64,000 nucleotides of DNA from NCBI RefSeq assembly GCF_000407185.1, contig NZ_KE136482.1:496001-560000 (forward strand). The letters run 5' to 3'. Under the pieces are notes generated by a model, which was not told where the DNA came from, searched no databases, and saw only the letters and a list, made by a program, of their open reading frames with translations. Of the stretch, positions 1 through 64,000 are shown in pieces; the stretch's first letter is position 1; each line of letters begins with the position of its first letter. Position numbers and translations under genes: made by a program. This DNA comes from Enterococcus malodoratus ATCC 43197 (lineage in GTDB: Bacteria; Bacillota; Bacilli; Lactobacillales; Enterococcaceae).

Positions 1-732
1 TCGCATTTTTTCCGAAACACAAGCCATTCGTTCTTCCAAGTTTTTCGGCTCATCTTTTGAAAATTGAAGTTCACTAACGATCTGACCATCACTCATGAAT
101 AGTACGCGCTGCGTTTGCGCGGCAACTTTCGCATCGTGAGTGACTAAGCAAACCGCTGTTCCCTGTTGATTGATTTCCGCTAGGAGCGTCATGATTTCTT
201 GGGCCGATTTAGAATTCAGTGCACCGGTTGGTTCGTCGCCAAAAATAATTTGCGGATCACCCATCAATGCTCGGCAGATTCCTGCACGCTGCAGCTGACC
301 GCCTGACACTTGTGTGATGTCTCGCTGCTCTAGTCCGGCGATACCCATTCGATTCATTAATTGCTGGCCTTTTTCCATTAATGATTTGGCCTGTTTTTCA
401 TTGCCTTTTTGGGCGGGCAGCACGATATTGTCTAACACATTCAGATTTTTCAATAATGTCGGCTGTTGAAAAACAAAGCCCATTTGTTTGCGGCGCAGAT
501 CGGCCAGAGCATTTTCTGAAAGACTCGCCAATTCCTTATCATCAAATTGTACACTTCCTGCATCAATTTCATCCATGCCGCTCAACGCGAACATTAAAGT
601 AGTTTTTCCTGATCCTGAGGGTCCCATAATCGAGACGAATTCTCCTTGATCAATTTCAACTGACACATCGCGTAAAACTTTTTCTTGCCCGAAAGCTTTC
701 TCTATATTGGTCCCAATAATCATTTTTTTCAT
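1..732 (-). CDS. ABC transporter ATP-binding protein (MacB/LolD-like), 3' end cut by window edge
   Basis: Energises the FtsX-type permease encoded directly upstream. The visible ~244 residues contain Walker A (GPSGSGKTT), a Q-loop (FVFQQP), the signature VSGGQLQR and Walker B (IIFGDEP) followed by the D-loop GALNSKS, all typical of the LolD/MacB branch. Four in-frame ATGs lie close together (741, 738, 732, 723). The one at 732 is preferred because AAAGGA at 742-747 is then correctly spaced. The first ATG overlaps the permease stop, so the two genes are translationally coupled. Substrate is unknown; the TetR gene at the head of the operon suggests a drug or lipid exporter. The reading frame is open at base 1. 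Confidence 0.9.
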   Translation of the reverse strand, partial: MKKMIIGTNIEKAFGQEKVLRDVSVEIDQGEFVSIMGPSGSGKTTLMFALSGMDEIDAGSVQFDDKELASLSENALADLRRKQMGFVFQQPTLLKNLNVLDNIVLPAQKGNEKQAKSLMEKGQQLMNRMGIAGLEQRDITQVSGGQLQRAGICRALMGDPQIIFGDEPTGALNSKSAQEIMTLLAEINQQGTAVCLVTHDAKVAAQTQRVLFMSDGQIVSELQFSKDEPKNLEERMACVSEKMR

Positions 733-737
733 CGTCA

Positions 738-3056
738 TCATTCCTTTATATTATCGCTGATTTTTATTTTTTGTAACGAGCCGGTCGCTAATGTTGTGGC
801 TGCTAAAGTCACCAGCAGCATACCCAATGGGCAAAGCACAAAACTGATTAGCGGATTGATCGAAAAGCGGAAGGTGCTGACACCCATCATGGACATGGCG
901 ATACCCGCGACCTGTCCACCTAATGTACTCGCTAACAGCGTTCCGATAATTGTCCCTAACACAACAATGACGAGTGAACGCATAAAGTATTGCTGGCGTA
1001 CATCTGAACTGGTGAATCCCAAAGCCTTCAACGCCGCGATTTCGTGGCGATCTTTCGCCAGCAGCATCTTGATAAACAATAAAACGATTAAAGCTGTGAT
1101 TGCTAAAGCAACGATTGCTGCTACTTTGGCTGCGGTCGCCACCGTTTGAATCGTCGAACCAAATGTTTGCTGCATATAGTTCTTAATATCAGAGACCTTG
1201 GCATAGGTGAATTGTTTGCCGTAGTCTTTGGCTTTTTCACTTGCCGAGATGCCGGATTTCAAGTTCGCACTGATCGTACACCACATGGTTCCCGCCTTTT
1301 GATCAGTGAAAACAGCTTTGGCGGTCTTTCCGCCATTAGTTACATCGGAATAGATGCCGCAAACTTTAAGTGTGCGATTGCCGGTTGAGGTTTTCACTGT
1401 CAGCGAACTATTGAGTGCTTTCTCAATATCATCAGACAATGAGCTGGATAAAGCAATTTCATCGGCTTTTTTCGGAGCCTTTCCTTCAGCGTATTCCACT
1501 GGAAAGACCGTATGATCGCCTAATTCGATTTTTAATTGGTCCTCCGCTTTGCCTTGCTTGATCAAAGAAAAAGCTTTTGTTGTCAAAGCGACTGATTTGG
1601 TGACTTGTTTGTCTTGCTGCAATGCTTCCATAACTTCCGCTGTTTTAGCAGGAATATTTTTGGTTTGCTGAATGTCTAAACGCAGATCCGATTTTCCGAT
1701 CCCCATATAGCGAGAAAAACTCTGGGATGAAACCGTGCTGTAAAGATTTTGCGGCATGATCAAAATAAACGAAGACAGCAGCAAAACAGTAAACAGGGTC
1801 AGATAAATCTTTTTACGTGCCAAGACGTCTTTGATCCCTAATAAGTTGTTGATTTTCGGGAAAGAGCGCCCAGCTATTTTTATTCCTTTGCGCCCACGAG
1901 CTTTATCTTGTGATCCGCCAAATCGAATGGCCGAGGCCGCCGAAATCTTCCGAAAACGGCGCAAGACGAGATTAACGTACAAGACGACACCAAAGAAGAT
2001 CAACGCCGTTCCTACCAAACCAACGAGCAGCGACAAACCTTGATTGCCGCTTTCTCCCATATAAAGCTGAATATTTTTCAACAAAATACCGCGGAAGGCA
2101 AAGGACAGCAGATAACCAAGAATACATCCAACCAATCCGAGCGTCGCGTATTTCGCCAGATACAAACGTTTCACATCCGAATTTCTTAGTCCAATGGCCT
2201 TCAGTACTCCGATTTCCGGATAATCATCTTCGATCTTTGACAAGAGCGTGAAGCGAATACATAAAAAGGCCACCGCCAGCATCAAAAGACTCACCAGTAA
2301 AATAATCGCGATCATGATTCCATCTGACATGGCGTTCATCATGCGAAACAGCGTATGAGTCAACGCGGGACCATTCGCTGGCAGATCAGCTTTCAAATAA
2401 GCCTTTTCTAAATCACCGATCTTCTCCGTATCTTTGACCCGATATTCAATCAAGTATTCGACGTTGCCGAACTTTTCTAACACTTGATAATCCTTTTTAT
2501 TAACAATGAATCGTTTCGACGAAGACAGCGACGCATTCATCTGAGAATCCCGCAGAAAACCAGCGACTTTTAACTTATGACCGCGTACCTCCAATGAATC
2601 CCCTTTTTTGGCGATGCCTTCTCTTTCGTAGATAATCGGCAGATAGACTTCGCCGACCTTTGGCTGAATGATACGATCCTTCGTATCTACCAGAAAATCA
2701 AATTGTTCGCTTTGAACCGAAAAACCATTGTCCTGAACACTTTCTGTCATAGGCTTTCCAGCGATAAATAATTCACTGTTGTCGATATTCAGGAAATCCA
2801 AGACTTGCCAATCGGCCAAATTCGATTGTGCTTCTGCGAACTCCTCCAATTTACTTTGATCGAGTGCTCCCGAGTGCATCTGCATAAAATGCGGTGTTTT
2901 CGCTCGCTCCATCATCCCATCGATCGAACCAGCCAAATTGATTATCAAAATTGCGGCCAAAGAGACCAGCATTGCGGTAATCGCGATGAAAATTGTTGTC
3001 GCGGCGGTCACCAGCTTACTTTTTTTGATATCATTTGTGATTAACCTACCATACAT
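738..3056 (-). CDS. FtsX-like ABC transporter permease
   Basis: A ~772-residue membrane protein with the MacB/FtsX duplication: an N-terminal TM helix (from about residue 10), a large extracytoplasmic domain, three TM helices around residues 250-370, then a second TM helix, a second soluble domain and a final three-helix FtsX block. The conserved ALKALG/VLKAIG-type coupling segments are visible twice (EIGVLKAIGL and EIAALKALGF). The start at 3056 is chosen over the upstream ATG at 3086 because GAAGGAGG (3067-3074) sits 10 nt before it. It lies between a TetR gene and the ATPase and is probably co-transcribed with both. Transport direction is inferred as export from the family. Confidence 0.9.
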   Translation of the reverse strand: MYGRLITNDIKKSKLVTAATTIFIAITAMLVSLAAILIINLAGSIDGMMERAKTPHFMQMHSGALDQSKLEEFAEAQSNLADWQVLDFLNIDNSELFIAGKPMTESVQDNGFSVQSEQFDFLVDTKDRIIQPKVGEVYLPIIYEREGIAKKGDSLEVRGHKLKVAGFLRDSQMNASLSSSKRFIVNKKDYQVLEKFGNVEYLIEYRVKDTEKIGDLEKAYLKADLPANGPALTHTLFRMMNAMSDGIMIAIILLVSLLMLAVAFLCIRFTLLSKIEDDYPEIGVLKAIGLRNSDVKRLYLAKYATLGLVGCILGYLLSFAFRGILLKNIQLYMGESGNQGLSLLVGLVGTALIFFGVVLYVNLVLRRFRKISAASAIRFGGSQDKARGRKGIKIAGRSFPKINNLLGIKDVLARKKIYLTLFTVLLLSSFILIMPQNLYSTVSSQSFSRYMGIGKSDLRLDIQQTKNIPAKTAEVMEALQQDKQVTKSVALTTKAFSLIKQGKAEDQLKIELGDHTVFPVEYAEGKAPKKADEIALSSSLSDDIEKALNSSLTVKTSTGNRTLKVCGIYSDVTNGGKTAKAVFTDQKAGTMWCTISANLKSGISASEKAKDYGKQFTYAKVSDIKNYMQQTFGSTIQTVATAAKVAAIVALAITALIVLLFIKMLLAKDRHEIAALKALGFTSSDVRQQYFMRSLVIVVLGTIIGTLLASTLGGQVAGIAMSMMGVSTFRFSINPLISFVLCPLGMLLVTLAATTLATGSLQKIKISDNIKE

Positions 3057-3089
3057 AAAACCCATTCCTCCTTCATTTTTACCCATGTA

Positions 3090-3728
3090 CTAATCAAACA
3101 TACCCTCCATTTCTCTTGCTAATTTTCCTTCTTCAACACCTAACAATCGTTCTAAAAGATAAAAGAAACTTTTCACTCGATGTTCTTTCTTAGCTCTGCT
3201 GTCTGGAACCATTTCCTGTTCATCAAATGCCACGCTCGCGTAAACTACCACCAACTCCACCGATTCATACGGATAATCCGTTTGAAAAATTCCTTGTTGG
3301 ATACCATCTTCAACAATGCCTGTCAGTACTGGTGTAATTTCCCGTACTAACGCCGTTTGAATTTTTTGATGCATCAGTGCATTTTGCGGCTTGTGAACAT
3401 AATCCATCATCGTATCGTCTTTTGAAGTATCTAACCGCAGAGCAAGGACTGTTTGAACAAAACGCTGATAAACCGGAATCGAATGATCGTCTGCCACTTT
3501 TTTGGCTGCATCGAACAGCAAACTCGTTGTTCGTTCCACTAAGGCATCCATAATTTCCTCTTTTGATTTAAAGTGATAGTACAAAGTCCCGCGAGCAATC
3601 CCCGCCTGAGTAATAATCTCCCCAGTACTCGTTTGATCAAAGCCCTTTTCCGCAAAAAGCCTGCCAGCAACATCCAAAATTTCATTTTTTCGTACGGTTG
3701 GATCTTTTGATACACGCATAGTACTCAT
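3090..3728 (-). CDS. TetR/AcrR family transcriptional regulator of the ABC exporter
   Basis: A 212-residue protein with the TetR N-terminal HTH at about residues 12-60 (KNEILDVAGRLFAEKGFDQTS, GIARGTLYYHFKSKEEI) and a variable ligand-binding C-terminal part. It is the first gene of a three-gene minus-strand unit with the permease and ATPase, so it probably represses its own operon until a transported compound binds. Its promoter region carries an imperfect dyad (3743-3757) against the -10 box, which supports autoregulation. The ligand cannot be predicted. Confidence 0.88.
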   Translation of the reverse strand: MSTMRVSKDPTVRKNEILDVAGRLFAEKGFDQTSTGEIITQAGIARGTLYYHFKSKEEIMDALVERTTSLLFDAAKKVADDHSIPVYQRFVQTVLALRLDTSKDDTMMDYVHKPQNALMHQKIQTALVREITPVLTGIVEDGIQQGIFQTDYPYESVELVVVYASVAFDEQEMVPDSRAKKEHRVKSFFYLLERLLGVEEGKLAREMEGMFD

Positions 3729-3742
3729 TCCTTTTCTTTTAT

Positions 3743-3783
3743 GACCGACTGCCTGTCTATATTAAAGTATAACGGTTTCACAA
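3743..3783 (-). promoter_or_regulatory. Promoter and probable TetR operator of the exporter operon
   Basis: On the minus strand TTGTGA (3778-3783) and TATAGA (3756-3761) are separated by 16 nt. Immediately downstream and touching the -10 box is an imperfect dyad with outer arms GAC/GTC at 3743-3757 (GACAGGCAGTCGGTC, five of seven positions paired). Such placement suits repression by the first gene of the operon. Operator assignment is inference. Confidence 0.5.
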
Positions 3784-4212
3784 TGAGGATTCTAGAATAT
3801 TTATTAGAAATCAGCTTAAAAACCTACCCAAAATATTTATTTTTTCAAATTTAATTGATAAGAAAGCACTTAAAGCATGATTTGTTGGTATGTTTTAGTA
3901 AGATAAAAGGTTACAGAATTATTTCTTGTGGTTCTATTTATAAACGATTCACAAGCACAGATGTTCCCTTTCAAGAAAAAAATTGTGAAGTCTACATTAA
4001 CGGATTGCGCATTTAATCGAATTCTGCTGGAAATCGATTTCGGCTATAGCTATGTGGAAATTCCTTCTGGCAGAACTTGCTTAGGCCCTCTATTCCTTTG
4101 TGCAGAGCGTTTTTGCAGGATTTATCCGATTGATTAGCTAAATGACTCGCTTTTTTTGAAAAAAATCGGTAAAATTATAATGATAAAAACTATTTCTTGA
4201 AAGGAGTGCAAC
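3784..4212. other. Intergenic region between divergent regulator genes
   Basis: About 430 bases without a supportable gene. A GTG-initiated frame at 3928-4137 has no ribosome binding site and an unremarkable composition, so it was not called. The right end holds the promoter of the Mga-like gene: TATAAT near 4176 with a weak TTTTTG -35 box, and AAAGGAG just before the ATG at 4213. Confidence 0.5.
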
Positions 4213-5766
4213 ATGAAACAACTATTAAACTCCTCTACCTATCGACGAATTCAATTCGTTGAGTTTTTGGATCAGCTTCCCTCTTGGTGCGATATCAAAG
4301 AAGCCGCACATACAGTGGATTGCTCCGTAAAAACGCTATTATCAGACATTGATTTTATCAATGAGTTTTGGGGCGACTATATTTATATCGAGTACTCAAA
4401 ATTTCAAGGAGTACGCTTGAACAACCTCACGTCAAATAAATTAGGCAATGTTTATGGCCAGATTTATCATGAATCACTCGAATTTCAATTTTTAGAAAAA
4501 ATGCTCTATGAATCCAATCAGGACGCCGATTATTGGATCAATGAGCTGTTTATGAGCGAGGCGTCGTTTTATCGAATGGTCAATGCTTTAGAAGATTTCT
4601 TGCAGCGGCGCGGTCTTAAGCTTGAACGCTCCCCTTTTCGAGTCACCGGACCTGATGAACGCTGGGTGCGCTTTTTCTACCAGCAATATTTTACTGAAGC
4701 TTATGGGGTCAATCAGTGGCCCTTCACTTTGGACCATGAGGGTACGACCTGTTTCATTATGCGGACATCGACAGATTTTGATGTTTCATTAGATGATCGG
4801 GAGATCCAAGAAGCCGCCTATCTTTTCATGGTGACGCTGAACCGCATGCATCAAGGGTTTTATCTGCCGGAAAATGTCTATGCTGAAGAAGATGATACCC
4901 TCGACAAAGTCTTGGATTTCAGCCGTCCTTTTGCGGAGCATTTATTAGCTGGGACTGATTTCAAGCTTCCGAAAAAGTGGTACAAGGAAATCAGTCGAAC
5001 CGTATTTCATGAATTTTATAATTGGGACAATCCGGAACAGATCGTCCGAATCAATGGGAAAATCGAAACCTTTTTAGAAAACGTTTCGCAGGCAATTGAA
5101 TACCCGCTGGATCGCGATGACAAGCGAAAGATTATTCAAGAGATGATGTCTTGGTACGTAGAGTATAATTTTTATCCTTACCGCCAAATCATGCTGTTTG
5201 ATAAACATCAAAAATTTGCCCGAGAGATCCAACTTGTCTATCCGATTTTCTCGACCTTAGTAAAAATTTATTTGGGGGATATTGAGAAGAAGTCGCCGGA
5301 GCTGTGGACGGACATTCGTTTGAATAATGTCTTCTTCCTGCTGATGAAAGAATGGTCGCATCTGCCTATCCATTTAGAAAATCTGCGAAAGAAAGTTACG
5401 ATTCTCGTAATCAGCGATTTAGGCCGCAGACATGCAGAAATGCTGCAGGATTTTCTGGTCGTCAATTACAATAAGCGGATCGTCGTCTCTACCTTCAATG
5501 AGCCGGTCATTTCAACCGGACCAGAGGATTTTGAAAAGTTTGCTCAATATGACATTGTGCTGAGTAATAATCCGATCAAAGGCTATGACAATGAAAATGT
5601 ATTGATCGTCAACAATTTCTTCTCTGCCTCCGATCGGGAGAATCTGTTGAACTTCATCGTGGCGATTCAAAAAAATGCGGCTCGCAAGCATTTGAAAGAA
5701 TTGGGCAACGTAAAATTGAAAACCGCCAAGGAAATTTATTTTTCACAAAAAGTATTAAACAACTAA
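4213..5766 (+). CDS. Mga-like (AtxA/Mga superfamily) PRD-containing virulence-type regulator
   Basis: A 517-residue cytoplasmic regulator. Residues ~1-60 look like the first winged HTH (CDIKEAAHTVDCSVKTLLSDIDFINE) and residues ~100-150 like the Mga helix-turn-helix (SEASFYRMVNALEDFLQRRGLKL). The middle carries two PRD-like helical domains, and the last ~110 residues resemble an EIIB-like domain (VTILVISDLGRRHAEMLQDFL). This is the layout of Mga and AtxA, whose activity is tuned by PTS phosphorylation. RBS AAAGGAG precedes the ATG. It is convergent with a secreted sortase-like gene, a surface-protein context typical of Mga targets, but the regulon is unknown. Confidence 0.82.
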   Translation: MKQLLNSSTYRRIQFVEFLDQLPSWCDIKEAAHTVDCSVKTLLSDIDFINEFWGDYIYIEYSKFQGVRLNNLTSNKLGNVYGQIYHESLEFQFLEKMLYESNQDADYWINELFMSEASFYRMVNALEDFLQRRGLKLERSPFRVTGPDERWVRFFYQQYFTEAYGVNQWPFTLDHEGTTCFIMRTSTDFDVSLDDREIQEAAYLFMVTLNRMHQGFYLPENVYAEEDDTLDKVLDFSRPFAEHLLAGTDFKLPKKWYKEISRTVFHEFYNWDNPEQIVRINGKIETFLENVSQAIEYPLDRDDKRKIIQEMMSWYVEYNFYPYRQIMLFDKHQKFAREIQLVYPIFSTLVKIYLGDIEKKSPELWTDIRLNNVFFLLMKEWSHLPIHLENLRKKVTILVISDLGRRHAEMLQDFLVVNYNKRIVVSTFNEPVISTGPEDFEKFAQYDIVLSNNPIKGYDNENVLIVNNFFSASDRENLLNFIVAIQKNAARKHLKELGNVKLKTAKEIYFSQKVLNN

Positions 5767-5818
5767 AAAAGAGCCGTGGGTTCAAAGTGAAATTACACTT
5801 TAAATCCACGGCTCTTTT
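5767..5818. terminator. Bidirectional intrinsic terminator between convergent genes
   Basis: Arms at 5769-5789 and 5796-5816 form a long hairpin (GAGCCGTGG at 5771-5779 pairs with CCACGGCTC at 5806-5814, extended by a second stem). Poly-A on the left and poly-T on the right serve both strands. Confidence 0.85.
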
Positions 5819-5822
5819 GTGT

Positions 5823-6659
5823 CTATTTGCTGGCAAAAACGATTAGGTTGTAATCATCGTTGATACAGGTCTGCAAAGTAATACGTTCGCCTCCGCCTGT
5901 TCCAGTGATTTGATCCCAATAGTCCGTTCCATCTGCGGCTATTCCTGAATCATCCACGGTCACGGTATGTGTCACGCTATAAGCAGTCACATTATTTGAT
6001 CCATCCGATACTTCGATCGTAGCACCATTTCCTACTGAGAATAGTACATTGAAGATTCCAGGGTTATGACCGATAAAGTGAGTATTCGATCCATCGTTCC
6101 CAGATTGAACAGTCGCTCCACCCCAAGTTGCGACTTGATTAGGATTAGCATCAATGATCGCTTGGCCAGATCCCTGCCCTGCATTTGAATATGAAATCAA
6201 TTGACCGTTGACCTTCAATTGGTCGGCCTGCATGGTTTCAGGAACAGGTGTTGCCGCATTTTGATTTTCTGGTGCTGCGGCTGGCTCACTAGCGGGAGCT
6301 GCTTCATTAATAGTAGGAGCAGGACGACTATTGGCTTCAGCAGTTTCTACTGCAGGAGCGGTTGCCGAATCTTGTTCAGCTGAACTACTAGCAGCTGTCG
6401 CAACTTCATTGCTGTTTTGTGCAGCCGATTCCTTCTCGCTATTTTTTGTTGATTGAACAGATGATGCTTCCTGACTAGCTGATGAAGCTGAAGCGTCCGT
6501 CGAATGGTTTGATTCCTCCGTCTTTTTACTACTAGACTGTTCTACTGTTTGTTGATCGGTGGTACTAGGCGAACTCGTTTCAGAATCTCCTAATATAGAT
6601 GCTGCACCAGACGATAGGAACATGGCAGCGATAACGACAATTTTAAGATAGGTACTCAT
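5823..6659 (-). CDS. Secreted/membrane-tethered sortase-like protein with Ser/Thr-rich stalk
   Basis: A 278-residue protein. Residues 1-22 are an uncleaved-anchor or signal segment, and residues ~25-145 are a low-complexity Ser/Thr/Ala/Glu stalk like those of Gram-positive surface proteins. From ~150 onward is a sortase-fold domain: GHNPG with the candidate catalytic His198 and LQTC with the candidate nucleophile Cys265. In sortases an Arg precedes the final hydrophobic strand; here that place reads YNLIVFA, so Asn271 appears to replace it. A hairpin (6675-6698) lies just upstream of the AGGAGG site. It may process or anchor a surface protein, or be a degenerate non-catalytic relative. Confidence 0.65.
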   Translation of the reverse strand: MSTYLKIVVIAAMFLSSGAASILGDSETSSPSTTDQQTVEQSSSKKTEESNHSTDASASSASQEASSVQSTKNSEKESAAQNSNEVATAASSSAEQDSATAPAVETAEANSRPAPTINEAAPASEPAAAPENQNAATPVPETMQADQLKVNGQLISYSNAGQGSGQAIIDANPNQVATWGGATVQSGNDGSNTHFIGHNPGIFNVLFSVGNGATIEVSDGSNNVTAYSVTHTVTVDDSGIAADGTDYWDQITGTGGGERITLQTCINDDYNLIVFASK

Positions 6660-6887
6660 TTTCTATTTCCTCCTAAGCAAAGAGATTAGCTCTTGCTTAT
6701 AAATTAACGGAAAATCGGTCCTATCAGTTGTATACTGCTCATAAAATAACCATTGATATTATATTTATTCGCTTAAAGCGATAATTAATCGGTTTTTGCT
6801 CAATATTTTCATAACTTTCTATTTTGTCGACAAAACTGGCGAGCACATAATTAGGAAAATTATTAATAGCGGGACTATTTTACAGTT
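6660..6887 (-). promoter_or_regulatory. Leader region of the sortase-like gene
   Basis: A stem-loop (AAGCAAAGAG 6675-6684 against CTCTTGCTT 6690-6698) abuts the ribosome binding site on the minus-strand transcript and may protect the mRNA or limit initiation. A block at 6779-6810 resembles one upstream of the NlpC/P60 gene at 42674-42708. No gene is visible here. Confidence 0.4.
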
Positions 6888-8078
6888 TTATGAATAGTCA
6901 TTGGGAACTAGTTGGTACTCATCAATGATGGCAAATAGTTCGAATCGCTCTTTTTTAGGTAAAGATTTTAAATAATCTTTTAAAAGATGCAAAGTGTCAT
7001 TATTTGCTTTAATATCAATGTTTTCTACATCTATTCTGTAGTTATATTCTTTTCTAAAATATAAAACTAAAGTCATTATAAAGTTTTTATCAAGCTCTTT
7101 AAAAAGTCTTTTGTAAAACTCGGGCTTTTCTGGACTCAAATTGAGGTATTCTTCGAAATCTGCTGGTGCTGAAATATTTGTCGTAATTAGTCGGATTTTT
7201 TCCTCATAATCCGCGGCCGAATAAGCTTCTAGCAATCGATTAAATGCTGCTGCCGGCATTGTAGGAGGCAATTCTAATTGCTTCTTCCTAGGAGCGGTGG
7301 TAATAAAGAAGTGAACGGCGCTCTCAGCCTCTTTTAGCTGACGGACAGTCACTTGGAATTGCTGATAGATACGGTGATAATAGTCACTACGTTCAAATAA
7401 TTGATTTAGCTCTGGAGGAGTATTTTCATTCTTGATCCGACCAAAGGCATATTGTGCCTCAATCCGATTAAATAAGAGTGTCGTGTTTTGATTTTTTCCA
7501 ATTAATAGTTTTCCAATCATTTGTCGATAGACGATCTCAAATAAATTATTCACATCCTGACGATAATCGAATCCTAATTTTTGCTGGTACTGATCCAAAA
7601 GTTCATAGATTTGAACTGACGGAATACTTTTAAGAAAGAAAACTTCGGCGGCTAAATTGTGCAAATAGCACTCATAAAATTCAATACCGACATAATTTGC
7701 CGGAACAGCCTCCGCGAGTTGATAGTCAAGAAAAGCCTGATCAACCTCTGCTGCACCATAATCCAAATCATAGGTCGTGAAAAAATGCCAGATTTCCTCT
7801 AAGCTCTCTTCTAAGGATTCGATTCCAAAGCTTTGATAATTTTCTTTTATCGTCAAATAGAGAGTTTTCAATCTGGCTAATCGCTGCTTTAATTGTTCTT
7901 TCCCTTGTTCAAATCGTTCGGGCAGACTCCCTTCATTTCCATTTTCCAAAACAAACGCGATTGATTGTTGGATTCTCTCTGCTTCATCGATCGGCATGAC
8001 GCTCGAACCACTTAAACGCTCTTGTAATTTCTCCATAAAAAAAGGATAAAATGCCAGATCTAATATTTCGTTTTTCAT
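6888..8078 (-). CDS. DUF6179 family protein, function unknown
   Basis: A 396-residue protein without signal peptide or membrane segments, predicted mostly alpha-helical, with Tyr/Phe/Leu-rich helices and a C-terminal FELFAIIDEYQLVPNDYS-type segment. I recognise it from memory as DUF6179, a Firmicutes family usually found beside DUF6323. Here the partner is immediately upstream and the genes overlap by 4 nt (8075-8078), so they are translationally coupled and probably form a complex or act in the same process. The literature I know gives no function. Confidence 0.6.
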   Translation of the reverse strand: MKNEILDLAFYPFFMEKLQERLSGSSVMPIDEAERIQQSIAFVLENGNEGSLPERFEQGKEQLKQRLARLKTLYLTIKENYQSFGIESLEESLEEIWHFFTTYDLDYGAAEVDQAFLDYQLAEAVPANYVGIEFYECYLHNLAAEVFFLKSIPSVQIYELLDQYQQKLGFDYRQDVNNLFEIVYRQMIGKLLIGKNQNTTLLFNRIEAQYAFGRIKNENTPPELNQLFERSDYYHRIYQQFQVTVRQLKEAESAVHFFITTAPRKKQLELPPTMPAAAFNRLLEAYSAADYEEKIRLITTNISAPADFEEYLNLSPEKPEFYKRLFKELDKNFIMTLVLYFRKEYNYRIDVENIDIKANNDTLHLLKDYLKSLPKKERFELFAIIDEYQLVPNDYS

Positions 8079-8506
8079 TCATCCGCCTCCATATCTGGAA
8101 AATCTTCAAATGATCCCTGCAACATTTCGAGATCACCTTGGTACGTTTGATAGCGCCGTTGAATTTCGTCAATGATTTCCTGATCGGTTATCTGACCAGG
8201 ATGATACGCCCGCAAGTAATAGAAGATCGCTTGGCATACCGACAAATGCTCTAAATAATCACTTTTGTAAAATAGGGGTTCCGTGACTAAAAATCCTGCC
8301 AAAGCCTGTGAATTCTCCCAGCTAAAATCAAGCAAGTGATGCTCCTTGAAAAGCTGATTCCGTTCCTCAGCCAATTCAGAAAAATCGGCCGCCGATAATT
8401 GATAGCTCTTGTTGCTTACCTGAAGCTCTTGGTTTATCTTTGTCCGCGGTTCTTCCTTTCGTTCCGATAAATACTGGTTAAATAACGATAGATCAAATTG
8501 AGTCAT
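8075..8506 (-). CDS. DUF6323 family protein, function unknown
   Basis: A 143-residue soluble helical protein. The segments LSAADFSELAEERNQLF, CQAIFYYLRAY and a C-terminal GDLEMLQGSFED fit what I remember of DUF6323, the usual partner of DUF6179. The start at 8506 is preferred to the upstream ATG at 8560, because AGGAG lies about 11 nt before it and the extra N-terminal residues (Cys/Gly rich) look non-native. It overlaps the start of the DUF6179 gene by 4 nt. Confidence 0.6.
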   Translation of the reverse strand: MTQFDLSLFNQYLSERKEEPRTKINQELQVSNKSYQLSAADFSELAEERNQLFKEHHLLDFSWENSQALAGFLVTEPLFYKSDYLEHLSVCQAIFYYLRAYHPGQITDQEIIDEIQRRYQTYQGDLEMLQGSFEDFPDMEADE

Positions 8507-8562
8507 TTCTGCACACGCTCCTATCAAAGACTTAATAGCACACCCGCAGCCAAAAGACAATC

Positions 8563-8591
8563 TTGAATTTCAGTCCAAAATGTGGTATTAT
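8563..8591 (+). promoter_or_regulatory. Promoter upstream of an early terminator
   Basis: TTGAAT (8563-8568), a 17-nt spacer and TATTAT (8586-8591) on the plus strand. The predicted start of transcription (~8598) coincides with the first base of a terminator hairpin. Confidence 0.55.
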
Positions 8592-8597
8592 AAAGAG

Positions 8598-8638
8598 AGT
8601 TAAGGAAGTTGATTTAAGCATTCCTTAACTTTTTTTGC
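8598..8638 (+). terminator. Intrinsic terminator / attenuator before the small membrane protein gene
   Basis: AGTTAAGGAA (8598-8607) pairs perfectly with TTCCTTAACT (8621-8630) and is followed by seven T. Transcripts from the promoter at 8563-8591 would end after ~40 nt unless the hairpin is bypassed, giving either a very short RNA or attenuation of the gene at 8699. Confidence 0.65.
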
Positions 8639-8698
8639 GAGAAATATTGGGCGACCACTTCGTCACTCTGTACATAAAATAACTAAAGGAGCGATCTG

Positions 8699-8851
8699 AT
8701 GATTCTTGCTACCTTACTCTATCTTTTAGCTGCGGCTTTTGTCATTTGGGTCTGGTCTCCACCTGCCCTGCCTCGGTTGATTATCATGATCGTGCTGATC
8801 ATACTTTACTGGGCAACCTCTAAACGAATGAGTCACAACGGAAAGAAATAG
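8699..8851 (+). CDS. Small hydrophobic membrane protein (50 aa)
   Basis: A short reading frame with a good ribosome binding site (AAAGGAG ending near 8691) and a clear terminator straight after its stop. The peptide has two hydrophobic helices (residues ~2-20 and ~26-41) joined by a Pro-rich turn (WSPPALPRL) and a basic C-terminus (SKRMSHNGKK). It probably sits in the membrane with two passes. No family is recognised. The early terminator at 8598-8638 suggests conditional expression. Confidence 0.65.
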   Translation: MILATLLYLLAAAFVIWVWSPPALPRLIIMIVLIILYWATSKRMSHNGKK

Positions 8852-8887
8852 AAAAAGCCAATCAGATCAAGTCTGATTGGCTTTTTT
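8852..8887. terminator. Bidirectional intrinsic terminator
   Basis: AAAAAGCCAATCAGA (8852-8866) pairs with TCTGATTGGCTTTTT (8872-8886). It ends the small membrane protein gene and, on the other strand, the cyclophilin gene whose last codons fall inside the hairpin. Confidence 0.85.
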
Positions 8888-9910
8888 AAACGTGATTTTT
8901 TGAATCATGATTGGATTTAGCGGTACATCCTGTTCATCTGTCGCTTGAGCAGCAATCGCACGCACAACCGGCATCCCTTCGACGACTTGACCGAAAACAG
9001 TGTAGCGGCCATCTAGCTCTGGGATTCCGCCGACAGCTTCATAATGGGAACGGACTTTTAACGGCAAGTTCATCCGATACAGCTGTTCTTTGTCTACATA
9101 ACTGCGCTGGACGATATAAAATTGATTGCCATTAGTATTTGGCCCATGATTGCCCAAGCACACCGCGCCATCAAAATGATACAAACCTTCATCTACTTCG
9201 TCTTCAAAGAATCCGTCATAAATTGACTGTCCTTCTTCGCCGGACCCGTCCAAGGCGCCCCCTTGAATCACAAAATCTTTGATTACGCGTGCAAAAGGCG
9301 TCCCGTCATAAAATCCTTGCTTCGCCAACCCGCGCCAATTTTTGACTGCTTTCGGCGCATCCTGCTGAAAGACTCGCAGAGTGATCATCCCTGCGTCTGT
9401 TTCAATCAGACAAAGCTCCTCGTTTGAGCGAATCGGCGTCAATTGCAGTAGATACTGATTTGGGTATTTGATCCCGTGATCCTGTTCAACGATTTTTTGG
9501 ATATACCAGTCTAATTTCTGCTCATTTCCTAAACGCGCTACTTTGATCAAGTAGGTGTACTCCTTTTTGGGGGTTGCCACTCGATAGGAGACTAATCCGC
9601 GTAGATCATTATAGGAATCGCCTTTAACCTTATAAAGGGACACGAAATGCGCTTCTAAAAATGTTAAGGACTGACCTTTCAGCGAATTGAATTGTTTGGC
9701 TGTTTTTCCTAAAAGAAAGGACTTGATTGCTTCCTCTTCACCTAACGCTAACGCCTCTGTAAATGCAATCAATCGATCGTTGAGTTCCTTCTCATCCCAA
9801 TGACGCGGGATTAATTGTTTGGTGACGGTTTCATCTATAAGTTTCTTTTTCGCGACCAACGCCGTGACTCCCAGTACTCCTGCGGCTAAAACAACTTTGC
9901 TCTTTTTCAT
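8867..9910 (-). CDS. Membrane-anchored cyclophilin-type peptidyl-prolyl isomerase
   Basis: A 347-residue protein. An N-terminal hydrophobic anchor (residues ~4-21, after MKKSK) is followed by a ~150-residue helical region. The cyclophilin domain begins near residue 165 (IETDAGMITLRVFQQDAPKAVKNW) and continues with the active-site segment FARVIKDFVIQGGALDG and HDGPNTNGNQFYI-like motif (NHGPNTNGNQFYIVQ). It probably assists folding of exported proteins at the membrane surface. The N-terminal extension makes it about twice the length of minimal cyclophilins. There is no lipobox cysteine, so a transmembrane anchor rather than a lipoprotein is likely. Confidence 0.85.
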   Translation of the reverse strand: MKKSKVVLAAGVLGVTALVAKKKLIDETVTKQLIPRHWDEKELNDRLIAFTEALALGEEEAIKSFLLGKTAKQFNSLKGQSLTFLEAHFVSLYKVKGDSYNDLRGLVSYRVATPKKEYTYLIKVARLGNEQKLDWYIQKIVEQDHGIKYPNQYLLQLTPIRSNEELCLIETDAGMITLRVFQQDAPKAVKNWRGLAKQGFYDGTPFARVIKDFVIQGGALDGSGEEGQSIYDGFFEDEVDEGLYHFDGAVCLGNHGPNTNGNQFYIVQRSYVDKEQLYRMNLPLKVRSHYEAVGGIPELDGRYTVFGQVVEGMPVVRAIAAQATDEQDVPLNPIMIQKITFKKANQT

Positions 9911-10042
9911 ACCTTACCTCCAACCTGCCTTTTCTTCCATTTTACCAGAAAAGAATCCGATCAGTCATTCCGCTAATGGCTAGTAAGAGTGAATTTTGAA
10001 AATAATTCGTTTGCGATATTTTTAGTTCGCATTATATTTTAT

Positions 10043-10067
10043 AAAAAAAAGAGCAGATTCACTGCTC
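10043..10067 (-). terminator. Intrinsic terminator
   Basis: GAGCAG (10051-10056) and CTGCTC (10062-10067) form a short hairpin followed on the minus strand by eight T. It lies just past the ClbS/DfsB-like gene. Confidence 0.7.
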
Positions 10068-10083
10068 CATTCAATAGTTTGAT

Positions 10084-10617
10084 TTACAACGATTTCTTAA
10101 ACTTCTTGATTTTTTTCGCCGCCCACTCATAATGACTCGACGTCGCGGAAACAAAGTAGCTGCCTAATGTACTGCCGCCGACCCATAGGAACACATTTTT
10201 CGAAAATAGCTCCTCATTGGAAAATCCCTCTTCTAGATCCATCACCTGTTGATGACTTTCTGCCAGCAGGTCACGCGCATTCTCATAACTAGTCGTCTGA
10301 TGCTTCTCCCAAAACTCAATATTCATTGCCCCGTAGCTTTTCCAATTATAGCCCTCTTTTAAGAATTGCTTAGCCTCACCGGCCTGATTCGCCTTCACCC
10401 AATTCAGCAGCAGTTGATGCCATTCATACAAATGGATCAATACATCCCGCAAATTTTTGTCTCGTGTCCAGTGAGCCTGCTTTTCATTTTCAACATCAAA
10501 GGTAAAATTACTGTCCACTTCTTCGTTTGGGATAGAATCCAATAGGTCGATCATTTTCTTATACCCATCATTCCCTGCTTGGATCAAATCATTTTTAGTC
10601 GTTGGTCTTGCCATCAT
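10084..10617 (-). CDS. ClbS/DfsB family four-helix bundle protein
   Basis: A 177-residue soluble protein (MARPTTKNDLIQAG at the N-terminus, then DVLIHLYEWHQLLLNW and HYEWAAKKIKKFKK). It matches the DfsB/ClbS (DUF1706, DinB-like) family. ClbS in colibactin producers is a cyclopropane hydrolase giving self-protection, but most homologues in Firmicutes have no assigned role, so a general stress or detoxification role is only a guess. Two consecutive ATGs (10617, 10614) follow AGGAGG; either may be used. It stands alone, with its own terminator. Confidence 0.75.
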   Translation of the reverse strand: MMARPTTKNDLIQAGNDGYKKMIDLLDSIPNEEVDSNFTFDVENEKQAHWTRDKNLRDVLIHLYEWHQLLLNWVKANQAGEAKQFLKEGYNWKSYGAMNIEFWEKHQTTSYENARDLLAESHQQVMDLEEGFSNEELFSKNVFLWVGGSTLGSYFVSATSSHYEWAAKKIKKFKKSL

Positions 10618-10733
10618 TTTTTCCTCCTCATAGTTAGTGAATCGAACTGATTCATCTCTCTTTCATTACAATCAGTATGGACCAACACGTAACGTGGGAG
10701 TCAAGCATAATTAATATTTTTTTTTATAGTCAG

Positions 10734-10772
10734 AAAAAAACCTCTCCAGTGATCCACCAGAGAAGTTTTTCG
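10734..10772 (-). terminator. Intrinsic terminator of the cyd operon
   Basis: An imperfect hairpin (ACCTCTCCAGTG against CACCAGAGAAGT) flanked on both sides by A/T runs, directly after the cydC stop. Confidence 0.65.
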
Positions 10773-10773
10773 T

Positions 10774-12522
10774 TTAAATGATCCCTTTATCAATTTGCTT
10801 CAATTTGCGATAATGGGCATTCGTTTGTTTTAATTCATTCGGACGACCTTGCATCGCCAAGTGGCCATCTTCGATAAAGATAACCTGATCCATCGCGTCG
10901 ATTCCCTGCAAATGATGCGTGATCCAAATAACCGTTTTATCTTCCAGTTCATGGAAGAAAGTGTTGATCAACGCCTGCTCGGTTACTGGATCAAGTCCGA
11001 CCGTTGGTTCATCCAACAGAATAATCGGCGCCTCTTGCAATAATATCCGGGCTAATGCCAAACGCTGACGTTCACCACCGGAAAAGCGTAAGCCGGCTTC
11101 GTCCACCATCGTTTCTAGTCCATCCGGCAGACTTTCTACCAGCTCTCTCAGCTCGACACGGTTTAAGACTTGCCAAAGCTCTGCTTCGGTCGCTGACTCG
11201 CGGCCGATTCGCAAATTATTCGCGATCGTGGTATGGAATAAGTACAGTGTTTGATGGATAACGCCTAAATAGCTGCTGATGTCATCACCAAACTTGTAGG
11301 TCTCTTCTCCATTTAACGTGATTGCCCCTTCAGTTGCTCGCAGATCGCCGCGAATCAAATTGGCTAACGTACTCTTGCCAGAACCGCTGCGTCCTAAAAT
11401 CGCGATTTTTTCGCCTGGGTGCAACGTCAGATCAATGCCCGACAACACCTTTTTGGCACTTTCGGGATAATGATAATGAACCTGATCGATTTTCAAAGTA
11501 ACTGGTCCCGAAATACTTGGTACTGCGGATTGATTTTTCTGAATCGCTGGCAGATCATTCAAATTTTTGATCGAGTCCTGATAGCTATTGGTTTCTTGAG
11601 CCGCAGCTGGCAACGGCGCAAAGGCATCGATCAAAGGAAAGACTGATAAAACAAATGCCGCGATCCAGTTGGCCGCCCCACCATGATTGCCAGGAAATTG
11701 CCGGCTCGTCCATAGTAGTAAAGCAAGCGTGATCACACCAAACATCAGCTGCAAAACGAAGTTGCGTTTTCGTTGGAAACTTTGTAATTTCCGATTCACT
11801 TCCCGCAAAGCTTCTTCCGATTCCTCATGGTGGTTCACATAATCCTGCCCCCGTTGACTAAAGATCCAATCGGACACACCTAAAACATTATCCGTCAAAT
11901 CACTGTAAAGCTGATTCTTCATTTGTTTCTGCTGCTCTTGCCGTGCGCCATTAATGATTACTGACCACAGCGGCAACAAAAAGACTACGATGCCTAAAAG
12001 CAGCAGCATCGCCAAAGCGAAGAACGGTGAAAAATAGCCGATCCCGATAATGATGAAGGCATACAGCAGCCAAGCGATAATCGTTGGAAAAATCGTCCGC
12101 AGATACAAATTTTGAATATGATTGATATCTTCGGAAAGCAAGCCAAGAATATCCCCTGTCCGATGATTCTGTTTGAAGAAGATCGCGTCTTGCTCCAAGG
12201 AATCGTAGAGCTTCACGCGCAAATTTGAGGTCATTTTCAAAACCCAATTGTGACTGACTAACCGTTCAACATAACGAAAGACTGGACGACCAATCCCAAA
12301 TGCCCGTGTCAAAACGATTGGAACATAGATCAGCAAGATATTTTCCGGCAATGACGCCGCCCGACTGATCAAAAATCCGGAATTGAACATTAATGCACCA
12401 GCACAGAAAAAGGTAATGAATCCCAGCACCAAAGCAAGAATCAACGATCTTTTATATTGTTTGAAGAAGGGCTTGACCCATTCATCCGTTTTTAAGACTT
12501 GAAATAAGCCGATTCGATTCAT
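10774..12522 (-). CDS. cydC: Thiol reductant ABC exporter subunit CydC
   Basis: A half-size ABC exporter of 582 residues: six TM helices in the first ~320 residues, then an NBD with Walker A GRSGSGKST, signature FSGGERQR and Walker B IILLDEPT. The motif RYVERLVSH in the membrane domain is characteristic of CydC. Together with CydD it forms a heterodimer that moves glutathione/cysteine or heme-related thiols and is required to assemble cytochrome bd. It overlaps cydD by 4 nt and is last in cydABCD. The C/D names are swapped in some Bacillus-style annotations; the assignment here follows the E. coli motifs. Confidence 0.9.
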   Translation of the reverse strand: MNRIGLFQVLKTDEWVKPFFKQYKRSLILALVLGFITFFCAGALMFNSGFLISRAASLPENILLIYVPIVLTRAFGIGRPVFRYVERLVSHNWVLKMTSNLRVKLYDSLEQDAIFFKQNHRTGDILGLLSEDINHIQNLYLRTIFPTIIAWLLYAFIIIGIGYFSPFFALAMLLLLGIVVFLLPLWSVIINGARQEQQKQMKNQLYSDLTDNVLGVSDWIFSQRGQDYVNHHEESEEALREVNRKLQSFQRKRNFVLQLMFGVITLALLLWTSRQFPGNHGGAANWIAAFVLSVFPLIDAFAPLPAAAQETNSYQDSIKNLNDLPAIQKNQSAVPSISGPVTLKIDQVHYHYPESAKKVLSGIDLTLHPGEKIAILGRSGSGKSTLANLIRGDLRATEGAITLNGEETYKFGDDISSYLGVIHQTLYLFHTTIANNLRIGRESATEAELWQVLNRVELRELVESLPDGLETMVDEAGLRFSGGERQRLALARILLQEAPIILLDEPTVGLDPVTEQALINTFFHELEDKTVIWITHHLQGIDAMDQVIFIEDGHLAMQGRPNELKQTNAHYRKLKQIDKGII

Positions 12523-14231
12523 GCTTTTTCACCTCGCAATGCTTGACTCAATTTCGTAAAAGCGCCATTTTTCTGCTGCAATTCGGCTAAAGTTCCTTGT
12601 TCGACTAATTTGCCATGATCCATCACCAGCAGATAATCCATTTCGGCTAACCAATGCAGGCGGTGAGTCGCAAAGAAGACCAAATGATTTTCCATCAGCG
12701 GCAGCATCCGCTCCTTCAATTCCACTTCTGTCTCGATATCTAAATGAGCAGTTGGTTCATCGAACAATAAAATTTTCCGTTCTTGATCCAAGAACGCCCG
12801 CGCCAAAGCGATTCGTTGTGCTTGTCCGCCGCTGAGTGTTCGGGCACCCTCGCCTAGATTCGTGTCCAAACCTTCTGGCAATTCGTTTAACAAATCCGTC
12901 AAACCGGTCACTTCGATCGCTTTTAGAATTTCTTCATCACTAGCTTGCGGATGATAAAAAGCGATGTTCTCCCGAACTGAGCGTTGGAAAATATAAGGAT
13001 TTTGCGGAATATAAACCAGTTGTTCTTGCCATTGAGGCTGGTCAAAGGCCGGCAGCTCGTGCTCATTAAAGCGAAGCTGACTTTCATCCGGTCGTAAAAA
13101 ACCGCTCAGTAAATTGATCAGTGTTGATTTGCCGGAACCGCTCATCCCGATGATCCCGATTTTTTTATAGCCTTGCACTATAAAATCAACTTCCGCGCCT
13201 AGTTTTTCTTCATAGTTAAAACGCATATTCACGTCCAATTGACTATCTTCCGACCACGTTGGCAAGCCGATCGTCGCATCTTGGCTTTCTGGCAACTCTA
13301 AAATCTGATTGACCTCATCCATCGCGTTCTTGCCGTCCAAAGTCGCATGATAATCACTTGAAAAATCACGGATCGGTAAGAAATACTCAGGTGCTAAAAT
13401 CAAGACCGTCAATGCTGGAAACAAAAGAATCGCTTCATTGATCAGACGCAAACCTAAGAGAACCGCGACCACTGCCACAGATAATGTTGTAAAGAAGTCC
13501 AGCGCAAACGTTGATAAAATCGCGACCTTCAACGTGCTCATCGTCGCTTTTCGGAAACGTTCGCTGGTTGTAAAAATACTCTTGCTGTACTGCTTGCTGA
13601 TTCCGAAGAATTTCAACGTGTCGATTCCTCGCAGCGAATCAATAAAGTGGTTCGACAATACTTGGAAAACCTTATATTGCTTGTCCGCTTTACTTTGTGC
13701 CGCATAGCCCAAAATGATCATAAAAATAATGATCAACGGGAACACGATCAATAAGACCACGCCCGATTCCCAGTCCATAAAAAAGATCGCGACTAGTAAA
13801 ATCCACGGAATGATCATCATATTCAGCATTTTCGGCAGAATCAAATGCAAGTACTCTTCTACTTGATTAATCCCGTCCAGTGCGGTCGTGACCACACTCC
13901 CTGTGCCCTGCTTTTGTACAACTTGAGGACCTAAGTGAAAAATCTTCCGCAGCAATTGACTGCGTAGATCCTTGGCCTGCTGATAAGCATATTCTTCTAA
14001 CGCGTGCTCCCGCAAATAAGTCATTAAATGCCGCAACGCGAAAGAAACAAAGAACAGCAGCAGCCAAGTTAGTTGTTTGTTCAGCCCTTCCCCGTTCCAT
14101 AAATGCGTAATGGTCATGGATAGACCATACGCTTGCCCAATTATAAAGATTGCTTGCAGGACAGCAGATCCTGCAAGCAACATTAGAACTTTTTTGATAC
14201 CGGGAAGTTGTAATAACTTCTTGTCGATCAT
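12519..14231 (-). CDS. cydD: Thiol reductant ABC exporter subunit CydD
   Basis: A 570-residue half ABC exporter with about six TM helices, Walker A GMSGSGKST, signature LSGGQAQR and Walker B ILLFDEPTAHLD. It partners CydC in cytochrome bd maturation. The start at 14231 (MIDKKLLQLPG) is preferred to 14264 because AGGAG lies 7 nt upstream of it. A 143-nt gap separates it from cydB, longer than the other junctions of the operon and able to hold a secondary promoter, though no clear one was seen. Confidence 0.88.
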   Translation of the reverse strand: MIDKKLLQLPGIKKVLMLLAGSAVLQAIFIIGQAYGLSMTITHLWNGEGLNKQLTWLLLFFVSFALRHLMTYLREHALEEYAYQQAKDLRSQLLRKIFHLGPQVVQKQGTGSVVTTALDGINQVEEYLHLILPKMLNMMIIPWILLVAIFFMDWESGVVLLIVFPLIIIFMIILGYAAQSKADKQYKVFQVLSNHFIDSLRGIDTLKFFGISKQYSKSIFTTSERFRKATMSTLKVAILSTFALDFFTTLSVAVVAVLLGLRLINEAILLFPALTVLILAPEYFLPIRDFSSDYHATLDGKNAMDEVNQILELPESQDATIGLPTWSEDSQLDVNMRFNYEEKLGAEVDFIVQGYKKIGIIGMSGSGKSTLINLLSGFLRPDESQLRFNEHELPAFDQPQWQEQLVYIPQNPYIFQRSVRENIAFYHPQASDEEILKAIEVTGLTDLLNELPEGLDTNLGEGARTLSGGQAQRIALARAFLDQERKILLFDEPTAHLDIETEVELKERMLPLMENHLVFFATHRLHWLAEMDYLLVMDHGKLVEQGTLAELQQKNGAFTKLSQALRGEKA

Positions 14232-14374
14232 GATTGAACTCCTAATTCCTAATAAAGTATTCATTTTTCAAAATCCGAAAAATGAGTTTTACTGTCATCA
14301 CGTATGCCATCCAACTAGTTCATTAATGTTAATAGAATAATAAACGTCGTTAGTTTTTTACTTCAAGTAAACTG

Positions 14375-15397
14375 TTAAGAGTTGGACTGGTACTCCACCG
14401 CATGCGGATGCTTGATCCGTTTACGGAAAATATAGTATGTCCAGGCTGTATAGCCTAATACGAACGGTAAGATCGTCAATGAAATATAAGACATAACCTT
14501 CAATGTATAAGGACTTGATGACGCATTTTGGATCAATAGATCATTGCCTGGGATCGAGCTGATCAATACCCGTGGGAACAATCCGCTGAACAATAATACA
14601 ACTAAAGCAACCAAGGTCAATCCGCTGGTGATAAACGCCAGCATTTCCTTGTTTCTGAAGACAGAGACATTGGCAATCACAGTAAGTAAAACGATCACTG
14701 CCAATAAAATCAACGTCACCGCAAAATTATTTTGGAAGAAATCCGTTTTGAAATACATCAATACTGCGAACGCAACTAACCCGAAATACAACACACCGTA
14801 TAATACTTGCGCGTAGTTTTTCGCCCGATAACGAACCGGACCTTCTGTACGCAATGCGATATAGTTCAAGCCGTGCAAGTAGCACAACAGCGTCAAAGCT
14901 ACTCCGCCGACGATTGAATACAAGTTAATGTAATCGGTAAAGGCAGCCATCATATTGTGATTCGCATCAAGCGGCATCCCTTGGATCATACTGATGAACA
15001 AAACACCAAAGAAGAATGGCACGATGAAACTACCTACACTCAATGTCCAGTTCCATAATTGTTTTCGTTCCTTCGGCATACTGCTGCGGAATTCAAAAGA
15101 CACTCCGCGAATGATCAAGCCGAATAAAATGATAAACAGGATCAAATAGTAGCCGCTGAACAGTGACGCATACCAATATGGGAAAGAAGCGAACATCGCT
15201 CCGCCAGCCGTCAATAGCCAAACTTCATTACCGTCCCAAACCGGTCCAATCGTTTGGACGATCTGATCTTTTTCATGCTCGTCATGAGCCAGCGTTTGAA
15301 CAGACATGCCGACACCAAAATCAAAACCTTCTAAGAAGAAGAAACCGGAAAACAGGACGCCGATCAATAAGAACCATAATAATTGTAAACTACTCAT
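14375..15397 (-). CDS. cydB: Cytochrome bd ubiquinol/menaquinol oxidase subunit II
   Basis: A 340-residue multi-pass membrane protein with the CydB hallmarks FFLEGFDFGVG in TM1 and the segment GPVWDGNEVWLLTAGGAMFASFP. It supports subunit I, which holds the hemes, in reducing O2 to water with electrons from menaquinol. The start at 15397 (MSSLQLLWFLL) overlaps the end of cydA by 8 nt and fits the family N-terminus; the longer frame to 15457 lies inside cydA. Enterococci need exogenous heme for this enzyme. Confidence 0.95.
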   Translation of the reverse strand: MSSLQLLWFLLIGVLFSGFFFLEGFDFGVGMSVQTLAHDEHEKDQIVQTIGPVWDGNEVWLLTAGGAMFASFPYWYASLFSGYYLILFIILFGLIIRGVSFEFRSSMPKERKQLWNWTLSVGSFIVPFFFGVLFISMIQGMPLDANHNMMAAFTDYINLYSIVGGVALTLLCYLHGLNYIALRTEGPVRYRAKNYAQVLYGVLYFGLVAFAVLMYFKTDFFQNNFAVTLILLAVIVLLTVIANVSVFRNKEMLAFITSGLTLVALVVLLFSGLFPRVLISSIPGNDLLIQNASSSPYTLKVMSYISLTILPFVLGYTAWTYYIFRKRIKHPHAVEYQSNS

Positions 15398-16808
15398 GAG
15401 AGAACGCCCCCTTGTCGAAAGGATCAATTGAATCTTGATCAGATTTGTTGCCTTCATCTAATTCTGGACCCTTGTTTAATTCACGTCTAACTAAATAAAT
15501 CATCGTTACCGCTAATCCTGAGAATAATAAGAAATAAACGATATTCGAAATCAATAGTGAAGTAACCGAAACATTAGGTGAGACACTGTCTTCGATCGTG
15601 AATAAACCATAAACAGTCCAAGGATAACGACCTAGTTCAGTCACTAGCCAGCCGGCAGTATTTGCTAAGAATGGGGCAAACGTACAAAGACCCATCACCC
15701 ACAGCATCCAGCGTTTTTCATAAAGAATCGGTTTCTTCTTACGGGTAAAGAACAAGCCAAGTATTGAAACTAACAACATCAGCATACCAAAGCCGGCCAT
15801 GATCCGGAAGTTCCAGAACAAAACATTTACCGGCGGATAATAATTCCGATCCCCGTATTTTTTGATCAATTCTTTATTGACTGTGTCCATCCCTTTAATA
15901 GAGCCAGACGGTTTATTATAGGAAAGAATACTTAGCATATACGGAATTTGAACGCCGAACACTTGCTTGTGCTCCCGTTCATTGTCCCAAGCAATCAGCG
16001 TCCAAGCTGCCGGGTCGCCCGTATCCTCATACGTTCCTTCCATCGCCGCAAACTTCATCGGCTGACCTTCAATCAACGCCTTCATTTGCGCATCACCTGC
16101 ACCTAAAACCATGATCGAGCCAAATAAAGTAACTACTAGCCCGATACGCATCGATTTCATGAAGAACTCACGCGTTTTTTTGTCTTTGCGTTTTAACAAT
16201 TGGAATGCCGCAAGACCTGCCGCAATCATTCCGCCCATTGTGATCGCCGCCGCGATTACATGGCCAAATTCATACCAGACCTTTGGATTGGCAATGACCG
16301 CACCAAAATCGGTCATTTCTGCTCGACCATTACGAAGAACATAACCGACCGGATGCTGCATAAAACTATTTGCTGCTAAAATCCAGAAAGCCGATAACAT
16401 TGAAGCGATAGTTACTAACCAAATAAAGATGACATGTGTCCGCGGTTTCACACGATCCCATGTAAACATCCAGAGTCCTAAGAACGTCGACTCCATAAAG
16501 AAAGCTAACAAAGCTTCTATTGCTAATGGCGCGCCAAAAATATCTCCGACGAACCGTGAATAATCCGACCAGTTCATCCCAAATTGAAATTCTTGGATGA
16601 TCCCAGTCACGACGCCCACCGCAAAGCTTAATAGGAAAATATTTCCCCAAAATTTCGCCAATTGACGGTATTTTTCATTTTTCGTTTTTACAAATAACGT
16701 TTCCATAATGGCAACTACCAAGACCATCCCGATTGAGAATGGCACGAAGAAAAAGTGAAAAACCGTTGTCATAGCGAACTGAAAGCGGGCCAACGTCACT
16801 ATATCCAT
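15390..16808 (-). CDS. cydA: Cytochrome bd oxidase subunit I
   Basis: A 472-residue multi-pass protein with the CydA signature: FQFAMTTVFHFFFVP (His18, heme ligand position), the EFQFGMNWSDYSRFVGDIFGAPLAIE block, EFGHV with the second heme His, and GWLVTELGRYPWTVYG (GRQPW in many homologues; Tyr replaces Gln here). Length fits the short Q-loop class of Firmicutes. RBS GGGGAGG precedes the ATG. It heads cydABCD, and a good promoter is visible at 16868-16896. Confidence 0.95.
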   Translation of the reverse strand: MDIVTLARFQFAMTTVFHFFFVPFSIGMVLVVAIMETLFVKTKNEKYRQLAKFWGNIFLLSFAVGVVTGIIQEFQFGMNWSDYSRFVGDIFGAPLAIEALLAFFMESTFLGLWMFTWDRVKPRTHVIFIWLVTIASMLSAFWILAANSFMQHPVGYVLRNGRAEMTDFGAVIANPKVWYEFGHVIAAAITMGGMIAAGLAAFQLLKRKDKKTREFFMKSMRIGLVVTLFGSIMVLGAGDAQMKALIEGQPMKFAAMEGTYEDTGDPAAWTLIAWDNEREHKQVFGVQIPYMLSILSYNKPSGSIKGMDTVNKELIKKYGDRNYYPPVNVLFWNFRIMAGFGMLMLLVSILGLFFTRKKKPILYEKRWMLWVMGLCTFAPFLANTAGWLVTELGRYPWTVYGLFTIEDSVSPNVSVTSLLISNIVYFLLFSGLAVTMIYLVRRELNKGPELDEGNKSDQDSIDPFDKGAFSHE

Positions 16809-16827
16809 TTTAATTCCTCCCCTACTG

Positions 16828-16896
16828 TTGTGAATAACAAAACTAAAATAAAACCCTTTCTGTAATTACTATAATCCTTAACAAATAAATTGCCAA
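16828..16896 (-). promoter_or_regulatory. cydABCD promoter with possible Rex-like and cre-like elements
   Basis: TTGGCA (16891-16896), 17-nt spacer and TATAGT (16868-16873) on the minus strand. In the 5' leader, TTGTGAATAACAA (16828-16840) has TTGT/ACAA arms like half of a Rex box. A GCGC-centred cre-like core (16906-16917) sits upstream of the -35. The promoter is convincing; the regulator sites are weak matches. Confidence 0.55.
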
Positions 16897-17095
16897 ATGT
16901 TCAGCTTAAGCGCTTTTTATTATTCATGAGAGCAACGGAGGAAAATAACTATTTGCCGTTAAAAATTTCCTGATTGATGGAGAAAATAGTTTTCCAATTC
17001 CCGCTGGTTTGACATAAATCTCACTTTAAAAATCATTTTACCTACATCTTTTAATGAGAAATTTGTACCATTAGAATAATTTTTCTTTTTAAAGA
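16897..17095. other. AT-rich intergenic segment upstream of cydABCD
   Basis: About 200 bases with no credible reading frame. It contains the cre-like core mentioned with the cyd promoter and then nothing recognisable until the terminator at 17096. Confidence 0.4.
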
Positions 17096-17136
17096 AAAAA
17101 AGCCGCTCGATCATCAATATTAGATCGAGTGGCTTT
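17096..17136 (-). terminator. Intrinsic terminator of the lipid kinase gene
   Basis: AGCCGCTCGATC (17101-17112) pairs with GATCGAGTGGCT (17123-17134), followed on the minus strand by a T run. Confidence 0.85.
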
Positions 17137-17141
17137 CTGTT

Positions 17142-18035
17142 TTATTCCGCTCCGCAATAAACCTCAAGATGCTGCGGCAATACTTTGAAACTCAAAGGCA
17201 GCTCTGGACCTTCATCGCCATCAACACTAGGATGCAGATCAGCATCCTCTTTCACCGTCAATCGTCCTTCTTTAAAGGGTGTATACCCAATATTTTCAGT
17301 GGACTGATCGACACCTTTGATAATGTCCGGCACGCTCTTCAACCGATCCGTAATGCTCTGATCTTTTAGATAAAGCAGATAAAGATTTCCGTCATTATTT
17401 TTAGCCTCGGGTACGATGTGAGTAAATCCGCCAATCGTGCGCGTCAATACGATCACAACGGCGCTGCTTTCGATCTCCGTTTTTTCTCCGTCAATTTCCA
17501 AAGTAAAATGATAGTTTTCATCATTGAATACCTCTTTGACTCCGTTTACGAAATACGCCAGCTTGCCGAATTTGGTCTTCTCTTCTACGTCTACATCACT
17601 AATGGCCTCGGGTATACTGCCCACGGACACGATATTCATGAAATAGTCCTCATTGATTTTGCCAATATCCAAGGAAGTCTTTCGCTCGCTATCAAACGAT
17701 GCGATCGCCTCTTTCGGGTCCATTGGAATATTCAACGAACGGCCTAAGTCATTGACTGTACCTAACGGGAAAAAGCCGAACTTCGGTCGATAATCCTGTT
17801 CTGCTAATCCGCTGATTGCTTCATTGACTGTTCCATCGCCGCCCATTGCAAAGACACTGTCCGCTTTTGCTTCTGCGGCCTCACGAGCAAACTTAGTTGC
17901 ATCGCCGCCTTTTTCTGTTTCCCGAACTTCTACTTCGTCAAAAAACTGCTCTAGTTTTTTCCGAGCTTGACCCGAGTATTTTTTTGCCTCTTCATTCCCA
18001 GAGCTGGGATTGACGATCAAGACTGCTTTTTTCAT
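17142..18035 (-). CDS. Diacylglycerol kinase family lipid kinase (DagK/YegS/BmrU type)
   Basis: A 297-residue soluble kinase. N-terminal VNPSSGNEEAKK and the nucleotide-binding GGDGTVNEAISGL motif (around residues 65-77) define the DAGK catalytic family; the C-terminal half is the beta-sandwich with a VDGDEGPELP segment. It probably phosphorylates diacylglycerol or a related lipid, recycling DAG from lipoteichoic acid synthesis. The start at 18035 (MKKAVLIVNP) with GGGGAG upstream is chosen over the longer frame to 18143. Monocistronic, with its own terminator. Confidence 0.88.
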   Translation of the reverse strand: MKKAVLIVNPSSGNEEAKKYSGQARKKLEQFFDEVEVRETEKGGDATKFAREAAEAKADSVFAMGGDGTVNEAISGLAEQDYRPKFGFFPLGTVNDLGRSLNIPMDPKEAIASFDSERKTSLDIGKINEDYFMNIVSVGSIPEAISDVDVEEKTKFGKLAYFVNGVKEVFNDENYHFTLEIDGEKTEIESSAVVIVLTRTIGGFTHIVPEAKNNDGNLYLLYLKDQSITDRLKSVPDIIKGVDQSTENIGYTPFKEGRLTVKEDADLHPSVDGDEGPELPLSFKVLPQHLEVYCGAE

Positions 18036-18162
18036 AGTTTCATTTCTCCCCTTTTCGGTTATCTGGAAAATTAGTATCAAGTATCCGTTTTCTAGTTCAG
18101 TATAACAGGTAGAGGGCGATTTACCTTTGGTGATGCCTCCCACGAAAAAGAGCCCAAAGCCA

Positions 18163-18195
18163 AAGGAATCTTTTTTATCAAAGATTCTTTCAGTT
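18163..18195 (-). terminator. Possible terminator hairpin
   Basis: AAAGGAATCTTT and AAAGATTCTTTC form a near-perfect stem around 18163-18195, downstream of the DUF2922 gene. The T tract is poor, so the call is tentative. Confidence 0.35.
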
Positions 18196-18308
18196 TAGGC
18201 GATAATTATATTTAATCAGCACAAACTATGGGCAATGGCTGCGCGCTATTCATCACCCTTTTGTTGATACTGTTTTGATTTTTTCCACGTCGAATTATAC
18301 CCTTCAGC

Positions 18309-18938
18309 TTAACCTCTAAGCCATTCTAATAGCCGCTTTCGCCTCTTTTTCGGCGGCGATTCGCCAGCTGTAGATTTGGGCTTTTCTTTCATTCGAACGG
18401 TTAGGATCATTCGCACAGGCTCTGTACTCTGATCCATACTAAGGTCTTCGAGTGTCCCGTTTGGCGGTATGATTGCCAGCACTAGGGACACTGCCTCATG
18501 TTGGCTTGGCTCTTCTGCGTTCACACATTCTGGTAATTCAACTACTTGACGCAGGATGTCTGGTTGAATCATTTTTTGTTCCACGATTAATTCTCGCAGA
18601 TCGCGGATCGGTTCTGCAGAATTTTCCGTTGATTCAATTATCGGCTCGACTGTTGGAACTGTCTGCGTTTTAACAGATTCAGCCCTTGTCATAGCAGTTG
18701 CTTCATCGTTCGTTGGATCATTTTTATCAAAAATCGGAGTCACGATCGTTTCGACAAATTTTGCAGTCACGACTTTTTGGAACAAGCCGACACCGTCTTT
18801 TTCGAATAGATTGAGCGCCGTTAACTTTTCTAAGGATGTTTTGATTTCTGTCGCGGATTTACTGGTATCTGGGTCTTTCATACTCCAGCGATGGTTTCTG
18901 CCATTGCTGTTTTCAAATGTTGCGGCTAAATTTATCAT
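18309..18938 (-). CDS. DUF2922-type N-terminal domain fused to an acidic C-terminal extension
   Basis: A 209-residue protein. Residues 1-70 (INLAATFENSNGRNHRWSMKDP, ALNLFE, FVETIVTPIFDK) fit the small DUF2922 domain as I remember it, which usually makes up a whole ~70-residue protein. Here it continues for ~140 residues: a Glu/Thr/Pro-rich linker, a second possible strand-rich block (VSLVLAIIPPNG, PVRMILTVRM) and a very basic tail (PPKKRRKRLLEWLRG). The two end blocks may be a duplicated, diverged DUF2922 unit. The RBS is weak. It follows an unknown gene by 45 nt and is probably co-transcribed with it. Function unknown. Confidence 0.5.
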   Translation of the reverse strand: MINLAATFENSNGRNHRWSMKDPDTSKSATEIKTSLEKLTALNLFEKDGVGLFQKVVTAKFVETIVTPIFDKNDPTNDEATAMTRAESVKTQTVPTVEPIIESTENSAEPIRDLRELIVEQKMIQPDILRQVVELPECVNAEEPSQHEAVSLVLAIIPPNGTLEDLSMDQSTEPVRMILTVRMKEKPKSTAGESPPKKRRKRLLEWLRG

Positions 18939-18983
18939 TTATTTTTATCATTTCTTTTCGATTTTTTTACTGCTGCTCCTTCG

Positions 18984-19367
18984 TCAAGACCCAGCCAATC
19001 CTTCTAAGGGCTCTTTGATAAATTGCGTATATAATTGCTCAAGCTTTTCAGCGATATAGGTTTTGATTGGAAATAGGCGGAGCGTTAATAACCGCCACTC
19101 CTTCGCTTCAAAATATTCTTTGAAGTAGACATAATAACGACGCAATGCTCGGGTCGATTTGGTTTTCATAAATAGACGGCGGACGAGGTCATACATGAAG
19201 AAGGAGAAATCGGCTTCTCCCAGTTCATCTCTTACTTGAAGCGCTATCAAAATTTTGACTGTCTGCGCTTCATCGCGAGTTTCTTCGTAATAGGTGCTCG
19301 TACGTTTCTCAATAGTCTTTCGTTTTAACGTAAATAATTGTCTCGGTGTAAATAGGGTTTCTGACAT
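18984..19367 (-). CDS. Hypothetical basic helical protein
   Basis: A 127-residue protein, strongly charged and probably all-helical (SETLFTPRQLFTLKRKTIEK, then RRYYVYFKEYFEAKEWRLLTL). It has no signal peptide or membrane helix. Its size and basic aromatic helices resemble small nucleic-acid-binding or sigma-like proteins, but no motif allows assignment. The start at 19367 is fixed by AAGGAGG 8-9 nt upstream; the longer frame to 19604 is rejected. It precedes the DUF2922 gene in what looks like a two-gene operon. Confidence 0.6.
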   Translation of the reverse strand: MSETLFTPRQLFTLKRKTIEKRTSTYYEETRDEAQTVKILIALQVRDELGEADFSFFMYDLVRRLFMKTKSTRALRRYYVYFKEYFEAKEWRLLTLRLFPIKTYIAEKLEQLYTQFIKEPLEGLAGS

Positions 19368-19602
19368 GCTGTCGCCTCCTTTTTTCATTTTCTGCTTGTG
19401 ATCACGCCTAAACGATACGTCAAAAAAAGCAGTAAAGTCAACGAGGTTTTTCACTTTGTCGGGAAATGTCTCAAAAACGCGACATTTTTTGCCGAATTTC
19501 ACGAATTTGAAAAAAACTATTGACAAAAATCCGGCCTTTTTGGTACTTTCCTCATAAAAAAAGACACCTGCACCTTTCGACTCATGTTTCAGAAATAACC
19601 AC
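19368..19602. other. Intergenic region upstream of the two-gene unit
   Basis: No gene is supported. On the plus strand a TTGACA box occurs near 19521 but has no good -10 partner. The region is A/T rich and ends at the dipeptidase terminator. Confidence 0.3.
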
Positions 19603-19647
19603 AAAAAACTGGAACCCTTCGCTAAGACGAGAGGTTCCAGCTTTTTT
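19603..19647. terminator. Intrinsic terminator
   Basis: CTGGAACC (19609-19616) pairs with GGTTCCAG (19633-19640), with T runs available on both strands. It terminates the dipeptidase gene on the minus strand. Confidence 0.75.
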
Positions 19648-19655
19648 AATATCTA

Positions 19656-21062
19656 TTAGTCGTTCAAGTTGTAGCGCAATTTCATTTTTTCTGAACCTGA
19701 GATGACCATATCGCCAAATAGTTTGGTTTGACGAGTGAAAGATTCTTCTGCTAATTTTTCATTGGCAGCTTCCAAGAATTTTTGGACATCAGATTGATCT
19801 GCAACAGCCTTGTCGGTTTCATTTTGAATACCGTGGTAGGCAGACATTGCTTGCAATTCAAAGGTATTGCGGAAATCAACGTAGAAATTGTAATCCGTAT
19901 CCCCAAGTAAAGCAGTTGCACAGCTTAACCAGTACATATTATTCATGTCAAAAGTACCAGTCGCATCTTTATAGCATGCTGGTGTGTCATTAACATTTGA
20001 ATAGAATGGCACGACAGTATTAAAGGTATTCGCACCATAAGCTAACCAGTGAACACCAGCGATTTCAGCTGGTACACCGTTACGAATTTGTAAAATGTGT
20101 ACATTGTGGTTACGGTTGATCCCGATTGGACGAATCAAGGTTTTTTCTGCTTCTGTCCCGTCGCCGTAAGGATCGTATTTCGTATTTTCAAAGTGAGAGC
20201 TTAACACAAATTTCACGTCTTCAATGGAGATTTTGCGGTTCGCATGACAAATGAATGGCAAATCTTGATCCATTGGGTCTTGTTCCACTTCAGGAGTGAA
20301 ATATTTTTGACCGTACCAAGCACGCGGATTGTTATACACTGTATCTTTAATAGAAGAACTACCAAAAATGTGGCGCAAGTTGTAGCCTTCAAAATCTGGA
20401 TTCAAGTGATTATCTTCAATCAATGCTTGCAAATCATCAGAGCAAAGCGTATCAGCAGAATCAAAATCAAAGTCGTCGATATTCATGCGGTTTGGTGCAA
20501 CTACGTAGGCATCATCTGGGATACGTACTGCTGCCCAATGATGGCCGCCGATTGTTTCCAACCACCAAACGTCATCTTGATCAGAAAAAGCGATCCCGTT
20601 TGGTTCGTAAGTTCCGTATTGTTTTAGCAATGCGCCTAAACGTTCAACGCCTTCTTTGGCACTGTGAATATAAGGTAAAACTAAAGTAACAAGATCTTCT
20701 TCTCCAATCCCACCTCCAACATAAGGATCGATTCCTTGAATCCGCGGATTAGTTGTGATTGTTTCAGTTGCAGACATCGCGATATTTTCGCTGTTGATCC
20801 CCGCAGCTGGCCAGATACCATTGGTTAAAATAGAATTTGGCATTGATGTGTAACGCATTGGATTGTCAGGCAATTCAACTTTCACACCGCTGATTACTGC
20901 TTGATAGTTTCTTGGCTGGTCTTCTGGTTGAACGACTACAAAACGTTGTGGGTCCAGAGCTTCATGCCCATCATCGTTCCTTGAAATAATAGTTGAGCCA
21001 TCGATTGATGCTTTCTTTCCGACTAGTACAGTGGTACATGAACCTTTTACTCTTTTTGTCAT
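19656..21062 (-). CDS. pepD: C69 family dipeptidase
   Basis: A 468-residue cytoplasmic Ntn-hydrolase. [25 protein letters not shown] near the N-terminus is the C69 signature; the Cys is the expected N-terminal nucleophile once the first few residues are removed. It would cleave dipeptides of broad specificity during peptide utilisation, as PepD of lactobacilli does. The start at 21062 is preferred over 21086 because GGGAGAG lies upstream at suitable spacing. It has its own promoter (21096-21124) in the gap after trpA. Confidence 0.88.
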
Positions 21063-21095
21063 ACTTGAAACACTCTCCCTTTTCATGGTATCTCA

Positions 21096-21124
21096 AGTAT
21101 AACGCTAAAAAAATTAAACACCAA
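21096..21124 (-). promoter_or_regulatory. Promoter of the dipeptidase gene
   Basis: TTGGTG (21119-21124), 17-nt spacer and TATACT (21096-21101) on the minus strand, within the short gap between trpA and pepD. The dipeptidase is therefore probably not dependent on trp operon transcription. Confidence 0.65.
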
Positions 21125-21132
21125 ATGAAACC

Positions 21133-21888
21133 CTATTGGAAGATTTCGGCTACTAATTTTCCAGTTTCTGCTGTTCCCTGTTCTTCTAGTGAACGGACAA
21201 TTTTCGAACCGATCACCACGCCATCACAGACCTGTTGGAAGTTTTTGACCTGCTCGCTCGTTGAGATGCCAAAGCCCGCCAATACCGGAATTTTGCTGGC
21301 TGACTTAACCTTCGCTAAATGCTCCATCAGATCCTGACGGAAATTTTGATCCGTTCCGGTTATTCCATTGACTGTTACTGCGTAAATGAAACCTTCTGCC
21401 TCTGCAGTCAACTCCTCGATCCGTTCCGTGGGACTCGTTAAGGAGACTAAGGTCAACAAGGCCATCTCACCTAAATCTGGTGTCACCAAATTGCGATGCT
21501 CATAAGGCAAATCCGGAATAATCAAACCTTGAACGGCCGTCCCCTGCAAATCATGCACCAGCTCCTTGATCCCATAATGGAAGAAAGAATTACTGTAGCC
21601 CATCAAAATCAACGGCACCTCTGAATGGATTTCATGCAATGTTGCGATCAATTTTTTCAAGGTGACTTGTTGGGCAAACGCTCGCAATCCTGCTGCTTGT
21701 ATCGTTGGCCCATCTGCGACTGGATCGGAAAAAGGGACACCCAGCTCAATCGCAGCAGCCCCCTGTTCGGCCAGCATCACGATTTCTTCTGCTAATTTAT
21801 CTAAGCCCTGTGCGCCCGCCATAATATAAGGCACGAATAATTTTTCTGTTTCCGCTTTGTTTTTTAAGTTTTGCGTCAATGGTTTCAT
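21133..21888 (-). CDS. trpA: Tryptophan synthase alpha chain
   Basis: A 251-residue TIM barrel that cleaves indole-3-glycerol phosphate to indole and glyceraldehyde-3-phosphate, passing indole to TrpB. The motif [17 protein letters not shown] carries the catalytic Asp, and GFGIST is the phosphate-binding loop. It overlaps trpB by 4 nt at the end of trpEGDCFBA. Confidence 0.97.
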
Positions 21889-23078
21889 TTTGCTGCCTCC
21901 ATTCGTTCTTTGATTTGCTGAACATCTTTGTCCCCGCGACCGGAAAGATTCATGACGATGATTTGATCCTTGTCCATCGTCGGCGCCACCTTCATAACTT
22001 GCGCTAATGCGTGAGAGCTTTCCAACGCTGGAATAATCCCTTCTAATTGAGAAAGATAATGAAATGCTTCAACCGCCTCATCGTCATCGATCGCCGCATA
22101 TTCTGCCCGACCAATATCATGTAGAAATGAATGTTCTGGACCGATCCCAGGATAATCTAACCCGGCAGAGATCGAGAAAGCCTCTAATACTTGACCATCA
22201 TCATCTTGCAGCAAGTGCATTTTTGCACCATGCAGGACACCTACACTCCCCTTATTGATTGAGGCCGCATGTTCATCGGTATCTAATCCATGACCTGACG
22301 CTTCCACTCCCATTAATCGAACGTCTTCGTCTTCGATAAACGGATAAAACATCCCCATCGCATTGCTTCCGCCGCCGACACAAGCCATTACCAAATCAGG
22401 CAATCGTCCTTCTGCTTCCAGAATTTGTTTACGTGTCTCGATACCGATCACGCTTTGATAGTCTCGAACGATCTCAGGAAATGGATGCGGCCCTAAAACC
22501 GACCCCATCACATAATGGGTGTCCTCCACCGTTGCGACCCAGTAGCGTAAAGCCTCATTCACGGCATCCTTCAAGGTCTTACTGCCGGAAGTCACACTTT
22601 CCACTTTTGCCCCTAAAAGCTCCATTCGAAAGACATTCAGGGCCTGACGCTTCACATCGACCTCACCCATAAAGATTGTACATTCCATTCCGAATAGCGC
22701 AGCCGCGGTGGCCGTTGCCACCCCATGTTGACCCGCGCCAGTTTCAGCGACAACTTTGCGTTTGCCCATCTTTTTGGCTAACAATACTTGTCCTAAAGCA
22801 TTATTAATTTTATGTGCACCAGTGTGGTTCAAGTCCTCGCGCTTCAAATAAATTTTGGCTCCGCCTAAGTCATTGGTCAAACGTTCCGCAAAATAAAGTG
22901 GATTTTCCCGACCTACATATTGCTTCAGATAGTACATCAACTCTTTTTGAAATTCTGGATCTTGCTTCGATTCCTCGTAAGTCGCTTCCAATTCTTGGAT
23001 CGCATACATTAATGTTTCGGGAACAAACTTCCCGCCATATTCCCCGTAGAAACCTTCCTGATTCGGTTCTTGATACAT
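21885..23078 (-). CDS. trpB: Tryptophan synthase beta chain
   Basis: A 397-residue PLP enzyme that joins indole and serine to give tryptophan. [13 protein letters not shown] holds the PLP lysine, [16 protein letters not shown] is the conserved substrate loop and [10 protein letters not shown] the phosphate-binding glycine loop. The start at 23078 ([16 protein letters not shown]) has AAGGAG 7 nt upstream and matches the family N-terminus. The gap to trpF (23079-23173) is the largest inside the operon. Confidence 0.97.
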
Positions 23079-23173
23079 GAAATCACTCCTTAAATTTTCT
23101 TTTCTTACATTCATTCATTTATAAATTTAAAAATCACTGATAAAAAAGGAATGATCTTCACTCCGTATATCCT

Positions 23174-23776
23174 TTATTTCTGAGCATCCGCTGCTTTTAC
23201 CGCTTGGCAAAAGGCAGCGATTTTTGCTAAATCTTTTTCGCCGTCAGTTTCGACCCCGCTGGAAACATCTACTACCCGCGGTTGAAAGAACTGGATCGCT
23301 TCTCCGACATTTTCAGCCGTTAATCCACCTGCTAACCAAAGCTTCTTTTTAGGCAGATGCCGCTGATCAACCAATTGCCAGTCAAAGGTCTGTCCGTTTC
23401 CGCCCATCAGTTTTGCTGGCGGTGCATCTAATAAAAAATGCGGATACTGAAAGAAATAAATCGACTCCTGATCTTTGATGCTGAAGGCTCGAATGATTGG
23501 TCGAGAAAGCTCTGTTAAATCTGATTTCCCGTGAATTTGAATCATATCCAAGTCAGCGATAGCGACGATTTCTTCAACCTCTTCTTTCTGCGGTGAAACG
23601 AAAACGCCGACTTTTTTAATTTCCTGCGGCAAATCTCTTGTCAAATCGCGAACCTTTTCTGGTCGCACCTGTCGAGGACTTTCAGCAAAAACAAAACCAA
23701 GATAATCCGCGCCCGCCATTACCGCAGCTTCGATCGCTTGTCGGTTTTTCAGACCGCATATTTTGACTTGCGTCAT
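23174..23776 (-). CDS. trpF: Phosphoribosylanthranilate isomerase
   Basis: A 200-residue TIM barrel performing the Amadori rearrangement of phosphoribosylanthranilate. It starts with VKICGL (catalytic Cys), has IQIHGKSD in the middle, and DVSSGVETDGEKD near the end, which is the phosphate-binding signature. It overlaps trpC by 4 nt. Confidence 0.96.
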   Translation of the reverse strand: MTQVKICGLKNRQAIEAAVMAGADYLGFVFAESPRQVRPEKVRDLTRDLPQEIKKVGVFVSPQKEEVEEIVAIADLDMIQIHGKSDLTELSRPIIRAFSIKDQESIYFFQYPHFLLDAPPAKLMGGNGQTFDWQLVDQRHLPKKKLWLAGGLTAENVGEAIQFFQPRVVDVSSGVETDGEKDLAKIAAFCQAVKAADAQK

Positions 23777-24531
23777 TCTCGACTCACCCGCAATTCGATG
23801 ATTTTTTCTGCAGGGTCCTCCGCTCTCATCAACGTCTCCCCGACAAGAATCCCCTGATAAGCCTGTTTAATTTTTTCAACATCCCCGCCTGTCCTAAAGC
23901 CGGATTCACTGATATAGAGCGTGTCCCCTTCCGGCTGGGCCAAATCCAAACTAGTTTGGATCGAAACGTCAAATGTTTTCAAATTCCGATTATTGATACC
24001 GATGATTTTTGCACCAAGCGCTTGAGCCTTGCTCAACTCCTCTGCATCATGCACCTCGACAAGTACTTCCAGTCCACGATCTTGCGCTCCTTGATAAAGT
24101 TTTGCCAAGCGCGAAGAGGATAATGCGGCGACAATCAGCAACACGATACTCGCTCCGGCTTTTTTCGCTCGGTCCAACTGCTGTTCATCGATGATAAAAT
24201 CTTTGCATAAAAGCGGAACTTCAACGACCTGCGCAATCGCAGCCAGATCAGTGATTCTGCCCTTAAAAAACACTGGATCGGTCAATACCGAGATCGCGCT
24301 GACTCCGGCTTGCTCATAACTTTCGGCCTGCTGCAAGATATCTACGTCTTCATTAATCGTTCCTTTTGAGGGAGAGGCGCGTTTGATTTCACCGATCACA
24401 TGCATCCTTTCAGGGTGGTCTTTCACCATTTGATAAAAGGAAGGACGCTGCTTCGTACGAACTTCCTGTACAGCTGTTAGGTTTTCAACCTCTTTTTTCT
24501 TTTCTCGCAAGATTTTTGTCAAAAAGTCCAT
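23773..24531 (-). CDS. trpC: Indole-3-glycerol phosphate synthase
   Basis: A 252-residue TIM barrel that closes the indole ring. EIKRASPSKG contains the catalytic Lys and phosphate contacts, LCKDFIIDEQQ the second catalytic Lys, and GINNRNLKTF plus SESGF complete the family motifs. Its ATG directly abuts the trpD stop. Confidence 0.97.
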   Translation of the reverse strand: MDFLTKILREKKKEVENLTAVQEVRTKQRPSFYQMVKDHPERMHVIGEIKRASPSKGTINEDVDILQQAESYEQAGVSAISVLTDPVFFKGRITDLAAIAQVVEVPLLCKDFIIDEQQLDRAKKAGASIVLLIVAALSSSRLAKLYQGAQDRGLEVLVEVHDAEELSKAQALGAKIIGINNRNLKTFDVSIQTSLDLAQPEGDTLYISESGFRTGGDVEKIKQAYQGILVGETLMRAEDPAEKIIELRVSRE

Positions 24532-25545
24532 TTAGGCCACCTCCTGTTGTTTAGTTATCAACTGTTGCAGCCGATCGTAGGCAGCTCCGGAAAGAATTGA
24601 TTGTTCTGCCTCAGTAATCCCGTCAGCCAAGGTTTCCACTCGACCGCTGGCTAGAAAACCTAATCCGGCATTTAGCAAAACAGTTTCATAGTAAGCAGAG
24701 GGCACGCCTTTTAAGACAGAAAGTAGAATCTCTTTATTTTTCTCAGCCGATCCACCAACGATTCCGACTAATGGAACCTTTTTGAAGCCAACTTCTTCTG
24801 GATCAAAAGAAAATTCTTCAACCACATCATTTTGATAAATCGCGCAATGAGTTGTACCAGCCAGGTTCGCTTCGTCCATACCACCGTGTCCATGAACCAC
24901 GATCGCTCGTTTCCGTCCCAACTGCCCCAATGTTTTCGCCGATTCGACTAGGGAATCACCCGCATAAGTTCCCATCAATTGATGTTCTAAAGGATAAGGG
25001 TTAATGATTGGACCCAATAAGTTGAAAATCGTCGGTGTCGCTAGCTCCTTGCGAATATGCATCACCGCACCCATGGCAGGATGCAATGTTGGTGCGAAAA
25101 GAAACGCGATTCCAGCTTCCTTCAATAAATAATCAATTTTCCCAGGACTGACCGTCAATGAAATCCCTAATGCTTCTAACACGTCAGCACTGCCGGATTT
25201 GCTGGAAATGCTGCGATTTCCATGCTTCGCCATGGGAATCCCGCCGCCTGCTAGAACAAACGCCGAGGTCGTACTGACATTAAAGCTATGCGAGTGATCA
25301 CCGCCTGTACCGCAATTGTCCATCACGCCAGCCGGCGCTGCTAACATCGGCGTCCCTTTCCCCTGCATGACTTGAGCCAAGCCTGTCAACTCTGTTGCTG
25401 CGACGCCTTTAACTTTTAATCCAACTAATAAGCCGCTGATTTGGCTATCCGTCAATTCTTGTTCAAAGATCGCTTTGCCCAGCTGCTGCATTTCATTGAT
25501 GGTCAAATCTTTTCCACGATAAACTTTTTCAAATAATTCCTGCAT
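24532..25545 (-). CDS. trpD: Anthranilate phosphoribosyltransferase
   Basis: A 337-residue enzyme that transfers phosphoribose from PRPP to anthranilate. DNCGTGGDHSHSFNVST is the glycine-rich PRPP-binding motif and KHGNRSISSKSGSADVLEALG the second conserved block. The start at 25545 is one base after the trpG stop; the longer frame to 25632 lies within trpG and is rejected. Confidence 0.96.
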   Translation of the reverse strand: MQELFEKVYRGKDLTINEMQQLGKAIFEQELTDSQISGLLVGLKVKGVAATELTGLAQVMQGKGTPMLAAPAGVMDNCGTGGDHSHSFNVSTTSAFVLAGGGIPMAKHGNRSISSKSGSADVLEALGISLTVSPGKIDYLLKEAGIAFLFAPTLHPAMGAVMHIRKELATPTIFNLLGPIINPYPLEHQLMGTYAGDSLVESAKTLGQLGRKRAIVVHGHGGMDEANLAGTTHCAIYQNDVVEEFSFDPEEVGFKKVPLVGIVGGSAEKNKEILLSVLKGVPSAYYETVLLNAGLGFLASGRVETLADGITEAEQSILSGAAYDRLQQLITKQQEVA

Positions 25546-25546
25546 G

Positions 25547-26077
25547 TTAAATCCCTGCTTTCTGTAAAAATTGAGTGAGGTAGCTGGCGCCATCTTCTGT
25601 TCCGATTGATTCTGGATGGAATTGCAGGCCAAATACCGGATAGCGTTTGTGACGAATTGCCATGATACAGCCTTCTGCTTGATCAGTTACTTCCAAATCC
25701 TGCGGCAATTCTTTTGGATCAATTACCAGCGAGTGGTAACGCATCACTTGGCGATCCGTCTGACCTTGCAGGCGTGATTGTTTGCCGTGCATGATGGTAG
25801 GGGCACTGACAATTTTTCCGCCGAAAACTTCACCAATCGCCTGATGACCAAGGCAAATTCCTAAGATCGGTTTCCGGCGATAAAAACGACGAATCAGCAT
25901 TTCCATCTTTCCTGCTTCTTCTGGTCGTCCCGGTCCCGGCGAAAGTACGATCGCCGAGGCCTTTTCCGCCGTTGAGAACAATTCTGGATCGTCGTTTCGT
26001 AAAATTTGCAGATCCTCTGGTAAAAGCTGTACCAGATTATAGGTAAATGAATCATAATTATCGACTAATAAAATCAT
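25547..26077 (-). CDS. trpG: Anthranilate synthase component II (glutamine amidotransferase)
   Basis: A 176-residue class I amidotransferase. DNYDSFTYNLVQ at the N-terminus, GICLGHQAIGE with the nucleophilic Cys, and FGLQFHPESIGTEDG with the His/Glu pair are all present. It supplies ammonia to TrpE and overlaps the trpE stop by 4 nt. Slightly shorter than many homologues (~190). Confidence 0.95.
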   Translation of the reverse strand: MILLVDNYDSFTYNLVQLLPEDLQILRNDDPELFSTAEKASAIVLSPGPGRPEEAGKMEMLIRRFYRRKPILGICLGHQAIGEVFGGKIVSAPTIMHGKQSRLQGQTDRQVMRYHSLVIDPKELPQDLEVTDQAEGCIMAIRHKRYPVFGLQFHPESIGTEDGASYLTQFLQKAGI

Positions 26078-27423
26078 TGTCCTACCTCCATCAGCGCTTT
26101 GGCTTTTTGTAATGTTTCAAAATATTCACTCGTTGGCTCCGAGTCGTAGACGATTCCCGCCCCCGCTTGCACATGTGCTCGCTGATCCTTAATGACCATC
26201 GTGCGGATCGCAATCGCAAAATCAGCCTGATCTTTTTGGTCGAGAAATCCGACAGCTCCCGCATAGATCGAACGTTTGACTGTTTCCCATTGATAGATGC
26301 GGGTCATCGCCCGAATCTTGGGCGCACCGCTGACCGTTCCAGCTGGCAGTGTCGCCTTCAACGCATCCATCGCCGTTAAGTTTGGCTTTAATTTCCCTGT
26401 CACTACAGAAACTAGATGCATCACAAAACGATAACGTTCAATGGTCAAGTATGTCGGTACAGCCACAGATCCGCGGACAGCCACCTTGCCTAGATCATTT
26501 CTACCAAGATCCACCAACATCCGATGCTCCGCGATTTCCTTCGGATCATTTTGCAGCTCGTTTGCCAACGCTTCATCTTCCTGTGAATTCTCTCCACGCT
26601 TTCTAGTCCCGGCGATCGGATTAGTCGTCACTCGTTCCCCTTCAACGGTGACTAGACTTTCCGGCGAACTGCCAATCACCTGAACCTCTGGAAAATCCAA
26701 GTAGTAAAGATATGCCGAAGGATTGCTTTTTCTCAACTGTCTAAAATAAGTAAAGGGATCGATTGAAAACTCTGCCGACAAACGCTGGGAAGGTACCACT
26801 TGAAACAGATCCCCCGCAATAATTCTTTCCTTCGCCTGCTTCACAATCGTTTCAAATTCTTTTTGAGAAAAATTACTCGTAAAGTGCAACGGCTCCATTT
26901 CTATATCAGGCAGGTCTATTTCCGGTTGAAGCTTCTGCTCTAATTCCTCTAAACGTCTATCCAACTGTTCTTCCGTATCCTTGCTGTAACTATTTCCAAC
27001 CACCAATTTGCACGTTAGATTTCGTTTGTCATAGAGCACATAGGATTCATATAGATAAAATTGCAGGTCAGGAAGATTCAGCTCATCTTGAGGAATCTCG
27101 CCGATATTTTCGTAACAAGCCGCCACATCATAACCCACATAACCAATTGCTCCGCCCTGAAACGGCAGGTCTGCTAGTTCCGCTTCATCTGTCAGCACAT
27201 ATTTTTCCAGTTCCTTTAGTGGGTCTTCACATGGATAACTCTCCGCGCCATCGCAAAAGTTCCCATTTTGAAAACTCAGCAGCTTGACCGGATCAAAAGC
27301 GATGATCGAATAATCCTGTGTCTCAGACCTTCGCTCAAACAAACACGTTCCGCGAGCTTCCAAGCTGTAATAGATAGTTAGTGGATTTAAATTTTTATTG
27401 GTGATCGCTTTTATTTTTTTCAT
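26074..27423 (-). CDS. trpE: Anthranilate synthase component I
   Basis: A 449-residue chorismate-utilising enzyme making anthranilate. The block AGDLFQVVPSQRLSAEF, IGSSPESLV, TNPIAGTRKRG and LVDLGRNDLGKVA are the family signatures. The start at 27423 (MKKIKAITNKN) is supported by AAGGAG 7 nt upstream. An in-frame ATG at 27498 extends the frame by 25 codons but has no ribosome binding site and falls in the repeated leader. First gene of the operon, under two T-boxes. Confidence 0.95.
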   Translation of the reverse strand: MKKIKAITNKNLNPLTIYYSLEARGTCLFERRSETQDYSIIAFDPVKLLSFQNGNFCDGAESYPCEDPLKELEKYVLTDEAELADLPFQGGAIGYVGYDVAACYENIGEIPQDELNLPDLQFYLYESYVLYDKRNLTCKLVVGNSYSKDTEEQLDRRLEELEQKLQPEIDLPDIEMEPLHFTSNFSQKEFETIVKQAKERIIAGDLFQVVPSQRLSAEFSIDPFTYFRQLRKSNPSAYLYYLDFPEVQVIGSSPESLVTVEGERVTTNPIAGTRKRGENSQEDEALANELQNDPKEIAEHRMLVDLGRNDLGKVAVRGSVAVPTYLTIERYRFVMHLVSVVTGKLKPNLTAMDALKATLPAGTVSGAPKIRAMTRIYQWETVKRSIYAGAVGFLDQKDQADFAIAIRTMVIKDQRAHVQAGAGIVYDSEPTSEYFETLQKAKALMEVGQ

Positions 27424-27475
27424 GATAAGACTCCTTAGAAATAGATTTGATGATTCAGAAAATTCTTTAGCGTTA

Positions 27476-27656
27476 AGAAAACTGACTAGCTCGTTCATTT
27501 TGTTTTCATTATTCGTACGATTCCACTAAGGGACTAAAGTACCAAGTGGAACTCGCAGTTACCTCACAAGTTAGGTTTAGATTTTCCTAACGTAAAATCC
27601 TTTATTTTCGTACACATATCATTTTTCTAATCATGCTGAAGCATGAAGAAAAACTG
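27476..27656. repeat. Leader repeat copy 1 (between T-box 2 and trpE)
   Basis: About 180 bases that share several blocks with 27950-28126: a GAAAACTGA...TTCATTTTG block, a palindromic block at 27520-27549 (CCACTAAGG...CCAAGTGG), a block at 27549-27580 (ACTCGCAGTTACCTCACAAG) and a block near 27622-27656. The blocks occur in cyclically permuted order relative to copy 2, as expected if a leader unit was tandemly duplicated. Confidence 0.75.
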
Positions 27657-27897
27657 ACAAAAAAGCCCCCAAACCAAAGAAACTCTGGTTTGAGGGCGCA
27701 AATAGCACGGTACCACCTCTTTTTACTGTTCGAAAACAGCAACTCTAATCGTCCAACAACGATCGCACTCTGTAACGGGAGCTCCCGTCGTTCCCTACTG
27801 TGATTCAAGAACGCTCCAACAAGTCCATTCACTAAGGAAAAAATGTTTCTTCTCATCAACCGAAACTTTCTGTGATTTTTTCTATCCTAGCTACTTC
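27655..27897 (-). ncRNA. tRNA-Trp T-box riboswitch, promoter-distal copy
   Basis: Minus-strand leader with a UGG specifier at 27827-27825 in a GAAUGGACUU context, an inner conserved region near 27775-27790, the T-box sequence (AGGTGGTACCGTG, 27706-27718) and an intrinsic terminator (27657-27697) whose arms are GC-rich and end in a T run. Uncharged tRNA-Trp would pair with UGG and the UGGN bulge and favour the antiterminator. The variable T-box base is U here but C in the first copy. Confidence 0.9.
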
Positions 27898-27949
27898 TCT
27901 TGTTTATGATTTGGTTTTAAATATTGTTTTAATAAATTAAATGAGCACC

Positions 27950-28126
27950 TGAACTCGCAGTTACCTCACAAGTTAGGTTTGGATTTTTCTAATCATGCTG
28001 AAGCGTGAAGAAAAACTGAACAGCTAGTTCATTTTGTAGTAATTATTTTTCTCAGAAGAAAAATAACTTTGTTTTCACTACGCATACGATTCCACTAAGG
28101 TATTAAAAATACCAAGTGGAACTCGC
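27950..28126. repeat. Leader repeat copy 2 (between the two T-boxes)
   Basis: Shares blocks with 27476-27656. The palindrome here (28090-28119) has arms GGTATT/AATACC where copy 1 has GGGACT/AGTACC, so both arms changed together and pairing is kept. This argues for a functional RNA or DNA hairpin rather than a neutral duplication. Confidence 0.75.
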
Positions 28127-28391
28127 AAAAAAAGCCCTCAAACCAAAATAAGCTTTGGTTTGAGGGCGGATAATCCACGGTGCCACCTCAATGGTATGCC
28201 AAACAAGGCATTTCTCGTTCAGTCGTCCAACAACGACCTTACTCTATAACGGGAGTTCCCGGAAGTTCCTACTACTCTTTCAAAACTTCGTCCAAAAGTC
28301 CATTCGCATAATTCCCCCTACTGATTCGCAGCACCATCAGCTCTCTGAAAAGGTTCATTTATGTTACTTCTCTTTTGTCAGACACTTATTT
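28125..28391 (-). ncRNA. tRNA-Trp T-box riboswitch, promoter-proximal copy
   Basis: Starts just after the promoter at 28398-28426. UGG specifier at 28302-28300 (GAAUGGACUU), T-box sequence AGGTGGCACCGTG (28176-28188) and terminator with arms 28134-28147 and 28154-28167 followed by seven T. The UGGC bulge pairs fully with the 3' GCCA expected of tRNA-Trp. Read-through enters the second T-box, giving two consecutive tests for tryptophan starvation before trpE. Confidence 0.92.
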
Positions 28392-28397
28392 TTTTGA

Positions 28398-28426
28398 ATA
28401 CTACTCGCATTTTTTCGACTTGTCAA
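28398..28426 (-). promoter_or_regulatory. trp operon promoter
   Basis: Consensus TTGACA (28421-28426), 17-nt spacer and TAGTAT (28398-28403) on the minus strand, about 970 nt before the trpE start. No second good promoter was seen between the two T-boxes. Confidence 0.8.
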
Positions 28427-28519
28427 TATTTTTTAGCCAAAAAAATCATTTTCTCCCAACCCTTTGACTGTTCGTAATTCACGGAACTTGTTAAAATAAG
28501 GGTATTGGAGGCGAAATCG

Positions 28520-29479
28520 GTGAAAAATCTTTTTTTTAAATTAATCAATTGGTTGCGCCATTTTTTAACGGGTTCTTTTTTCAATCGCAAAAATGTCTTA
28601 CAGGCGTTTCCCGAATTCTTCGATGCCGCCGTGGAATTGGCTTATCCCGTTCCAGGCCTAAAGAAAGCAACATCCCTCAATTTGAAAAATCAAAAAGAAA
28701 ATTGTTCGGACATGACACCTCAAGGACTGACGTTAACGGAAAACTATCTGCTCATCTCTGCCTATTGTCATGACCATCAACATCATTCTGTCATTTACGT
28801 GTTGGATCGGATCACCGGTGTCAAAATAAAAACGGTCATTTTGCCTGATCTGCCCCACGCAGGCGGGTTAGCCTATGATCCGATCCATCGGAAAATCTGG
28901 ATCAGCAACACTGATGGAAAACAGGCAGCTGTGGCGGCGATTCAGCTTACTGAGCTCGAAAACTATACAGATGATTCTGCCCCTATATCCTATCAGCAAA
29001 AAGTCACCCTAAAAGAATTGCCGCGGGCATCCGCTTTGACTTACGATCAAGGTTATCTGTACGTTGCTTTATTTACTTTGAATGAGCCTGGAAAATTCTG
29101 CTGCTATCCAATCGATGATCAAGGAAATTTAGAGGTCGCTGTTGAGAATACACTAGTCAAATCTCCTTATGATACTTTGGCGATTCCGCAAAAAATTCAA
29201 GGCGTGACCATCTACAATAATTTACTGCTGCTCTCGCAGTCTTGGGGCAAACAACCCGGAAAAATCTTTGTTTTCGATATTCAAAATACCGCTGATTTTT
29301 CTGATCTGGCTGAAACGATGAAAATTATCGACACGCCGCCTTATTTAGAACAGATTTATGTGGAAGGCAATCAGCTTTTTGCTTTATTTGAAAGTGGAGC
29401 GGCCGCCTATTGCAAGAAGACTCCTTATGTCCTGAAAGAAACTGTAACCTTGGACCTGACAAAACTGCTCACAAAATAA
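28520..29479 (+). CDS. Beta-propeller-like protein of unknown function
   Basis: A 319-residue protein starting with GTG at 28520, where TTGGAGG gives a correctly spaced RBS. The N-terminus is basic and amphipathic without a true signal peptide. The body has repeating strand units with WD/NHL-like turns (GLTLTENYLLISAY, VIYVLDRITGVKIKTV, GGLAYDPIHRKIWISNTDG, ALTYDQGYLYVALF, GVTIYNNLLLLSQSWG, IYVEGNQLFALFESG), consistent with a propeller. No catalytic motif is apparent. Monocistronic with its own terminator, divergent from the trp promoter. Confidence 0.6.
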   Translation: MKNLFFKLINWLRHFLTGSFFNRKNVLQAFPEFFDAAVELAYPVPGLKKATSLNLKNQKENCSDMTPQGLTLTENYLLISAYCHDHQHHSVIYVLDRITGVKIKTVILPDLPHAGGLAYDPIHRKIWISNTDGKQAAVAAIQLTELENYTDDSAPISYQQKVTLKELPRASALTYDQGYLYVALFTLNEPGKFCCYPIDDQGNLEVAVENTLVKSPYDTLAIPQKIQGVTIYNNLLLLSQSWGKQPGKIFVFDIQNTADFSDLAETMKIIDTPPYLEQIYVEGNQLFALFESGAAAYCKKTPYVLKETVTLDLTKLLTK

Positions 29480-29509
29480 CCCACCAAAAAAAATTTTGGT
29501 GGGCTTTTT
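29480..29509. terminator. Intrinsic terminator
   Basis: CCCACCAAAA (29480-29489) pairs perfectly with TTTTGGTGGG (29494-29503), followed by CTTTTTC. It lies between convergent genes. Confidence 0.85.
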
Positions 29510-30223
29510 CTATTTCACTGTACCTAAGTAGACAAAACCATCCGGGGCCGCCGGAGCTCCTTTACTCAGTAAAAATTCAAATTCTTTGCCGCTTTCCTCA
29601 GTTGCCACAGCCAAATGACAGAGCGCGATTCCTACATCCAAATCAGTCAGCTTGTACATCATCCCCGGCAGTCCATTGATCTTTTTCTGACGATAAACAA
29701 AGATCGCGCCATTTTTCGCGATAAAATACCATGGCTGTCCATTTAAACCAGAGGGAGCCAAACGTGCCGCCTCAATACGCGAATCTTTCCCTTCGGATAT
29801 CTCCTTCATAGGTTTGCGATCAAAATCAGCTAGCGATCGGATGGCGGGTTCTTTGGGTTCACCAAAAGCCATCCCAATAATAAAATCAGCATCCGATTCT
29901 TTCGGCTTGATCATTCCGACCCAACGAGTCGCATAGCCTTGAGAATAAAGAAACAACTCTGCATGCTGAAATAAGAAACCCGCACAGGTATTTCTCAATT
30001 GCTGCTCTTCACCATAAATCAGAAAATAATGCGGCGCCTTTGGAACGCCCATTCCCTTGACCCCTTCTGGCCCTACCAATTTATAAGTGATTTTCGCAGC
30101 GGGTATCAACGGCTTAACCGTCTCAATAAAGGCCTCGATTTCTTTGAGTTTACTGTCCGGCAATGGTGTTGAAGTAAAATTGCGAGTCGACTTGCGCGTA
30201 AAAATACTTGAATACAGCTCCAT
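29510..30223 (-). CDS. Nitroreductase family protein (TM1586-like)
   Basis: A 237-residue flavoenzyme-like protein. FTRKSTRNFTSTPLPDSKL at the N-terminus and APSGLNGQPWYFIAKNGAIFVY in the second half match the fused, monomeric nitroreductase type (putative TM nitroreductase family), and LTDLDVGIALCHLAVA contributes to the dimer-like FMN pocket. Probably an FMN oxidoreductase acting on nitro or quinone compounds; the physiological substrate is unknown. It ends at a shared terminator with the convergent propeller-like gene. Confidence 0.78.
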   Translation of the reverse strand: MELYSSIFTRKSTRNFTSTPLPDSKLKEIEAFIETVKPLIPAAKITYKLVGPEGVKGMGVPKAPHYFLIYGEEQQLRNTCAGFLFQHAELFLYSQGYATRWVGMIKPKESDADFIIGMAFGEPKEPAIRSLADFDRKPMKEISEGKDSRIEAARLAPSGLNGQPWYFIAKNGAIFVYRQKKINGLPGMMYKLTDLDVGIALCHLAVATEESGKEFEFLLSKGAPAAPDGFVYLGTVK

Positions 30224-30333
30224 ACAACTACCTCCTCATTCACATTCACTATTTTAACTATAGGCGCCATTGCAAAGAATCGCAATAAAAAGTAGGCGAT
30301 GGATCACTTTTAAATGGCCTTTAATTGTCTCAT

Positions 30334-30849
30334 CTAATATTTTTTTGTCAGGTTGCTCAGTAAAGCCCACATTTCCGCCAATGAGGTCTCATCTTCTTCC
30401 GTTAACCATACTTTCCAGACGGTAAATGTTCCTGCAATAATAAACTTCATCTGATAATACTCTGATCTGTTTTGCGGCTGGATAAACAACTCTGTCTGCT
30501 GACTGAGGATATCAAAAAAGATACTGTCATAATCATGGTTGATTGCTTTTATCAAATCACTTTTCATGACTGAAAAAAATTCTGTAAGAATCACCAGCTC
30601 TTCTTCCCCGTGGGTCTTCTTTATTTTATCAAAAAATGCTTCAAATTTTGGACAATAATACTGTTTTAATACATCTTCGATCGACTCAAAATTTCTGTAA
30701 AAGGCCATCCGAGAAACACCTGCCCGCTTAACAACCTCCATAACTGTCAATTTGTTAAACGATTTGGAATCAAGTAATTGCAATGTGGCTTCAGTGATAA
30801 AATTTTTGCTGTCCTCTTGCAATGAAATCGAATAATTTGTTTTTGCCAT
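30334..30849 (-). CDS. TetR/AcrR family regulator
   Basis: A 171-residue TetR-type repressor: HTH at residues ~12-55 (FITEATLQLLDSKSFNKLTVMEV, AGVSRMAFYRNFESIEDVL). The C-terminal part resembles the TetR_C_8/DhaS-like group. It is divergent from a short-chain dehydrogenase gene and the 135-bp intergenic region holds two dyads with the same half-site (GTTACA/TGTAAC), so it very probably represses both itself and the SDR. Confidence 0.87.
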   Translation of the reverse strand: MAKTNYSISLQEDSKNFITEATLQLLDSKSFNKLTVMEVVKRAGVSRMAFYRNFESIEDVLKQYYCPKFEAFFDKIKKTHGEEELVILTEFFSVMKSDLIKAINHDYDSIFFDILSQQTELFIQPQNRSEYYQMKFIIAGTFTVWKVWLTEEDETSLAEMWALLSNLTKKY

Positions 30850-30866
30850 GAGCAGCCTCCTTGATC

Positions 30867-30890
30867 GTTACAAATTGATCGATGTGTAAC
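30867..30890. promoter_or_regulatory. Probable TetR operator 1
   Basis: GTTACA (30867-30872) and TGTAAC (30885-30890) form an inverted repeat with a 12-nt spacer, close to the TetR start codon. Same half-site as operator 2. Confidence 0.55.
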
Positions 30891-30907
30891 CTATGACATC
30901 AGATCAC

Positions 30908-30936
30908 TTGTCCTATGCTCTTTTAGATTATATAAT
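30908..30936 (+). promoter_or_regulatory. Promoter of the SDR gene
   Basis: TTGTCC (30908-30913), 17-nt spacer and perfect TATAAT (30931-30936). Operator 2 lies just downstream, around the expected +1 to +20. Confidence 0.75.
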
Positions 30937-30948
30937 CTCTCCAAGATA

Positions 30949-30962
30949 GTTACAAATGTAAC
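30949..30962. promoter_or_regulatory. Probable TetR operator 2
   Basis: GTTACAAATGTAAC is an inverted repeat with arms GTTACA/TGTAAC directly downstream of the SDR promoter, where a bound repressor would block transcription. Confidence 0.65.
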
Positions 30963-30984
30963 CCTCTGGAGGGAGAAATATAAT

Positions 30985-31803
30985 ATGAAAAAAGTAGCTT
31001 TAATCACTGGTGCATCTAACGGAATGGGCTTTGAAGCAGCCAAACTATTTGCTGAGAAGGGCTATTCTGTCGTTGCTGGGGCACGAAGAGTAGAGAAAAT
31101 TCCTGTTGATAATAATATCTTGGCATTCAAGCTGGATGTTTCTGAGGTTGCCTCCAATGAAGCTTTTGTTCAATTTGCACTGCAAAAATTTGGTCGAATT
31201 GATGTCCTCATTAACAACGCAGGCTATGGAGAATTTGGACCAACGGAGGAAATAAGTTATGCCAACGCCTTATACCAATTTAAAGTGAACTACTTTGCCG
31301 CAGTCAATTTGGCGCAATTAGTCTTGCCAACGATGAGAAAACAAAAATCTGGTCGAATCGTTAATATTAGTTCAACCGGCGGAAATGGCTATGTACCGCT
31401 TGGAGCGCATTATCATGCTTCAAAAGCAGCCCTGCAGCAATGGTCAGACGTGCTGGATACAGAAGTGAAACAATTCGGCATCCGATCTGTCATTGTACAA
31501 CCCGGCGGAACGCAATCGGCCTGGAGCGAGATCGCCATGAAAAATGTCAAAGACAACTTAAAACCCGACTCCCCTTATGAAAAATTAGTAGACGGGATCG
31601 GAAACCTGTTAGGAAATATCAACTTGTCTGCTACTTCTAAAGACCTCGCCGAAGTATTCTATCAAGCCGCAACTGATGCTCGGCCAAAATTTCGTTATTA
31701 CTATTCCCTTAGCGATCGGATGATGGTTTGGGTAACAAGAAATCATCCACGAATCACACGTTTTGGCATGAATCAGTTTGTAAAAAGTGTTTTAAAAAAA
31801 TAA
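30985..31803 (+). CDS. Short-chain dehydrogenase/reductase
   Basis: A 272-residue classical SDR: cofactor-binding TGASNGMGFEAAK (TGxxxGxG), NNAGYGEFG after the fourth strand, catalytic Ser in NISSTGGNGY, and YHASKAALQ with catalytic Tyr and Lys. ARRVEK after the second strand suggests NADP(H). Substrate is unknown; divergence from TetR suggests induction by an electrophile or aldehyde-type compound. RBS GGAGGGAG precedes the ATG. Confidence 0.9.
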   Translation: MKKVALITGASNGMGFEAAKLFAEKGYSVVAGARRVEKIPVDNNILAFKLDVSEVASNEAFVQFALQKFGRIDVLINNAGYGEFGPTEEISYANALYQFKVNYFAAVNLAQLVLPTMRKQKSGRIVNISSTGGNGYVPLGAHYHASKAALQQWSDVLDTEVKQFGIRSVIVQPGGTQSAWSEIAMKNVKDNLKPDSPYEKLVDGIGNLLGNINLSATSKDLAEVFYQAATDARPKFRYYYSLSDRMMVWVTRNHPRITRFGMNQFVKSVLKK

Positions 31804-31817
31804 GTGCTTTTCAAATA

Positions 31818-31859
31818 AAAAAATCCGCGAAAATCAATTTAGATTTTCGCGGATTTTTT
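31818..31859. terminator. Bidirectional intrinsic terminator
   Basis: AATCCGCGAAAATC (31822-31835) pairs perfectly with GATTTTCGCGGATT (31842-31855) and is flanked by A and T runs, ending the convergent SDR and formate/nitrite channel genes. Confidence 0.88.
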
Positions 31860-31879
31860 GTTTATGGATGTGACTTTTT

Positions 31880-32737
31880 TTAGTCAACATATTTAGAATC
31901 GGTATTATTCAACCACGAGTACCCAAGACCCATGACCAAGCCACCACCGATAAAGTTTCCGATTAAAGTAAAGAATAAATTGTGAGCCACATTTCCTGCA
32001 GTCATTTCAGCGATCGTTCCATGAGAAGCAAAGTACGCTAGAGAAAAAGCTGGGAAGTTGGCAATCACGTGCTCATAGCCTAAGAAGGCGAAGATGAAAA
32101 TGATAAAGATGATCGCCATAACCTTCGCTGCATCATCCTTCATTCGCAGACTTACCAACACAGCCGTATTCACGACGATATTTGCGAACATGCCTTCGAC
32201 TAGAATCTGACTCGTAGATTTGGTCAGTTTAGACGCGATTCCGGTGAACATATAATTATCAGCCTCTAAGTGGCCAAACGGCGCTGTTAATGATAACAAG
32301 TAGCCGCAAAGCACTCCGCCGATCAGGTTAAACAAGATACAGGTAAACAATAATTTCAAAGCAAACGATACAGACATTTTTTTCTTGTACACACCGATTG
32401 TGGTGTATAACATATTCGATGTCCCTAATTCTGCATTCATGAAGAGGATCATTACTAATGACCAGCTAAACATAAAGGCATAAGCCATTTTTTCCAAACC
32501 AGGAATCGCTTCTTGCATGCGAATGGCGATATAAAAAGCAATAGCCGTTCCTAAAGCTAAAAATAAACAAGCAAACATTGAACGTACTGCATAACGAGGC
32601 AAACTCGAGTTAAACAAATCAATTTTTTTACTAATTGAATATTCCAACTGTGACATTAATGTTGAGTTAGTTTTCACATGCTTTTCGCTTTCAGTCGCAG
32701 GTGTTTCTTCAATTTCCATAAATAAATCCGATTTCAT
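31880..32737 (-). CDS. Formate/nitrite transporter (FNT) family channel
   Basis: A 285-residue protein with about six TM helices. FMNAELGTSNMLYTTIGVY, GYEHVIANFPAF (with the conserved pore His) and NLFFTLIGNFIGGGLVMGLGYSWL match the FocA/NirC fold, a pentameric channel for formate, nitrite or related small anions. In a fermenting enterococcus formate efflux is the likeliest role. The start at 32737 has AAGGAAGGAACC upstream; the frame to 32806 is longer than needed. Monocistronic. Confidence 0.85.
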   Translation of the reverse strand: MKSDLFMEIEETPATESEKHVKTNSTLMSQLEYSISKKIDLFNSSLPRYAVRSMFACLFLALGTAIAFYIAIRMQEAIPGLEKMAYAFMFSWSLVMILFMNAELGTSNMLYTTIGVYKKKMSVSFALKLLFTCILFNLIGGVLCGYLLSLTAPFGHLEADNYMFTGIASKLTKSTSQILVEGMFANIVVNTAVLVSLRMKDDAAKVMAIIFIIFIFAFLGYEHVIANFPAFSLAYFASHGTIAEMTAGNVAHNLFFTLIGNFIGGGLVMGLGYSWLNNTDSKYVD

Positions 32738-32909
32738 AAGGTTCCTTCCTTCTTGGCCGAAGCCATAATGTAAGGGTATCATACAAGATTTCCATATTAT
32801 TTTCAATGAAAATATGGAAAAAAATGAAATATTGAGAAAAATTGCACAAGTTATTTAATTTTTTGAGCAAAAACCGTATGATTAGAGAAAAGAAGCTGGA
32901 GGGATTTTA

Positions 32910-33344
32910 ATGGTCAAACAAGTTTTAAAAGCAGAGGTTGAATCTTTAGGCGGATTGCAGCTGAAATGCTCCGCTCGCGGATTTGAGTTTATGATCGACG
33001 AACCAGAAAATGTTGGCGGAACCAATGAAGCGATGAATCCGTTAGAAGCACTGCTTTGCTCACTAGGTGCCTGTAAAATGATGGTGGTTCGGTTCTTTTA
33101 TCAAGCAAAGCAGATCAAATTAAAGTCGATGCGGGTAGAAATCTTAGGTGAAATCGATTCTGATCGGCTGAAAGGCAAACCAGATGTCAAAGTCGGTTTC
33201 TCAAAAATCATCACCAATTATTATATCGATGCCGACAATACGGATGAGGAAATTCAAGACCTCGTGGCCTTTATCGAAAAAACCTGCCCGGTCAAAGATA
33301 CGATTGTCAATGCACCAGAGATGGAGCTTCATATCAATCCATAG
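32910..33344 (+). CDS. OsmC family protein
   Basis: A 144-residue OsmC/YhfA-like protein. NPLEALLCSLGACKMMVV and AFIEKTCPVKDTIVN carry the two redox cysteines typical of the family, which reduces organic hydroperoxides. It therefore probably contributes to oxidative-stress defence; the YhfA-like subgroup is less studied. GGAGGG precedes the ATG. Confidence 0.85.
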   Translation: MVKQVLKAEVESLGGLQLKCSARGFEFMIDEPENVGGTNEAMNPLEALLCSLGACKMMVVRFFYQAKQIKLKSMRVEILGEIDSDRLKGKPDVKVGFSKIITNYYIDADNTDEEIQDLVAFIEKTCPVKDTIVNAPEMELHINP

Positions 33345-33345
33345 C

Positions 33346-33392
33346 TTAAAAAGAACCCGCTAAAAGAAATTCTCTTCTTTTAACGGGTTCGT
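33346..33392. terminator. Bidirectional intrinsic terminator
   Basis: GAACCCGCTAAAAGAA (33353-33368) pairs with TTCTTTTAACGGGTTC (33375-33390), with one wobble, between the convergent OsmC and GNAT genes. Confidence 0.82.
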
Positions 33393-33397
33393 CAGTT

Positions 33398-34234
33398 TTA
33401 CCAATCCATTTTCATTTCGTACTGATCACAAAAATGATCAAAGCCCAATTCTTCTAAATGTGCGATCAACTCCTGATCGGTAAAATTAATATTATGCAGT
33501 CGAACATCCTGATAACGTCCGCTTAGATTGACCATCAGCTGGCCTAATTCTGGCAATTTTCCTTCACGTCTTCCCCATTGCTTCACGTGCCCATTATCTT
33601 TTTGGTAAATAATGAACGCCTCGCATTGGTCTGGGGTTCCGGTAAACATAATCAGATAATCATCAGGGAAAAATTGAAGAATCTCTGTGCGATTTTCAAA
33701 TGAGGGCGCATCATGCACCAATGGTACTAATTTTTCTAACGGAAATTCTTTGATCGGCAATTCTTGGAAATCTTCAGTTCCTTTTGCGGATTCTCTCGCA
33801 TTTCCTCTAAAGCACGCATATTCTTTAATGACCTCTAAGCCCATTTTTCGATACGTCGCGACTGCCGGTTCATTGGTCTGGATCACTTCCAACCCATAAT
33901 AAGCAAAATTGTGCTGTTTTAATAAGTCCATACAAAAATCCATCATTTTTGAATAAAGTCCTTTGCGGCGATGTGCCGGCACGACACCTGTTGCCGCATC
34001 GAAAGCGACCTTTTCTCCATTATAATCGCCCACCGCATTCAATAAAACGGCTACCAATTCATCCTCAACAAAGGCGCCACAAGATAAATCATAGCGGACA
34101 TTTTCACTGTGGAAGCGATGGTAAAGAGCCTCATCCCCCAATTCCATTTTTACATAGTAATCAGAAAAGGCATCTCTCATACAGGCGGCGACCTTAGAGA
34201 ATTCTACACCAGATAAATCCTTGATTTCGTACAT
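33398..34234 (-). CDS. GNAT family N-acetyltransferase
   Basis: A 278-residue protein with an N-terminal GNAT domain: VVPAHRRKGLYSKMMDFC is the acetyl-CoA-binding motif A (RRxGxx/K), followed by GLEVIQTNEPAVATYRKMG. The C-terminal ~120 residues form a second, non-catalytic-looking domain. The substrate is unknown. The start at 34234 is set by AGGAG 7 nt upstream. Confidence 0.82.
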   Translation of the reverse strand: MYEIKDLSGVEFSKVAACMRDAFSDYYVKMELGDEALYHRFHSENVRYDLSCGAFVEDELVAVLLNAVGDYNGEKVAFDAATGVVPAHRRKGLYSKMMDFCMDLLKQHNFAYYGLEVIQTNEPAVATYRKMGLEVIKEYACFRGNARESAKGTEDFQELPIKEFPLEKLVPLVHDAPSFENRTEILQFFPDDYLIMFTGTPDQCEAFIIYQKDNGHVKQWGRREGKLPELGQLMVNLSGRYQDVRLHNINFTDQELIAHLEELGFDHFCDQYEMKMDW

Positions 34235-34373
34235 GTCACTACTCCTTTCTTTGCACAAAAAAAGCTGAGCCGTATACCCAACAATTCTTACTGTTTTTAC
34301 TCTAATCGTCTATTATCAGCATATCATGTAACCGTTTTATCTCATCGTTTAATGAGAAGCTTCTCACCATTAA

Positions 34374-34405
34374 AAAGGTTGTCCTAAGTGATTAGAACAA
34401 CCTTT
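34374..34405 (-). terminator. Intrinsic terminator of the aldehyde/acyl-phosphate operon
   Basis: AAAGGTTGT (34374-34382) pairs with ACAACCTTT (34397-34405), followed on the minus strand by a T run. It closes the five-gene operon. Confidence 0.8.
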
Positions 34406-34417
34406 CAACCTATTTTA

Positions 34418-35092
34418 TTAAACCGCTTCTTCCTCTGTTATTTTCGTCGGGGTACTGCCCTTTTTCGAAGCAAAGGAAAGAATGATCCCTAAAGCGATCG
34501 AACTGAAGGCAGCCACTACCACTCGTACATTTTCCGGCAGCAGAAAGACGATCGTATGAACCGGAATCCAAAAACAAATTCCAACTTTCAGCCAATTGAA
34601 GGTTACAAAGGCTACCCAATCAATTTTTCCGATCAATCCTTTTAAACTCACCGGTTCTTTGGCTGCCGAGGTTTCGATCCACAGCTCCATGATCCGATGG
34701 AAGGTATTCATCGCTGGAGCGAAAGTTAAATTCATGATACTGCTGCCGCAGAAAGCTTGGACAACAGAAACGCCCGCAAATGGCAATAGTTTTCCTGCTT
34801 GCGCCAGACCTGCACCGCCCATAAAGACTGGAAAAACCAATGTCACCATGCAGCCGATGATTCCCCAAACGACTGCCCGCAGCAAGACTTGTGCCGAAAA
34901 CTGATACTCGCCCGAAGCGATTCGCTTGCCAAACAGATCCCCCATAGTTGCTAAGATCGCAAATTGAATGAAGCCGCCGATGTAAGGATGGGCGCCGCTT
35001 GCCGCCAAGATGGAATCTCTGGTAGCAGGGATTACAAACAACATGAGTAATCCAGCTAGTAAGAGCGCCCAAACAATGTCCCCTTTTTTCAT
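34418..35092 (-). CDS. Mpv17/PMP22-like integral membrane protein
   Basis: A 224-residue protein with about five hydrophobic segments. The C-terminal segment FWIPVHTIVFLLPENVRVVVAAF follows the Mpv17/PMP22 signature W-x-P-x(n)-F-x-x-P-x-x-x-R-V known from eukaryotic organelle channels and bacterial relatives. It starts at 35092 (AGGAGG 7 nt upstream) 14 nt after the alcohol dehydrogenase stop and ends the operon. A role in moving small alcohols, aldehydes or acids across the membrane is inference from position. Confidence 0.55.
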   Translation of the reverse strand: MKKGDIVWALLLAGLLMLFVIPATRDSILAASGAHPYIGGFIQFAILATMGDLFGKRIASGEYQFSAQVLLRAVVWGIIGCMVTLVFPVFMGGAGLAQAGKLLPFAGVSVVQAFCGSSIMNLTFAPAMNTFHRIMELWIETSAAKEPVSLKGLIGKIDWVAFVTFNWLKVGICFWIPVHTIVFLLPENVRVVVAAFSSIALGIILSFASKKGSTPTKITEEEAV

Positions 35093-35106
35093 TTTATCTC
35101 CTCCTA

Positions 35107-36225
35107 TCACTTAGGCGGCTGGTAATCTTTGTCCATCACTACAACTGCCTTGATAACCTCGCCGCTGATAGAATCTGCTTCTGCCTGATTGATGTTTTCA
35201 AAATCATAGTATTTTACAAATTGATCGAATGGAAACTCGCCGCGTTTGTAGAATTCGATCAAGTTAGGCAAATGGTATTTAGCGATCGTATCTCCGATCA
35301 ATACACCGCGAACCTTTTTATTGCCGAAAACTAAGTCAAAGAAGGTATTCACTTCAAAGCTCTTCTGAGTTACCGCCAAAGGCACGAAGGTTCCCGAATT
35401 ACTAACGGAATGCAAAGCTTTGGTCATGACCGGTCCAACGCCTGTTGAGTCGATCACATAATCCAAGCCCCTTCCGTCGGTCAAATCCTTGATAAATTTT
35501 TCTGGATCATTTTCTTTGCTGTTAAAGATGTGGCTCGCACCTAGTTCTTTAGCTTTTGCCAAGCGTTGATCATTGATATCGATCGCAACAATCGGATAAC
35601 AACCAGCGATTTTAGCCGCCATGACAGCTGAGAATCCGACCGCGCCTGTTCCAAAAACTGCGATCCCTTCGCCCACTTTCGGCTGCAATACGCTCAACAC
35701 CGCGCCGCTTCCTGTACCAAGTCCGCAACCTAATGGCCCCAACAAGCGCAGATCAACATCCTTATCCACTTTTACAACATTTGATTCTTCCGTCAAACTA
35801 TACGTTGAGAAAGAAGATTGATTAAAGAAGTTGTTGACCTCGGTTCCGTCTTCAGTATGCAAAATGAATTCTCCTCGTGGATTTTTTCCAAGGTTATTCA
35901 CGGTGAACCATTTTTCACAAGAAGATGGGTGCCCTTCGACACAATGTTTGCACTCCCCGCAATAAGCATAAGACAAGATCACATGATCTCCTGCTTCGAC
36001 TGAGGTTACGGCGTTCCCAACTTGTTCAACAATCCCTGCCCCCTCGTGTCCTAAAACATTTGGAAAATTGATACTGTTGCCGTTTCTTTCTCCGTAATCT
36101 GACCGGCACAAGCCTGATGCCACGATTTTTACTAATACATCCTTAGATCCGACTTCCGCTAACTCTAATTCGGAGATTTCATATGGTGCCCCTTTTTCCT
36201 TTACTAATGCCGCTTTGATTTTCAT
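35107..36225 (-). CDS. Zinc-dependent alcohol dehydrogenase (aryl/allyl-alcohol type)
   Basis: A 372-residue MDR enzyme. Catalytic zinc ligands are in GLCRSDYGE and LGHEGAG; the structural-zinc cysteines are in YCGECKHCVEGHPSSC; GTGAVGFSAVMAAKIAG is the Rossmann NAD-binding loop, followed by AIDIND, whose Asp favours NAD. It resembles benzyl-alcohol/geraniol-type enzymes more than ethanol dehydrogenases. In the operon it would interconvert the aldehyde used by the acylating dehydrogenase with its alcohol and balance NADH. An 86-nt gap separates it from buk. Confidence 0.88.
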   Translation of the reverse strand: MKIKAALVKEKGAPYEISELELAEVGSKDVLVKIVASGLCRSDYGERNGNSINFPNVLGHEGAGIVEQVGNAVTSVEAGDHVILSYAYCGECKHCVEGHPSSCEKWFTVNNLGKNPRGEFILHTEDGTEVNNFFNQSSFSTYSLTEESNVVKVDKDVDLRLLGPLGCGLGTGSGAVLSVLQPKVGEGIAVFGTGAVGFSAVMAAKIAGCYPIVAIDINDQRLAKAKELGASHIFNSKENDPEKFIKDLTDGRGLDYVIDSTGVGPVMTKALHSVSNSGTFVPLAVTQKSFEVNTFFDLVFGNKKVRGVLIGDTIAKYHLPNLIEFYKRGEFPFDQFVKYYDFENINQAEADSISGEVIKAVVVMDKDYQPPK

Positions 36226-36311
36226 TCGTGTTGCCCCTTCCTCTGTTTAATTACTATCCTTTTTATATCTAGTTTTATTTCAGTTATTTTTTTTCAGCGT
36301 ACGAACCTGTT

Positions 36312-37385
36312 CTACGCAAAGTCGGACTGGCAAAATTGCTTCAACTCTTCTTCCCCTAATACCACACGCTCTGCCCCTTTTGATAGAGCGATCATCTCGT
36401 GTTCCCCCGGCACGGCGATGATCGGCGCGATAAATCCGACTCGTTTTTGTAATTCTTCAACAACCATTTGCGAATAAGCCACGCCACCAGTCAAGGCAAT
36501 TCGATCGACAACGCCGTTCGTTACCGTTGCAATGCTCCCGATGCCTTTAGCAATCTGATAAATATAGCCGTCGTAAACTGTTTTTAACTCTTCATCGCCA
36601 GCCAAGACCCGCTCTTCGATCTTTCTGGCATCGCTCGTTCCCGCGTAAGATTTCAAACCGCCTTCCCGTTTGTAAAGTCGCAGCATTTCTTTTAAAGAAC
36701 GTTCGTAACACAGCGGCATCAAGTATTTCAACGGCAAACCGCCTGTCCGCTCCGTTGAAAATGGGCCTTCATCATCCGAGATCAGGTCGATCATTTTACC
36801 ATTCTGATGAATACTGATCGTATTTCCGCCGCCTAAATGGGCAACGATCAATACTGAATTGTGATAATCTAGACCTTCTTCTCGTGCAACCTTCATTGCC
36901 ACCGCCCGCATGTTTAAGGCATGACCAATACTCTTTCGCTCAATTCCTTTTAAGCCTGAAATCCGCGCCACGTCTTCAAATTCATCCACCGAGACGGGAT
37001 CATAAATCAAAGCAATCGTTTTTTCGTTGCCTTGTTCTTTAATTTCATTAGCCAAAATAGCGCCCAAATTCGAAGGATGTTCGATCTGAGTCACATTTTT
37101 TAAATAATCGATCATCTCAGCGTTCACTTCATAAGCTCCCGATGAAACCGGCGGCAAGCTTCCACCCCGTCCCGCAACGGCGTCTAGTTCCTTAGGGTCG
37201 ATTCCTTCCTCTTTCATAAACGCCAATAGGATATCTCGGCGAAACTCCATTTGATCAACAACATTCTGAAATTTCCGAATCTCTTCTGTTGAGTGAGAAA
37301 TCCCCTGTTCTTTGACGATTTCTCCATCCACATAATAGGAAACCTTGGTCGAAGTCGATCCGGGATTAATTGCTAAAATTTTCAT
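36312..37385 (-). CDS. buk: Butyrate kinase
   Basis: A 357-residue ASKHA-fold kinase: ILAINPGSTSTKVSYY is the N-terminal phosphate motif, AHLGGGNTISIH the second, and GGVAYSQ and AVPGEHEMIALSKGA the C-terminal adenosine region. It makes ATP from butyryl-phosphate or a branched/short acyl phosphate. It follows ptb by 6 nt. In E. faecalis ptb-buk head a branched-chain keto acid dehydrogenase cluster; here no bkd genes are present and an acylating aldehyde dehydrogenase takes that place. Confidence 0.93.
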   Translation of the reverse strand: MKILAINPGSTSTKVSYYVDGEIVKEQGISHSTEEIRKFQNVVDQMEFRRDILLAFMKEEGIDPKELDAVAGRGGSLPPVSSGAYEVNAEMIDYLKNVTQIEHPSNLGAILANEIKEQGNEKTIALIYDPVSVDEFEDVARISGLKGIERKSIGHALNMRAVAMKVAREEGLDYHNSVLIVAHLGGGNTISIHQNGKMIDLISDDEGPFSTERTGGLPLKYLMPLCYERSLKEMLRLYKREGGLKSYAGTSDARKIEERVLAGDEELKTVYDGYIYQIAKGIGSIATVTNGVVDRIALTGGVAYSQMVVEELQKRVGFIAPIIAVPGEHEMIALSKGAERVVLGEEELKQFCQSDFA

Positions 37386-37391
37386 CTGCGA

Positions 37392-38285
37392 TCACCTCTT
37401 GCTGCAATACATAGCGACTAGAATCGAGTATGCTTTTTCTTCTTCAGTTGACCCGCGAGACACCATAACGATCGGTACGCTGGCCCCCATGATCAATCCG
37501 GCCATCTTCGCACCGGCCAAAATTGTTAAACTTTTTCCTAAAACATTCATTGTCGTGATGTCTGGCCCTACGACGATATCAGTGTCTCCGGCAACTGGAC
37601 TATCATAATGCTTGATTGCCGCGACTTCTTTGCTTAATGAAAGATCCAATGAGATCGGACCATCGATCCAGCAGCTATCTGGTGCTTCAGCTTGGATTTC
37701 CTGCATAATTTCTTCTGCCTCTACACTAGAAGAAATTTTTGGATTGACTTTTTCCGCCGCCGCTAACAACCCGACCTTTGGCTTTGCGATTCCGATTTTA
37801 TTCATTACTTCGATACCGTGCTGAATCAGAATTTTCTTATCCGCCTTACTTGGGGCGGTCACCATACCGCCATCGGTTGTCAGTAATAATTTGTGGTAAG
37901 CAGGTATCTCATTTAACGCCACATGGCTCAACAGCCCACTTTTGGCGATTCCATTTTCACGGTCAACCACTGCTTTTAAGAAGGTCCGAGTTTGAATATG
38001 CCCCTTCATCAAAAAGTCGATCTCCTTTTTCTGAACCATCTCTACACCGATTGAAGCGCACGCTTCTTCTGTATCTGCGGCAACAATTCGAGCAGAAAAA
38101 TCGAATTTTGCTAGTATTCCCGTTATTTTTTCCTTGTCGCCAATCAAAATCGGCTCCAAAAAGTCTCTGACCTTTTCATTAAAGACCGCTTGAATGGTAA
38201 CTTCATCATTGGCGCAAACGACTCCGATTCGGATCTTTTCATCACTGGAAAAATTTGTCAGCAATTCATCAAATTTTTGCATCAT
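37392..38285 (-). CDS. ptb: Phosphate butyryltransferase
   Basis: A 297-residue protein of the PTA/PTB fold. GVVCANDEVTIQAVFNEKVRDF, KGHIQTRTFLKAVVDRENG and SGLLSHVALNEIPAYHKLLLTTDGGM are family signatures, and VAGDTDIVVGPDITTMNVLGKSL completes the CoA site. It converts acyl-CoA and phosphate to acyl-phosphate. The first codons are ambiguous: GTG at 38291 or ATG at 38285/38282; 38285 is chosen for its spacing to TTAGGTG. It almost touches the upstream aldehyde dehydrogenase. Confidence 0.92.
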   Translation of the reverse strand: MMQKFDELLTNFSSDEKIRIGVVCANDEVTIQAVFNEKVRDFLEPILIGDKEKITGILAKFDFSARIVAADTEEACASIGVEMVQKKEIDFLMKGHIQTRTFLKAVVDRENGIAKSGLLSHVALNEIPAYHKLLLTTDGGMVTAPSKADKKILIQHGIEVMNKIGIAKPKVGLLAAAEKVNPKISSSVEAEEIMQEIQAEAPDSCWIDGPISLDLSLSKEVAAIKHYDSPVAGDTDIVVGPDITTMNVLGKSLTILAGAKMAGLIMGASVPIVMVSRGSTEEEKAYSILVAMYCSKR

Positions 38286-38291
38286 TTTCAC

Positions 38292-39632
38292 CTAATCCCA
38301 TGGATTGCCGTCATGTTTTGGTGGAATCGGCATCGCAATTCGCGAGATATTGATCAAGTGTGTATAGGTCAAATTCTCGGAAATGATATTGTTTCCCCAA
38401 GAACCGCAGCCAAGAGAAACAGTCGGGTTCAATCCGTTTGCCGGTGAACCTCCCGCATCGATCGTTGGTTGATTGATCACTAATCGACTGACCGGTAATA
38501 CTTCTCCGGCGTATACTTGATGCTCTTTAGTATGACTAAACAGACCAGCTGAGTGTCCTGAACCTTCTAATAGTAAGTTTTCTCTAGCAAAAGCGACTGC
38601 CTCTTCAAAAGAGTCGTAGCTTTTCAGTGCTAAAACAGGTGCCATTTTTTCTTTGCAGAATAATTCAGCCTTGCCGACTGCATCTACTTTTACCGCAATG
38701 ATTTGACTATCCGCAGGGATCTCTACGCCTGCTTCATCCGCAATCACTTTAGGATCTTGTCCGATCATCGCTGGATTTGCTTTTCCATCAATAAAAAGTG
38801 TGTCGCGCAACTTAGCCAATTCAGCTTGATCAGTAATGACTGCTGCTTGTTTGCCTCGTAAAGCTTCAAGTACTTCGGTTTCTTTCTCCACTGGATAGAT
38901 CAAACTTTGTTGGCAAGCACAAACAATTCCATTATCAAATGAACGTCCGATAACGGATAACTCTGCCGCCGCCTCCACATCAAAATCACGATCCAAAATC
39001 GCCTGAACATTTCCTGGTCCTACGCCATAAGCCGGATGACCGCTGGAATAAGCCGATTTCACCAAGCCTGGACCACCGGTAGCAACGATCAAGTCGACAG
39101 ATTTCATTAGCTCTTGTGACAATTCGATACTCGGCTCTTCAATCACCTGCAGCAAATCTCTTGGTGCTCCAACACTGACAAGTGCTTCACGCATCAGTTC
39201 AATCGTTTCCTTCGTGGTCTTTTTTGAACGCGGATGAGGGGATACGATCATGGCATTCTTGCCTTTTAGTGCCATCAAGCCGTTGCCTAATGGGGTAATG
39301 GTCGGATTAGTCGTCGGAGTTACTGAACCGATCACTCCGCGCGGATGCGCAATTTCAATCAAGCCTTCCTCAGGAATCTCTTTGATTACACCTACAGATG
39401 GTTTATTTTTCAAACTAGCAAAAATATTGGTCGCCATTCCTTGGTTTTTACCGATCTTATGATCCAACCGTCCCAATCTTGTCTCTTCAATCGCCAACAC
39501 AGCCAATGGTTCTGCTTGATCAAAAACTGCCTTTGAAATTACATAAAGCATCTCATCTACTTGCGCCTGATCATACCCGCTGATTTTCTCCATTGCGACA
39601 CGTGCCTGCTGTACCATTTCCTCAATTGTCAT
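38292..39632 (-). CDS. CoA-acylating aldehyde dehydrogenase
   Basis: A 446-residue stand-alone acylating aldehyde dehydrogenase (EutE/PduP/AdhE N-domain relatives). PTTNPTITPLGNGLMALKGKNAMIVSPHPRSKK, GGPGLVKSAYSSGHPAYGVGPGNV and the nucleophile in NGIVCACQQS are present. It oxidises an aldehyde with CoA and NAD to acyl-CoA. It lacks the iron alcohol dehydrogenase half of AdhE. First gene of a five-gene operon whose promoter bears a cre site and a palindromic operator. No microcompartment shell genes are nearby. Confidence 0.88.
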   Translation of the reverse strand: MTIEEMVQQARVAMEKISGYDQAQVDEMLYVISKAVFDQAEPLAVLAIEETRLGRLDHKIGKNQGMATNIFASLKNKPSVGVIKEIPEEGLIEIAHPRGVIGSVTPTTNPTITPLGNGLMALKGKNAMIVSPHPRSKKTTKETIELMREALVSVGAPRDLLQVIEEPSIELSQELMKSVDLIVATGGPGLVKSAYSSGHPAYGVGPGNVQAILDRDFDVEAAAELSVIGRSFDNGIVCACQQSLIYPVEKETEVLEALRGKQAAVITDQAELAKLRDTLFIDGKANPAMIGQDPKVIADEAGVEIPADSQIIAVKVDAVGKAELFCKEKMAPVLALKSYDSFEEAVAFARENLLLEGSGHSAGLFSHTKEHQVYAGEVLPVSRLVINQPTIDAGGSPANGLNPTVSLGCGSWGNNIISENLTYTHLINISRIAMPIPPKHDGNPWD

Positions 39633-39655
39633 TTTCTCAAGCTCCTTTCATTTTT

Positions 39656-39673
39656 ACATACACGAGTGTATGT
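39656..39673. promoter_or_regulatory. Palindromic operator, probably for the adjacent TetR regulator
   Basis: ACATACAC-GA-GTGTATGT is an inverted repeat with eight-base arms, placed about +15 to +32 of the predicted aldehyde-operon transcript. Arm sequence and spacing fit TetR-family operators. The TetR gene next door is the obvious candidate. Confidence 0.65.
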
Positions 39674-39687
39674 TTCTAACAACCTCA

Positions 39688-39716
39688 ATATACTCAAGTT
39701 ATGTAAGCGCTGCCAA
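39688..39716 (-). promoter_or_regulatory. Promoter of the aldehyde/acyl-phosphate operon with overlapping cre
   Basis: TTGGCA (39711-39716), 17-nt spacer, GTATAT (39688-39693) on the minus strand. A cre-like sequence, TGTAAGCGCTGCCA (39702-39715), covers the -35 box, so CcpA would repress during growth on preferred sugars. Confidence 0.65.
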
Positions 39717-39721
39717 TTTAG

Positions 39722-39766
39722 TGAAAAAAAGAACTTGTTCGCAAAATGTTGCTGCAAACAAGTTCT
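39722..39766 (-). terminator. Intrinsic terminator of the TetR gene
   Basis: GAACTTGTT (39731-39739) pairs with AACAAGTTC (39757-39765), followed on the minus strand by T-rich 39722-39730. It insulates the TetR gene from the downstream operon promoter. Confidence 0.8.
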
Positions 39767-39774
39767 TCTTTTTT

Positions 39775-40353
39775 TTAAGCGTTCTTAAAAATAATCGTAA
39801 TACTGCGTTTGATAGCCTCCGGTGTGTAATTTTTTGTCACCTCTTCTGGTGTACCAGATCCATACATTCCTTCAAAATAATTGTATAGCATACTTGAAAT
39901 AGCCGCCGCATCATTCTCAGTTAACCCTTCATTTCTCAGTCCCGTTAGAAAGAAATTATATAGTCGAGCCCGGGTTTCGCGAAAATTCTCCAACAGCTCG
40001 GAAAATTCTGGATAAACCTCTAACGTTTTCAACGACTGCTGCATGAATTTGAATCCTATTTGATTATGTGACGGTACAATCAGTATTTGTACGACTTTTT
40101 CTTTGAATTCCAAACTTTCGGAAAGCATGATTTCTCTTTTTTCGTCTTTGATTTTTTCGATCGTCATACGAACAACTTCCCCAAAAATTTCCGATTTATT
40201 TTTGAAGTGCCAGTAAGCAGCTCCGCGGCTGACATTTGCATCTTTTGATATTTTGTCTAAAGAAGTATTTTCAAACCCTACTTCATAGAAATTTTGAAAG
40301 GCGGTTTCCAATAATCGCTGCTTCGTTAATAAGCTGTCTTGCTTCCGTTTCAT
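39775..40353 (-). CDS. TetR/AcrR family regulator, probable controller of the aldehyde operon
   Basis: A 192-residue TetR protein: HTH at ~10-52 (RLLETAFQNFYEVGFENTSLDKI, ANVSRGAAYWHFKNKSEIFGEV), C-terminal region like the AcrR/TtgR group. The start at 40353 is preferred over 40359 because GGGAGAG is then 8 nt upstream. It is terminated separately from the operon but adjacent and co-oriented, with a perfect palindrome at the operon promoter. A different palindrome (TCAGA-TAGAT-TCTGA, 40384-40398) is in its own upstream region. Confidence 0.87.
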   Translation of the reverse strand: MKRKQDSLLTKQRLLETAFQNFYEVGFENTSLDKISKDANVSRGAAYWHFKNKSEIFGEVVRMTIEKIKDEKREIMLSESLEFKEKVVQILIVPSHNQIGFKFMQQSLKTLEVYPEFSELLENFRETRARLYNFFLTGLRNEGLTENDAAAISSMLYNYFEGMYGSGTPEEVTKNYTPEAIKRSITIIFKNA

Positions 40354-40383
40354 TGTCATCTCTCCCAGTATAAAAAAACAAGA

Positions 40384-40398
40384 TCAGATAGATTCTGA
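40384..40398. promoter_or_regulatory. Palindrome upstream of the TetR gene
   Basis: TCAGATAGATTCTGA has five-base inverted arms and lies about 30 nt upstream of the TetR start. It differs from the operator at 39656-39673, so it may bind another regulator or be coincidental. Confidence 0.3.
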
Positions 40399-40547
40399 CT
40401 TATTTTTGAAATTTTTTAGTTTCCTCATAAATTTCACGAAATCTATTAACTTGTGAAATTAGTTCTTACTTCACTCTTGCATAAAGCAACTAGATAAAAA
40501 AGAATACGATTACATTTTCACACAATTTGTCCCTTTTTAAAAGAAAA

Positions 40548-40580
40548 AAATGCTGCCGAGTAAATCACTCGACAGCATTT
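40548..40580. terminator. Intrinsic terminator of the NlpC/P60 gene
   Basis: ATGCTGCCGAGT (40550-40561) pairs with ACTCGACAGCAT (40567-40578) with one mismatch, then T run on the minus strand (40542-40550). Confidence 0.78.
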
Positions 40581-40595
40581 GATTGATAGATAGTC

Positions 40596-42536
40596 TTATT
40601 TCATTGGTGGAATGACTGCCAATAATCCGTTGCTCAAGGTAACATAGATTGAGGCAGCAGTCGGCAAGGCTTCCGTTGAAGCTTTTTTCGGATTCAAAGC
40701 TGTTGCCGCTAATGCAATCAAGCTTTCTCCGCGGAAAAGATTGACGAATTGCTTCGTTGACATAACTTGCGGGATACGCGGGCTGTGGATAAGACTTGCA
40801 ATCAACTTCGATTGGATTCGATCGTTCGCATCAAACGTTGTTTTTGTTGCTTTGATTTCTGGTCCAGTCGTTTTTTCTTTCGCGTGGTCAAACTCTGTTA
40901 AGTCATAGGCTTTGATAATTGCATTCAATTTTTCAGCATATTGCTTATCAGTGGCATAACGTCCCTGTAAATGATCGGTTGCATCTTTATAAGATTCCGT
41001 TTGATCCTTCCAAGTATCTTTGTAGAAATCAGCGTTGCCTGAAATTCCTTTTTTAAGCAGCTTCGCATAATCTTCCAACGATTCTTTATATGAAGGATAT
41101 TTTCTAAATTCAGAAGTTATTTGATAGCTAGAGCCTTCTTTATCTTGTTCTAACGTTTGGAAAGACACACCTTGATCTTTGAACTTACCTTTGATTCCAA
41201 ATAGATTGTAATTTGGTTCGCTGGCCAACGAGCTATTTCCTGAACCACTTTCTAAAATGGCTTGGGCAATCATTACTGAAGAATAAATGCCGTTCTTTTG
41301 TCCGATCTCACGAGAAGTTTCCCCGATTTTTTTGATAAATTGATCGGTCGTTTGATTTTTGTTGAAAATAAATGGCTGATCCGTACTATATTCACCAAAG
41401 GCATTCGATAAAGAACCGGTTGCTTTTGGTAAGCCGGCAATATTCACGCGAACAGCAAAGGTTGGCGCGAAATCACTGATGCTGCCGATTTTCACGACAT
41501 CACCTGGTTGCGGCGCATGAATATATTGTCCGTTGCCGATATAAATTGCGACGTGCGTAGTTACACTCGTTGGTGCTCCCCAGAATAATAAGTCGCCAGG
41601 CTGTGCTTCGCTGACTGGAATTTGAGTACCTGCATATTGCTGGTCTCCGGTCCAACCACCGATATTATGGCCTGTCGCATTCGCATAAACCACGTATGCT
41701 AATCCAGAACAGTCAAAAGCGTTTGGTCCCTTAGCACCCCATACATATGGTTTACCAAGATGACGATAAGCTTCCTGAACGATCGCGGTTTGAACTTCAT
41801 TACTGAAGGTAGGCGCATTTTGATTTGAAGGCACACGAACATCGGCTGGTGCTGATGATGCATCCGCTTCTGGTTGACGAGCCGCCGAATTATTGTCGAC
41901 CGGCTGTTGCGCCGCTGCATTGTTTGAATTATTCGCGGGTTGGTTCGTATTCGTATTTCCCGTGTTTTGATTTCCAGAATTGTTCGTTCCAGTATTTCCA
42001 TTAGGTTTTTCTTCAGGTTTAGGTGTCGATGGTGTTGGTTTCTCTTCCGTTTTCACTGGAGCCACTTCAACTTGAACCGAAACGTCGGCATCCGGCATTG
42101 AAAACTGTCCATTAATGTTAGCATTTGCTGAAATTGGGACTTGTGTTGCATTATTGACAAGTTTAACTTCCTTTAACTCGAAGCCCTTAGCTAATGAAAC
42201 ATAGTAATGAACCACTGTAGTAGCGATTAACCCTTGCGTTTCTAGGTATTGAAAACTAATTGAGTTGCCATTACCCAAATCAACAGGGGTATTATTTGCA
42301 ATAGGTGCTCCATCCTTTAATAGATTATATTGTTTCACTGGTTCAGGAGTTGGTGTTTCTGAACTTTCCGTACCTCCCGTACTTGAACTTTCAGTCGTTT
42401 GTTGGCTTGATGAAGTCGTAGCAGAGTTGCTAGCAACAGTACTGCTTTCTTCAGCAAAAACTTGTTGTGAAGATAAAAGAGTTGGACCAAATAACGTTCC
42501 CAACGCTAATAAACTTACAATTTTATTGTACTTCAC
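40596..42536 (-). CDS. Secreted peptidoglycan hydrolase: NlpC/P60 plus glucosaminidase domains
   Basis: A 646-residue exported protein. A signal peptide (to about QQVFAEES, residue 30) is followed by a Ser/Thr stalk, a ~85-residue beta domain (YNLLKDGAPIANN onward) and a Pro/Asn/Gly-rich linker. The NlpC/P60 domain at ~245-370 has catalytic Cys in AFDCSGLAYV and His in THVAIYIG and YIHAPQ. A glucosaminidase (GH73-like) domain at ~395-550 contains MIAQAILESGSGNS (catalytic Glu) and NLFGIKGKF. Cleaving both peptide and glycan bonds, it probably acts in cell separation. A ~95-residue tail of unknown role follows. Monocistronic. Confidence 0.9.
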   Translation of the reverse strand: MKYNKIVSLLALGTLFGPTLLSSQQVFAEESSTVASNSATTSSSQQTTESSSTGGTESSETPTPEPVKQYNLLKDGAPIANNTPVDLGNGNSISFQYLETQGLIATTVVHYYVSLAKGFELKEVKLVNNATQVPISANANINGQFSMPDADVSVQVEVAPVKTEEKPTPSTPKPEEKPNGNTGTNNSGNQNTGNTNTNQPANNSNNAAAQQPVDNNSAARQPEADASSAPADVRVPSNQNAPTFSNEVQTAIVQEAYRHLGKPYVWGAKGPNAFDCSGLAYVVYANATGHNIGGWTGDQQYAGTQIPVSEAQPGDLLFWGAPTSVTTHVAIYIGNGQYIHAPQPGDVVKIGSISDFAPTFAVRVNIAGLPKATGSLSNAFGEYSTDQPFIFNKNQTTDQFIKKIGETSREIGQKNGIYSSVMIAQAILESGSGNSSLASEPNYNLFGIKGKFKDQGVSFQTLEQDKEGSSYQITSEFRKYPSYKESLEDYAKLLKKGISGNADFYKDTWKDQTESYKDATDHLQGRYATDKQYAEKLNAIIKAYDLTEFDHAKEKTTGPEIKATKTTFDANDRIQSKLIASLIHSPRIPQVMSTKQFVNLFRGESLIALAATALNPKKASTEALPTAASIYVTLSNGLLAVIPPMK

Positions 42537-42892
42537 ATCTATACCTCATTTCCGATTTAAATATATTTCTATATATAATTATTTTCCTTAATTACTTACT
42601 ATAATATCATTAATTCGAAAGCATGTCTAAAGAGTCGACCATAGTTCATAAAATCTTCAAGATTATCAGAAATCGATAAAATTAATTGCTTTTTCGCTCA
42701 GCATTTTCGTTTTAAACTGCTGTCAAATCAACGATATCGGGACATAAAAATTAGTAATAGACTCAGCAAATTTCATTTTATAGTTTCCTCCTTCTAGTAT
42801 GAAATCAATTATTTAATAGCATATTTAAAATGTGAATGGTTTTTATTAACCTAATTGAATACTTTTATTTATAAAACATACGCATAAAATCA
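42537..42892 (-). promoter_or_regulatory. Long upstream region of the NlpC/P60 gene
   Basis: About 350 AT-rich bases without a gene. A block at 42674-42708 resembles 6779-6810 upstream of the sortase-like gene, including a nearby TTATTTTATGA-type element, suggesting a shared regulatory input for the two surface proteins. Confidence 0.35.
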
Positions 42893-42940
42893 AAAAAATC
42901 TGGAAATATCAGCGACAAACTGATATTTCCAGATTTTTTT
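42893..42940. terminator. Bidirectional intrinsic terminator
   Basis: TCTGGAAATATCAG (42899-42912) pairs perfectly with CTGATATTTCCAGA (42920-42933), with T runs on both strands. It ends the small gene at 43075-43416. Confidence 0.85.
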
Positions 42941-43074
42941 TATCATAAGCGAATGCAAACAGCGTCGTCTCATCCGCTTCTCTACTATAAAACTTTCGAA
43001 AAAATTCTTAGTAAAGCGGTTATCTTATCAAATTGAACATCATCCAAACGGTGATCATTTAGATCTGCTCAATA

Positions 43075-43416
43075 TTACGCCTGTTCTTTGACAATTTTTT
43101 GCATCAATTTTGAAATTGATCGTTCATGGAAATGGGTCATTCGCACACTTTCGCCATTTTCCGTCTGCCAGATTTTATTTTCATAGAAGCCCACGGTATC
43201 CCGTTTTCCATCCATTAATTCCTTGGCATAACCTAACACTAGACGAATCGCTTCACGTGTTGGTTCATCACTCTTGAAATATCCTGGATAGCTGCGCAAA
43301 TATTCTTCGAGATCACTATTTCTTGAGACTTTCCAATCTTCAATAAAATCTTCTAAGGCTGTAACTACATTGCTCGTTTGAATCTCCCATAATGATATAT
43401 CCACTTGATTCTCCAT
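43075..43416 (-). CDS. Hypothetical protein (113 aa)
   Basis: A small soluble acidic protein (ALEDFIEDWKVSRNSDLEEYL, AIRLVLGYAKELMDGKRD, MTHFHERSISKLMQKIV), predicted helical, without signal peptide or known motif. GAGGTATC precedes the ATG, and a terminator lies downstream, so it is likely expressed. No family recognised; nothing in the neighbourhood indicates a role. Confidence 0.6.
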   Translation of the reverse strand: MENQVDISLWEIQTSNVVTALEDFIEDWKVSRNSDLEEYLRSYPGYFKSDEPTREAIRLVLGYAKELMDGKRDTVGFYENKIWQTENGESVRMTHFHERSISKLMQKIVKEQA

Positions 43417-43650
43417 AATGATACCTCCATTTTTGAATCCCTCTACATATAGTTATTATAAAGTGTTTTCATTTTAAATGGCTGAGATATCCGCAAATTT
43501 TTTATTAAAAAATATGTTTGGGTTTCTAAAGTTAAAAGTAAACCCTAATTAATTAAAGTTTACCGTTTTATTCTTTGTCAGTGGATTTAACTTCTTATTG
43601 TATAAAATTTCAGTTATACTAGTACTAATTGATTGATAAGGATGATTTTT

Positions 43651-44811
43651 ATGCTAACTATTTTAATAAATAAGATTACCGAACGCTGGAAAGGAAACAA
43701 GCGGACCAGCGTTGGAATTTTGGCAGGAATTCTGGGGTTGATTTCAAACCTCATTCTATTCCTTGCCAAATTTTTTATCGGCTCACTTTCCGGCAGTGTC
43801 TCGATTATGGCGGATGCCATGAATAACTTGTCAGATACTGCTTCGTCGGTAATAACCCTTGCAGGGTTCAAAATCGCGGGTAAACCCGCCGATGAAGATC
43901 ACCCCTATGGACACGAACGTTTCGAATACATTAGCGGCTTCGTCATTTCCATTTTAGTCACTTATGTTGGTGTCCGTTTTTTGGACAGTTCCTTTGTCAA
44001 AATTATGCATCCAAGCAGCGTCTTGCTTTCTCCGATCGTCTATATTGTGTTGATCCTTTCTATATTAATGAAATTTTGGCAATCTCATATGTATCAGAAA
44101 CTGAGTCGCGAGATTAATTCTGATACCTTGAAGGCAACAGCGCAGGACAGTATTAATGATGTCTATACAACGATCGCCGTTTTGGTTTCGGCAATCGTTG
44201 AATGGTTCAGCGGCTGGCGAATTGATGGATACATCGGTTTCTTGATTGCTCTTTACATTATTTATTCGGGGATCAAAATGATTCTGGGCTTTATCAACGA
44301 TTTGATGGGTGTCCGTCCCCCTGAAGCAGAAGTCTTGGCGATTCGAAAACATCTCGATCATTATCCAGATATTATCGGCTACCATGATCTGCTGATTCAT
44401 AGCTATGGACCAAACAGTATCTTTGCCTCTGTTCATATTGAGGTGGATCAAGATTGGAGTCTGCCACATGCCCACGAGGTGATCGACTCAATTGAGTATG
44501 AGGTCAAAGAAAGTCTAGGCGTCGATCTGGTCTGTCATTTAGACCCCTATCCGCTTGATGATCCAGATTTTAAACGGATCGCTCCGGAGTTGAAGAAGAC
44601 GCTAAAAGACATTCATCCGCAGCTGCGATTCCATGATCTGCGCGTGGATAAAACGACGACACCAGAAACGATTTATTTTGATTTAGTTGTGCCCGAACAG
44701 CTGAAAAAGGTTAAAAATACACAGCTGCACGATCAGATCAGTCAACACTTTATCAGTCAAAGCGAACTGGCTAAACTAGTGATTACTTTTGATCGAACCT
44801 ATTTGCTATAA
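43651..44811 (+). CDS. Cation diffusion facilitator, probable manganese exporter type
   Basis: A 386-residue CDF transporter with six TM helices and a cytoplasmic domain longer than in ~300-residue Zn exporters. TM2 has NNLSD (NxxxD) in MADAMNNLSDTASS, the loop DEDHPYGHERFEYI, and TM5 has DSIND (DxxxD) instead of the HxxxD of zinc transporters. NxxxD/DxxxD is the pattern reported for Mn-CDFs such as pneumococcal MntE. The start at 43651 fits AAGGAT 7 nt upstream. It would export Mn2+ using the proton gradient. Monocistronic. Confidence 0.85.
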   Translation: MLTILINKITERWKGNKRTSVGILAGILGLISNLILFLAKFFIGSLSGSVSIMADAMNNLSDTASSVITLAGFKIAGKPADEDHPYGHERFEYISGFVISILVTYVGVRFLDSSFVKIMHPSSVLLSPIVYIVLILSILMKFWQSHMYQKLSREINSDTLKATAQDSINDVYTTIAVLVSAIVEWFSGWRIDGYIGFLIALYIIYSGIKMILGFINDLMGVRPPEAEVLAIRKHLDHYPDIIGYHDLLIHSYGPNSIFASVHIEVDQDWSLPHAHEVIDSIEYEVKESLGVDLVCHLDPYPLDDPDFKRIAPELKKTLKDIHPQLRFHDLRVDKTTTPETIYFDLVVPEQLKKVKNTQLHDQISQHFISQSELAKLVITFDRTYLL

Positions 44812-44849
44812 GAAAAAGCCTTGGTCTCGCGACCAAGGCTTTTTCAGGC
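44812..44849. terminator. Bidirectional intrinsic terminator
   Basis: AAAAAGCCTTGGTC and GACCAAGGCTTTTT flank a TCGC loop (about 44814-44845), a perfect hairpin between the convergent CDF and permease genes. It overlaps the permease stop. Confidence 0.88.
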
Positions 44850-46832
44850 TTTCCGTTCAACTAATTGGTAGTAGCTGCGAGCAGTTAAACGATAGACGAT
44901 GAAATAGAGAATCGCAAAGACGATCGTCACAATCCCGCAAATAAGCAAGAACAGCTGCCAGTTCACTAATCCGAATAAAATGAGCAGTTTTCGAATCAGC
45001 GGGAAGGCAAAGGCTAAATGGATCACAGCGATAACTAATGGGAAGGAGAAAACCATCAGAACTTGGCTGCTGATTACCTTCTTAATCTCACGATGACTCA
45101 TCCCTACCTTTTGCAAAATCTCAAACCGTTCTCGGTCATCCATTCCTTCAGAAATTTGTTTGTAGTAGATGATTAAGGCGGTAGCCAAAATAAACGTAGC
45201 ACCAAAAATGATTCCTAAGAAAAAGAATCCGCCGGTAAATACTTTATTTTCGGAAACAAAAGAGTATTTATCATCAAACGTAAATTGTCCCTCACCCGCT
45301 TGTTGGAAGATTCGTTCTCTTAACGTTTGAACAAAATCTAAATTCTTTTCTTTATTCTTCAAATCCGCATTAAACATAAAGTTATATTCTGGAAGTTTCT
45401 TTGAAGCGTCTGCTTTTTTAGGAAACCATTTCGCGAGAGACTGATCAAGAACTTCTTGATTCGGCATAACAATTAAAAAGGAATCGGTCAAACCTACCTG
45501 CTGATTGATTCCAGGAAACTTAGTGATTCGTTTTTTTATCTTAAATGCCTGATCTGCGAATTTCAACTGGTTCGCTTTTAGATCACCACTGACAGGATAA
45601 AAATAAATTTCATCGTCTTTCAAACTTACTGTTTCATTCGTATGTTTTTGATACTCCTGTGCCGTTATAAAATTCATTAGGGTGATCGTTGTGGATCTTG
45701 AGTTATAGTAAGTATCTGCATCAGCAATCTGATAAATGTCATTTTCAGGATCAAAAAGAATACTTTGGGTTGAGGTTAAATAAACTTGCTCAGAGAGCGG
45801 CGCTTGTTTTTCAGCGCTCACTGCATCAATGACTTCTTTCACTTGGTCGGGATGTTGTTTCGTTGAGATCATTACGTCACGTGGATAGCGCGTGCGCTCA
45901 ACATCCTTTTGTCCAAAATAAAGACTTGCTGTGGTCGCTACCGTCACCAATACCATGGTTGAGAGAATACAAATGCTGGCCAACCCCGCCGCATTTTGTT
46001 TCATGCGATACATCATACTAGATACTGAAATGAAATGGTTCGTTTGATAATAGAAGCGTTTATTCCGTTTTAAGAGTTTTAACAAAGCGATACTTCCCGC
46101 GATGAACAAACAATAGGTTCCAAGAATTACCAGAACAATCGCAATGAAGAATAGCGACAACGCATTCAGCGGAGAGTCGATCGTCACGGCAATTACATAG
46201 CCGCTTCCCAAAAAAATGAGGCCCAAAATAGCGATGATCCATCGAGCTTTTGGTTCCTGCTCCCCTTTTTTACTTCCATGCAAGAGTGTGATAGGATTCG
46301 TTCGTTTGATTTGCCAGCAATTGATTAATAATAGTAGGAAAAAAATTCCTACGAATAGCAGTGTCACAAATCCCAGACTGGAAAGCGACAGCTGAAAGAC
46401 AAAATCGTTTCCTACACTAATCAAGCGCTGCAATACTAAAAAGGCCAATTTTGATAAAACGAGTCCGGTAATCAAGCCGGAACTAATCACGATCAAAAAG
46501 CTAAGCAAAGTTTCCCAAATCATTAATTGATAAAGTTCGCGCTTGCCTAAACCAAGAATATTGTATAAGCCCAATTCTTTTTTGCGCTGCTTTAATAAAA
46601 AGCTGTTCGTATAAAACGAAAAGATCACGGTGAAAATCATGATAATAATATGCCCTAGGCCGAACATCGCCCGTGCGGAGGCACTATTGGGTAGATTTTG
46701 CATCCCCTCATTATTGACTATAACCTGTGTCATCGTATTGATTGCTACGAGAAACAGCATCGATATTAGAAAAGGCAGATAGCCGCGATGATTTTTTCTT
46801 AAATTGGTAAAAGCTAATTTTCCGTAAAACAT
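44844..46832 (-). CDS. BceB-like ABC transporter permease (peptide antibiotic resistance)
   Basis: A 662-residue permease with the Bce architecture: one TM helix, three TM helices, a pair, then a ~200-residue extracellular domain (about 310-520) before the last three TM helices. KKELGLYNILGLGKRELYQLM and RFEILQKVGMSHREIKKVI are the typical coupling segments. With its ATPase, sensor kinase and response regulator upstream it forms a detoxification module that removes bacitracin- or lantibiotic-type peptides from lipid II cycle intermediates and itself serves as the sensor. The exact drug range is unknown. Confidence 0.88.
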   Translation of the reverse strand: MFYGKLAFTNLRKNHRGYLPFLISMLFLVAINTMTQVIVNNEGMQNLPNSASARAMFGLGHIIIMIFTVIFSFYTNSFLLKQRKKELGLYNILGLGKRELYQLMIWETLLSFLIVISSGLITGLVLSKLAFLVLQRLISVGNDFVFQLSLSSLGFVTLLFVGIFFLLLLINCWQIKRTNPITLLHGSKKGEQEPKARWIIAILGLIFLGSGYVIAVTIDSPLNALSLFFIAIVLVILGTYCLFIAGSIALLKLLKRNKRFYYQTNHFISVSSMMYRMKQNAAGLASICILSTMVLVTVATTASLYFGQKDVERTRYPRDVMISTKQHPDQVKEVIDAVSAEKQAPLSEQVYLTSTQSILFDPENDIYQIADADTYYNSRSTTITLMNFITAQEYQKHTNETVSLKDDEIYFYPVSGDLKANQLKFADQAFKIKKRITKFPGINQQVGLTDSFLIVMPNQEVLDQSLAKWFPKKADASKKLPEYNFMFNADLKNKEKNLDFVQTLRERIFQQAGEGQFTFDDKYSFVSENKVFTGGFFFLGIIFGATFILATALIIYYKQISEGMDDRERFEILQKVGMSHREIKKVISSQVLMVFSFPLVIAVIHLAFAFPLIRKLLILFGLVNWQLFLLICGIVTIVFAILYFIVYRLTARSYYQLVERKA

Positions 46833-46835
46833 CTG

Positions 46836-47597
46836 CTACGCCTCCTTTGATAGCAAGGCTGTCAATGTCTCGTTGATCGTTTCAAGAAACTCATAGTTAT
46901 CCTTATTTCCGCGATATAACTGATGATAAACTTGTCCATCCTTGATGAACATGACCCGTTTGGCATGGCTGGCGGCGATTGAACTATGCGTAACCATTAA
47001 AATCGTTTGTCCATTATCATTCAATCGTTGAAAAATCTGCAGGAGCTGTTCCGATGTTTTTGAATCTAAAGCACCTGTAGGCTCATCTGCTAATAATAAT
47101 TCCGGATTGGTGATGATTGCTCTTGCTACGGCTACCCGCTGTTTTTGCCCTCCCGATAGTTCATACGGATATTTCTCCAATAATTTCTCGATCCCTAAAG
47201 CCTTCACCACTGGTTTAAGTTCGCTCATCAATTCTTTGACGGGTGTTCGAGACAATACCAATGGCAGCAGAATATTGTCCTTAACCGAAAAAGTATCCAA
47301 TAAGTTGAAATCTTGGAAGACAAAGCCTAAATGGTCTCGGCGGAAAGCAGCCGCGTTCTTTTCCTTGATCGTATTCAGATCCATCCCGTCTAATAAAATT
47401 GTACCGGAAGATGGTTTATCTAATGTAGCGATCAGATTCAACAGAGTACTCTTTCCAGAACCCGATTCTCCCATAATCGCGACATAATCACCCTTTTCAA
47501 CGGATAAATCAATGTTTCGCAAAGCTTCTACAGGCATACCCTTGAACTGGGTCTGATAGACTTTTTTTATTCCCTCAACTTTTAGTAGTTCATTCAT
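46836..47597 (-). CDS. BceA-like ABC transporter ATP-binding protein
   Basis: A 253-residue MacB/LolD-class ATPase: Walker A GESGSGKST, LSGGQKQRVAVARAI signature, Walker B LLLADEPTGALDSKTS. The start at 47597 follows AGGAGG by 7 nt; the 60-nt longer frame is rejected. It is 3 nt from the permease gene. A terminator lies between the kinase gene and this gene, so it probably has its own promoter switched on by the response regulator, as in other Bce modules. Confidence 0.88.
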   Translation of the reverse strand: MNELLKVEGIKKVYQTQFKGMPVEALRNIDLSVEKGDYVAIMGESGSGKSTLLNLIATLDKPSSGTILLDGMDLNTIKEKNAAAFRRDHLGFVFQDFNLLDTFSVKDNILLPLVLSRTPVKELMSELKPVVKALGIEKLLEKYPYELSGGQKQRVAVARAIITNPELLLADEPTGALDSKTSEQLLQIFQRLNDNGQTILMVTHSSIAASHAKRVMFIKDGQVYHQLYRGNKDNYEFLETINETLTALLSKEA

Positions 47598-47699
47598 TGT
47601 GATTCCTCCTAGTTCGTTTTGAAATAAGTATTCGGCCAACCTATTGATACTGATCAACCCTTCTACTTCATCATAGAATCCTGCCTGTAAAAAGACTAC

Positions 47700-47746
47700 T
47701 TACGAAAATAAATCCAAACTTACAATTATGAAAGTTTGGATTTATT
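47700..47746 (-). terminator. Intrinsic terminator after the sensor kinase gene
   Basis: AATAAATCCAAACTT (47707-47721) pairs with AAGTTTGGATTTATT (47732-47746) and the minus strand continues with TTTTC. It separates regulator and transporter transcription. Confidence 0.78.
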
Positions 47747-48731
47747 CAAAAGCTGAGATTTCTTCAGGAAAAACGATCGTGACCGTAGTTCCTTCATTGA
47801 CGCGAGATTCAATATATAGCTGACACCCTAATTTACTCGCGGCTTGTTGACTAAGATAGAGGCCAAGACCGCTGGCTCTTTGCTGTTCACGGCCATTCAT
47901 TCCAGTATAGCCCTTTTCAAAAACGCGCGGCAGATCCTCCGCTCGTATCCCCATTCCCGTATCTTGAATCGTCAAACGATTTTCAACAAAAGAAATGCTG
48001 ATTGTGCCATCTTCCGTATATTTGATTGCATTAAAAATGATTTGCTCCAAAATAAAAATCAGCCATTTCTGATCCGAATAGACCATTCCTTCAAGATTTT
48101 CAAGCTGTAAACTTAGATTTTTTTGCGAGAAAAAAGTCGCGTATTTTTTTACAACCATTTTGATGATTTTTTCAATCGATAATTGTTGAAAAACTAAATC
48201 TGCCTGATTAAGATTTTGACGCATATAATTTAGAATCATTTGCAAGTATTCATTGATTTTGAATAGTTCATTCTTCATCGTTCGCGGATCAAGCTGTCCT
48301 GATTGAATCAATAAGTCTAAAGCAGCTACCGGTGTTTTGATTTGATGGAGCCATAGTCCAAAATCGTCCAGCATATCTCGCTGCTTTTGCTGCAAATCTT
48401 CTTGCTGCCGATTTTTTGTTTCTAAAACTAAACGCAATACTTCTTGATACGTCTTTTCACTCAAGGTTTCAGCTTTAGGTAAAAAAATCAGACTGCTTAA
48501 TTGCAGATCTTCTGTCGCCAACAATTCCAATTGCTTCTGTTTCTGGCAATAGCGGTAAAAAGAAACCAGCGAATACACGAGCAGCATGAACATCGTGAAT
48601 AGCCAGCCATCCCAAAAAGGCGCAAAAGGAAATTCATAGAGATAGAACGTCAAGAAAATCAAGAACCAGAATACCAGATACATACCGTAAATAATCCGAC
48701 GTTCATAAAGGAAATGTTTAAGCCGTCTCAT
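47742..48731 (-). CDS. BceS-like intramembrane-sensing histidine kinase
   Basis: A 329-residue kinase with two N-terminal TM helices (about 13-30 and 40-58) and almost no extracellular loop, the mark of intramembrane-sensing kinases that read their ABC transporter. The phosphorylated His is in WLHQIKTPVAALDLL; the ATPase has N-box IIFNAIKYTEDG, DTGMGIRAEDLPRVFEKGYTG and GLGLYLS. Overlaps the response regulator by 4 nt. Confidence 0.9.
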   Translation of the reverse strand: MRRLKHFLYERRIIYGMYLVFWFLIFLTFYLYEFPFAPFWDGWLFTMFMLLVYSLVSFYRYCQKQKQLELLATEDLQLSSLIFLPKAETLSEKTYQEVLRLVLETKNRQQEDLQQKQRDMLDDFGLWLHQIKTPVAALDLLIQSGQLDPRTMKNELFKINEYLQMILNYMRQNLNQADLVFQQLSIEKIIKMVVKKYATFFSQKNLSLQLENLEGMVYSDQKWLIFILEQIIFNAIKYTEDGTISISFVENRLTIQDTGMGIRAEDLPRVFEKGYTGMNGREQQRASGLGLYLSQQAASKLGCQLYIESRVNEGTTVTIVFPEEISAFE

Positions 48732-49408
48732 CGCTTCTCCTCAATTAAATAGCCTTTGTTTTTGACCGTTTGGATCAAACTGTCGATACCGAAGTCCTTC
48801 AGCTTTTTGCGTAAACGCGTCAAATTAACCGCCAAGGTATTGTTATCAATGAAATCATCACTTTGCCATAAGGTCTCAATAATTTGCTCCCGCGGAACGA
48901 TTTGACCTTGCGTCGCAAATAGTACGCTTAAGATTCGGGATTCATTCGGTGTCAGCGGCAAATGATCATTCGCCGATTGGATTTGATTGATCGCCGGCAC
49001 AAACTGATATTCACCGAAGTCGTAGCTTAATTGCTGTCCGTATTGATAACTGCGCCGCAGCATCGCTTGAATTTTTGCTAATAAAACCGTCAGTTCAAAT
49101 GGTTTTTCAATAAATTCATCTGCACCCATATTTAAGGCCATTACTTGGTTCATTTGATCCTTTGCCGAGGAGAGAAAAATAATCGGGACTTCAGAGACCT
49201 TGCGAATCTCTTGGCACCAATAGAAGCCGTTGAAAAATGGCAGGGAAATATCCAAAATCACCAAATCCGGCTGCACCGCTTGATACTCAGCAAACACCTG
49301 CTGAAAATCTTTTGCTACATAGCAGTTCATTCCCCACTGATTCAAATGTTGTTGAATTACGGAAACAATCGTCGTGTCATCTTCTACTAGAAAAATTTTA
49401 TTCGTCAT
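48728..49408 (-). CDS. BceR-like OmpR-family response regulator
   Basis: A 226-residue regulator: receiver domain with acidic pocket VEDD and phospho-acceptor Asp in LVILDISLPFFNG, conserved Lys in FIEKPFE, and a C-terminal winged helix (RILSVLFATQGQIVPREQIIETLWQ, TLAVNLTRLRKKL). It would activate the transporter promoter in 47598-47699. First gene of the regulator pair. Confidence 0.9.
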   Translation of the reverse strand: MTNKIFLVEDDTTIVSVIQQHLNQWGMNCYVAKDFQQVFAEYQAVQPDLVILDISLPFFNGFYWCQEIRKVSEVPIIFLSSAKDQMNQVMALNMGADEFIEKPFELTVLLAKIQAMLRRSYQYGQQLSYDFGEYQFVPAINQIQSANDHLPLTPNESRILSVLFATQGQIVPREQIIETLWQSDDFIDNNTLAVNLTRLRKKLKDFGIDSLIQTVKNKGYLIEEKR

Positions 49409-49548
49409 TATAGTTCCTTCTACTTTTTCTTCTTATTATACTAGAAATTTTTAGAATTTCGGCGGCTATCTCAGAATTGCACGGACATTTTCTTAAAAAA
49501 TAAACCGAAATACCTTATTTATCGACACGTAGACTGGTATAAATGTAA

Positions 49549-49580
49549 AAAAAAGCCCTCTGCTTAGCAGAAGGCTTCTC
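49549..49580 (-). terminator. Intrinsic terminator
   Basis: AAGCCCTCTGC and GCAGAAGGCTT around a TTA loop, followed by eight T on the minus strand, after the TIGR03943-type gene. Confidence 0.8.
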
Positions 49581-49583
49581 GTA

Positions 49584-50420
49584 TTAGAAAGCGCGATAGA
49601 CATATTGATTTTTCGGTGCACTGACAGGCTGCGCCTTAGCCACCGCTACGGAAGGAATCTGACGATGGAACGGTTCAAAGAAGTCCAGCGTGATCGTCCC
49701 TTCGACATGCAGCCATTGATTATTTTTCACCGCTAGATTTTCCGGCAGCTTAGTCATTAAGCCAAATACACCCGAATCAGCAACACAATGAATGATCCCA
49801 AAGCGGAATAGAAAGTCATATTTTTGATTGTTCTTATTCGCTTCATAAACGAAACCGTTGAAAGAAATATTCTTGCCGACAAAAGAGTTCGGATAATTAT
49901 AGATCAATTCCATTACTTCCAAATAATTATCGTTCGTAATCTCTAGCTTTTGATCCGTCTCATATTTTTTCATAAGCTTCGACATTTGATCGTTATAATC
50001 GTTTTTATTGTAGTAAATACTAGTATCGGGCTTTAAATACTGGGTATTCATCTCTGGGTCGCCCACCGATTCTTTACTAATGGGGAAACTAAAGCCCTTC
50101 GCCTCAACAATGGTCGTATCTAAACTGATCGTTGGAAATAGCATCCCGACAACCAAAGGTAAGATCAGCAGCAGATAGACGATCCCGCGTTGATACGGCT
50201 TCGACATAACATGATCATGTCCGTCGTGGTGAACATGTCCTTCGTGCTTCTCCCCCGCTGCCCAAATCCGCAATTGAACCAAGGCCAACAACAGCGACAA
50301 GCCCATTGTCAGAAAAACCAGATAACGATAATGTACATTGATATATTGATCCAATCTGCCAGAAACTTGCAGATACATCATTAATTCGAAATAACCTGAT
50401 AAAATCAGAAAACGTATCAT
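49584..50420 (-). CDS. TIGR03943/YcgQ-like membrane protein
   Basis: A 278-residue protein with three to four TM helices in the first ~110 residues, a His-rich loop (KHEGHVHHDGHDHVMS) between them and an extracytoplasmic C-terminal domain. This is the TIGR03943 (DUF1980) partner that almost always accompanies the PF03773 permease upstream. Function is unresolved; the His clusters suggest zinc or another transition metal. Gap to the partner 131 nt. Confidence 0.8.
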   Translation of the reverse strand: MIRFLILSGYFELMMYLQVSGRLDQYINVHYRYLVFLTMGLSLLLALVQLRIWAAGEKHEGHVHHDGHDHVMSKPYQRGIVYLLLILPLVVGMLFPTISLDTTIVEAKGFSFPISKESVGDPEMNTQYLKPDTSIYYNKNDYNDQMSKLMKKYETDQKLEITNDNYLEVMELIYNYPNSFVGKNISFNGFVYEANKNNQKYDFLFRFGIIHCVADSGVFGLMTKLPENLAVKNNQWLHVEGTITLDFFEPFHRQIPSVAVAKAQPVSAPKNQYVYRAF

Positions 50421-50551
50421 GAGGTTCTCTCCTTTGTGGTTCTTCTTACTCTTCTTTTGTTACAACTGCGAAAGATTGAATTGGCTCCCTTAGTCCATTT
50501 TTGGTAATTATTTTTCTGAAAAAAAAAAATAAATTCGATTTGGATTTCAAT

Positions 50552-51463
50552 TTATATCACTAATGCGTAGACTGTGACGATCACACTGATCAAAGCGATC
50601 AGCTGTAAAATAAATTTCCCATGAAAACTGCGTTTCATCATCATCAGGTTTTTGATGTCGACCATAGGGCCAAACACTAAAAATGCCACAATCGCATTGG
50701 TACCAAACAGACTCAATAACGATGAGCCGACAAAAGCATCTGCTTCTGAACAAAGTGACATCGTGAAAGCCAAGACTAACATGACTAAAATACCGATGAT
50801 TTTCGAAGAGGTCAGCTGCAGCATAAATTGTGTCGGTAAAAAGACTTGCATCCCGCTCGCAATCAACGCTCCAATAATCAAATAACGACCTGTGTCAAAG
50901 AATTCATCAATGCTATGAACCAAGACAGACCAAACCTGCTGACCAAAGGATTCCTTTTCAGCTGTTTCGTGATGATGGTGCTGATGCTCCCCATGATCAT
51001 GCTCGTGCAGTTCTGCCTTTAAAATCGGTGTTCGATTGAAATAGGCGATCCATGAACCGATCAGCAAAGCTACGATAAAGCTTCCTACTGCTCTCAATAA
51101 AGCGAACTTCATACTGTTGCCAAAAGCGATATATGTAGAGAATAATACGATCGGATTAATAATCGGTGCCGTTACCATAAAAGCAAACGCTGTATGCTCC
51201 GGTACCCCTTTCCGCATGAATTGAGTGACAATCGGAATAATACCGCATTCACAGGAAGGAAAAAAGAATCCTATAAAAGAACCTACTAAAATAGCTAAAA
51301 ATTTATTTTTAGGCAATATTTTTTGCACACGCTCTGGTGTCAAAAAAACTTGCAATGCACCAGAAATGATACAGCCTAATAGAACGAACGGAATCGCTTC
51401 AATGACAATCGATAAAAAAATTGTACTCATTTGCAATACCGAATGTGGTAGAAAATTAAACAT
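50552..51463 (-). CDS. PF03773 permease (YraQ/YcgR-like)
   Basis: A 303-residue membrane protein with ~8 TM helices. FFFPSCECGIIPIVTQFMRKG and TAPIINPIVLFSTYIAFGN are hallmarks of the DUF318/PF03773 permease family, and SLCSEADAFVGSSLLSLF is the repeat counterpart. A central loop ELHEHDHGEHQHHHHE is a strong metal-binding candidate. The start at 51463 is set by GGAGGG 6 nt upstream. It probably works with the TIGR03943 protein as an ion transport complex. Confidence 0.82.
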   Translation of the reverse strand: MFNFLPHSVLQMSTIFLSIVIEAIPFVLLGCIISGALQVFLTPERVQKILPKNKFLAILVGSFIGFFFPSCECGIIPIVTQFMRKGVPEHTAFAFMVTAPIINPIVLFSTYIAFGNSMKFALLRAVGSFIVALLIGSWIAYFNRTPILKAELHEHDHGEHQHHHHETAEKESFGQQVWSVLVHSIDEFFDTGRYLIIGALIASGMQVFLPTQFMLQLTSSKIIGILVMLVLAFTMSLCSEADAFVGSSLLSLFGTNAIVAFLVFGPMVDIKNLMMMKRSFHGKFILQLIALISVIVTVYALVI

Positions 51464-51493
51464 AGGATTCCCTCCAATTTTGCACTGTTTTAA

Positions 51494-51522
51494 GATATAC
51501 TCTTTTTTATCAAAAGACACAA
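51494..51522 (-). promoter_or_regulatory. Promoter of the His-rich permease pair
   Basis: TTGTGT (51517-51522), 17-nt spacer, TATATC (51494-51499) on the minus strand. No convincing metalloregulator box was recognised. Confidence 0.5.
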
Positions 51523-51582
51523 GAAAATTTCGATTCACAAACTTTTTTTAAGACTTTTTTTATAGTTTTTTCCCCTAAACGC

Positions 51583-51614
51583 AAAAAAGCCCGCTCATCA
51601 AGAGCGGGCTTTTA
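51583..51614. terminator. Isolated intrinsic terminator between divergent genes
   Basis: AAGCCCGCTC (51587-51596) pairs with GAGCGGGCTT (51602-51611) around ATCAA. It has no gene upstream on either strand, so it may be the leftover end of a lost gene or of an excised element. Confidence 0.75.
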
Positions 51615-51818
51615 TTTGTTATTTTACAGCGTCTTTTATTATAGCGGTCTTACCACTTGTTCGCTCTGGTACAAAATAGCTTTAAATCAGCGTTTAATAA
51701 CACTTTTTATAAAAGGGAATTTTTGGCTAGAACGGACTAGTTAGGTTTTTTTGCCCCTTTTTTGCCCCTTTTTAGTCTTAATATTCTGCCTATGCTATAC
51801 TAAACCCGAGGTGATTAT
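51615..51818. other. Upstream region of the orphan small genes, with 11-bp tandem repeat
   Basis: No gene. TTTTTTGCCCC is repeated exactly twice (51747-51757, 51758-51768), followed by an extended -10 (TGCTATACT near 51790-51800) for the gene at 51819. On the minus strand the repeat would encode a Lys/Gly-rich stretch similar to the ends of some phage integrases, but only ~19 codons are open. Confidence 0.4.
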
Positions 51819-52079
51819 ATGGATAAATTTACTGGACTGCTGACCAAAATCAGAGTGATAAAAGAAAAACCGCTGTTAGTAAGATTTACACTGATCACAG
51901 AAACGGACGCAATTAATTGTCTAATCGCTAAAGAAATGTTGAGCAAACAAATAATGATGTTGCCTGACGACAAATACACGGTGGCGGTGAAAGGATATTT
52001 CAACAAAAAAGGACAGTTAGTTATCAGAGAATTGAGGATTCTAGATAAAGATGATTTTACTAATCGATTGGGTCTGTAA
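51819..52079 (+). CDS. Hypothetical small protein (86 aa), accessory
   Basis: GAGGTGAT precedes the ATG. The peptide (FTGLLTKIRVIKEKPLLVRF, DAINCLIAKEMLSKQIMMLPDD, TVAVKGYFNKKGQLVIREL) looks like a small beta-rich, OB-like fold, and reminds me of short proteins on enterococcal plasmids and prophages. No function is known. It is followed by another orphan gene. Confidence 0.6.
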   Translation: MDKFTGLLTKIRVIKEKPLLVRFTLITETDAINCLIAKEMLSKQIMMLPDDKYTVAVKGYFNKKGQLVIRELRILDKDDFTNRLGL

Positions 52080-52157
52080 GAAACTATGCGGTTGTCGGCA
52101 AGACAAGTATCATGCTAGAATTTGAATCAAGTAGATTCCAACAGAAGAAGGTATGAA

Positions 52158-52439
52158 ATGAAGGCTGGCGAATTATTAAAACAATTGACTGTGAATCCTT
52201 TTCATGAGGACTATACAGGGATATTTACGCAAATGGGCAGTACCATCATTCCGCTGACTACTGCCAAACCTGATGATGAAGGAAATCTTATCTTTTTTCG
52301 CCAGAACAGGAAGGCTCCCATGAGTACTAAGACTTTATTTTCTATTTTGCTGCTACATAAGAAGAATATTTTCTGTTGGAATAATCACAAGATCGCCATA
52401 TACAGTTTTAGAATTGACCACGGAAAGATTATTGTATAA
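52158..52439 (+). CDS. Hypothetical small protein (93 aa), accessory
   Basis: The start at 52158 (MKAGELLKQLTVNPFHEDY) follows GAAGG with suitable spacing; the 36-nt longer TTG frame is not preferred. The C-terminus ends in YSFRIDHGKIIV, a strand-rich pattern. No family recognised. It shares direction and probably transcript with the gene at 51819 and is followed by a terminator. Confidence 0.55.
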   Translation: MKAGELLKQLTVNPFHEDYTGIFTQMGSTIIPLTTAKPDDEGNLIFFRQNRKAPMSTKTLFSILLLHKKNIFCWNNHKIAIYSFRIDHGKIIV

Positions 52440-52467
52440 GAGCCTGAATTTTCGGGCTTTTTTGGTT
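52440..52467 (+). terminator. Intrinsic terminator
   Basis: AGCCTGAATTTTCGGGCT forms a short hairpin followed by six T, directly after the stop of the preceding gene. Confidence 0.7.
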
Positions 52468-52575
52468 TTATCAACACAAATATCCCACTCCTCGGATCAA
52501 TGAGAAGTGGGGTAAGAAAGTGAGGTTAAATGTCCTCTGAAATAAGTATAGCATATCTCCATCAGAAGTTGGTAA

Positions 52576-52797
52576 TCAATTACTATTCGTACTTTCTAAT
52601 TGGATACTTCCTCTAACCATAGAAAACATCTTCCCGCAGTTTGTACATTTCCAATAAAAAGAAGCATTGGGACGCTGAGCTCTGGCTAATATCTCGCCAC
52701 AATCACATTTGATATAAGTGGGCGGCCAAGAAAGACCTTTGCTAAACTCCGTAATCGGTACCATATTAGGATTAAAACATTCACGTCCATCGATCAT
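52576..52797 (-). CDS. Small zinc-ribbon protein (73 aa)
   Basis: The start at 52797 (MIDGRECFNPN) has AGAGGAACC upstream. Residues ~35-60 contain two CxC/CxxC knuckles, YIKCDCGEILA and YWKCTNCGKMFS, spaced as in rubredoxin-like zinc ribbons. It probably binds zinc and may contact nucleic acid or a partner protein. No further assignment is possible. It sits alone in an accessory stretch. Confidence 0.6.
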   Translation of the reverse strand: MIDGRECFNPNMVPITEFSKGLSWPPTYIKCDCGEILARAQRPNASFYWKCTNCGKMFSMVRGSIQLESTNSN

Positions 52798-52888
52798 TTG
52801 TGGTTCCTCTTTTCCTAAATTTGCACCTATTATACAACTTCTCAAAAAGCAAAAAAAGACCCTCTCAGATTAACGAAAAGTTTATATG

Positions 52889-53311
52889 CTATCTCACAAC
52901 CAACACATTGCACGGTGCGTGATTAACAACGTAGGCGGTCGTAGAGCCAACCAGAACGCGTTCAATTGCTCCTTTACCGGTTGCGCCCATGACGATAAGA
53001 TCAATATCTTCATCTTTAGCATAATTAACAATTTCGTGTTTAGCAACTCCTACCGAAACCTTTTTTTCAATCTTCATCGTAGATTCATCTTGTGCAATGT
53101 CATCTAACATATCTTTTGCGCGTATTAACAATCCAGAGGTGACTTCTCTCGCCATTAATGGAGCATGAGAAATCGTGGAAATGTCTATACTAGTTAACAT
53201 TGTCAACTCGGCTTCATTTCTCTTAGCAATAGCAATTGCTTCGTGCACTGCATCTTTTGACTGACTTGAACCATCGACAGCTACTAAGACGAATCTATAT
53301 TTGGCTTCCAT
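52889..53311 (-). CDS. Universal stress protein UspA family
   Basis: A 140-residue Usp domain: FVLVAVDGSSQSKDAVHEAI at the start, and GATGKGAIERVLVGSTTAYVVNHAPCNVLVV at the end, which is the ATP-binding G-2x-G-9x-G(S/T) motif. It is last of three genes with another usp and a small unknown gene. The start at 53311 follows AAGGAGGG. Likely a nucleotide-binding stress modulator. Confidence 0.9.
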   Translation of the reverse strand: MEAKYRFVLVAVDGSSQSKDAVHEAIAIAKRNEAELTMLTSIDISTISHAPLMAREVTSGLLIRAKDMLDDIAQDESTMKIEKKVSVGVAKHEIVNYAKDEDIDLIVMGATGKGAIERVLVGSTTAYVVNHAPCNVLVVR

Positions 53312-53358
53312 TGTTACGCCCTCCTTTGTAATCATAAAAGATTTGTTCAATGTATTGA

Positions 53359-53667
53359 TTAGTCATGATTATCAGCTATTAACGAATCAATTCGAGAATC
53401 AATATCTTTTTGTACCATTAAAGATCTCAAATAGGGATACGCTACCGCTTCAGGCAAAATAAACCACGCAGCTTGATACCCTCTTCCTGTAGTAGGGAAG
53501 CCCTTATCTTCTTCGTTATCACCATCATACCGAATCCCATAAACCTCTGTATTTTTCCATCTTAATTTTGCTATTGAGTAACCTTTACCCGTTTTGGTCC
53601 CATCTTCTACAATGCGCAATAATTCAATTTTTTCTTTGGGACTGATAACTTCTTTTGGTGAAACCAC
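53359..53667 (-). CDS. Hypothetical protein between two usp genes
   Basis: A 102-residue soluble protein starting at GTG 53667, 8 nt after AGGAGG; the longer ATG frame (53709) lacks an RBS. It contains EKIELLRIVEDGTKTGKGYSIAKLRWKNTEVYGIRYDGDNEEDKGFPTTGRG and an aromatic AAWFILPEAV, suggesting a small beta-barrel. A hypothetical gene followed by usp is the usual downstream context of the Lacto-usp RNA. Role unknown. Confidence 0.6.
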   Translation of the reverse strand: MVSPKEVISPKEKIELLRIVEDGTKTGKGYSIAKLRWKNTEVYGIRYDGDNEEDKGFPTTGRGYQAAWFILPEAVAYPYLRSLMVQKDIDSRIDSLIADNHD

Positions 53668-53751
53668 TGTAAATGCCTCCTTTGATTTAATTATTGAGGA
53701 ATTTATCATATGACGTTTCGTTCCTTGCAGAATACAATCTAAAATCTTGGG

Positions 53752-54177
53752 TTACCTTACAACTAAGACGTTGCAAGGTGCGTGACTTACAACGTAAGAT
53801 GTAGTAGACCCCACTAGGGCTCTCTCGATTGCTCCTTTACCTGTTGCTCCCATAGCAATTAAATCAATTCCTGTTTCTTTTGCAAACTGTACAATTGAAA
53901 CCTTTGGGGTTCCTTCTACTTTACGAATAGTATAATTAAAGTCTGATGGTAAATGCTGCTCTATTTTCTCAGCAACTATTTTCGATCGTTCCTCTGCCAA
54001 TTCACGCACATACTGAACGATACGTGCATCAGCTGTTGCGATAGACATATCGGTAACTGTTAAGATATACAGATGAGAGTCGTTTCGTCGAGCGATTGAT
54101 AGTGCTTCCTTTAGGGCCTTATACGATTGTTCAGAGTCATCAATAGCAACTAAAATTTTTCCATAATTGTCTTCCAT
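53752..54177 (-). CDS. Universal stress protein UspA family
   Basis: A 141-residue Usp domain with ILVAIDDSEQSYKALKEAL and the ATP motif GATGKGAIERALVGSTTSYVVSHAPCNVLVV, nearly the same end as the other usp of the operon, so they are paralogues. AAAGGAGG precedes the ATG. It lies about 65 nt downstream of a structured RNA that carries the operon's promoter. Confidence 0.9.
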   Translation of the reverse strand: MEDNYGKILVAIDDSEQSYKALKEALSIARRNDSHLYILTVTDMSIATADARIVQYVRELAEERSKIVAEKIEQHLPSDFNYTIRKVEGTPKVSIVQFAKETGIDLIAMGATGKGAIERALVGSTTSYVVSHAPCNVLVVR

Positions 54178-54240
54178 TGTAAACGCCTCCTTTATTTAAT
54201 TATAAGGGAATTTGCTTATTTAAGGAAATGATATACAAGA

Positions 54241-54439
54241 AAAGTCTAGCGAATAGATGGTGTGCACGGTACGCTTGAGGTTCTTATGTCCACTCAACTA
54301 TACACAACTATCCGCTAGACCGTTCGATTAGTAAGGAATCCTTCAAACTCCCACAATCCTTTCGTGCCGACTCTCATCGGCAGGTTCACTATTTGTTTGC
54401 CATTTCTGACAATCTATCGGGAATTCTCTATCCCTTACA
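54241..54439 (-). ncRNA. Structured ~200-nt RNA, probable Lacto-usp (6S-like) RNA
   Basis: A minus-strand segment between a strong promoter (54446-54474) and a long terminal hairpin (54246-54320; GTCTAGCG pairs with CGCTAGAC, extended by ATAG/CTAT and GTGT/ACAC) ending in TTTTC. Inner hairpins include CCGA/TCGG (54368-54381) and AAGGA/TCCTT (54334-54344). It lies in front of a usp operon with an unknown gene, the reported location of the Lacto-usp motif of Lactobacillales, which has been proposed to be their 6S RNA. The identification is from context, length and memory, not from an alignment. Confidence 0.6.
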
Positions 54440-54445
54440 CCTGTT

Positions 54446-54474
54446 TTATACCACATAAAGAAAACGATTACAAA
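54446..54474 (-). promoter_or_regulatory. Promoter of the structured RNA/usp operon with cre-like site
   Basis: TTGTAA (54469-54474), 17-nt spacer, TATAAA (54446-54451) on the minus strand. TGTAATCGTTTTCT (54460-54473) matches the cre consensus except for the last base, suggesting CcpA control of the RNA. Confidence 0.6.
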
Positions 54475-54572
54475 ATATTTGCTCAAAAATACCATGATGA
54501 CAAAATTTAGTTTAGCTTTTGGGATTAGCCGCATTGCTCTACCGCGCTTTACTTACTAATAATAACTGTTAA

Positions 54573-54662
54573 AATAAAAACAAGAGTAGCAGAATTTCCC
54601 CCAGAGCCACTTCCCCAAGTTCTCTGATTCTGCTGCTCTCTTTTTGAGTGATACTTATGCTT
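54573..54662 (-). ncRNA. Small RNA gene 4 of a tandem array
   Basis: Promoter TTGCAA (54692-54697), 17-nt spacer, TAAACT (54669-54674); the transcript starts near 54662. It ends in a 13-bp hairpin with arms at 54583-54595 and 54627-54639, followed by a T-rich tail. The apical part contains two G-rich loops (TTGGGGAAG, CTGGGGGAAA) that could base-pair with C-rich targets. About 90 nt. No open reading frame with an RBS is inside. Confidence 0.55.
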
Positions 54663-54705
54663 GAAAACAGTTTAACGAAACTCTGTATTTTTTGCAAAGA
54701 AAACG

Positions 54706-54775
54706 AAAAAAAGACCGGCTTAATATATGGGTGACAGCCGGTCTTGAAACAAAATGTTAGCAATGATTACTAACA
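54706..54775 (-). ncRNA. Small RNA gene 3 of a tandem array
   Basis: Near-consensus promoter TTGACA (54804-54809), 16-nt spacer, TATAAT (54782-54787). The ~70-nt transcript has a 5' hairpin (TTAG/CTAA) and a perfect 10-bp terminator stem (54711-54720 with 54736-54745) whose loop exposes CACCC, followed by a T run. Confidence 0.6.
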
Positions 54776-54812
54776 AGTTTAATTATATCGTACTAATTTT
54801 TCATGTCAATTC

Positions 54813-54881
54813 AAAAAAATAGACTGACCGAAAGCTAGATCGGCCAGTCAGCATGCATTGATAAAAGGATGCCCCATAAAT
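54813..54881 (-). ncRNA. Small RNA gene 2 of a tandem array
   Basis: Promoter TTGACA (54910-54915), 16-nt spacer, TAAATT (54888-54893). A ~69-nt transcript with an unpaired GGGGCATCC region and a 9-bp terminator stem (54822-54830 with 54841-54849), then eight T. The stem sequence GACTGRCC is shared with gene 1, so these two are paralogous. Confidence 0.6.
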
Positions 54882-54917
54882 ATTATTAATTTACCACTAA
54901 AATGAGATATGTCAACA

Positions 54918-54985
54918 GAAAAATACAGACTGACCAGGAGCAAACCGGTCAGTCCTAACATTGCATCGAGGTGCTACCTTCGATG
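54918..54985 (-). ncRNA. Small RNA gene 1 of a tandem array
   Basis: Promoter TTGATT (55014-55019), 17-nt spacer, TAAAAT (54991-54996). A ~68-nt transcript with a 5' hairpin (CATCGA at 54980-54985 with TCGATG at 54964-54969) and a perfect 8-bp terminator stem (54928-54935 with 54947-54954), followed by TATTTTTC. Confidence 0.6.
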
Positions 54986-55019
54986 TCTTTATTTTACACA
55001 TTACTTTAAAATAAATCAA

Positions 55020-55157
55020 GACACTCTAACAAATGAACGCCCAGCCTGAAAAAGACTGGGTGCCGATCGAGATGTAACTTTGTTATGAAAGAAGAAGTAA
55101 GTTATGGTAACTTACAATTTAACTATAACTCTTTGATTATTAAATTACAATTGTTTT
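55020..55157. other. Intergenic region with two hairpins
   Basis: Holds a stem CCCAG/CTGGG (about 55040-55060) and a perfect palindromic hairpin GTAAGTTA/TAACTTAC (55097-55115), neither with a convincing T run. No reading frame is supported. Confidence 0.35.
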
Positions 55158-55233
55158 TTAATATTTAAACCCCTTAGTGTGCGCCGGATTAATTCCAATA
55201 TCCTTCGCCTTACCCATCTCTTGAATCTCTTTC
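55158..55233 (-). pseudogene. 3' remnant of an interrupted gene
   Basis: On the minus strand an open frame comes out of the IS end and runs 24 codons to TAA at 55158 (KEIQEMGKAKDIGINPAHTKGFKY). It looks like the C-terminus of a real protein but the family cannot be named. It does not resemble the end of a PTS IIB, the gene broken on the other side of the IS. Confidence 0.45.
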
Positions 55234-55293
55234 TGTCAAGGGCCATAATAAAATGTTGGTTTTGGGCCATTGAAATTGTAGGTAGTTTTCTCT

Positions 55294-56055
55294 TTATCGT
55301 TTCGTTTCTTTTCCTTTCGTTTCACTATAACTTTTCATTCGATAGGAAGGTCCTGTAATTTGAATAATTTTAGAATGATGGACCAATCGGTCCAATAAAG
55401 CATTAGTCAATTTCTTATTACCAAAAATTTCGGACCATTGAGACAGAGGAATATTCGTTGTAATAATCGTTGATTTTCTTTCGTATCGCATATTAATTAG
55501 TTGAAACAGTAAGTTAGATCCTTCTTTTGAGAAGGGGAGATACCCGACTTCATCAATAATTAATACAGAATAGCTCGCATATTTTTTGAGCATGGTATCA
55601 CTTGTCCCACGTTTATGTGCCCGGATAAGTCGATTAACCAGTTCTGTACTAGTGATAAATAAACAGCTCTGCCCTCTATCAATACACTCTAAACCAATTG
55701 AAACGGCTAAATGGGTTTTTCCAACACCGCTATTTCCAATGAATAAAAGGTTGTCATACGTGTCTAAAAAGCGTAATGTCACTAAATCTTGAATTTCACT
55801 TTTTTTGATTTTGGGTTGAAAATCAAAGTTAAAATCATGAAGGCGTTTATGATAGGGAAACATTGCCCGTTTTAAAATTTTTCTTTGGGTCTCCTTTCTA
55901 CGATAGCTAATTTCTTGATGTGTTAATTCAAATAAAGAATCAACTAGAGATTGTTCATTTTTAGCTACTTCATCTAAATGGGCAGGTAAAATTTCTTTGA
56001 TACAGGTAAGATTTAAATCTGATAATTGATTTAATAACTGATGGTAATTTGACAT
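55294..56055 (-). CDS. istB: IS21-family helper ATPase IstB
   Basis: A 253-residue AAA+ (DnaC-like) ATPase: Walker A GNSGVGKTHLA, Walker B VLIIDEVGYLPFSKEG, sensor region STIITTNIPLSQWSEIFGNKKLTNALLDRL. It assists the transposase in target selection. The start at 56055 has AGGAGG 5 nt upstream and lies 11 nt past the istA stop. Confidence 0.95.
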   Translation of the reverse strand: MSNYHQLLNQLSDLNLTCIKEILPAHLDEVAKNEQSLVDSLFELTHQEISYRRKETQRKILKRAMFPYHKRLHDFNFDFQPKIKKSEIQDLVTLRFLDTYDNLLFIGNSGVGKTHLAVSIGLECIDRGQSCLFITSTELVNRLIRAHKRGTSDTMLKKYASYSVLIIDEVGYLPFSKEGSNLLFQLINMRYERKSTIITTNIPLSQWSEIFGNKKLTNALLDRLVHHSKIIQITGPSYRMKSYSETKGKETKR

Positions 56056-56065
56056 ATGAGCCTCC

Positions 56066-57292
56066 TTATAATTCATCGTAAGCATCTAAATTTTCTTCTA
56101 CAAAGCGCTCCAACTCTTCGTCTTCTAAGTATTTGAAGACATCAGATCGAAGAATCTCAAGAGAGTCATCACGTTGATAATTTAAGGTTTTTTTGCTTAA
56201 TGGGTGCGAGCGAATACATTGATGGCCATACCAAATGAATAGACTGTCCTTACGGACATCTAAAGTTACCTCTTTACCAATATATTTCACGGGAACAGAA
56301 TACTTTGAGTTTTGATATTGGACCATGGATTCAATGGAAACTTTTCTAATTACGTGTTGGGTTCTAGAAACATATCTGACTAATTCTAAACGATTGAAAG
56401 GACGCAACACCGATTGTTCATCTATAAGAAGCTTAGAGGGATGATTATTCACTGCTTGAGAACGTTCATTATTTAAGTCATTCATAAACTCATAGACGAT
56501 TCGTTTTAGCTCCTGCTCATTTTCAAACTCGTAGTTAAAGACCATTAAGCGGTTAACAGTACGAGCTAAAGCTTCAACTTTGCCTTTGGTTTGTGGACGA
56601 AAAGGGCGACAAGCAATCGGATTGAATCCAGCATCTTTAGCAAATTGACGAAATTTTTCGTTAAAAACGGTTTGACTAAATTGGCTTTTACTTCTATCAA
56701 CAACTGTTTTCATATTGTCAAACCAAATTTCTTGAGGAACACCATTCCCGCAGTACTCAAACGCATTGACCAAACAATTGAAGACATTCGCTTGGGTTCG
56801 ATCAAAGGTTACCTCTAAGTATTTCATGCGAGAATAGCCTAGAATATATAGAAAAAGATTGAAGTAAAAGACTTCACCATGTTTACTCACCATCTTAATA
56901 TTTTCTTTCCAATCGACTTGAGCAGAAAGACCTGGCGTCGTTTCAATTCGAATGGTTGCTTTTTTTACACGCTTTTCTCGATAGTTCCGACAATATCGTT
57001 TGACGGTGGTATAGCCACCTTGATATCCTTTTTTCTTAATAAAATAATAAATTGAAGAAGCGGAACAGCTTAACTCCATTTTATCTTTAATAATTTCTTC
57101 AAAACCGCTTAATAAAAGAGGAGCAGAAGATTGTCTCTTTTTGATCTGTTCTACTTCCCCTTTAGTTCCAGCTTCATAGTAACGCTTGACTGTTCGGTAA
57201 TCACAATTATATTGCTTGGCCATGGCTGCATAGTTAGGTTGAATATCGTTCATAATGTGTCGTAAGACTCCTTCTAAGACATCTTTTCGCAT
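56066..57292 (-). CDS. istA: IS21-family transposase IstA
   Basis: A 408-residue DDE transposase: an N-terminal HTH region (YAAMAKQYNCDYRTVKRYYEAG), then an RNase H fold with TPGLSAQVDWKENI, the second Asp in IWFDNMKTVVD and Glu in RPFRPQTKGKVEALARTVNRLM. It appears full length, so the element may be active. RBS AAGGAG precedes the ATG. Confidence 0.95.
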   Translation of the reverse strand: MRKDVLEGVLRHIMNDIQPNYAAMAKQYNCDYRTVKRYYEAGTKGEVEQIKKRQSSAPLLLSGFEEIIKDKMELSCSASSIYYFIKKKGYQGGYTTVKRYCRNYREKRVKKATIRIETTPGLSAQVDWKENIKMVSKHGEVFYFNLFLYILGYSRMKYLEVTFDRTQANVFNCLVNAFEYCGNGVPQEIWFDNMKTVVDRSKSQFSQTVFNEKFRQFAKDAGFNPIACRPFRPQTKGKVEALARTVNRLMVFNYEFENEQELKRIVYEFMNDLNNERSQAVNNHPSKLLIDEQSVLRPFNRLELVRYVSRTQHVIRKVSIESMVQYQNSKYSVPVKYIGKEVTLDVRKDSLFIWYGHQCIRSHPLSKKTLNYQRDDSLEILRSDVFKYLEDEELERFVEENLDAYDEL

Positions 57293-57395
57293 GAGTCACT
57301 CTCCTTGAATGGTTTCATGAAAAAGAATATCAGATTTTAAATCTAACCTACATTTTCGATGGCCCTTTTCCTACATTTTATTATGGCCCTTGACA

Positions 57396-57529
57396 CCAAT
57401 CGCGCCATTCGTTTCGACCTTGATTCCATAGCCCATTCTTTTAGCAGCCTGCTCAAGTGATTCCGCCGCCATGTACGTATGCGCGATGCCCGCCGCACAT
57501 GCTGTGACAGCAACAATGTTTCTCTCCAT
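57396..57529 (-). pseudogene. 5' fragment of a PTS fructose-type IIB gene, broken by the IS
   Basis: ATG at 57529 opens a frame with the N-terminus of a fructose-specific PTS IIB domain: IVAVTACAAGIAHTYMAAESLEQAAKRMG followed by KVETNGAIG, where the Cys is the phosphorylation site. After ~44 codons it runs into the IS end. A complete IIB needs about 100 residues, so the gene is inactive. Confidence 0.8.
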
Positions 57530-57803
57530 TTTCTTGTACCCCCAGTTATTTATTTTCCATTATGAAGATTAACTTAATAACATCTATAAATAAAGCGTTT
57601 TCGGATTTTTGGGTACTAGTACCAGCTTTTAATGTAATCTTGGGATTAATTTCAGTTTCATCTTTGCTCATATTTAAATGATTATCACGCGGAAAAAGTA
57701 GCACTCCAACTTGTAAGCCACACTAAATAAACTAAGAAAAAGTTACTTTTTCTTAGCTTGCAGCTGGTCACAATTCAATTTGTCTTACACCAAATATTCA
57801 CTT
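57530..57803. other. Intergenic remnant upstream of the broken PTS gene
   Basis: A 41-codon frame on the minus strand (57546-57671) has no RBS and may be a decayed PTS IIA piece, not called as a gene. A perfect hairpin CTAAGAAAAAGT/ACTTTTTCTTAG (57732-57756) lies downstream of the ABC transporter ATPase gene and could terminate it, though its U tract is part of the stem. Confidence 0.4.
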
Positions 57804-58556
57804 TTAAAAGCCATTAATTGTTTCAGGTAAAATTCTTTTTAAAAATTTTCGTGTCCGCTCTTCTTTTGGTTGAGTAAAAAAAGTGTTGGGCGTTCCTTGC
57901 TCTACAATTTGACCTTGATCCATAAAAATTACATGATTGGCGACATCTCGGGCAAAGCTCATTTCATGGGTCACTACTACCATGGTTACCCCTTCTTTTG
58001 CTAATTGCCGCATCACCTCCAGCACCTCTCCTATTAGTTCTGGATCTAACGCCGAAGTGGGTTCATCAATCAAAAGAACTTCCGGTTTGAGTGCGATCGC
58101 CCGCGCGATCCCTATACGCTGCTGCTGTCCGCCAGAAAGTTCATGTGGATAGTACTTTTCAAAAGCACTTAGCCCAACTTTTTCAATGGCAGCTTGAGCG
58201 ATTCGCAACGCTTCCTGTTTAGGAATTTTGCGGGCGATGATCAATCCCTCCAAGACATTTTCTAAAGCGGTTTTATTCGCAAATAGATTGTAGTGTTGAA
58301 AAACAAATGCGGTTTTTTTGCGTATTTGTGTTATTTCTTTCTTCTTGATTTCGGCAAGATCATACTTCTGCTGGTTTATTTCCAGCGTGCCGGAGTCCGC
58401 TTTCTCAAGACCGTTCAAGCAGCGCAAGAAGGTTGTTTTTCCTGAACCGCTGGGACCTAAAATGACTACCACATCGCCTTGATTAACCGCCAAGCTAACG
58501 TTGTTGAGAATCTCCTGCTGATAAAATTGTTTGCAAATATTTTGGACTTTTAGCAT
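57804..58556 (-). CDS. Polar amino acid ABC transporter ATP-binding protein (TcyN/GlnQ-like)
   Basis: A 250-residue ATPase: Walker [28 protein letters not shown], signature [16 protein letters not shown], Walker [20 protein letters not shown]. Members of this family drive amino acid uptake; position after two permeases and a binding protein and next to sulfur genes suggests cystine, cysteine derivatives or methionine-related substrates. It overlaps the upstream permease by 62 nt. GAAAGGAG precedes its ATG inside that gene. Confidence 0.92.
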
Positions 58557-59262
58557 GCTGTTGCTCCTTTCTAGCCGACTGATAATTTAACCGCTTGCTC
58601 AACAGATAAAATAGGCCTTGCACCCCGCCGCAAAGTAGCAAATAGACGACGAATATCACTAAGTAAGATTCAAAATACTGATAACCATGGGCGGCTTGCA
58701 CCTTGGCGATGGCCGTAATATCTTTGATCGTCATGACGAAAACCAACGATGTTCCTTTTACTAAACTTATCGTTAGATTGGATAAATTCGGCAACGCCGC
58801 GACTAAAGCTTGCGGAAATATAATTCGCCGATATGTTTGATAGTTGGTCAACCCAACCGACTGCCCCGCCTCTAACTGCTGCTGGCTTACGGTCGAAAGT
58901 GCGGAACGAAATACCTCTGATAGACTGCCCGTTGTCAACAAGCCAAAAATGATGAAGGCATAGTACAAAGGAGATAAGTTGAAGATATTGATTGAACTAT
59001 TTACGGCGGTTAGCAGTCGATTTAATAAACTGGGTAAGAGACTATAAAAGAACAAGATCAGCAGAATCGGCGGTGTCGCTCGAATAAAAGCCAAATAAAT
59101 AACCGAAAAAGTTGTTACACCTTTTACTTTGTGAATCCGGCCGAGTGCTAGCAAAATTGCTGGGCCGATACTGAGCGCAATGGAGACGACAGCGATCAAT
59201 AGTGTCACTGGAACTCCGCGTAGTGTTAAAAGGAACGTTTCAATAATATAAGTCCAATTCAT
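58495..59262 (-). CDS. Amino acid ABC transporter permease (TcyM-like)
   Basis: A 255-residue permease with five to six TM helices. [17 protein letters not shown] and [41 protein letters not shown] hold the EAA coupling motif of polar amino acid importers. The C-terminal hydrophilic tail overlaps the ATPase gene start by 62 nt. It forms a heterodimer with the next upstream permease. Confidence 0.9.
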
Positions 59263-59964
59263 TTAAGCCGTCTCCTTTCGTTGCGGAACTAAAATCAATT
59301 CTAGTCCCTGTGTCGCGATAGCTAATAACAATGCCATTCCCCAATAGATAAATGCAGCAGCGGAATAGACTTCCAATGAATGATTGCCAAAATTTTGACT
59401 GATCAATAAATTTGCTCCCCCAAGAATATCTACCAAGCCAATCGTATAAGCTAACGCAGCATCCTTCATCAAATTTAATAATGCGGTAGAGAAATTAGGT
59501 AAAGCGATTCGAAAAGCTTGAGGAAGAATAATCCTTCTAAATGTTTGATTTTGACTCAATCCAACACTTAAGCTTGCTTCCGTCTGCCCTTTTGGGACTG
59601 CCAAATAGGCTGAGACAAAAACTTTCGAGATCATAGCCGCAAACAACAGTGTCATAGCGATCACAGTGAATGTTGTCCGCGACCACTCCTCACTTCGGAT
59701 ACCCAACCACCAAAATAAAAATTTGGGCAATCCATAAAAAACAAGAAACAATAAAACGATTGGAGGTGTGCAGCGCAGAATAAAAATATATCCCTCAGCC
59801 CAACGGCGAATCATTCGTTGAGGCGCAAACGTTCCCCAAGAAACAAGAAATCCCAATAGTGTTCCAAAAAGAACCGTCAACCCCATGACTAGTAAAGTTT
59901 TGGGAATGTAGCCAGTTAATTGAGGGATCGTTTGCCAAACTTTTGACCAATCATAACGAACCAT
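59263..59964 (-). CDS. Amino acid ABC transporter permease (TcyL-like)
   Basis: A 233-residue permease with LRCTPPIVLLFLVFYGLP and SAYLAVPKGQTEASLSVGLSQNQTFRRIILPQAF (EAA loop). It is the partner of the permease that follows it with no gap. The arrangement binding protein, two permeases, ATPase resembles the TcyJ/K-L-M-N system of Bacillus subtilis for sulfur compounds. Confidence 0.9.
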   Translation of the reverse strand: MVRYDWSKVWQTIPQLTGYIPKTLLVMGLTVLFGTLLGFLVSWGTFAPQRMIRRWAEGYIFILRCTPPIVLLFLVFYGLPKFLFWWLGIRSEEWSRTTFTVIAMTLLFAAMISKVFVSAYLAVPKGQTEASLSVGLSQNQTFRRIILPQAFRIALPNFSTALLNLMKDAALAYTIGLVDILGGANLLISQNFGNHSLEVYSAAAFIYWGMALLLAIATQGLELILVPQRKETA

Positions 59965-59975
59965 TTAGCTTCCTC

Positions 59976-60827
59976 CTATTCCTGAATAAACTTGAAAACA
60001 TCCTCACCAAAGTATTTTTTGGACAGCTCGATCAAGGTCCCATCACTCTCTAATTCCTTAACAGCTTTGTCATAAGCAACAGAGAATTTTTCATTCTTAT
60101 CATTGCGGTGCAATAGCGGGAAAGTTGGAATGCCCTTATAAGGAACGTAACTTAACTGATCAGCATATTGATGATAAGAGCCTTTCTCGTTTCTAACCGC
60201 CTCCTCAAAAGATAACTTAATGTCAAAATAGGCATCATAGCGTTTTTCTAACACCCAAGCATACGCATCAGAGACATTGAAAGCCTCAGCTGCCTTTAAC
60301 TGGATCGGGTGTTCGGTGTGTTCCTTGTTGTATTCTTCGATCACATTCCATTGTGCATTTTGTGGTGAAATAGGTACTAATTTCCCTCCAAACTTTGCGA
60401 TATCATCAATGCTTTGATATTTTTGTTCGTCCGTCTTACGAACAGTAAACCCAATGATACTAGCTCCGATCTTTTCTTTAGGAATAATGAATTTTTCAGC
60501 ACGCTCTTTTGTGTACCAGGCACCCTTGACGCCAAGATCGTATTTTCCTGATTCTAATCCAATCAACAGATCATCATCGCTGGTCCCGGTAAACTTCAGC
60601 TTATATTGGGGCAGCTTTTTATCGACCGCTTTAAGAACCTGCACCTCAAAACCGTCGGATTCACCCTTATCATTGATATAATCATATGGCACATAATTCT
60701 GAGTGTGAGCAACATTGATTGTTGTAATCTTTTCTTCCGCAATCGCCTTTTTATTACTGCTTCGAATGCCCAATGTCAACGCAATAATCGCAATTGCTGC
60801 AATACCTACTACCAATCCTTTTTTCAT
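59976..60827 (-). CDS. Amino acid ABC transporter substrate-binding protein, N-terminally anchored
   Basis: A 283-residue periplasmic-binding-type protein (SBP_bac_3): NYVPYDYINDKGESDGFEVQVLKAVDKKLP and LIGLESGKYDLGVKGAWYTKERAEKF. The N-terminal hydrophobic helix (residues ~5-21) has no lipobox Cys, unusual for a Gram-positive binding protein, so it is probably held by an uncleaved helix or released. Sulfur-compound specificity is inferred from context. Confidence 0.88.
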   Translation of the reverse strand: MKKGLVVGIAAIAIIALTLGIRSSNKKAIAEEKITTINVAHTQNYVPYDYINDKGESDGFEVQVLKAVDKKLPQYKLKFTGTSDDDLLIGLESGKYDLGVKGAWYTKERAEKFIIPKEKIGASIIGFTVRKTDEQKYQSIDDIAKFGGKLVPISPQNAQWNVIEEYNKEHTEHPIQLKAAEAFNVSDAYAWVLEKRYDAYFDIKLSFEEAVRNEKGSYHQYADQLSYVPYKGIPTFPLLHRNDKNEKFSVAYDKAVKELESDGTLIELSKKYFGEDVFKFIQE

Positions 60828-60845
60828 TATTCATCCTCCATTCTG

Positions 60846-61829
60846 CTATACAAAGCGCTTCGCTGCTTGTCGAACCAACTCAAGATTTCTTAATGGAATA
60901 TCATTGGGAACTGTGCAATCTGCTCCAAGAATAATGCCGGTAGTTCCAGCTTCTTCTAATAACGCGTTAACCGCGGCTTGAATTTTCGTCGGTTTACCGC
61001 GATATAAGAGTCCCTGACTCGAATTTTCAAATCCGCCGATCACTGTTTTATTGAAAAACTTTTGTCCTTCAGCAAGTGAGACGCCTTCTGGTCCAACCGC
61101 CCAATTCACTGCGGCGGCCGGATAATCTTGATACAAATGCAAATCATTTTTTGCTCCTTCATATCCGCAGATATGCAAGATATTTTGACCACCGGCCGCA
61201 TTCGCGGCTTCTAAAACCTTTCGTTCACTCGGTTGAATAAAATCTTGATAAAGCTCTCTGCTTACCCGTTCATCCTGAACATTCTGCACACTTAGGTAGA
61301 TGCCGTCGATTGCCGTTTCTGTCAAAATCCTCGTTACTAAATTCACTAAATCATCCGCAATGATACCAAGAGCTTTTGCCACCAAGTCGGGGGCCTCGGC
61401 CAACAAATCAATAAATTGCTTTTCGCCTCCCGGAAGCTGCCATTTAAGATAAGTAGCTGGCGCAAAAATATTATAGAAAGCCGCAATCTCTTCAACAAAT
61501 TGATTGGTCTGCTGATTTATTAAATCAACCTGTCCTTGATTCCATGAATGTTCTTCCCCAATTGATTGAAATTCCTTAAGGTCTGATACCTCTTCAACCT
61601 GTTGAATTGCTTTATTGGGATAATAGAAATACCCATCACTCATCAACTTCACAAAATCCGGCTGAAATTCCTCAATGAACTTTCGATGTCCAGCGATATT
61701 TTGTTGAATCGTTACTTCGTTCGGAGCCGCCTCCTCTGGCTTTTCCAAAAAGTGAAACCAAAACCCTACAGGTACACGCTCGACCTTTTCTTGATTTAAC
61801 GCTCGCAACACTAACTCTTTTTTTGTCAT
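60846..61829 (-). CDS. UroD-superfamily protein, probable zinc-dependent thiol methyltransferase
   Basis: A 327-residue TIM-barrel protein annotated by family as uroporphyrinogen decarboxylase-like. It carries the MtaA/CmuA-type zinc ligands, HICG (His-x-Cys) and a distal GADCTVP Cys, that activate a thiol in methyltransferases; true UroD lacks these. It is the first structural gene behind a Met/Cys-rich leader peptide and is followed by an amino acid importer. Homocysteine or a related thiol as methyl acceptor is a reasonable inference. The start at 61829 follows AAGGAG by 8 nt. Confidence 0.78.
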   Translation of the reverse strand: MTKKELVLRALNQEKVERVPVGFWFHFLEKPEEAAPNEVTIQQNIAGHRKFIEEFQPDFVKLMSDGYFYYPNKAIQQVEEVSDLKEFQSIGEEHSWNQGQVDLINQQTNQFVEEIAAFYNIFAPATYLKWQLPGGEKQFIDLLAEAPDLVAKALGIIADDLVNLVTRILTETAIDGIYLSVQNVQDERVSRELYQDFIQPSERKVLEAANAAGGQNILHICGYEGAKNDLHLYQDYPAAAVNWAVGPEGVSLAEGQKFFNKTVIGGFENSSQGLLYRGKPTKIQAAVNALLEEAGTTGIILGADCTVPNDIPLRNLELVRQAAKRFV

Positions 61830-61856
61830 AAAAACACTCCTTATCTCTTTTAGGTA

Positions 61857-61976
61857 AACAAAAAGGACCTGAAAAATTTTCAAGTCCTTTGGTCATCATT
61901 AAATTTCGCCATACGCTAATGCCGCCATTTAAAGGTATGCCAAAGAACATGATGGGCATAGACACATCATGTTTGG
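61857..61976 (-). promoter_or_regulatory. Ribosome-mediated attenuator with Met/Cys leader peptide
   Basis: Four pairing segments are visible on the minus-strand RNA. Segment 1 (61968-61976) lies in leader codons 13-15. Segment 2 (61940-61951) covers codons 21-24. Segment 3 (61881-61892) includes the 5' arm of the terminator. Segment 4 is the 3' arm (61862-61875). 2:3 pairs at 11 of 12 positions; 3:4 forms an uninterrupted 14-pair stem (one G-U) followed by T. 1:2 pairs as CCAAA/TTTGG plus CATG/CATG. Stalling at Met or Cys codons would cover segment 1 and allow 2:3 antitermination. Confidence 0.75.
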
Positions 61977-62012
61977 CATCATCATTTTGTTTGTTCGTCT
62001 TGTGTCCTTCAT
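61929..62012 (-). CDS. Met/Cys-rich leader peptide (27 aa)
   Basis: ATG at 62010-62012 is preceded by AAAGGAG with 9-nt spacing, and TAA is at 61929-61931. Met codons are at positions 1, 10, 11, 12, 15, 16 and Cys codons at 17, 19 and 22 (core MMMPNMMCLCPSC). Such clustering of two rare codons is not expected by chance in 27 codons. It precedes a terminator and the UroD-like gene. It is best explained as a regulatory peptide whose translation senses charged tRNA-Met and tRNA-Cys. Confidence 0.82.
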   Translation of the reverse strand: MKDTRRTNKMMMPNMMCLCPSCSLAYL

Positions 62013-62055
62013 GATTGCTCGCTCCTTTCAGAATTGTTCTATCTCTAGTAAATCA

Positions 62056-62084
62056 ACTATACCAGCTGCTAACTTGCTTGCCTA
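62056..62084 (-). promoter_or_regulatory. Promoter of the leader peptide/UroD/ABC operon
   Basis: TAGGCA (62079-62084), 17-nt spacer, TATAGT (62056-62061) on the minus strand. The weak -35 box leaves room for activation by the LysR regulator encoded just upstream. No defined LysR box was identified. Confidence 0.5.
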
Positions 62085-62128
62085 ATTGAGATTTTTTATG
62101 ACTATTCATTGCTTTTTATTATGATGCA

Positions 62129-63025
62129 TCACTTCTCTTGCAATGTTTTCTTTAGTTCCGTTAGAAAATAAGTGCCAAGCTCAGTTGGTTTGCGCATCCG
62201 GTTGCTTATCACTACCAAAGAGTGCTGGTCCGCATCCTCCAACGGACGCAAAACGATCTGATCTTTGGTTAATCCTTTGATTATTCCAAGACCAGAGGCA
62301 TAAGCATCTGAAGCGGCCAATAAATTCATTAAGGTGCCTCGATCATTTGTATAATAGTTCGAGCGCTCCTTGGATATACCGATGGGGTCTTCGTTCAGGT
62401 AGGCTGATCCGTGATCTTCTTGAATAAATCGAACCTGCGGATATGCCGACAGATCGTCTTTTGTTATTACCTCTTTAGCCGCAAGTGGATGATGAGCGCC
62501 CAAATATATATGCGTTGAAAAATTACCTAGAACCTCAAAGTTCAGACTTTCTTGATTGAAATAGCGTTCCAGCATTCGTTTACTTTGCTGATTAAGATAG
62601 ATGATCCCCAATTCGCTTTCAAAATCGCGGATACTTTCAAGAATTCGTTTGGTGGTTGTTTCATTCAAATAGAAATTTTGGCAAACTGACTGAAATTTTT
62701 CTGCGACCTTCATAAACGGTTCATAGAGAAAATCATAATGCTGGCAACTCACCGTAAAACTCTGCTTAGTTCCCAACAAAAAATGCTTTTCCATTTCTTC
62801 AACCTGGGCTAAAATTCGTTTAGCGTAGGTCAAGAAATCACTGCCAGCTTCTGTCAGGCACGCACCTGATTTTGACCTATGAAACAATTGTACGTCCAAC
62901 TCGTTTTCCAGCTCCTTGATGGAACTGGAAAGACTGGGTTGAGTCACAAATAATTCTTTCGCCGCCTGACTGAAGCTTCCAACCGTAGCGATCGTTTGGA
63001 CATAGCGATATTGCTGTAAGTTCAT
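62129..63025 (-). CDS. LysR family regulator, probably of sulfur amino acid genes
   Basis: A 298-residue LysR protein: HTH at residues 2-60 (FSQAAKELFVTQPSLSSSIKELENELDVQLFHR) and a two-lobed effector domain. It resembles CmbR/CysR/MtaR regulators of lactic acid bacteria and lies between a cystathionine enzyme gene and the leader-peptide operon, so both are likely targets. The start at 63025 (MNLQQYRYVQ) has GGAGAGG upstream; a GTG six bases earlier is less likely. Confidence 0.88.
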   Translation of the reverse strand: MNLQQYRYVQTIATVGSFSQAAKELFVTQPSLSSSIKELENELDVQLFHRSKSGACLTEAGSDFLTYAKRILAQVEEMEKHFLLGTKQSFTVSCQHYDFLYEPFMKVAEKFQSVCQNFYLNETTTKRILESIRDFESELGIIYLNQQSKRMLERYFNQESLNFEVLGNFSTHIYLGAHHPLAAKEVITKDDLSAYPQVRFIQEDHGSAYLNEDPIGISKERSNYYTNDRGTLMNLLAASDAYASGLGIIKGLTKDQIVLRPLEDADQHSLVVISNRMRKPTELGTYFLTELKKTLQEK

Positions 63026-63049
63026 GTTCACCTCTCCTGTCTCACGTTT

Positions 63050-64000
63050 TTACTCTTCAAAAGCGCCAAAGCCTTGAGCCAGATCCCTCAACAAATCTTG
63101 ACTATCTTCTATACCAATCGAAAGACGTAATAAATTATCTGTTAGCCCATAGGATTCTCGCAGGTCTTTCGGAATATCAGCATGGGTTTGAGTAGTCGGA
63201 TAAGTGATCAATGTCTCCACTCCGCCCAAACTTTCGGCAAACGTGATCAAATTCAAATTTGCTAAAAAGTGATTGATTTTACTCGCGTCTCTGACATAGA
63301 AGCTGATCATTCCGCCGATGCCGGGATACAATACTTTTTCGATCTGCGGAAAATCTTTTAAGGCTTTGGCGATTTCCTGCGCATTGCGTTCCTGTTGTTC
63401 AAAGCGGATTTTCAAGGTTTTTAAACTGCGAATGAATAACCAACTGTCAAAACTTGATAACGTTGGTCCGGTCGTATTGCTCAACCAAGCCAATCTTTCT
63501 CCTACATCCGACTCCTTCGCAACGACGACCCCCGCCAGCAAATCGTTGTGTCCGCTTAAAAATTTCGTGCCAGAATGAACGACGATATCAGCACCTTCTT
63601 TAAGCGGCTGCTGTCTTAACGGAGTAGAAAATGTATTGTCTACGATCAGACAAGCTTGGTACTTATGAGCTAGTTTGGCCGTATCAGCGATCGAAACTTC
63701 TTGCATTAAAGGATTCGTCGGTGTTTCCAAAAATACGGCGTCGATTTTTTTAGTTAGTTGACTCTCTAAGCTGTCAAAATCATCGAAATAATGAAACACG
63801 GAAGAATTCTGCCGTTCCAGCTCTTTGAAATAGCGATAACTGCCGCCGTAAAGATCACGAGAAACTAAAAATTCACTTTTCGCCGGAAACAAATTGAAAA
63901 CTAATTGGATCGCACTCATACCGGAGCTTGTCACGATTCCCTGACTTCCTGCTTCTAACTTCGCCAAGGCCCCCTCCAAAATATCTCTGGTGGGATTTTT
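63050..64000 (-). CDS. Cys/Met metabolism PLP enzyme (cystathionine gamma-synthase/beta-lyase), 5' end cut by window
   Basis: The visible ~316 residues belong to the trans-sulfuration PLP family: NPTRDILEGALAKLE, SSGMSAIQLVFNL, RDLYGGSYRYF, ETPTNPLMQ, VDNTFSTP and the PLP lysine in HSGTKFLSGHND. LRLSIGIEDSQDLLRDL is the usual C-terminus. It may make or cleave cystathionine; gamma-synthase and beta-lyase cannot be separated safely by eye. The frame is open at base 64000. LysR follows 24 nt downstream, so both are probably one transcript. Confidence 0.92.
   Translation of the reverse strand, partial: KNPTRDILEGALAKLEAGSQGIVTSSGMSAIQLVFNLFPAKSEFLVSRDLYGGSYRYFKELERQNSSVFHYFDDFDSLESQLTKKIDAVFLETPTNPLMQEVSIADTAKLAHKYQACLIVDNTFSTPLRQQPLKEGADIVVHSGTKFLSGHNDLLAGVVVAKESDVGERLAWLSNTTGPTLSSFDSWLFIRSLKTLKIRFEQQERNAQEIAKALKDFPQIEKVLYPGIGGMISFYVRDASKINHFLANLNLITFAESLGGVETLITYPTTQTHADIPKDLRESYGLTDNLLRLSIGIEDSQDLLRDLAQGFGAFEE

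Follow-up and report, generated by a model that had tools for sequence, protein, structure and literature searches.

How is the operon for a UroD-like methyltransferase and an ABC importer controlled in a 64,000-nucleotide stretch of Enterococcus DNA (the window; 64 kb of contig C2 from a genome of 4.62 Mb), where it is preceded by a short open reading frame rich in Met and Cys codons? The excerpt of PMC6004538 places the sulfur amino acid genes of Firmicutes under S-box or T-box RNAs or LysR proteins, and the first-pass annotation of the window had proposed for this operon ribosome-mediated attenuation of the trp type.

A Met/Cys-rich leader gene in a sulfur gene cluster

The elements of the locus discussed below are:

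62129..63031, minus strand: LysR-type regulator gene (profile match), a probable co-regulator; its relatives are leader-preceded in G013, G004, G019, G290 and G095
62084..62105, minus strand: upstream box ATAGTCATAAAAAATCTCAATT, a putative and possible LysR-type operator, similar by eye in the window, L010 and L003
62056..62061, minus strand: -10-like hexamer TATAGT (by eye), likely the leader promoter
62022..62028, minus strand: ribosome-binding site AAAGGAG, 9 nt 5' of the leader ATG; a G-rich site precedes the ATG in 12/12 leaders
61929..62012, minus strand: Met/Cys-rich leader peptide gene of 27 codons (open reading frame and translation), product MKDTRRTNKMMMPNMMCLCPSCSLAYL
61965..61979, minus strand: segment 1, 5' arm of hairpin 1:2 (folding, alignment)
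61956..61964, minus strand: putative control codons Cys17-Leu18-Cys19 (TGT CTA TGC), from ribosome-position folding and from Cys largely kept with silent third-base changes
61937..61954, minus strand: segment 2, 3' arm of 1:2, its part 61952-61940 being the antiterminator 5' arm (folding; DNA kept in L071, L086 and L068 despite another frame)
61880..61892, minus strand: segment 3, antiterminator 3' arm, overlapping the terminator 5' arm 61890-61878 (folding, alignment)
61862..61890, minus strand: intrinsic terminator 3:4 of 13 pairs (folding), T run 61864-61860 (T5)
60846..61829, minus strand: UroD-like methyltransferase gene, the first past the terminator (Pfam URO-D, 1.8e-17)
57804..60827, minus strand: ABC importer, with family-3 binding protein 59976-60827, permeases 59263-59964 and 58495-59262, and ATPase 57804-58556

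The leader reading frame extends from the ATG at 62012 to the TAA at 61931-61929 and contains six Met codons, five of them internal (codons 10, 11, 12, 15 and 16), and three Cys codons (17, 19 and 22); the earlier description of a 27-codon gene with these counts and a good ribosome-binding site was thus accurate. With residue frequencies taken from the long reading frames of the window, the chance of at least eight Met plus Cys among the 26 internal codons, calculated post hoc, is P = 5e-7. Two of the 191 short reading frames of the window that have a ribosome-binding-site-like motif reach eight Met plus Cys, the leader and a frame at 22240, which by eye is an out-of-frame reading of trpB. A looser scan for a Cys/Met-rich short frame followed by a terminator returned four matches in the window, the leader among them, and the scan alone therefore has a background. 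The hexamer TATAGT, TATGGT or TATGCT was found by eye 5' of the ATG in all 12 leaders that we identified. Since such a hexamer stands before each leader and the upstream box is common to the closest three, the leader probably has its own promoter, which is perhaps LysR-controlled.

The methyltransferase and the importer named in the first-pass annotation were both found, as a URO-D family protein and as a family-3 binding protein, two permeases and an ATPase. The order on the minus strand is metE, metF, a T-box, a patB-type lyase gene, cystathionine gamma-synthase, LysR, leader, UroD, binding protein, two permeases and ATPase (metE, metF and patB were named by eye, and everything from metE to the synthase start lies outside the window). 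The T-box that precedes the patB-type lyase gene, likewise outside the window, scores 93.4 bits against an Rfam cut-off of 93 and has a Met specifier as read by eye; a T-box and a leader peptide thus occur within one sulfur gene cluster. T-boxes with scores just over the Rfam cut-off lie before the patB-type lyase gene at L057:4396-4621 and L061:1088-1310. NCBIfam methyltransferase models match the UroD-like protein below their cut-offs, and the best models for the importer mostly describe transporters of cystine or of other polar amino acids, those shown being below cut-off with the exception of the permease domain model TIGR01726, which matches the first permease above it. The motif H219-x-C221...C305, which corresponds to the zinc site known from thiol methyltransferases in this superfamily, is invariant in 16/16 aligned UroD-like proteins (that of the window and those of 15 of 31 loci). 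At window positions 56066-57292 (minus strand), an IstA-like transposase frame lies beside a short phosphotransferase-fragment-like frame at 57371-57529 (by eye).

Mutually exclusive RNA pairings

The leader reading frame overlaps three mutually exclusive pairings, 1:2, 2:3 and the terminator 3:4. All three had been proposed from the first reading of the sequence, and their extents needed revision. Hairpin 1:2 is larger than described, with 15 pairs over 61979-61937 (61979-61965 with 61954-61947 and 61943-61937). In the antiterminator, 11 of 12 positions pair as claimed and one more pair, to 61952/61880, is added, so that 2:3 joins 61952-61940 to 61892-61880 by 12 pairs with one U/U mismatch at -15.3 kcal/mol; 0/500 shuffles of segment 3 are equally good. 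The terminator is a hairpin with a T tail, but of 13 pairs (61890-61878 with 61874-61862) instead of 14. The 194-nt leader as a whole folds at -47.5 kcal/mol (z = -2.8; 5/200 shuffles fold as well), its minimum-energy structure containing 1:2 and 3:4. There was no Rfam match in window positions 54000-64000 at E up to 1, and a T-box, S-box or other Rfam riboswitch at the leader was ruled out by the lack of any covariance-model match.

Leaders in related genomes

Leaders were collected by DNA similarity in 60 relatives, with model R1 in 105 genomes of the window's own family (taken as Enterococcaceae), with model R2 in 20 genus genomes and 395 order genomes, and by reading 30 LysR loci. Together with that of the window, 12 such leaders were found in 9 genomes of two families. 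R1 matched 11/105 family genomes (E up to 0.1) and R2 18/395 order genomes (E up to 0.05), where G290 was the sole distant true match of R2 (E 0.002); apart from the leaders described here, the matches of both models were weak (E 1.8e-4 or more) and were set aside. The LysR search matched 187/395 genomes, and four of the 30 loci read have a leader (window, G006, G290 and G095), that of G095 having been missed by R2 and found by reading around LysR genes. Among the 30 loci, L098, L106 and L110 have just Cys-containing TTG-start frames without the core. Six of the weak model matches (L065, L070, L073, L075, L076 and L081) have frames with at least five Met plus Cys, but none of these frames passed the scan for a Cys/Met-rich frame plus terminator.

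The leaders stand before three kinds of target: the UroD-like methyltransferase and ABC importer genes, a cystathionine lyase/cysK-like operon and the neighbouring LysR gene. In the window and in the same-genus genome G002 the order is LysR, leader, UroD-ABC; in G013, G004 and G019 it is leader 1, LysR, leader 2, UroD-ABC; and in G076, of another genus, it is leader, UroD-ABC. G290, which belongs to another family, and G095, which belongs to another genus, have a leader followed by LysR. In G006, LysR and the leader are followed by cystathionine lyase-like, cysK-like, glutathione-transferase-like and acetyltransferase-like genes and an ABC importer, where cysK was named from the annotation of matches and the others by similarity and eye; a plasmid search with CysK gave 40 records, which were used for their cysK annotation alone. 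The methyltransferase occurs in 6/105 family genomes (E up to 1e-40) and is preceded by a leader in 6/6. The distance from the T run to its start codon is 21-115 nt in five genomes and 448 nt in G076, a gap inside which no same-strand reading frame of more than 42 residues ends. In L054 of G094, positions 1501-1544 hold a weak near copy of the hairpin core by the contig end, with NMTCMSC in one frame; no start could be recognised for this palindrome, which may represent a leader that has decayed or diverged.

Conservation of codons and of RNA

Loss of the start codon or of the Met/Cys codons in relatives had been named as a test of the proposal. The outcome favours the proposal: in each of the 12 leaders the ATG, its ribosome-binding site and the three pairings are kept, and the control zone contains 1-3 Cys and 2-5 Met codons. 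No leader has fewer than two Cys codons in total, and both TGT and TGC are in use. The codon between the two conserved Cys varies (CTA, CGA, CTT, CCA, CAA, ATG). One leader has Tyr at the second Cys (L006; leader 1 of G004), L086 has its Cys codons elsewhere within the same control zone, and the third Cys (codon 22) is absent in 3/12. The peptides of the nearest relatives have MMCxCxSCSL(A/V) in common. The 3' arm is CATCATGTTCTTTGG, or GCCGTGTTCTTTAG in the leader-2 group, and this DNA is kept though the frame differs (HHVLW in L071 and L086, RVL-stop in L068); the 3' arm is thus constrained as RNA, and the 5' part, as judged from the sequences compared, is constrained as Met/Cys codons. Leader 1 of G004 has no stop codon nearby, and at L059:4800-5939 it stays open across the terminator and on into the LysR gene, for 379 residues in all.

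Over the 12 leaders, pairing energies are -11.1 to -24.5 kcal/mol for 1:2, -11.1 to -19.2 kcal/mol for 2:3 (at most 4/500 shuffles as good) and -14.5 to -26.5 kcal/mol for the terminators. The whole of 1:2 is paired in 81.8% of alignment cells against 28-49% when slid, the inner helix being 97.7% paired and the outer helix just 60.6%, and 2:3 is paired in 94.4% of cells against 30-61% in slid registers. The proposed check for covariation was run on pairings 1:2 and 2:3. In L055, L056 and L068 both arms of 1:2 are changed together, ATGATG/CATCAT to ATGGC/GCCGT, which affects two inner-helix pairs, but covariation in 2:3 is not above shuffles across the 12 leaders because this helix hardly varies; one of its pairs changes from G-C to A-U. 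The paired changes in 1:2 and 2:3 represent few independent events.

A predicted attenuation switch

We consider it likely, from the sequences compared, that the leader is a ribosome-mediated transcription attenuator of the trp type. A short reading frame with ATG and ribosome-binding site, predicted to be translated, is present in 12/12 cases, together with the exclusive pairings 1:2 and 2:3 and an intrinsic terminator 3:4. Cys codons at which a stall would free segment 2 are present in 12/12, the pathway of the methyltransferase operon being suggested by its neighbouring genes, and in 11/12 the stop codon is placed where a finishing ribosome would mask segment 2. The attenuation logic of the earlier proposal thus finds support in 12 leaders from 9 genomes.

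In the predicted switch, RNA polymerase would start at the leader's own promoter and a ribosome would translate the 27 codons. With charged tRNA-Cys plentiful (possibly also elongator tRNA-Met), it would reach the stop codon and cover segment 2, the terminator 3:4 would form and the methyltransferase/ABC operon would be off. With charged tRNA-Cys scarce, it would stall around codons 16-19 and cover segment 1, leaving segment 2 free to pair in 2:3 before segment 4 is made, and RNA polymerase would read through. As in classical attenuators, the default state would be set by 1:2 forming first and by when segment 4 appears. Stalled ribosomes would in this way probably switch the operon on at cysteine shortage, perhaps also at that of methionine. 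The leader gives this poorly understood operon a likely physiological signal and therefore a handle on its substrate.

To model the effect of ribosome position, the RNA was masked as far as 13 nt beyond the first A-site base, and what remained up to segment 3 was folded. With the A-site at the first conserved Cys (Cys14 was taken for L086), the probability of 2:3 is 0.99-1.00 in 11/12 leaders and 0.84 in L068. The value is 0.15-0.66 at the next Cys, present in 11 leaders, 0 at the third Cys (9/12 leaders) and 0 at the stop codon in 11/12, leader 1 of G004 having no stop there. The useful stalls thus end at about the second Cys, and in this model codon 22 is probably not a control codon, since a stall there favours termination and the codon is lost in 3/12. 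The antiterminator 2:3 is also fairly free when the ribosome stalls ahead of the Met/Cys codons (0.64-0.90 at window codons 7-10), and the folding model does not single out the Met/Cys codons. At equilibrium without a ribosome, 2:3 exceeds 0.5 in 10/12 leaders when the transcript is cut off at segment 3 (0.10-1.00; window 0.99). For full-length RNA the terminator is favoured with a stalled ribosome (0.55-0.97) and over all states (0.55-0.99), with the exception of L071, where 2:3 is about equal. Equilibrium energies alone therefore do not set the default, and the switch would need kinetic control.

Identity of the signal and alternative explanations

The first-pass annotation had suggested that the leader reads both Met and Cys. 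Cys is the constant element and, to judge from the sequences, the main signal, as it is the element common to all leader types, and Met is a possible one. Joint sensing is less well supported than the attenuation logic: Met in the control zone varies from two to five and ATGATG is demanded by stem 1:2, so that Met is partly imposed by the stem. The converse, that Met is the main signal through charged elongator tRNA-Met and Cys is incidental, would fit the metE-metF-patB-cystathionine gamma-synthase neighbourhood, a methionine cluster (names by eye; profile match for the synthase), as well as the five internal Met of the window leader, the at least two control-zone Met in 12/12 and the four internal Met of a Phascolarctobacterium leader described below. 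However, L004, L006 and L068 retain Cys with no more than two control-zone Met, ATGATG belongs to stem 1:2, internal Met are few in L011 (seven Cys) and in the lactobacillus cysK leaders (CCC, CCSC), and patB is already preceded by a T-box; we regard Met as the main signal as improbable.

Two further explanations dispense with tRNA charging or with the peptide. The conservation of MMCxCxSCSL(A/V) in the nearest relatives could point to an arrest peptide whose nascent MMCxCxSCSL senses a small molecule or the redox state in the tunnel, but L071, L086 and L068 are out of frame or cut short after the second Cys with the DNA kept, and the N-terminal half is not conserved, which makes an arrest peptide a more improbable explanation still. 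An element acting as RNA only, with a protein- or ligand-bound hairpin and a terminator and with the short frame untranslated or without a role, would agree with the hairpin being the most conserved part, and 1:2 could be a binding site. Against it stand the ATG and ribosome-binding site in 12/12, the retention of the loop Cys codons through silent changes despite variation in the codon that separates them, and Rfam without a match at E up to 1, and it is to us the least probable of the alternatives to attenuation at Cys codons.

Comparison with known systems

Leader-peptide attenuators of the trp, his, leu and thr type are known from Proteobacteria. The present leader shares with them a short reading frame with regulatory codons, the 1:2/2:3/3:4 logic and a terminator with a U-tract, and differs from them in its Cys/Met codons, its occurrence in Lactobacillales, the sulfur-related operon and several leader sites beside a LysR gene. 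The excerpt of PMC2965389 (2010), which discusses these attenuators, states that none had been shown outside Proteobacteria and Actinobacteria before the hisS case of bacilli, except the atypical ermC. The histidine leader before hisS/hisZ in bacilli, as described in that excerpt, is likewise a codon-reading leader peptide in Firmicutes, there with histidine and aminoacyl-tRNA synthetase genes.

Upstream short frames whose Cys codons control sulfur genes are described, in excerpts, for the mycobacterial polycysteine leaderless frames (Canestrari 2020, via PMC13236596 and PMC9031893) and for the cys leaders of Actinobacteria, where no conserved terminator hairpin was found (PMC1262725). The mycobacterial frames have a leaderless start and a contiguous Cys run, whereas here there are a ribosome-binding site and spaced C-x-C codons, which rules out membership in that class. 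Predicted attenuation at Cys codons with a terminator is also described, in the excerpt of PMC8632094, for uORFC-8-2 before cysS in Rhodobacterales, a likeness by description only; its tandem Cys are usually at 14-15, its target is cysS and its hosts are alpha-proteobacteria. Codon-reading Cys leaders have so far been described in Actinobacteria and predicted in alpha-proteobacteria, and the open-access papers listed by our searches included no Cys or Met leader peptide for Firmicutes, though one may be in print elsewhere. The mechanism is of a known kind; as far as we have seen, what is new is the amino acids that it would read, the phylum and the gene setting.

Cys-rich leaders outside the Enterococcus family

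Three of the 30 UroD loci from outside the enterococci have, immediately before the gene, a short frame that is rich in Cys and carries a ribosome-binding-site motif, followed by a terminator. At L011:5803, from Youngiibacter fragilis, the leader before the UroD-like gene has seven Cys, and at L014:5807 and L015:2943, from two Phascolarctobacterium MAGs, the same peptide occurs with five Cys and four internal Met. No preceding short frame with at least two Cys and such a motif was found in 23/30, and of the 7/30 that have one only these three have a terminator behind it. Rfam gave no T-box or S-box at the other methyltransferase loci (gathering thresholds). Of 30 cysK loci scanned for Cys-rich leaders, 27 gave no match; the frames at L116 and L117 were judged chance look-alikes, and the third match is the known G006 leader. 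Over all loci (816 kb, overlapping loci counted repeatedly) the scan gave 57 matches, of which 42 are Enterococcus-family leaders (many repeats). From the other 15, judged by position and eye, five were counted as leaders (L011, L014, L015, L143 and L144 on the plus strand) and ten as chance (L017 twice, L020, L039 twice, L072, L080, L116, L117 and L144 on the minus strand).

The excerpt of PMC6004538 describes the L. paracasei operon cysK2-ctl1-cysE2, which has a premature terminator and is induced without cysteine by a mechanism "yet to be discovered". The lactobacillus terminator motif quoted there matched 2/201 genomes of family f9, taken to be Lactobacillaceae, and in both a Cys-cluster leader lies ahead of the terminator, which is followed by a cysK- plus cystathionine-synthase/lyase-like operon. 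A pattern built from leaders of this type matched 16/201 f9 genomes, eight of which carry the leader; all are of g98, an apparent lactobacillus genus, where they make up 8/8 genomes searched (L149-L153, L155, L156 and L161; also L143 and L144). The other eight matching genomes have no leader, and a backward control pattern matched about as many genomes; matches outside g98 are therefore chance. The g98 leaders have CCC or CCSC ahead of (R/L)I(P/S)R, with a terminator and the same operon type. They differ from the Enterococcus family in sequence, with no likeness by eye, and in structure, and the two are probably independent. As g98 genomes with the quoted terminator motif or one like it carry a Cys-cluster leader at that place, these leaders are a candidate answer to the control of cysK2-ctl1-cysE2, and they make this question experimentally simple through their codons.

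Taken jointly, and tentatively, with slightly less than an even chance of being right, these cases may mean that Cys leader attenuation arose several times in Firmicutes sulfur operons, as an Enterococcaceae-centred Cys+Met family, an unrelated lactobacillus CCC/CCSC family and the Phascolarctobacterium/Youngiibacter leaders. If so, the Enterococcaceae-centred leaders would be an OR gate on two interconvertible sulfur amino acids, standing before both the operon and its LysR gene, and the CCC/CCSC leaders would explain the terminator control of cysK2-ctl1-cysE2 in L. paracasei.
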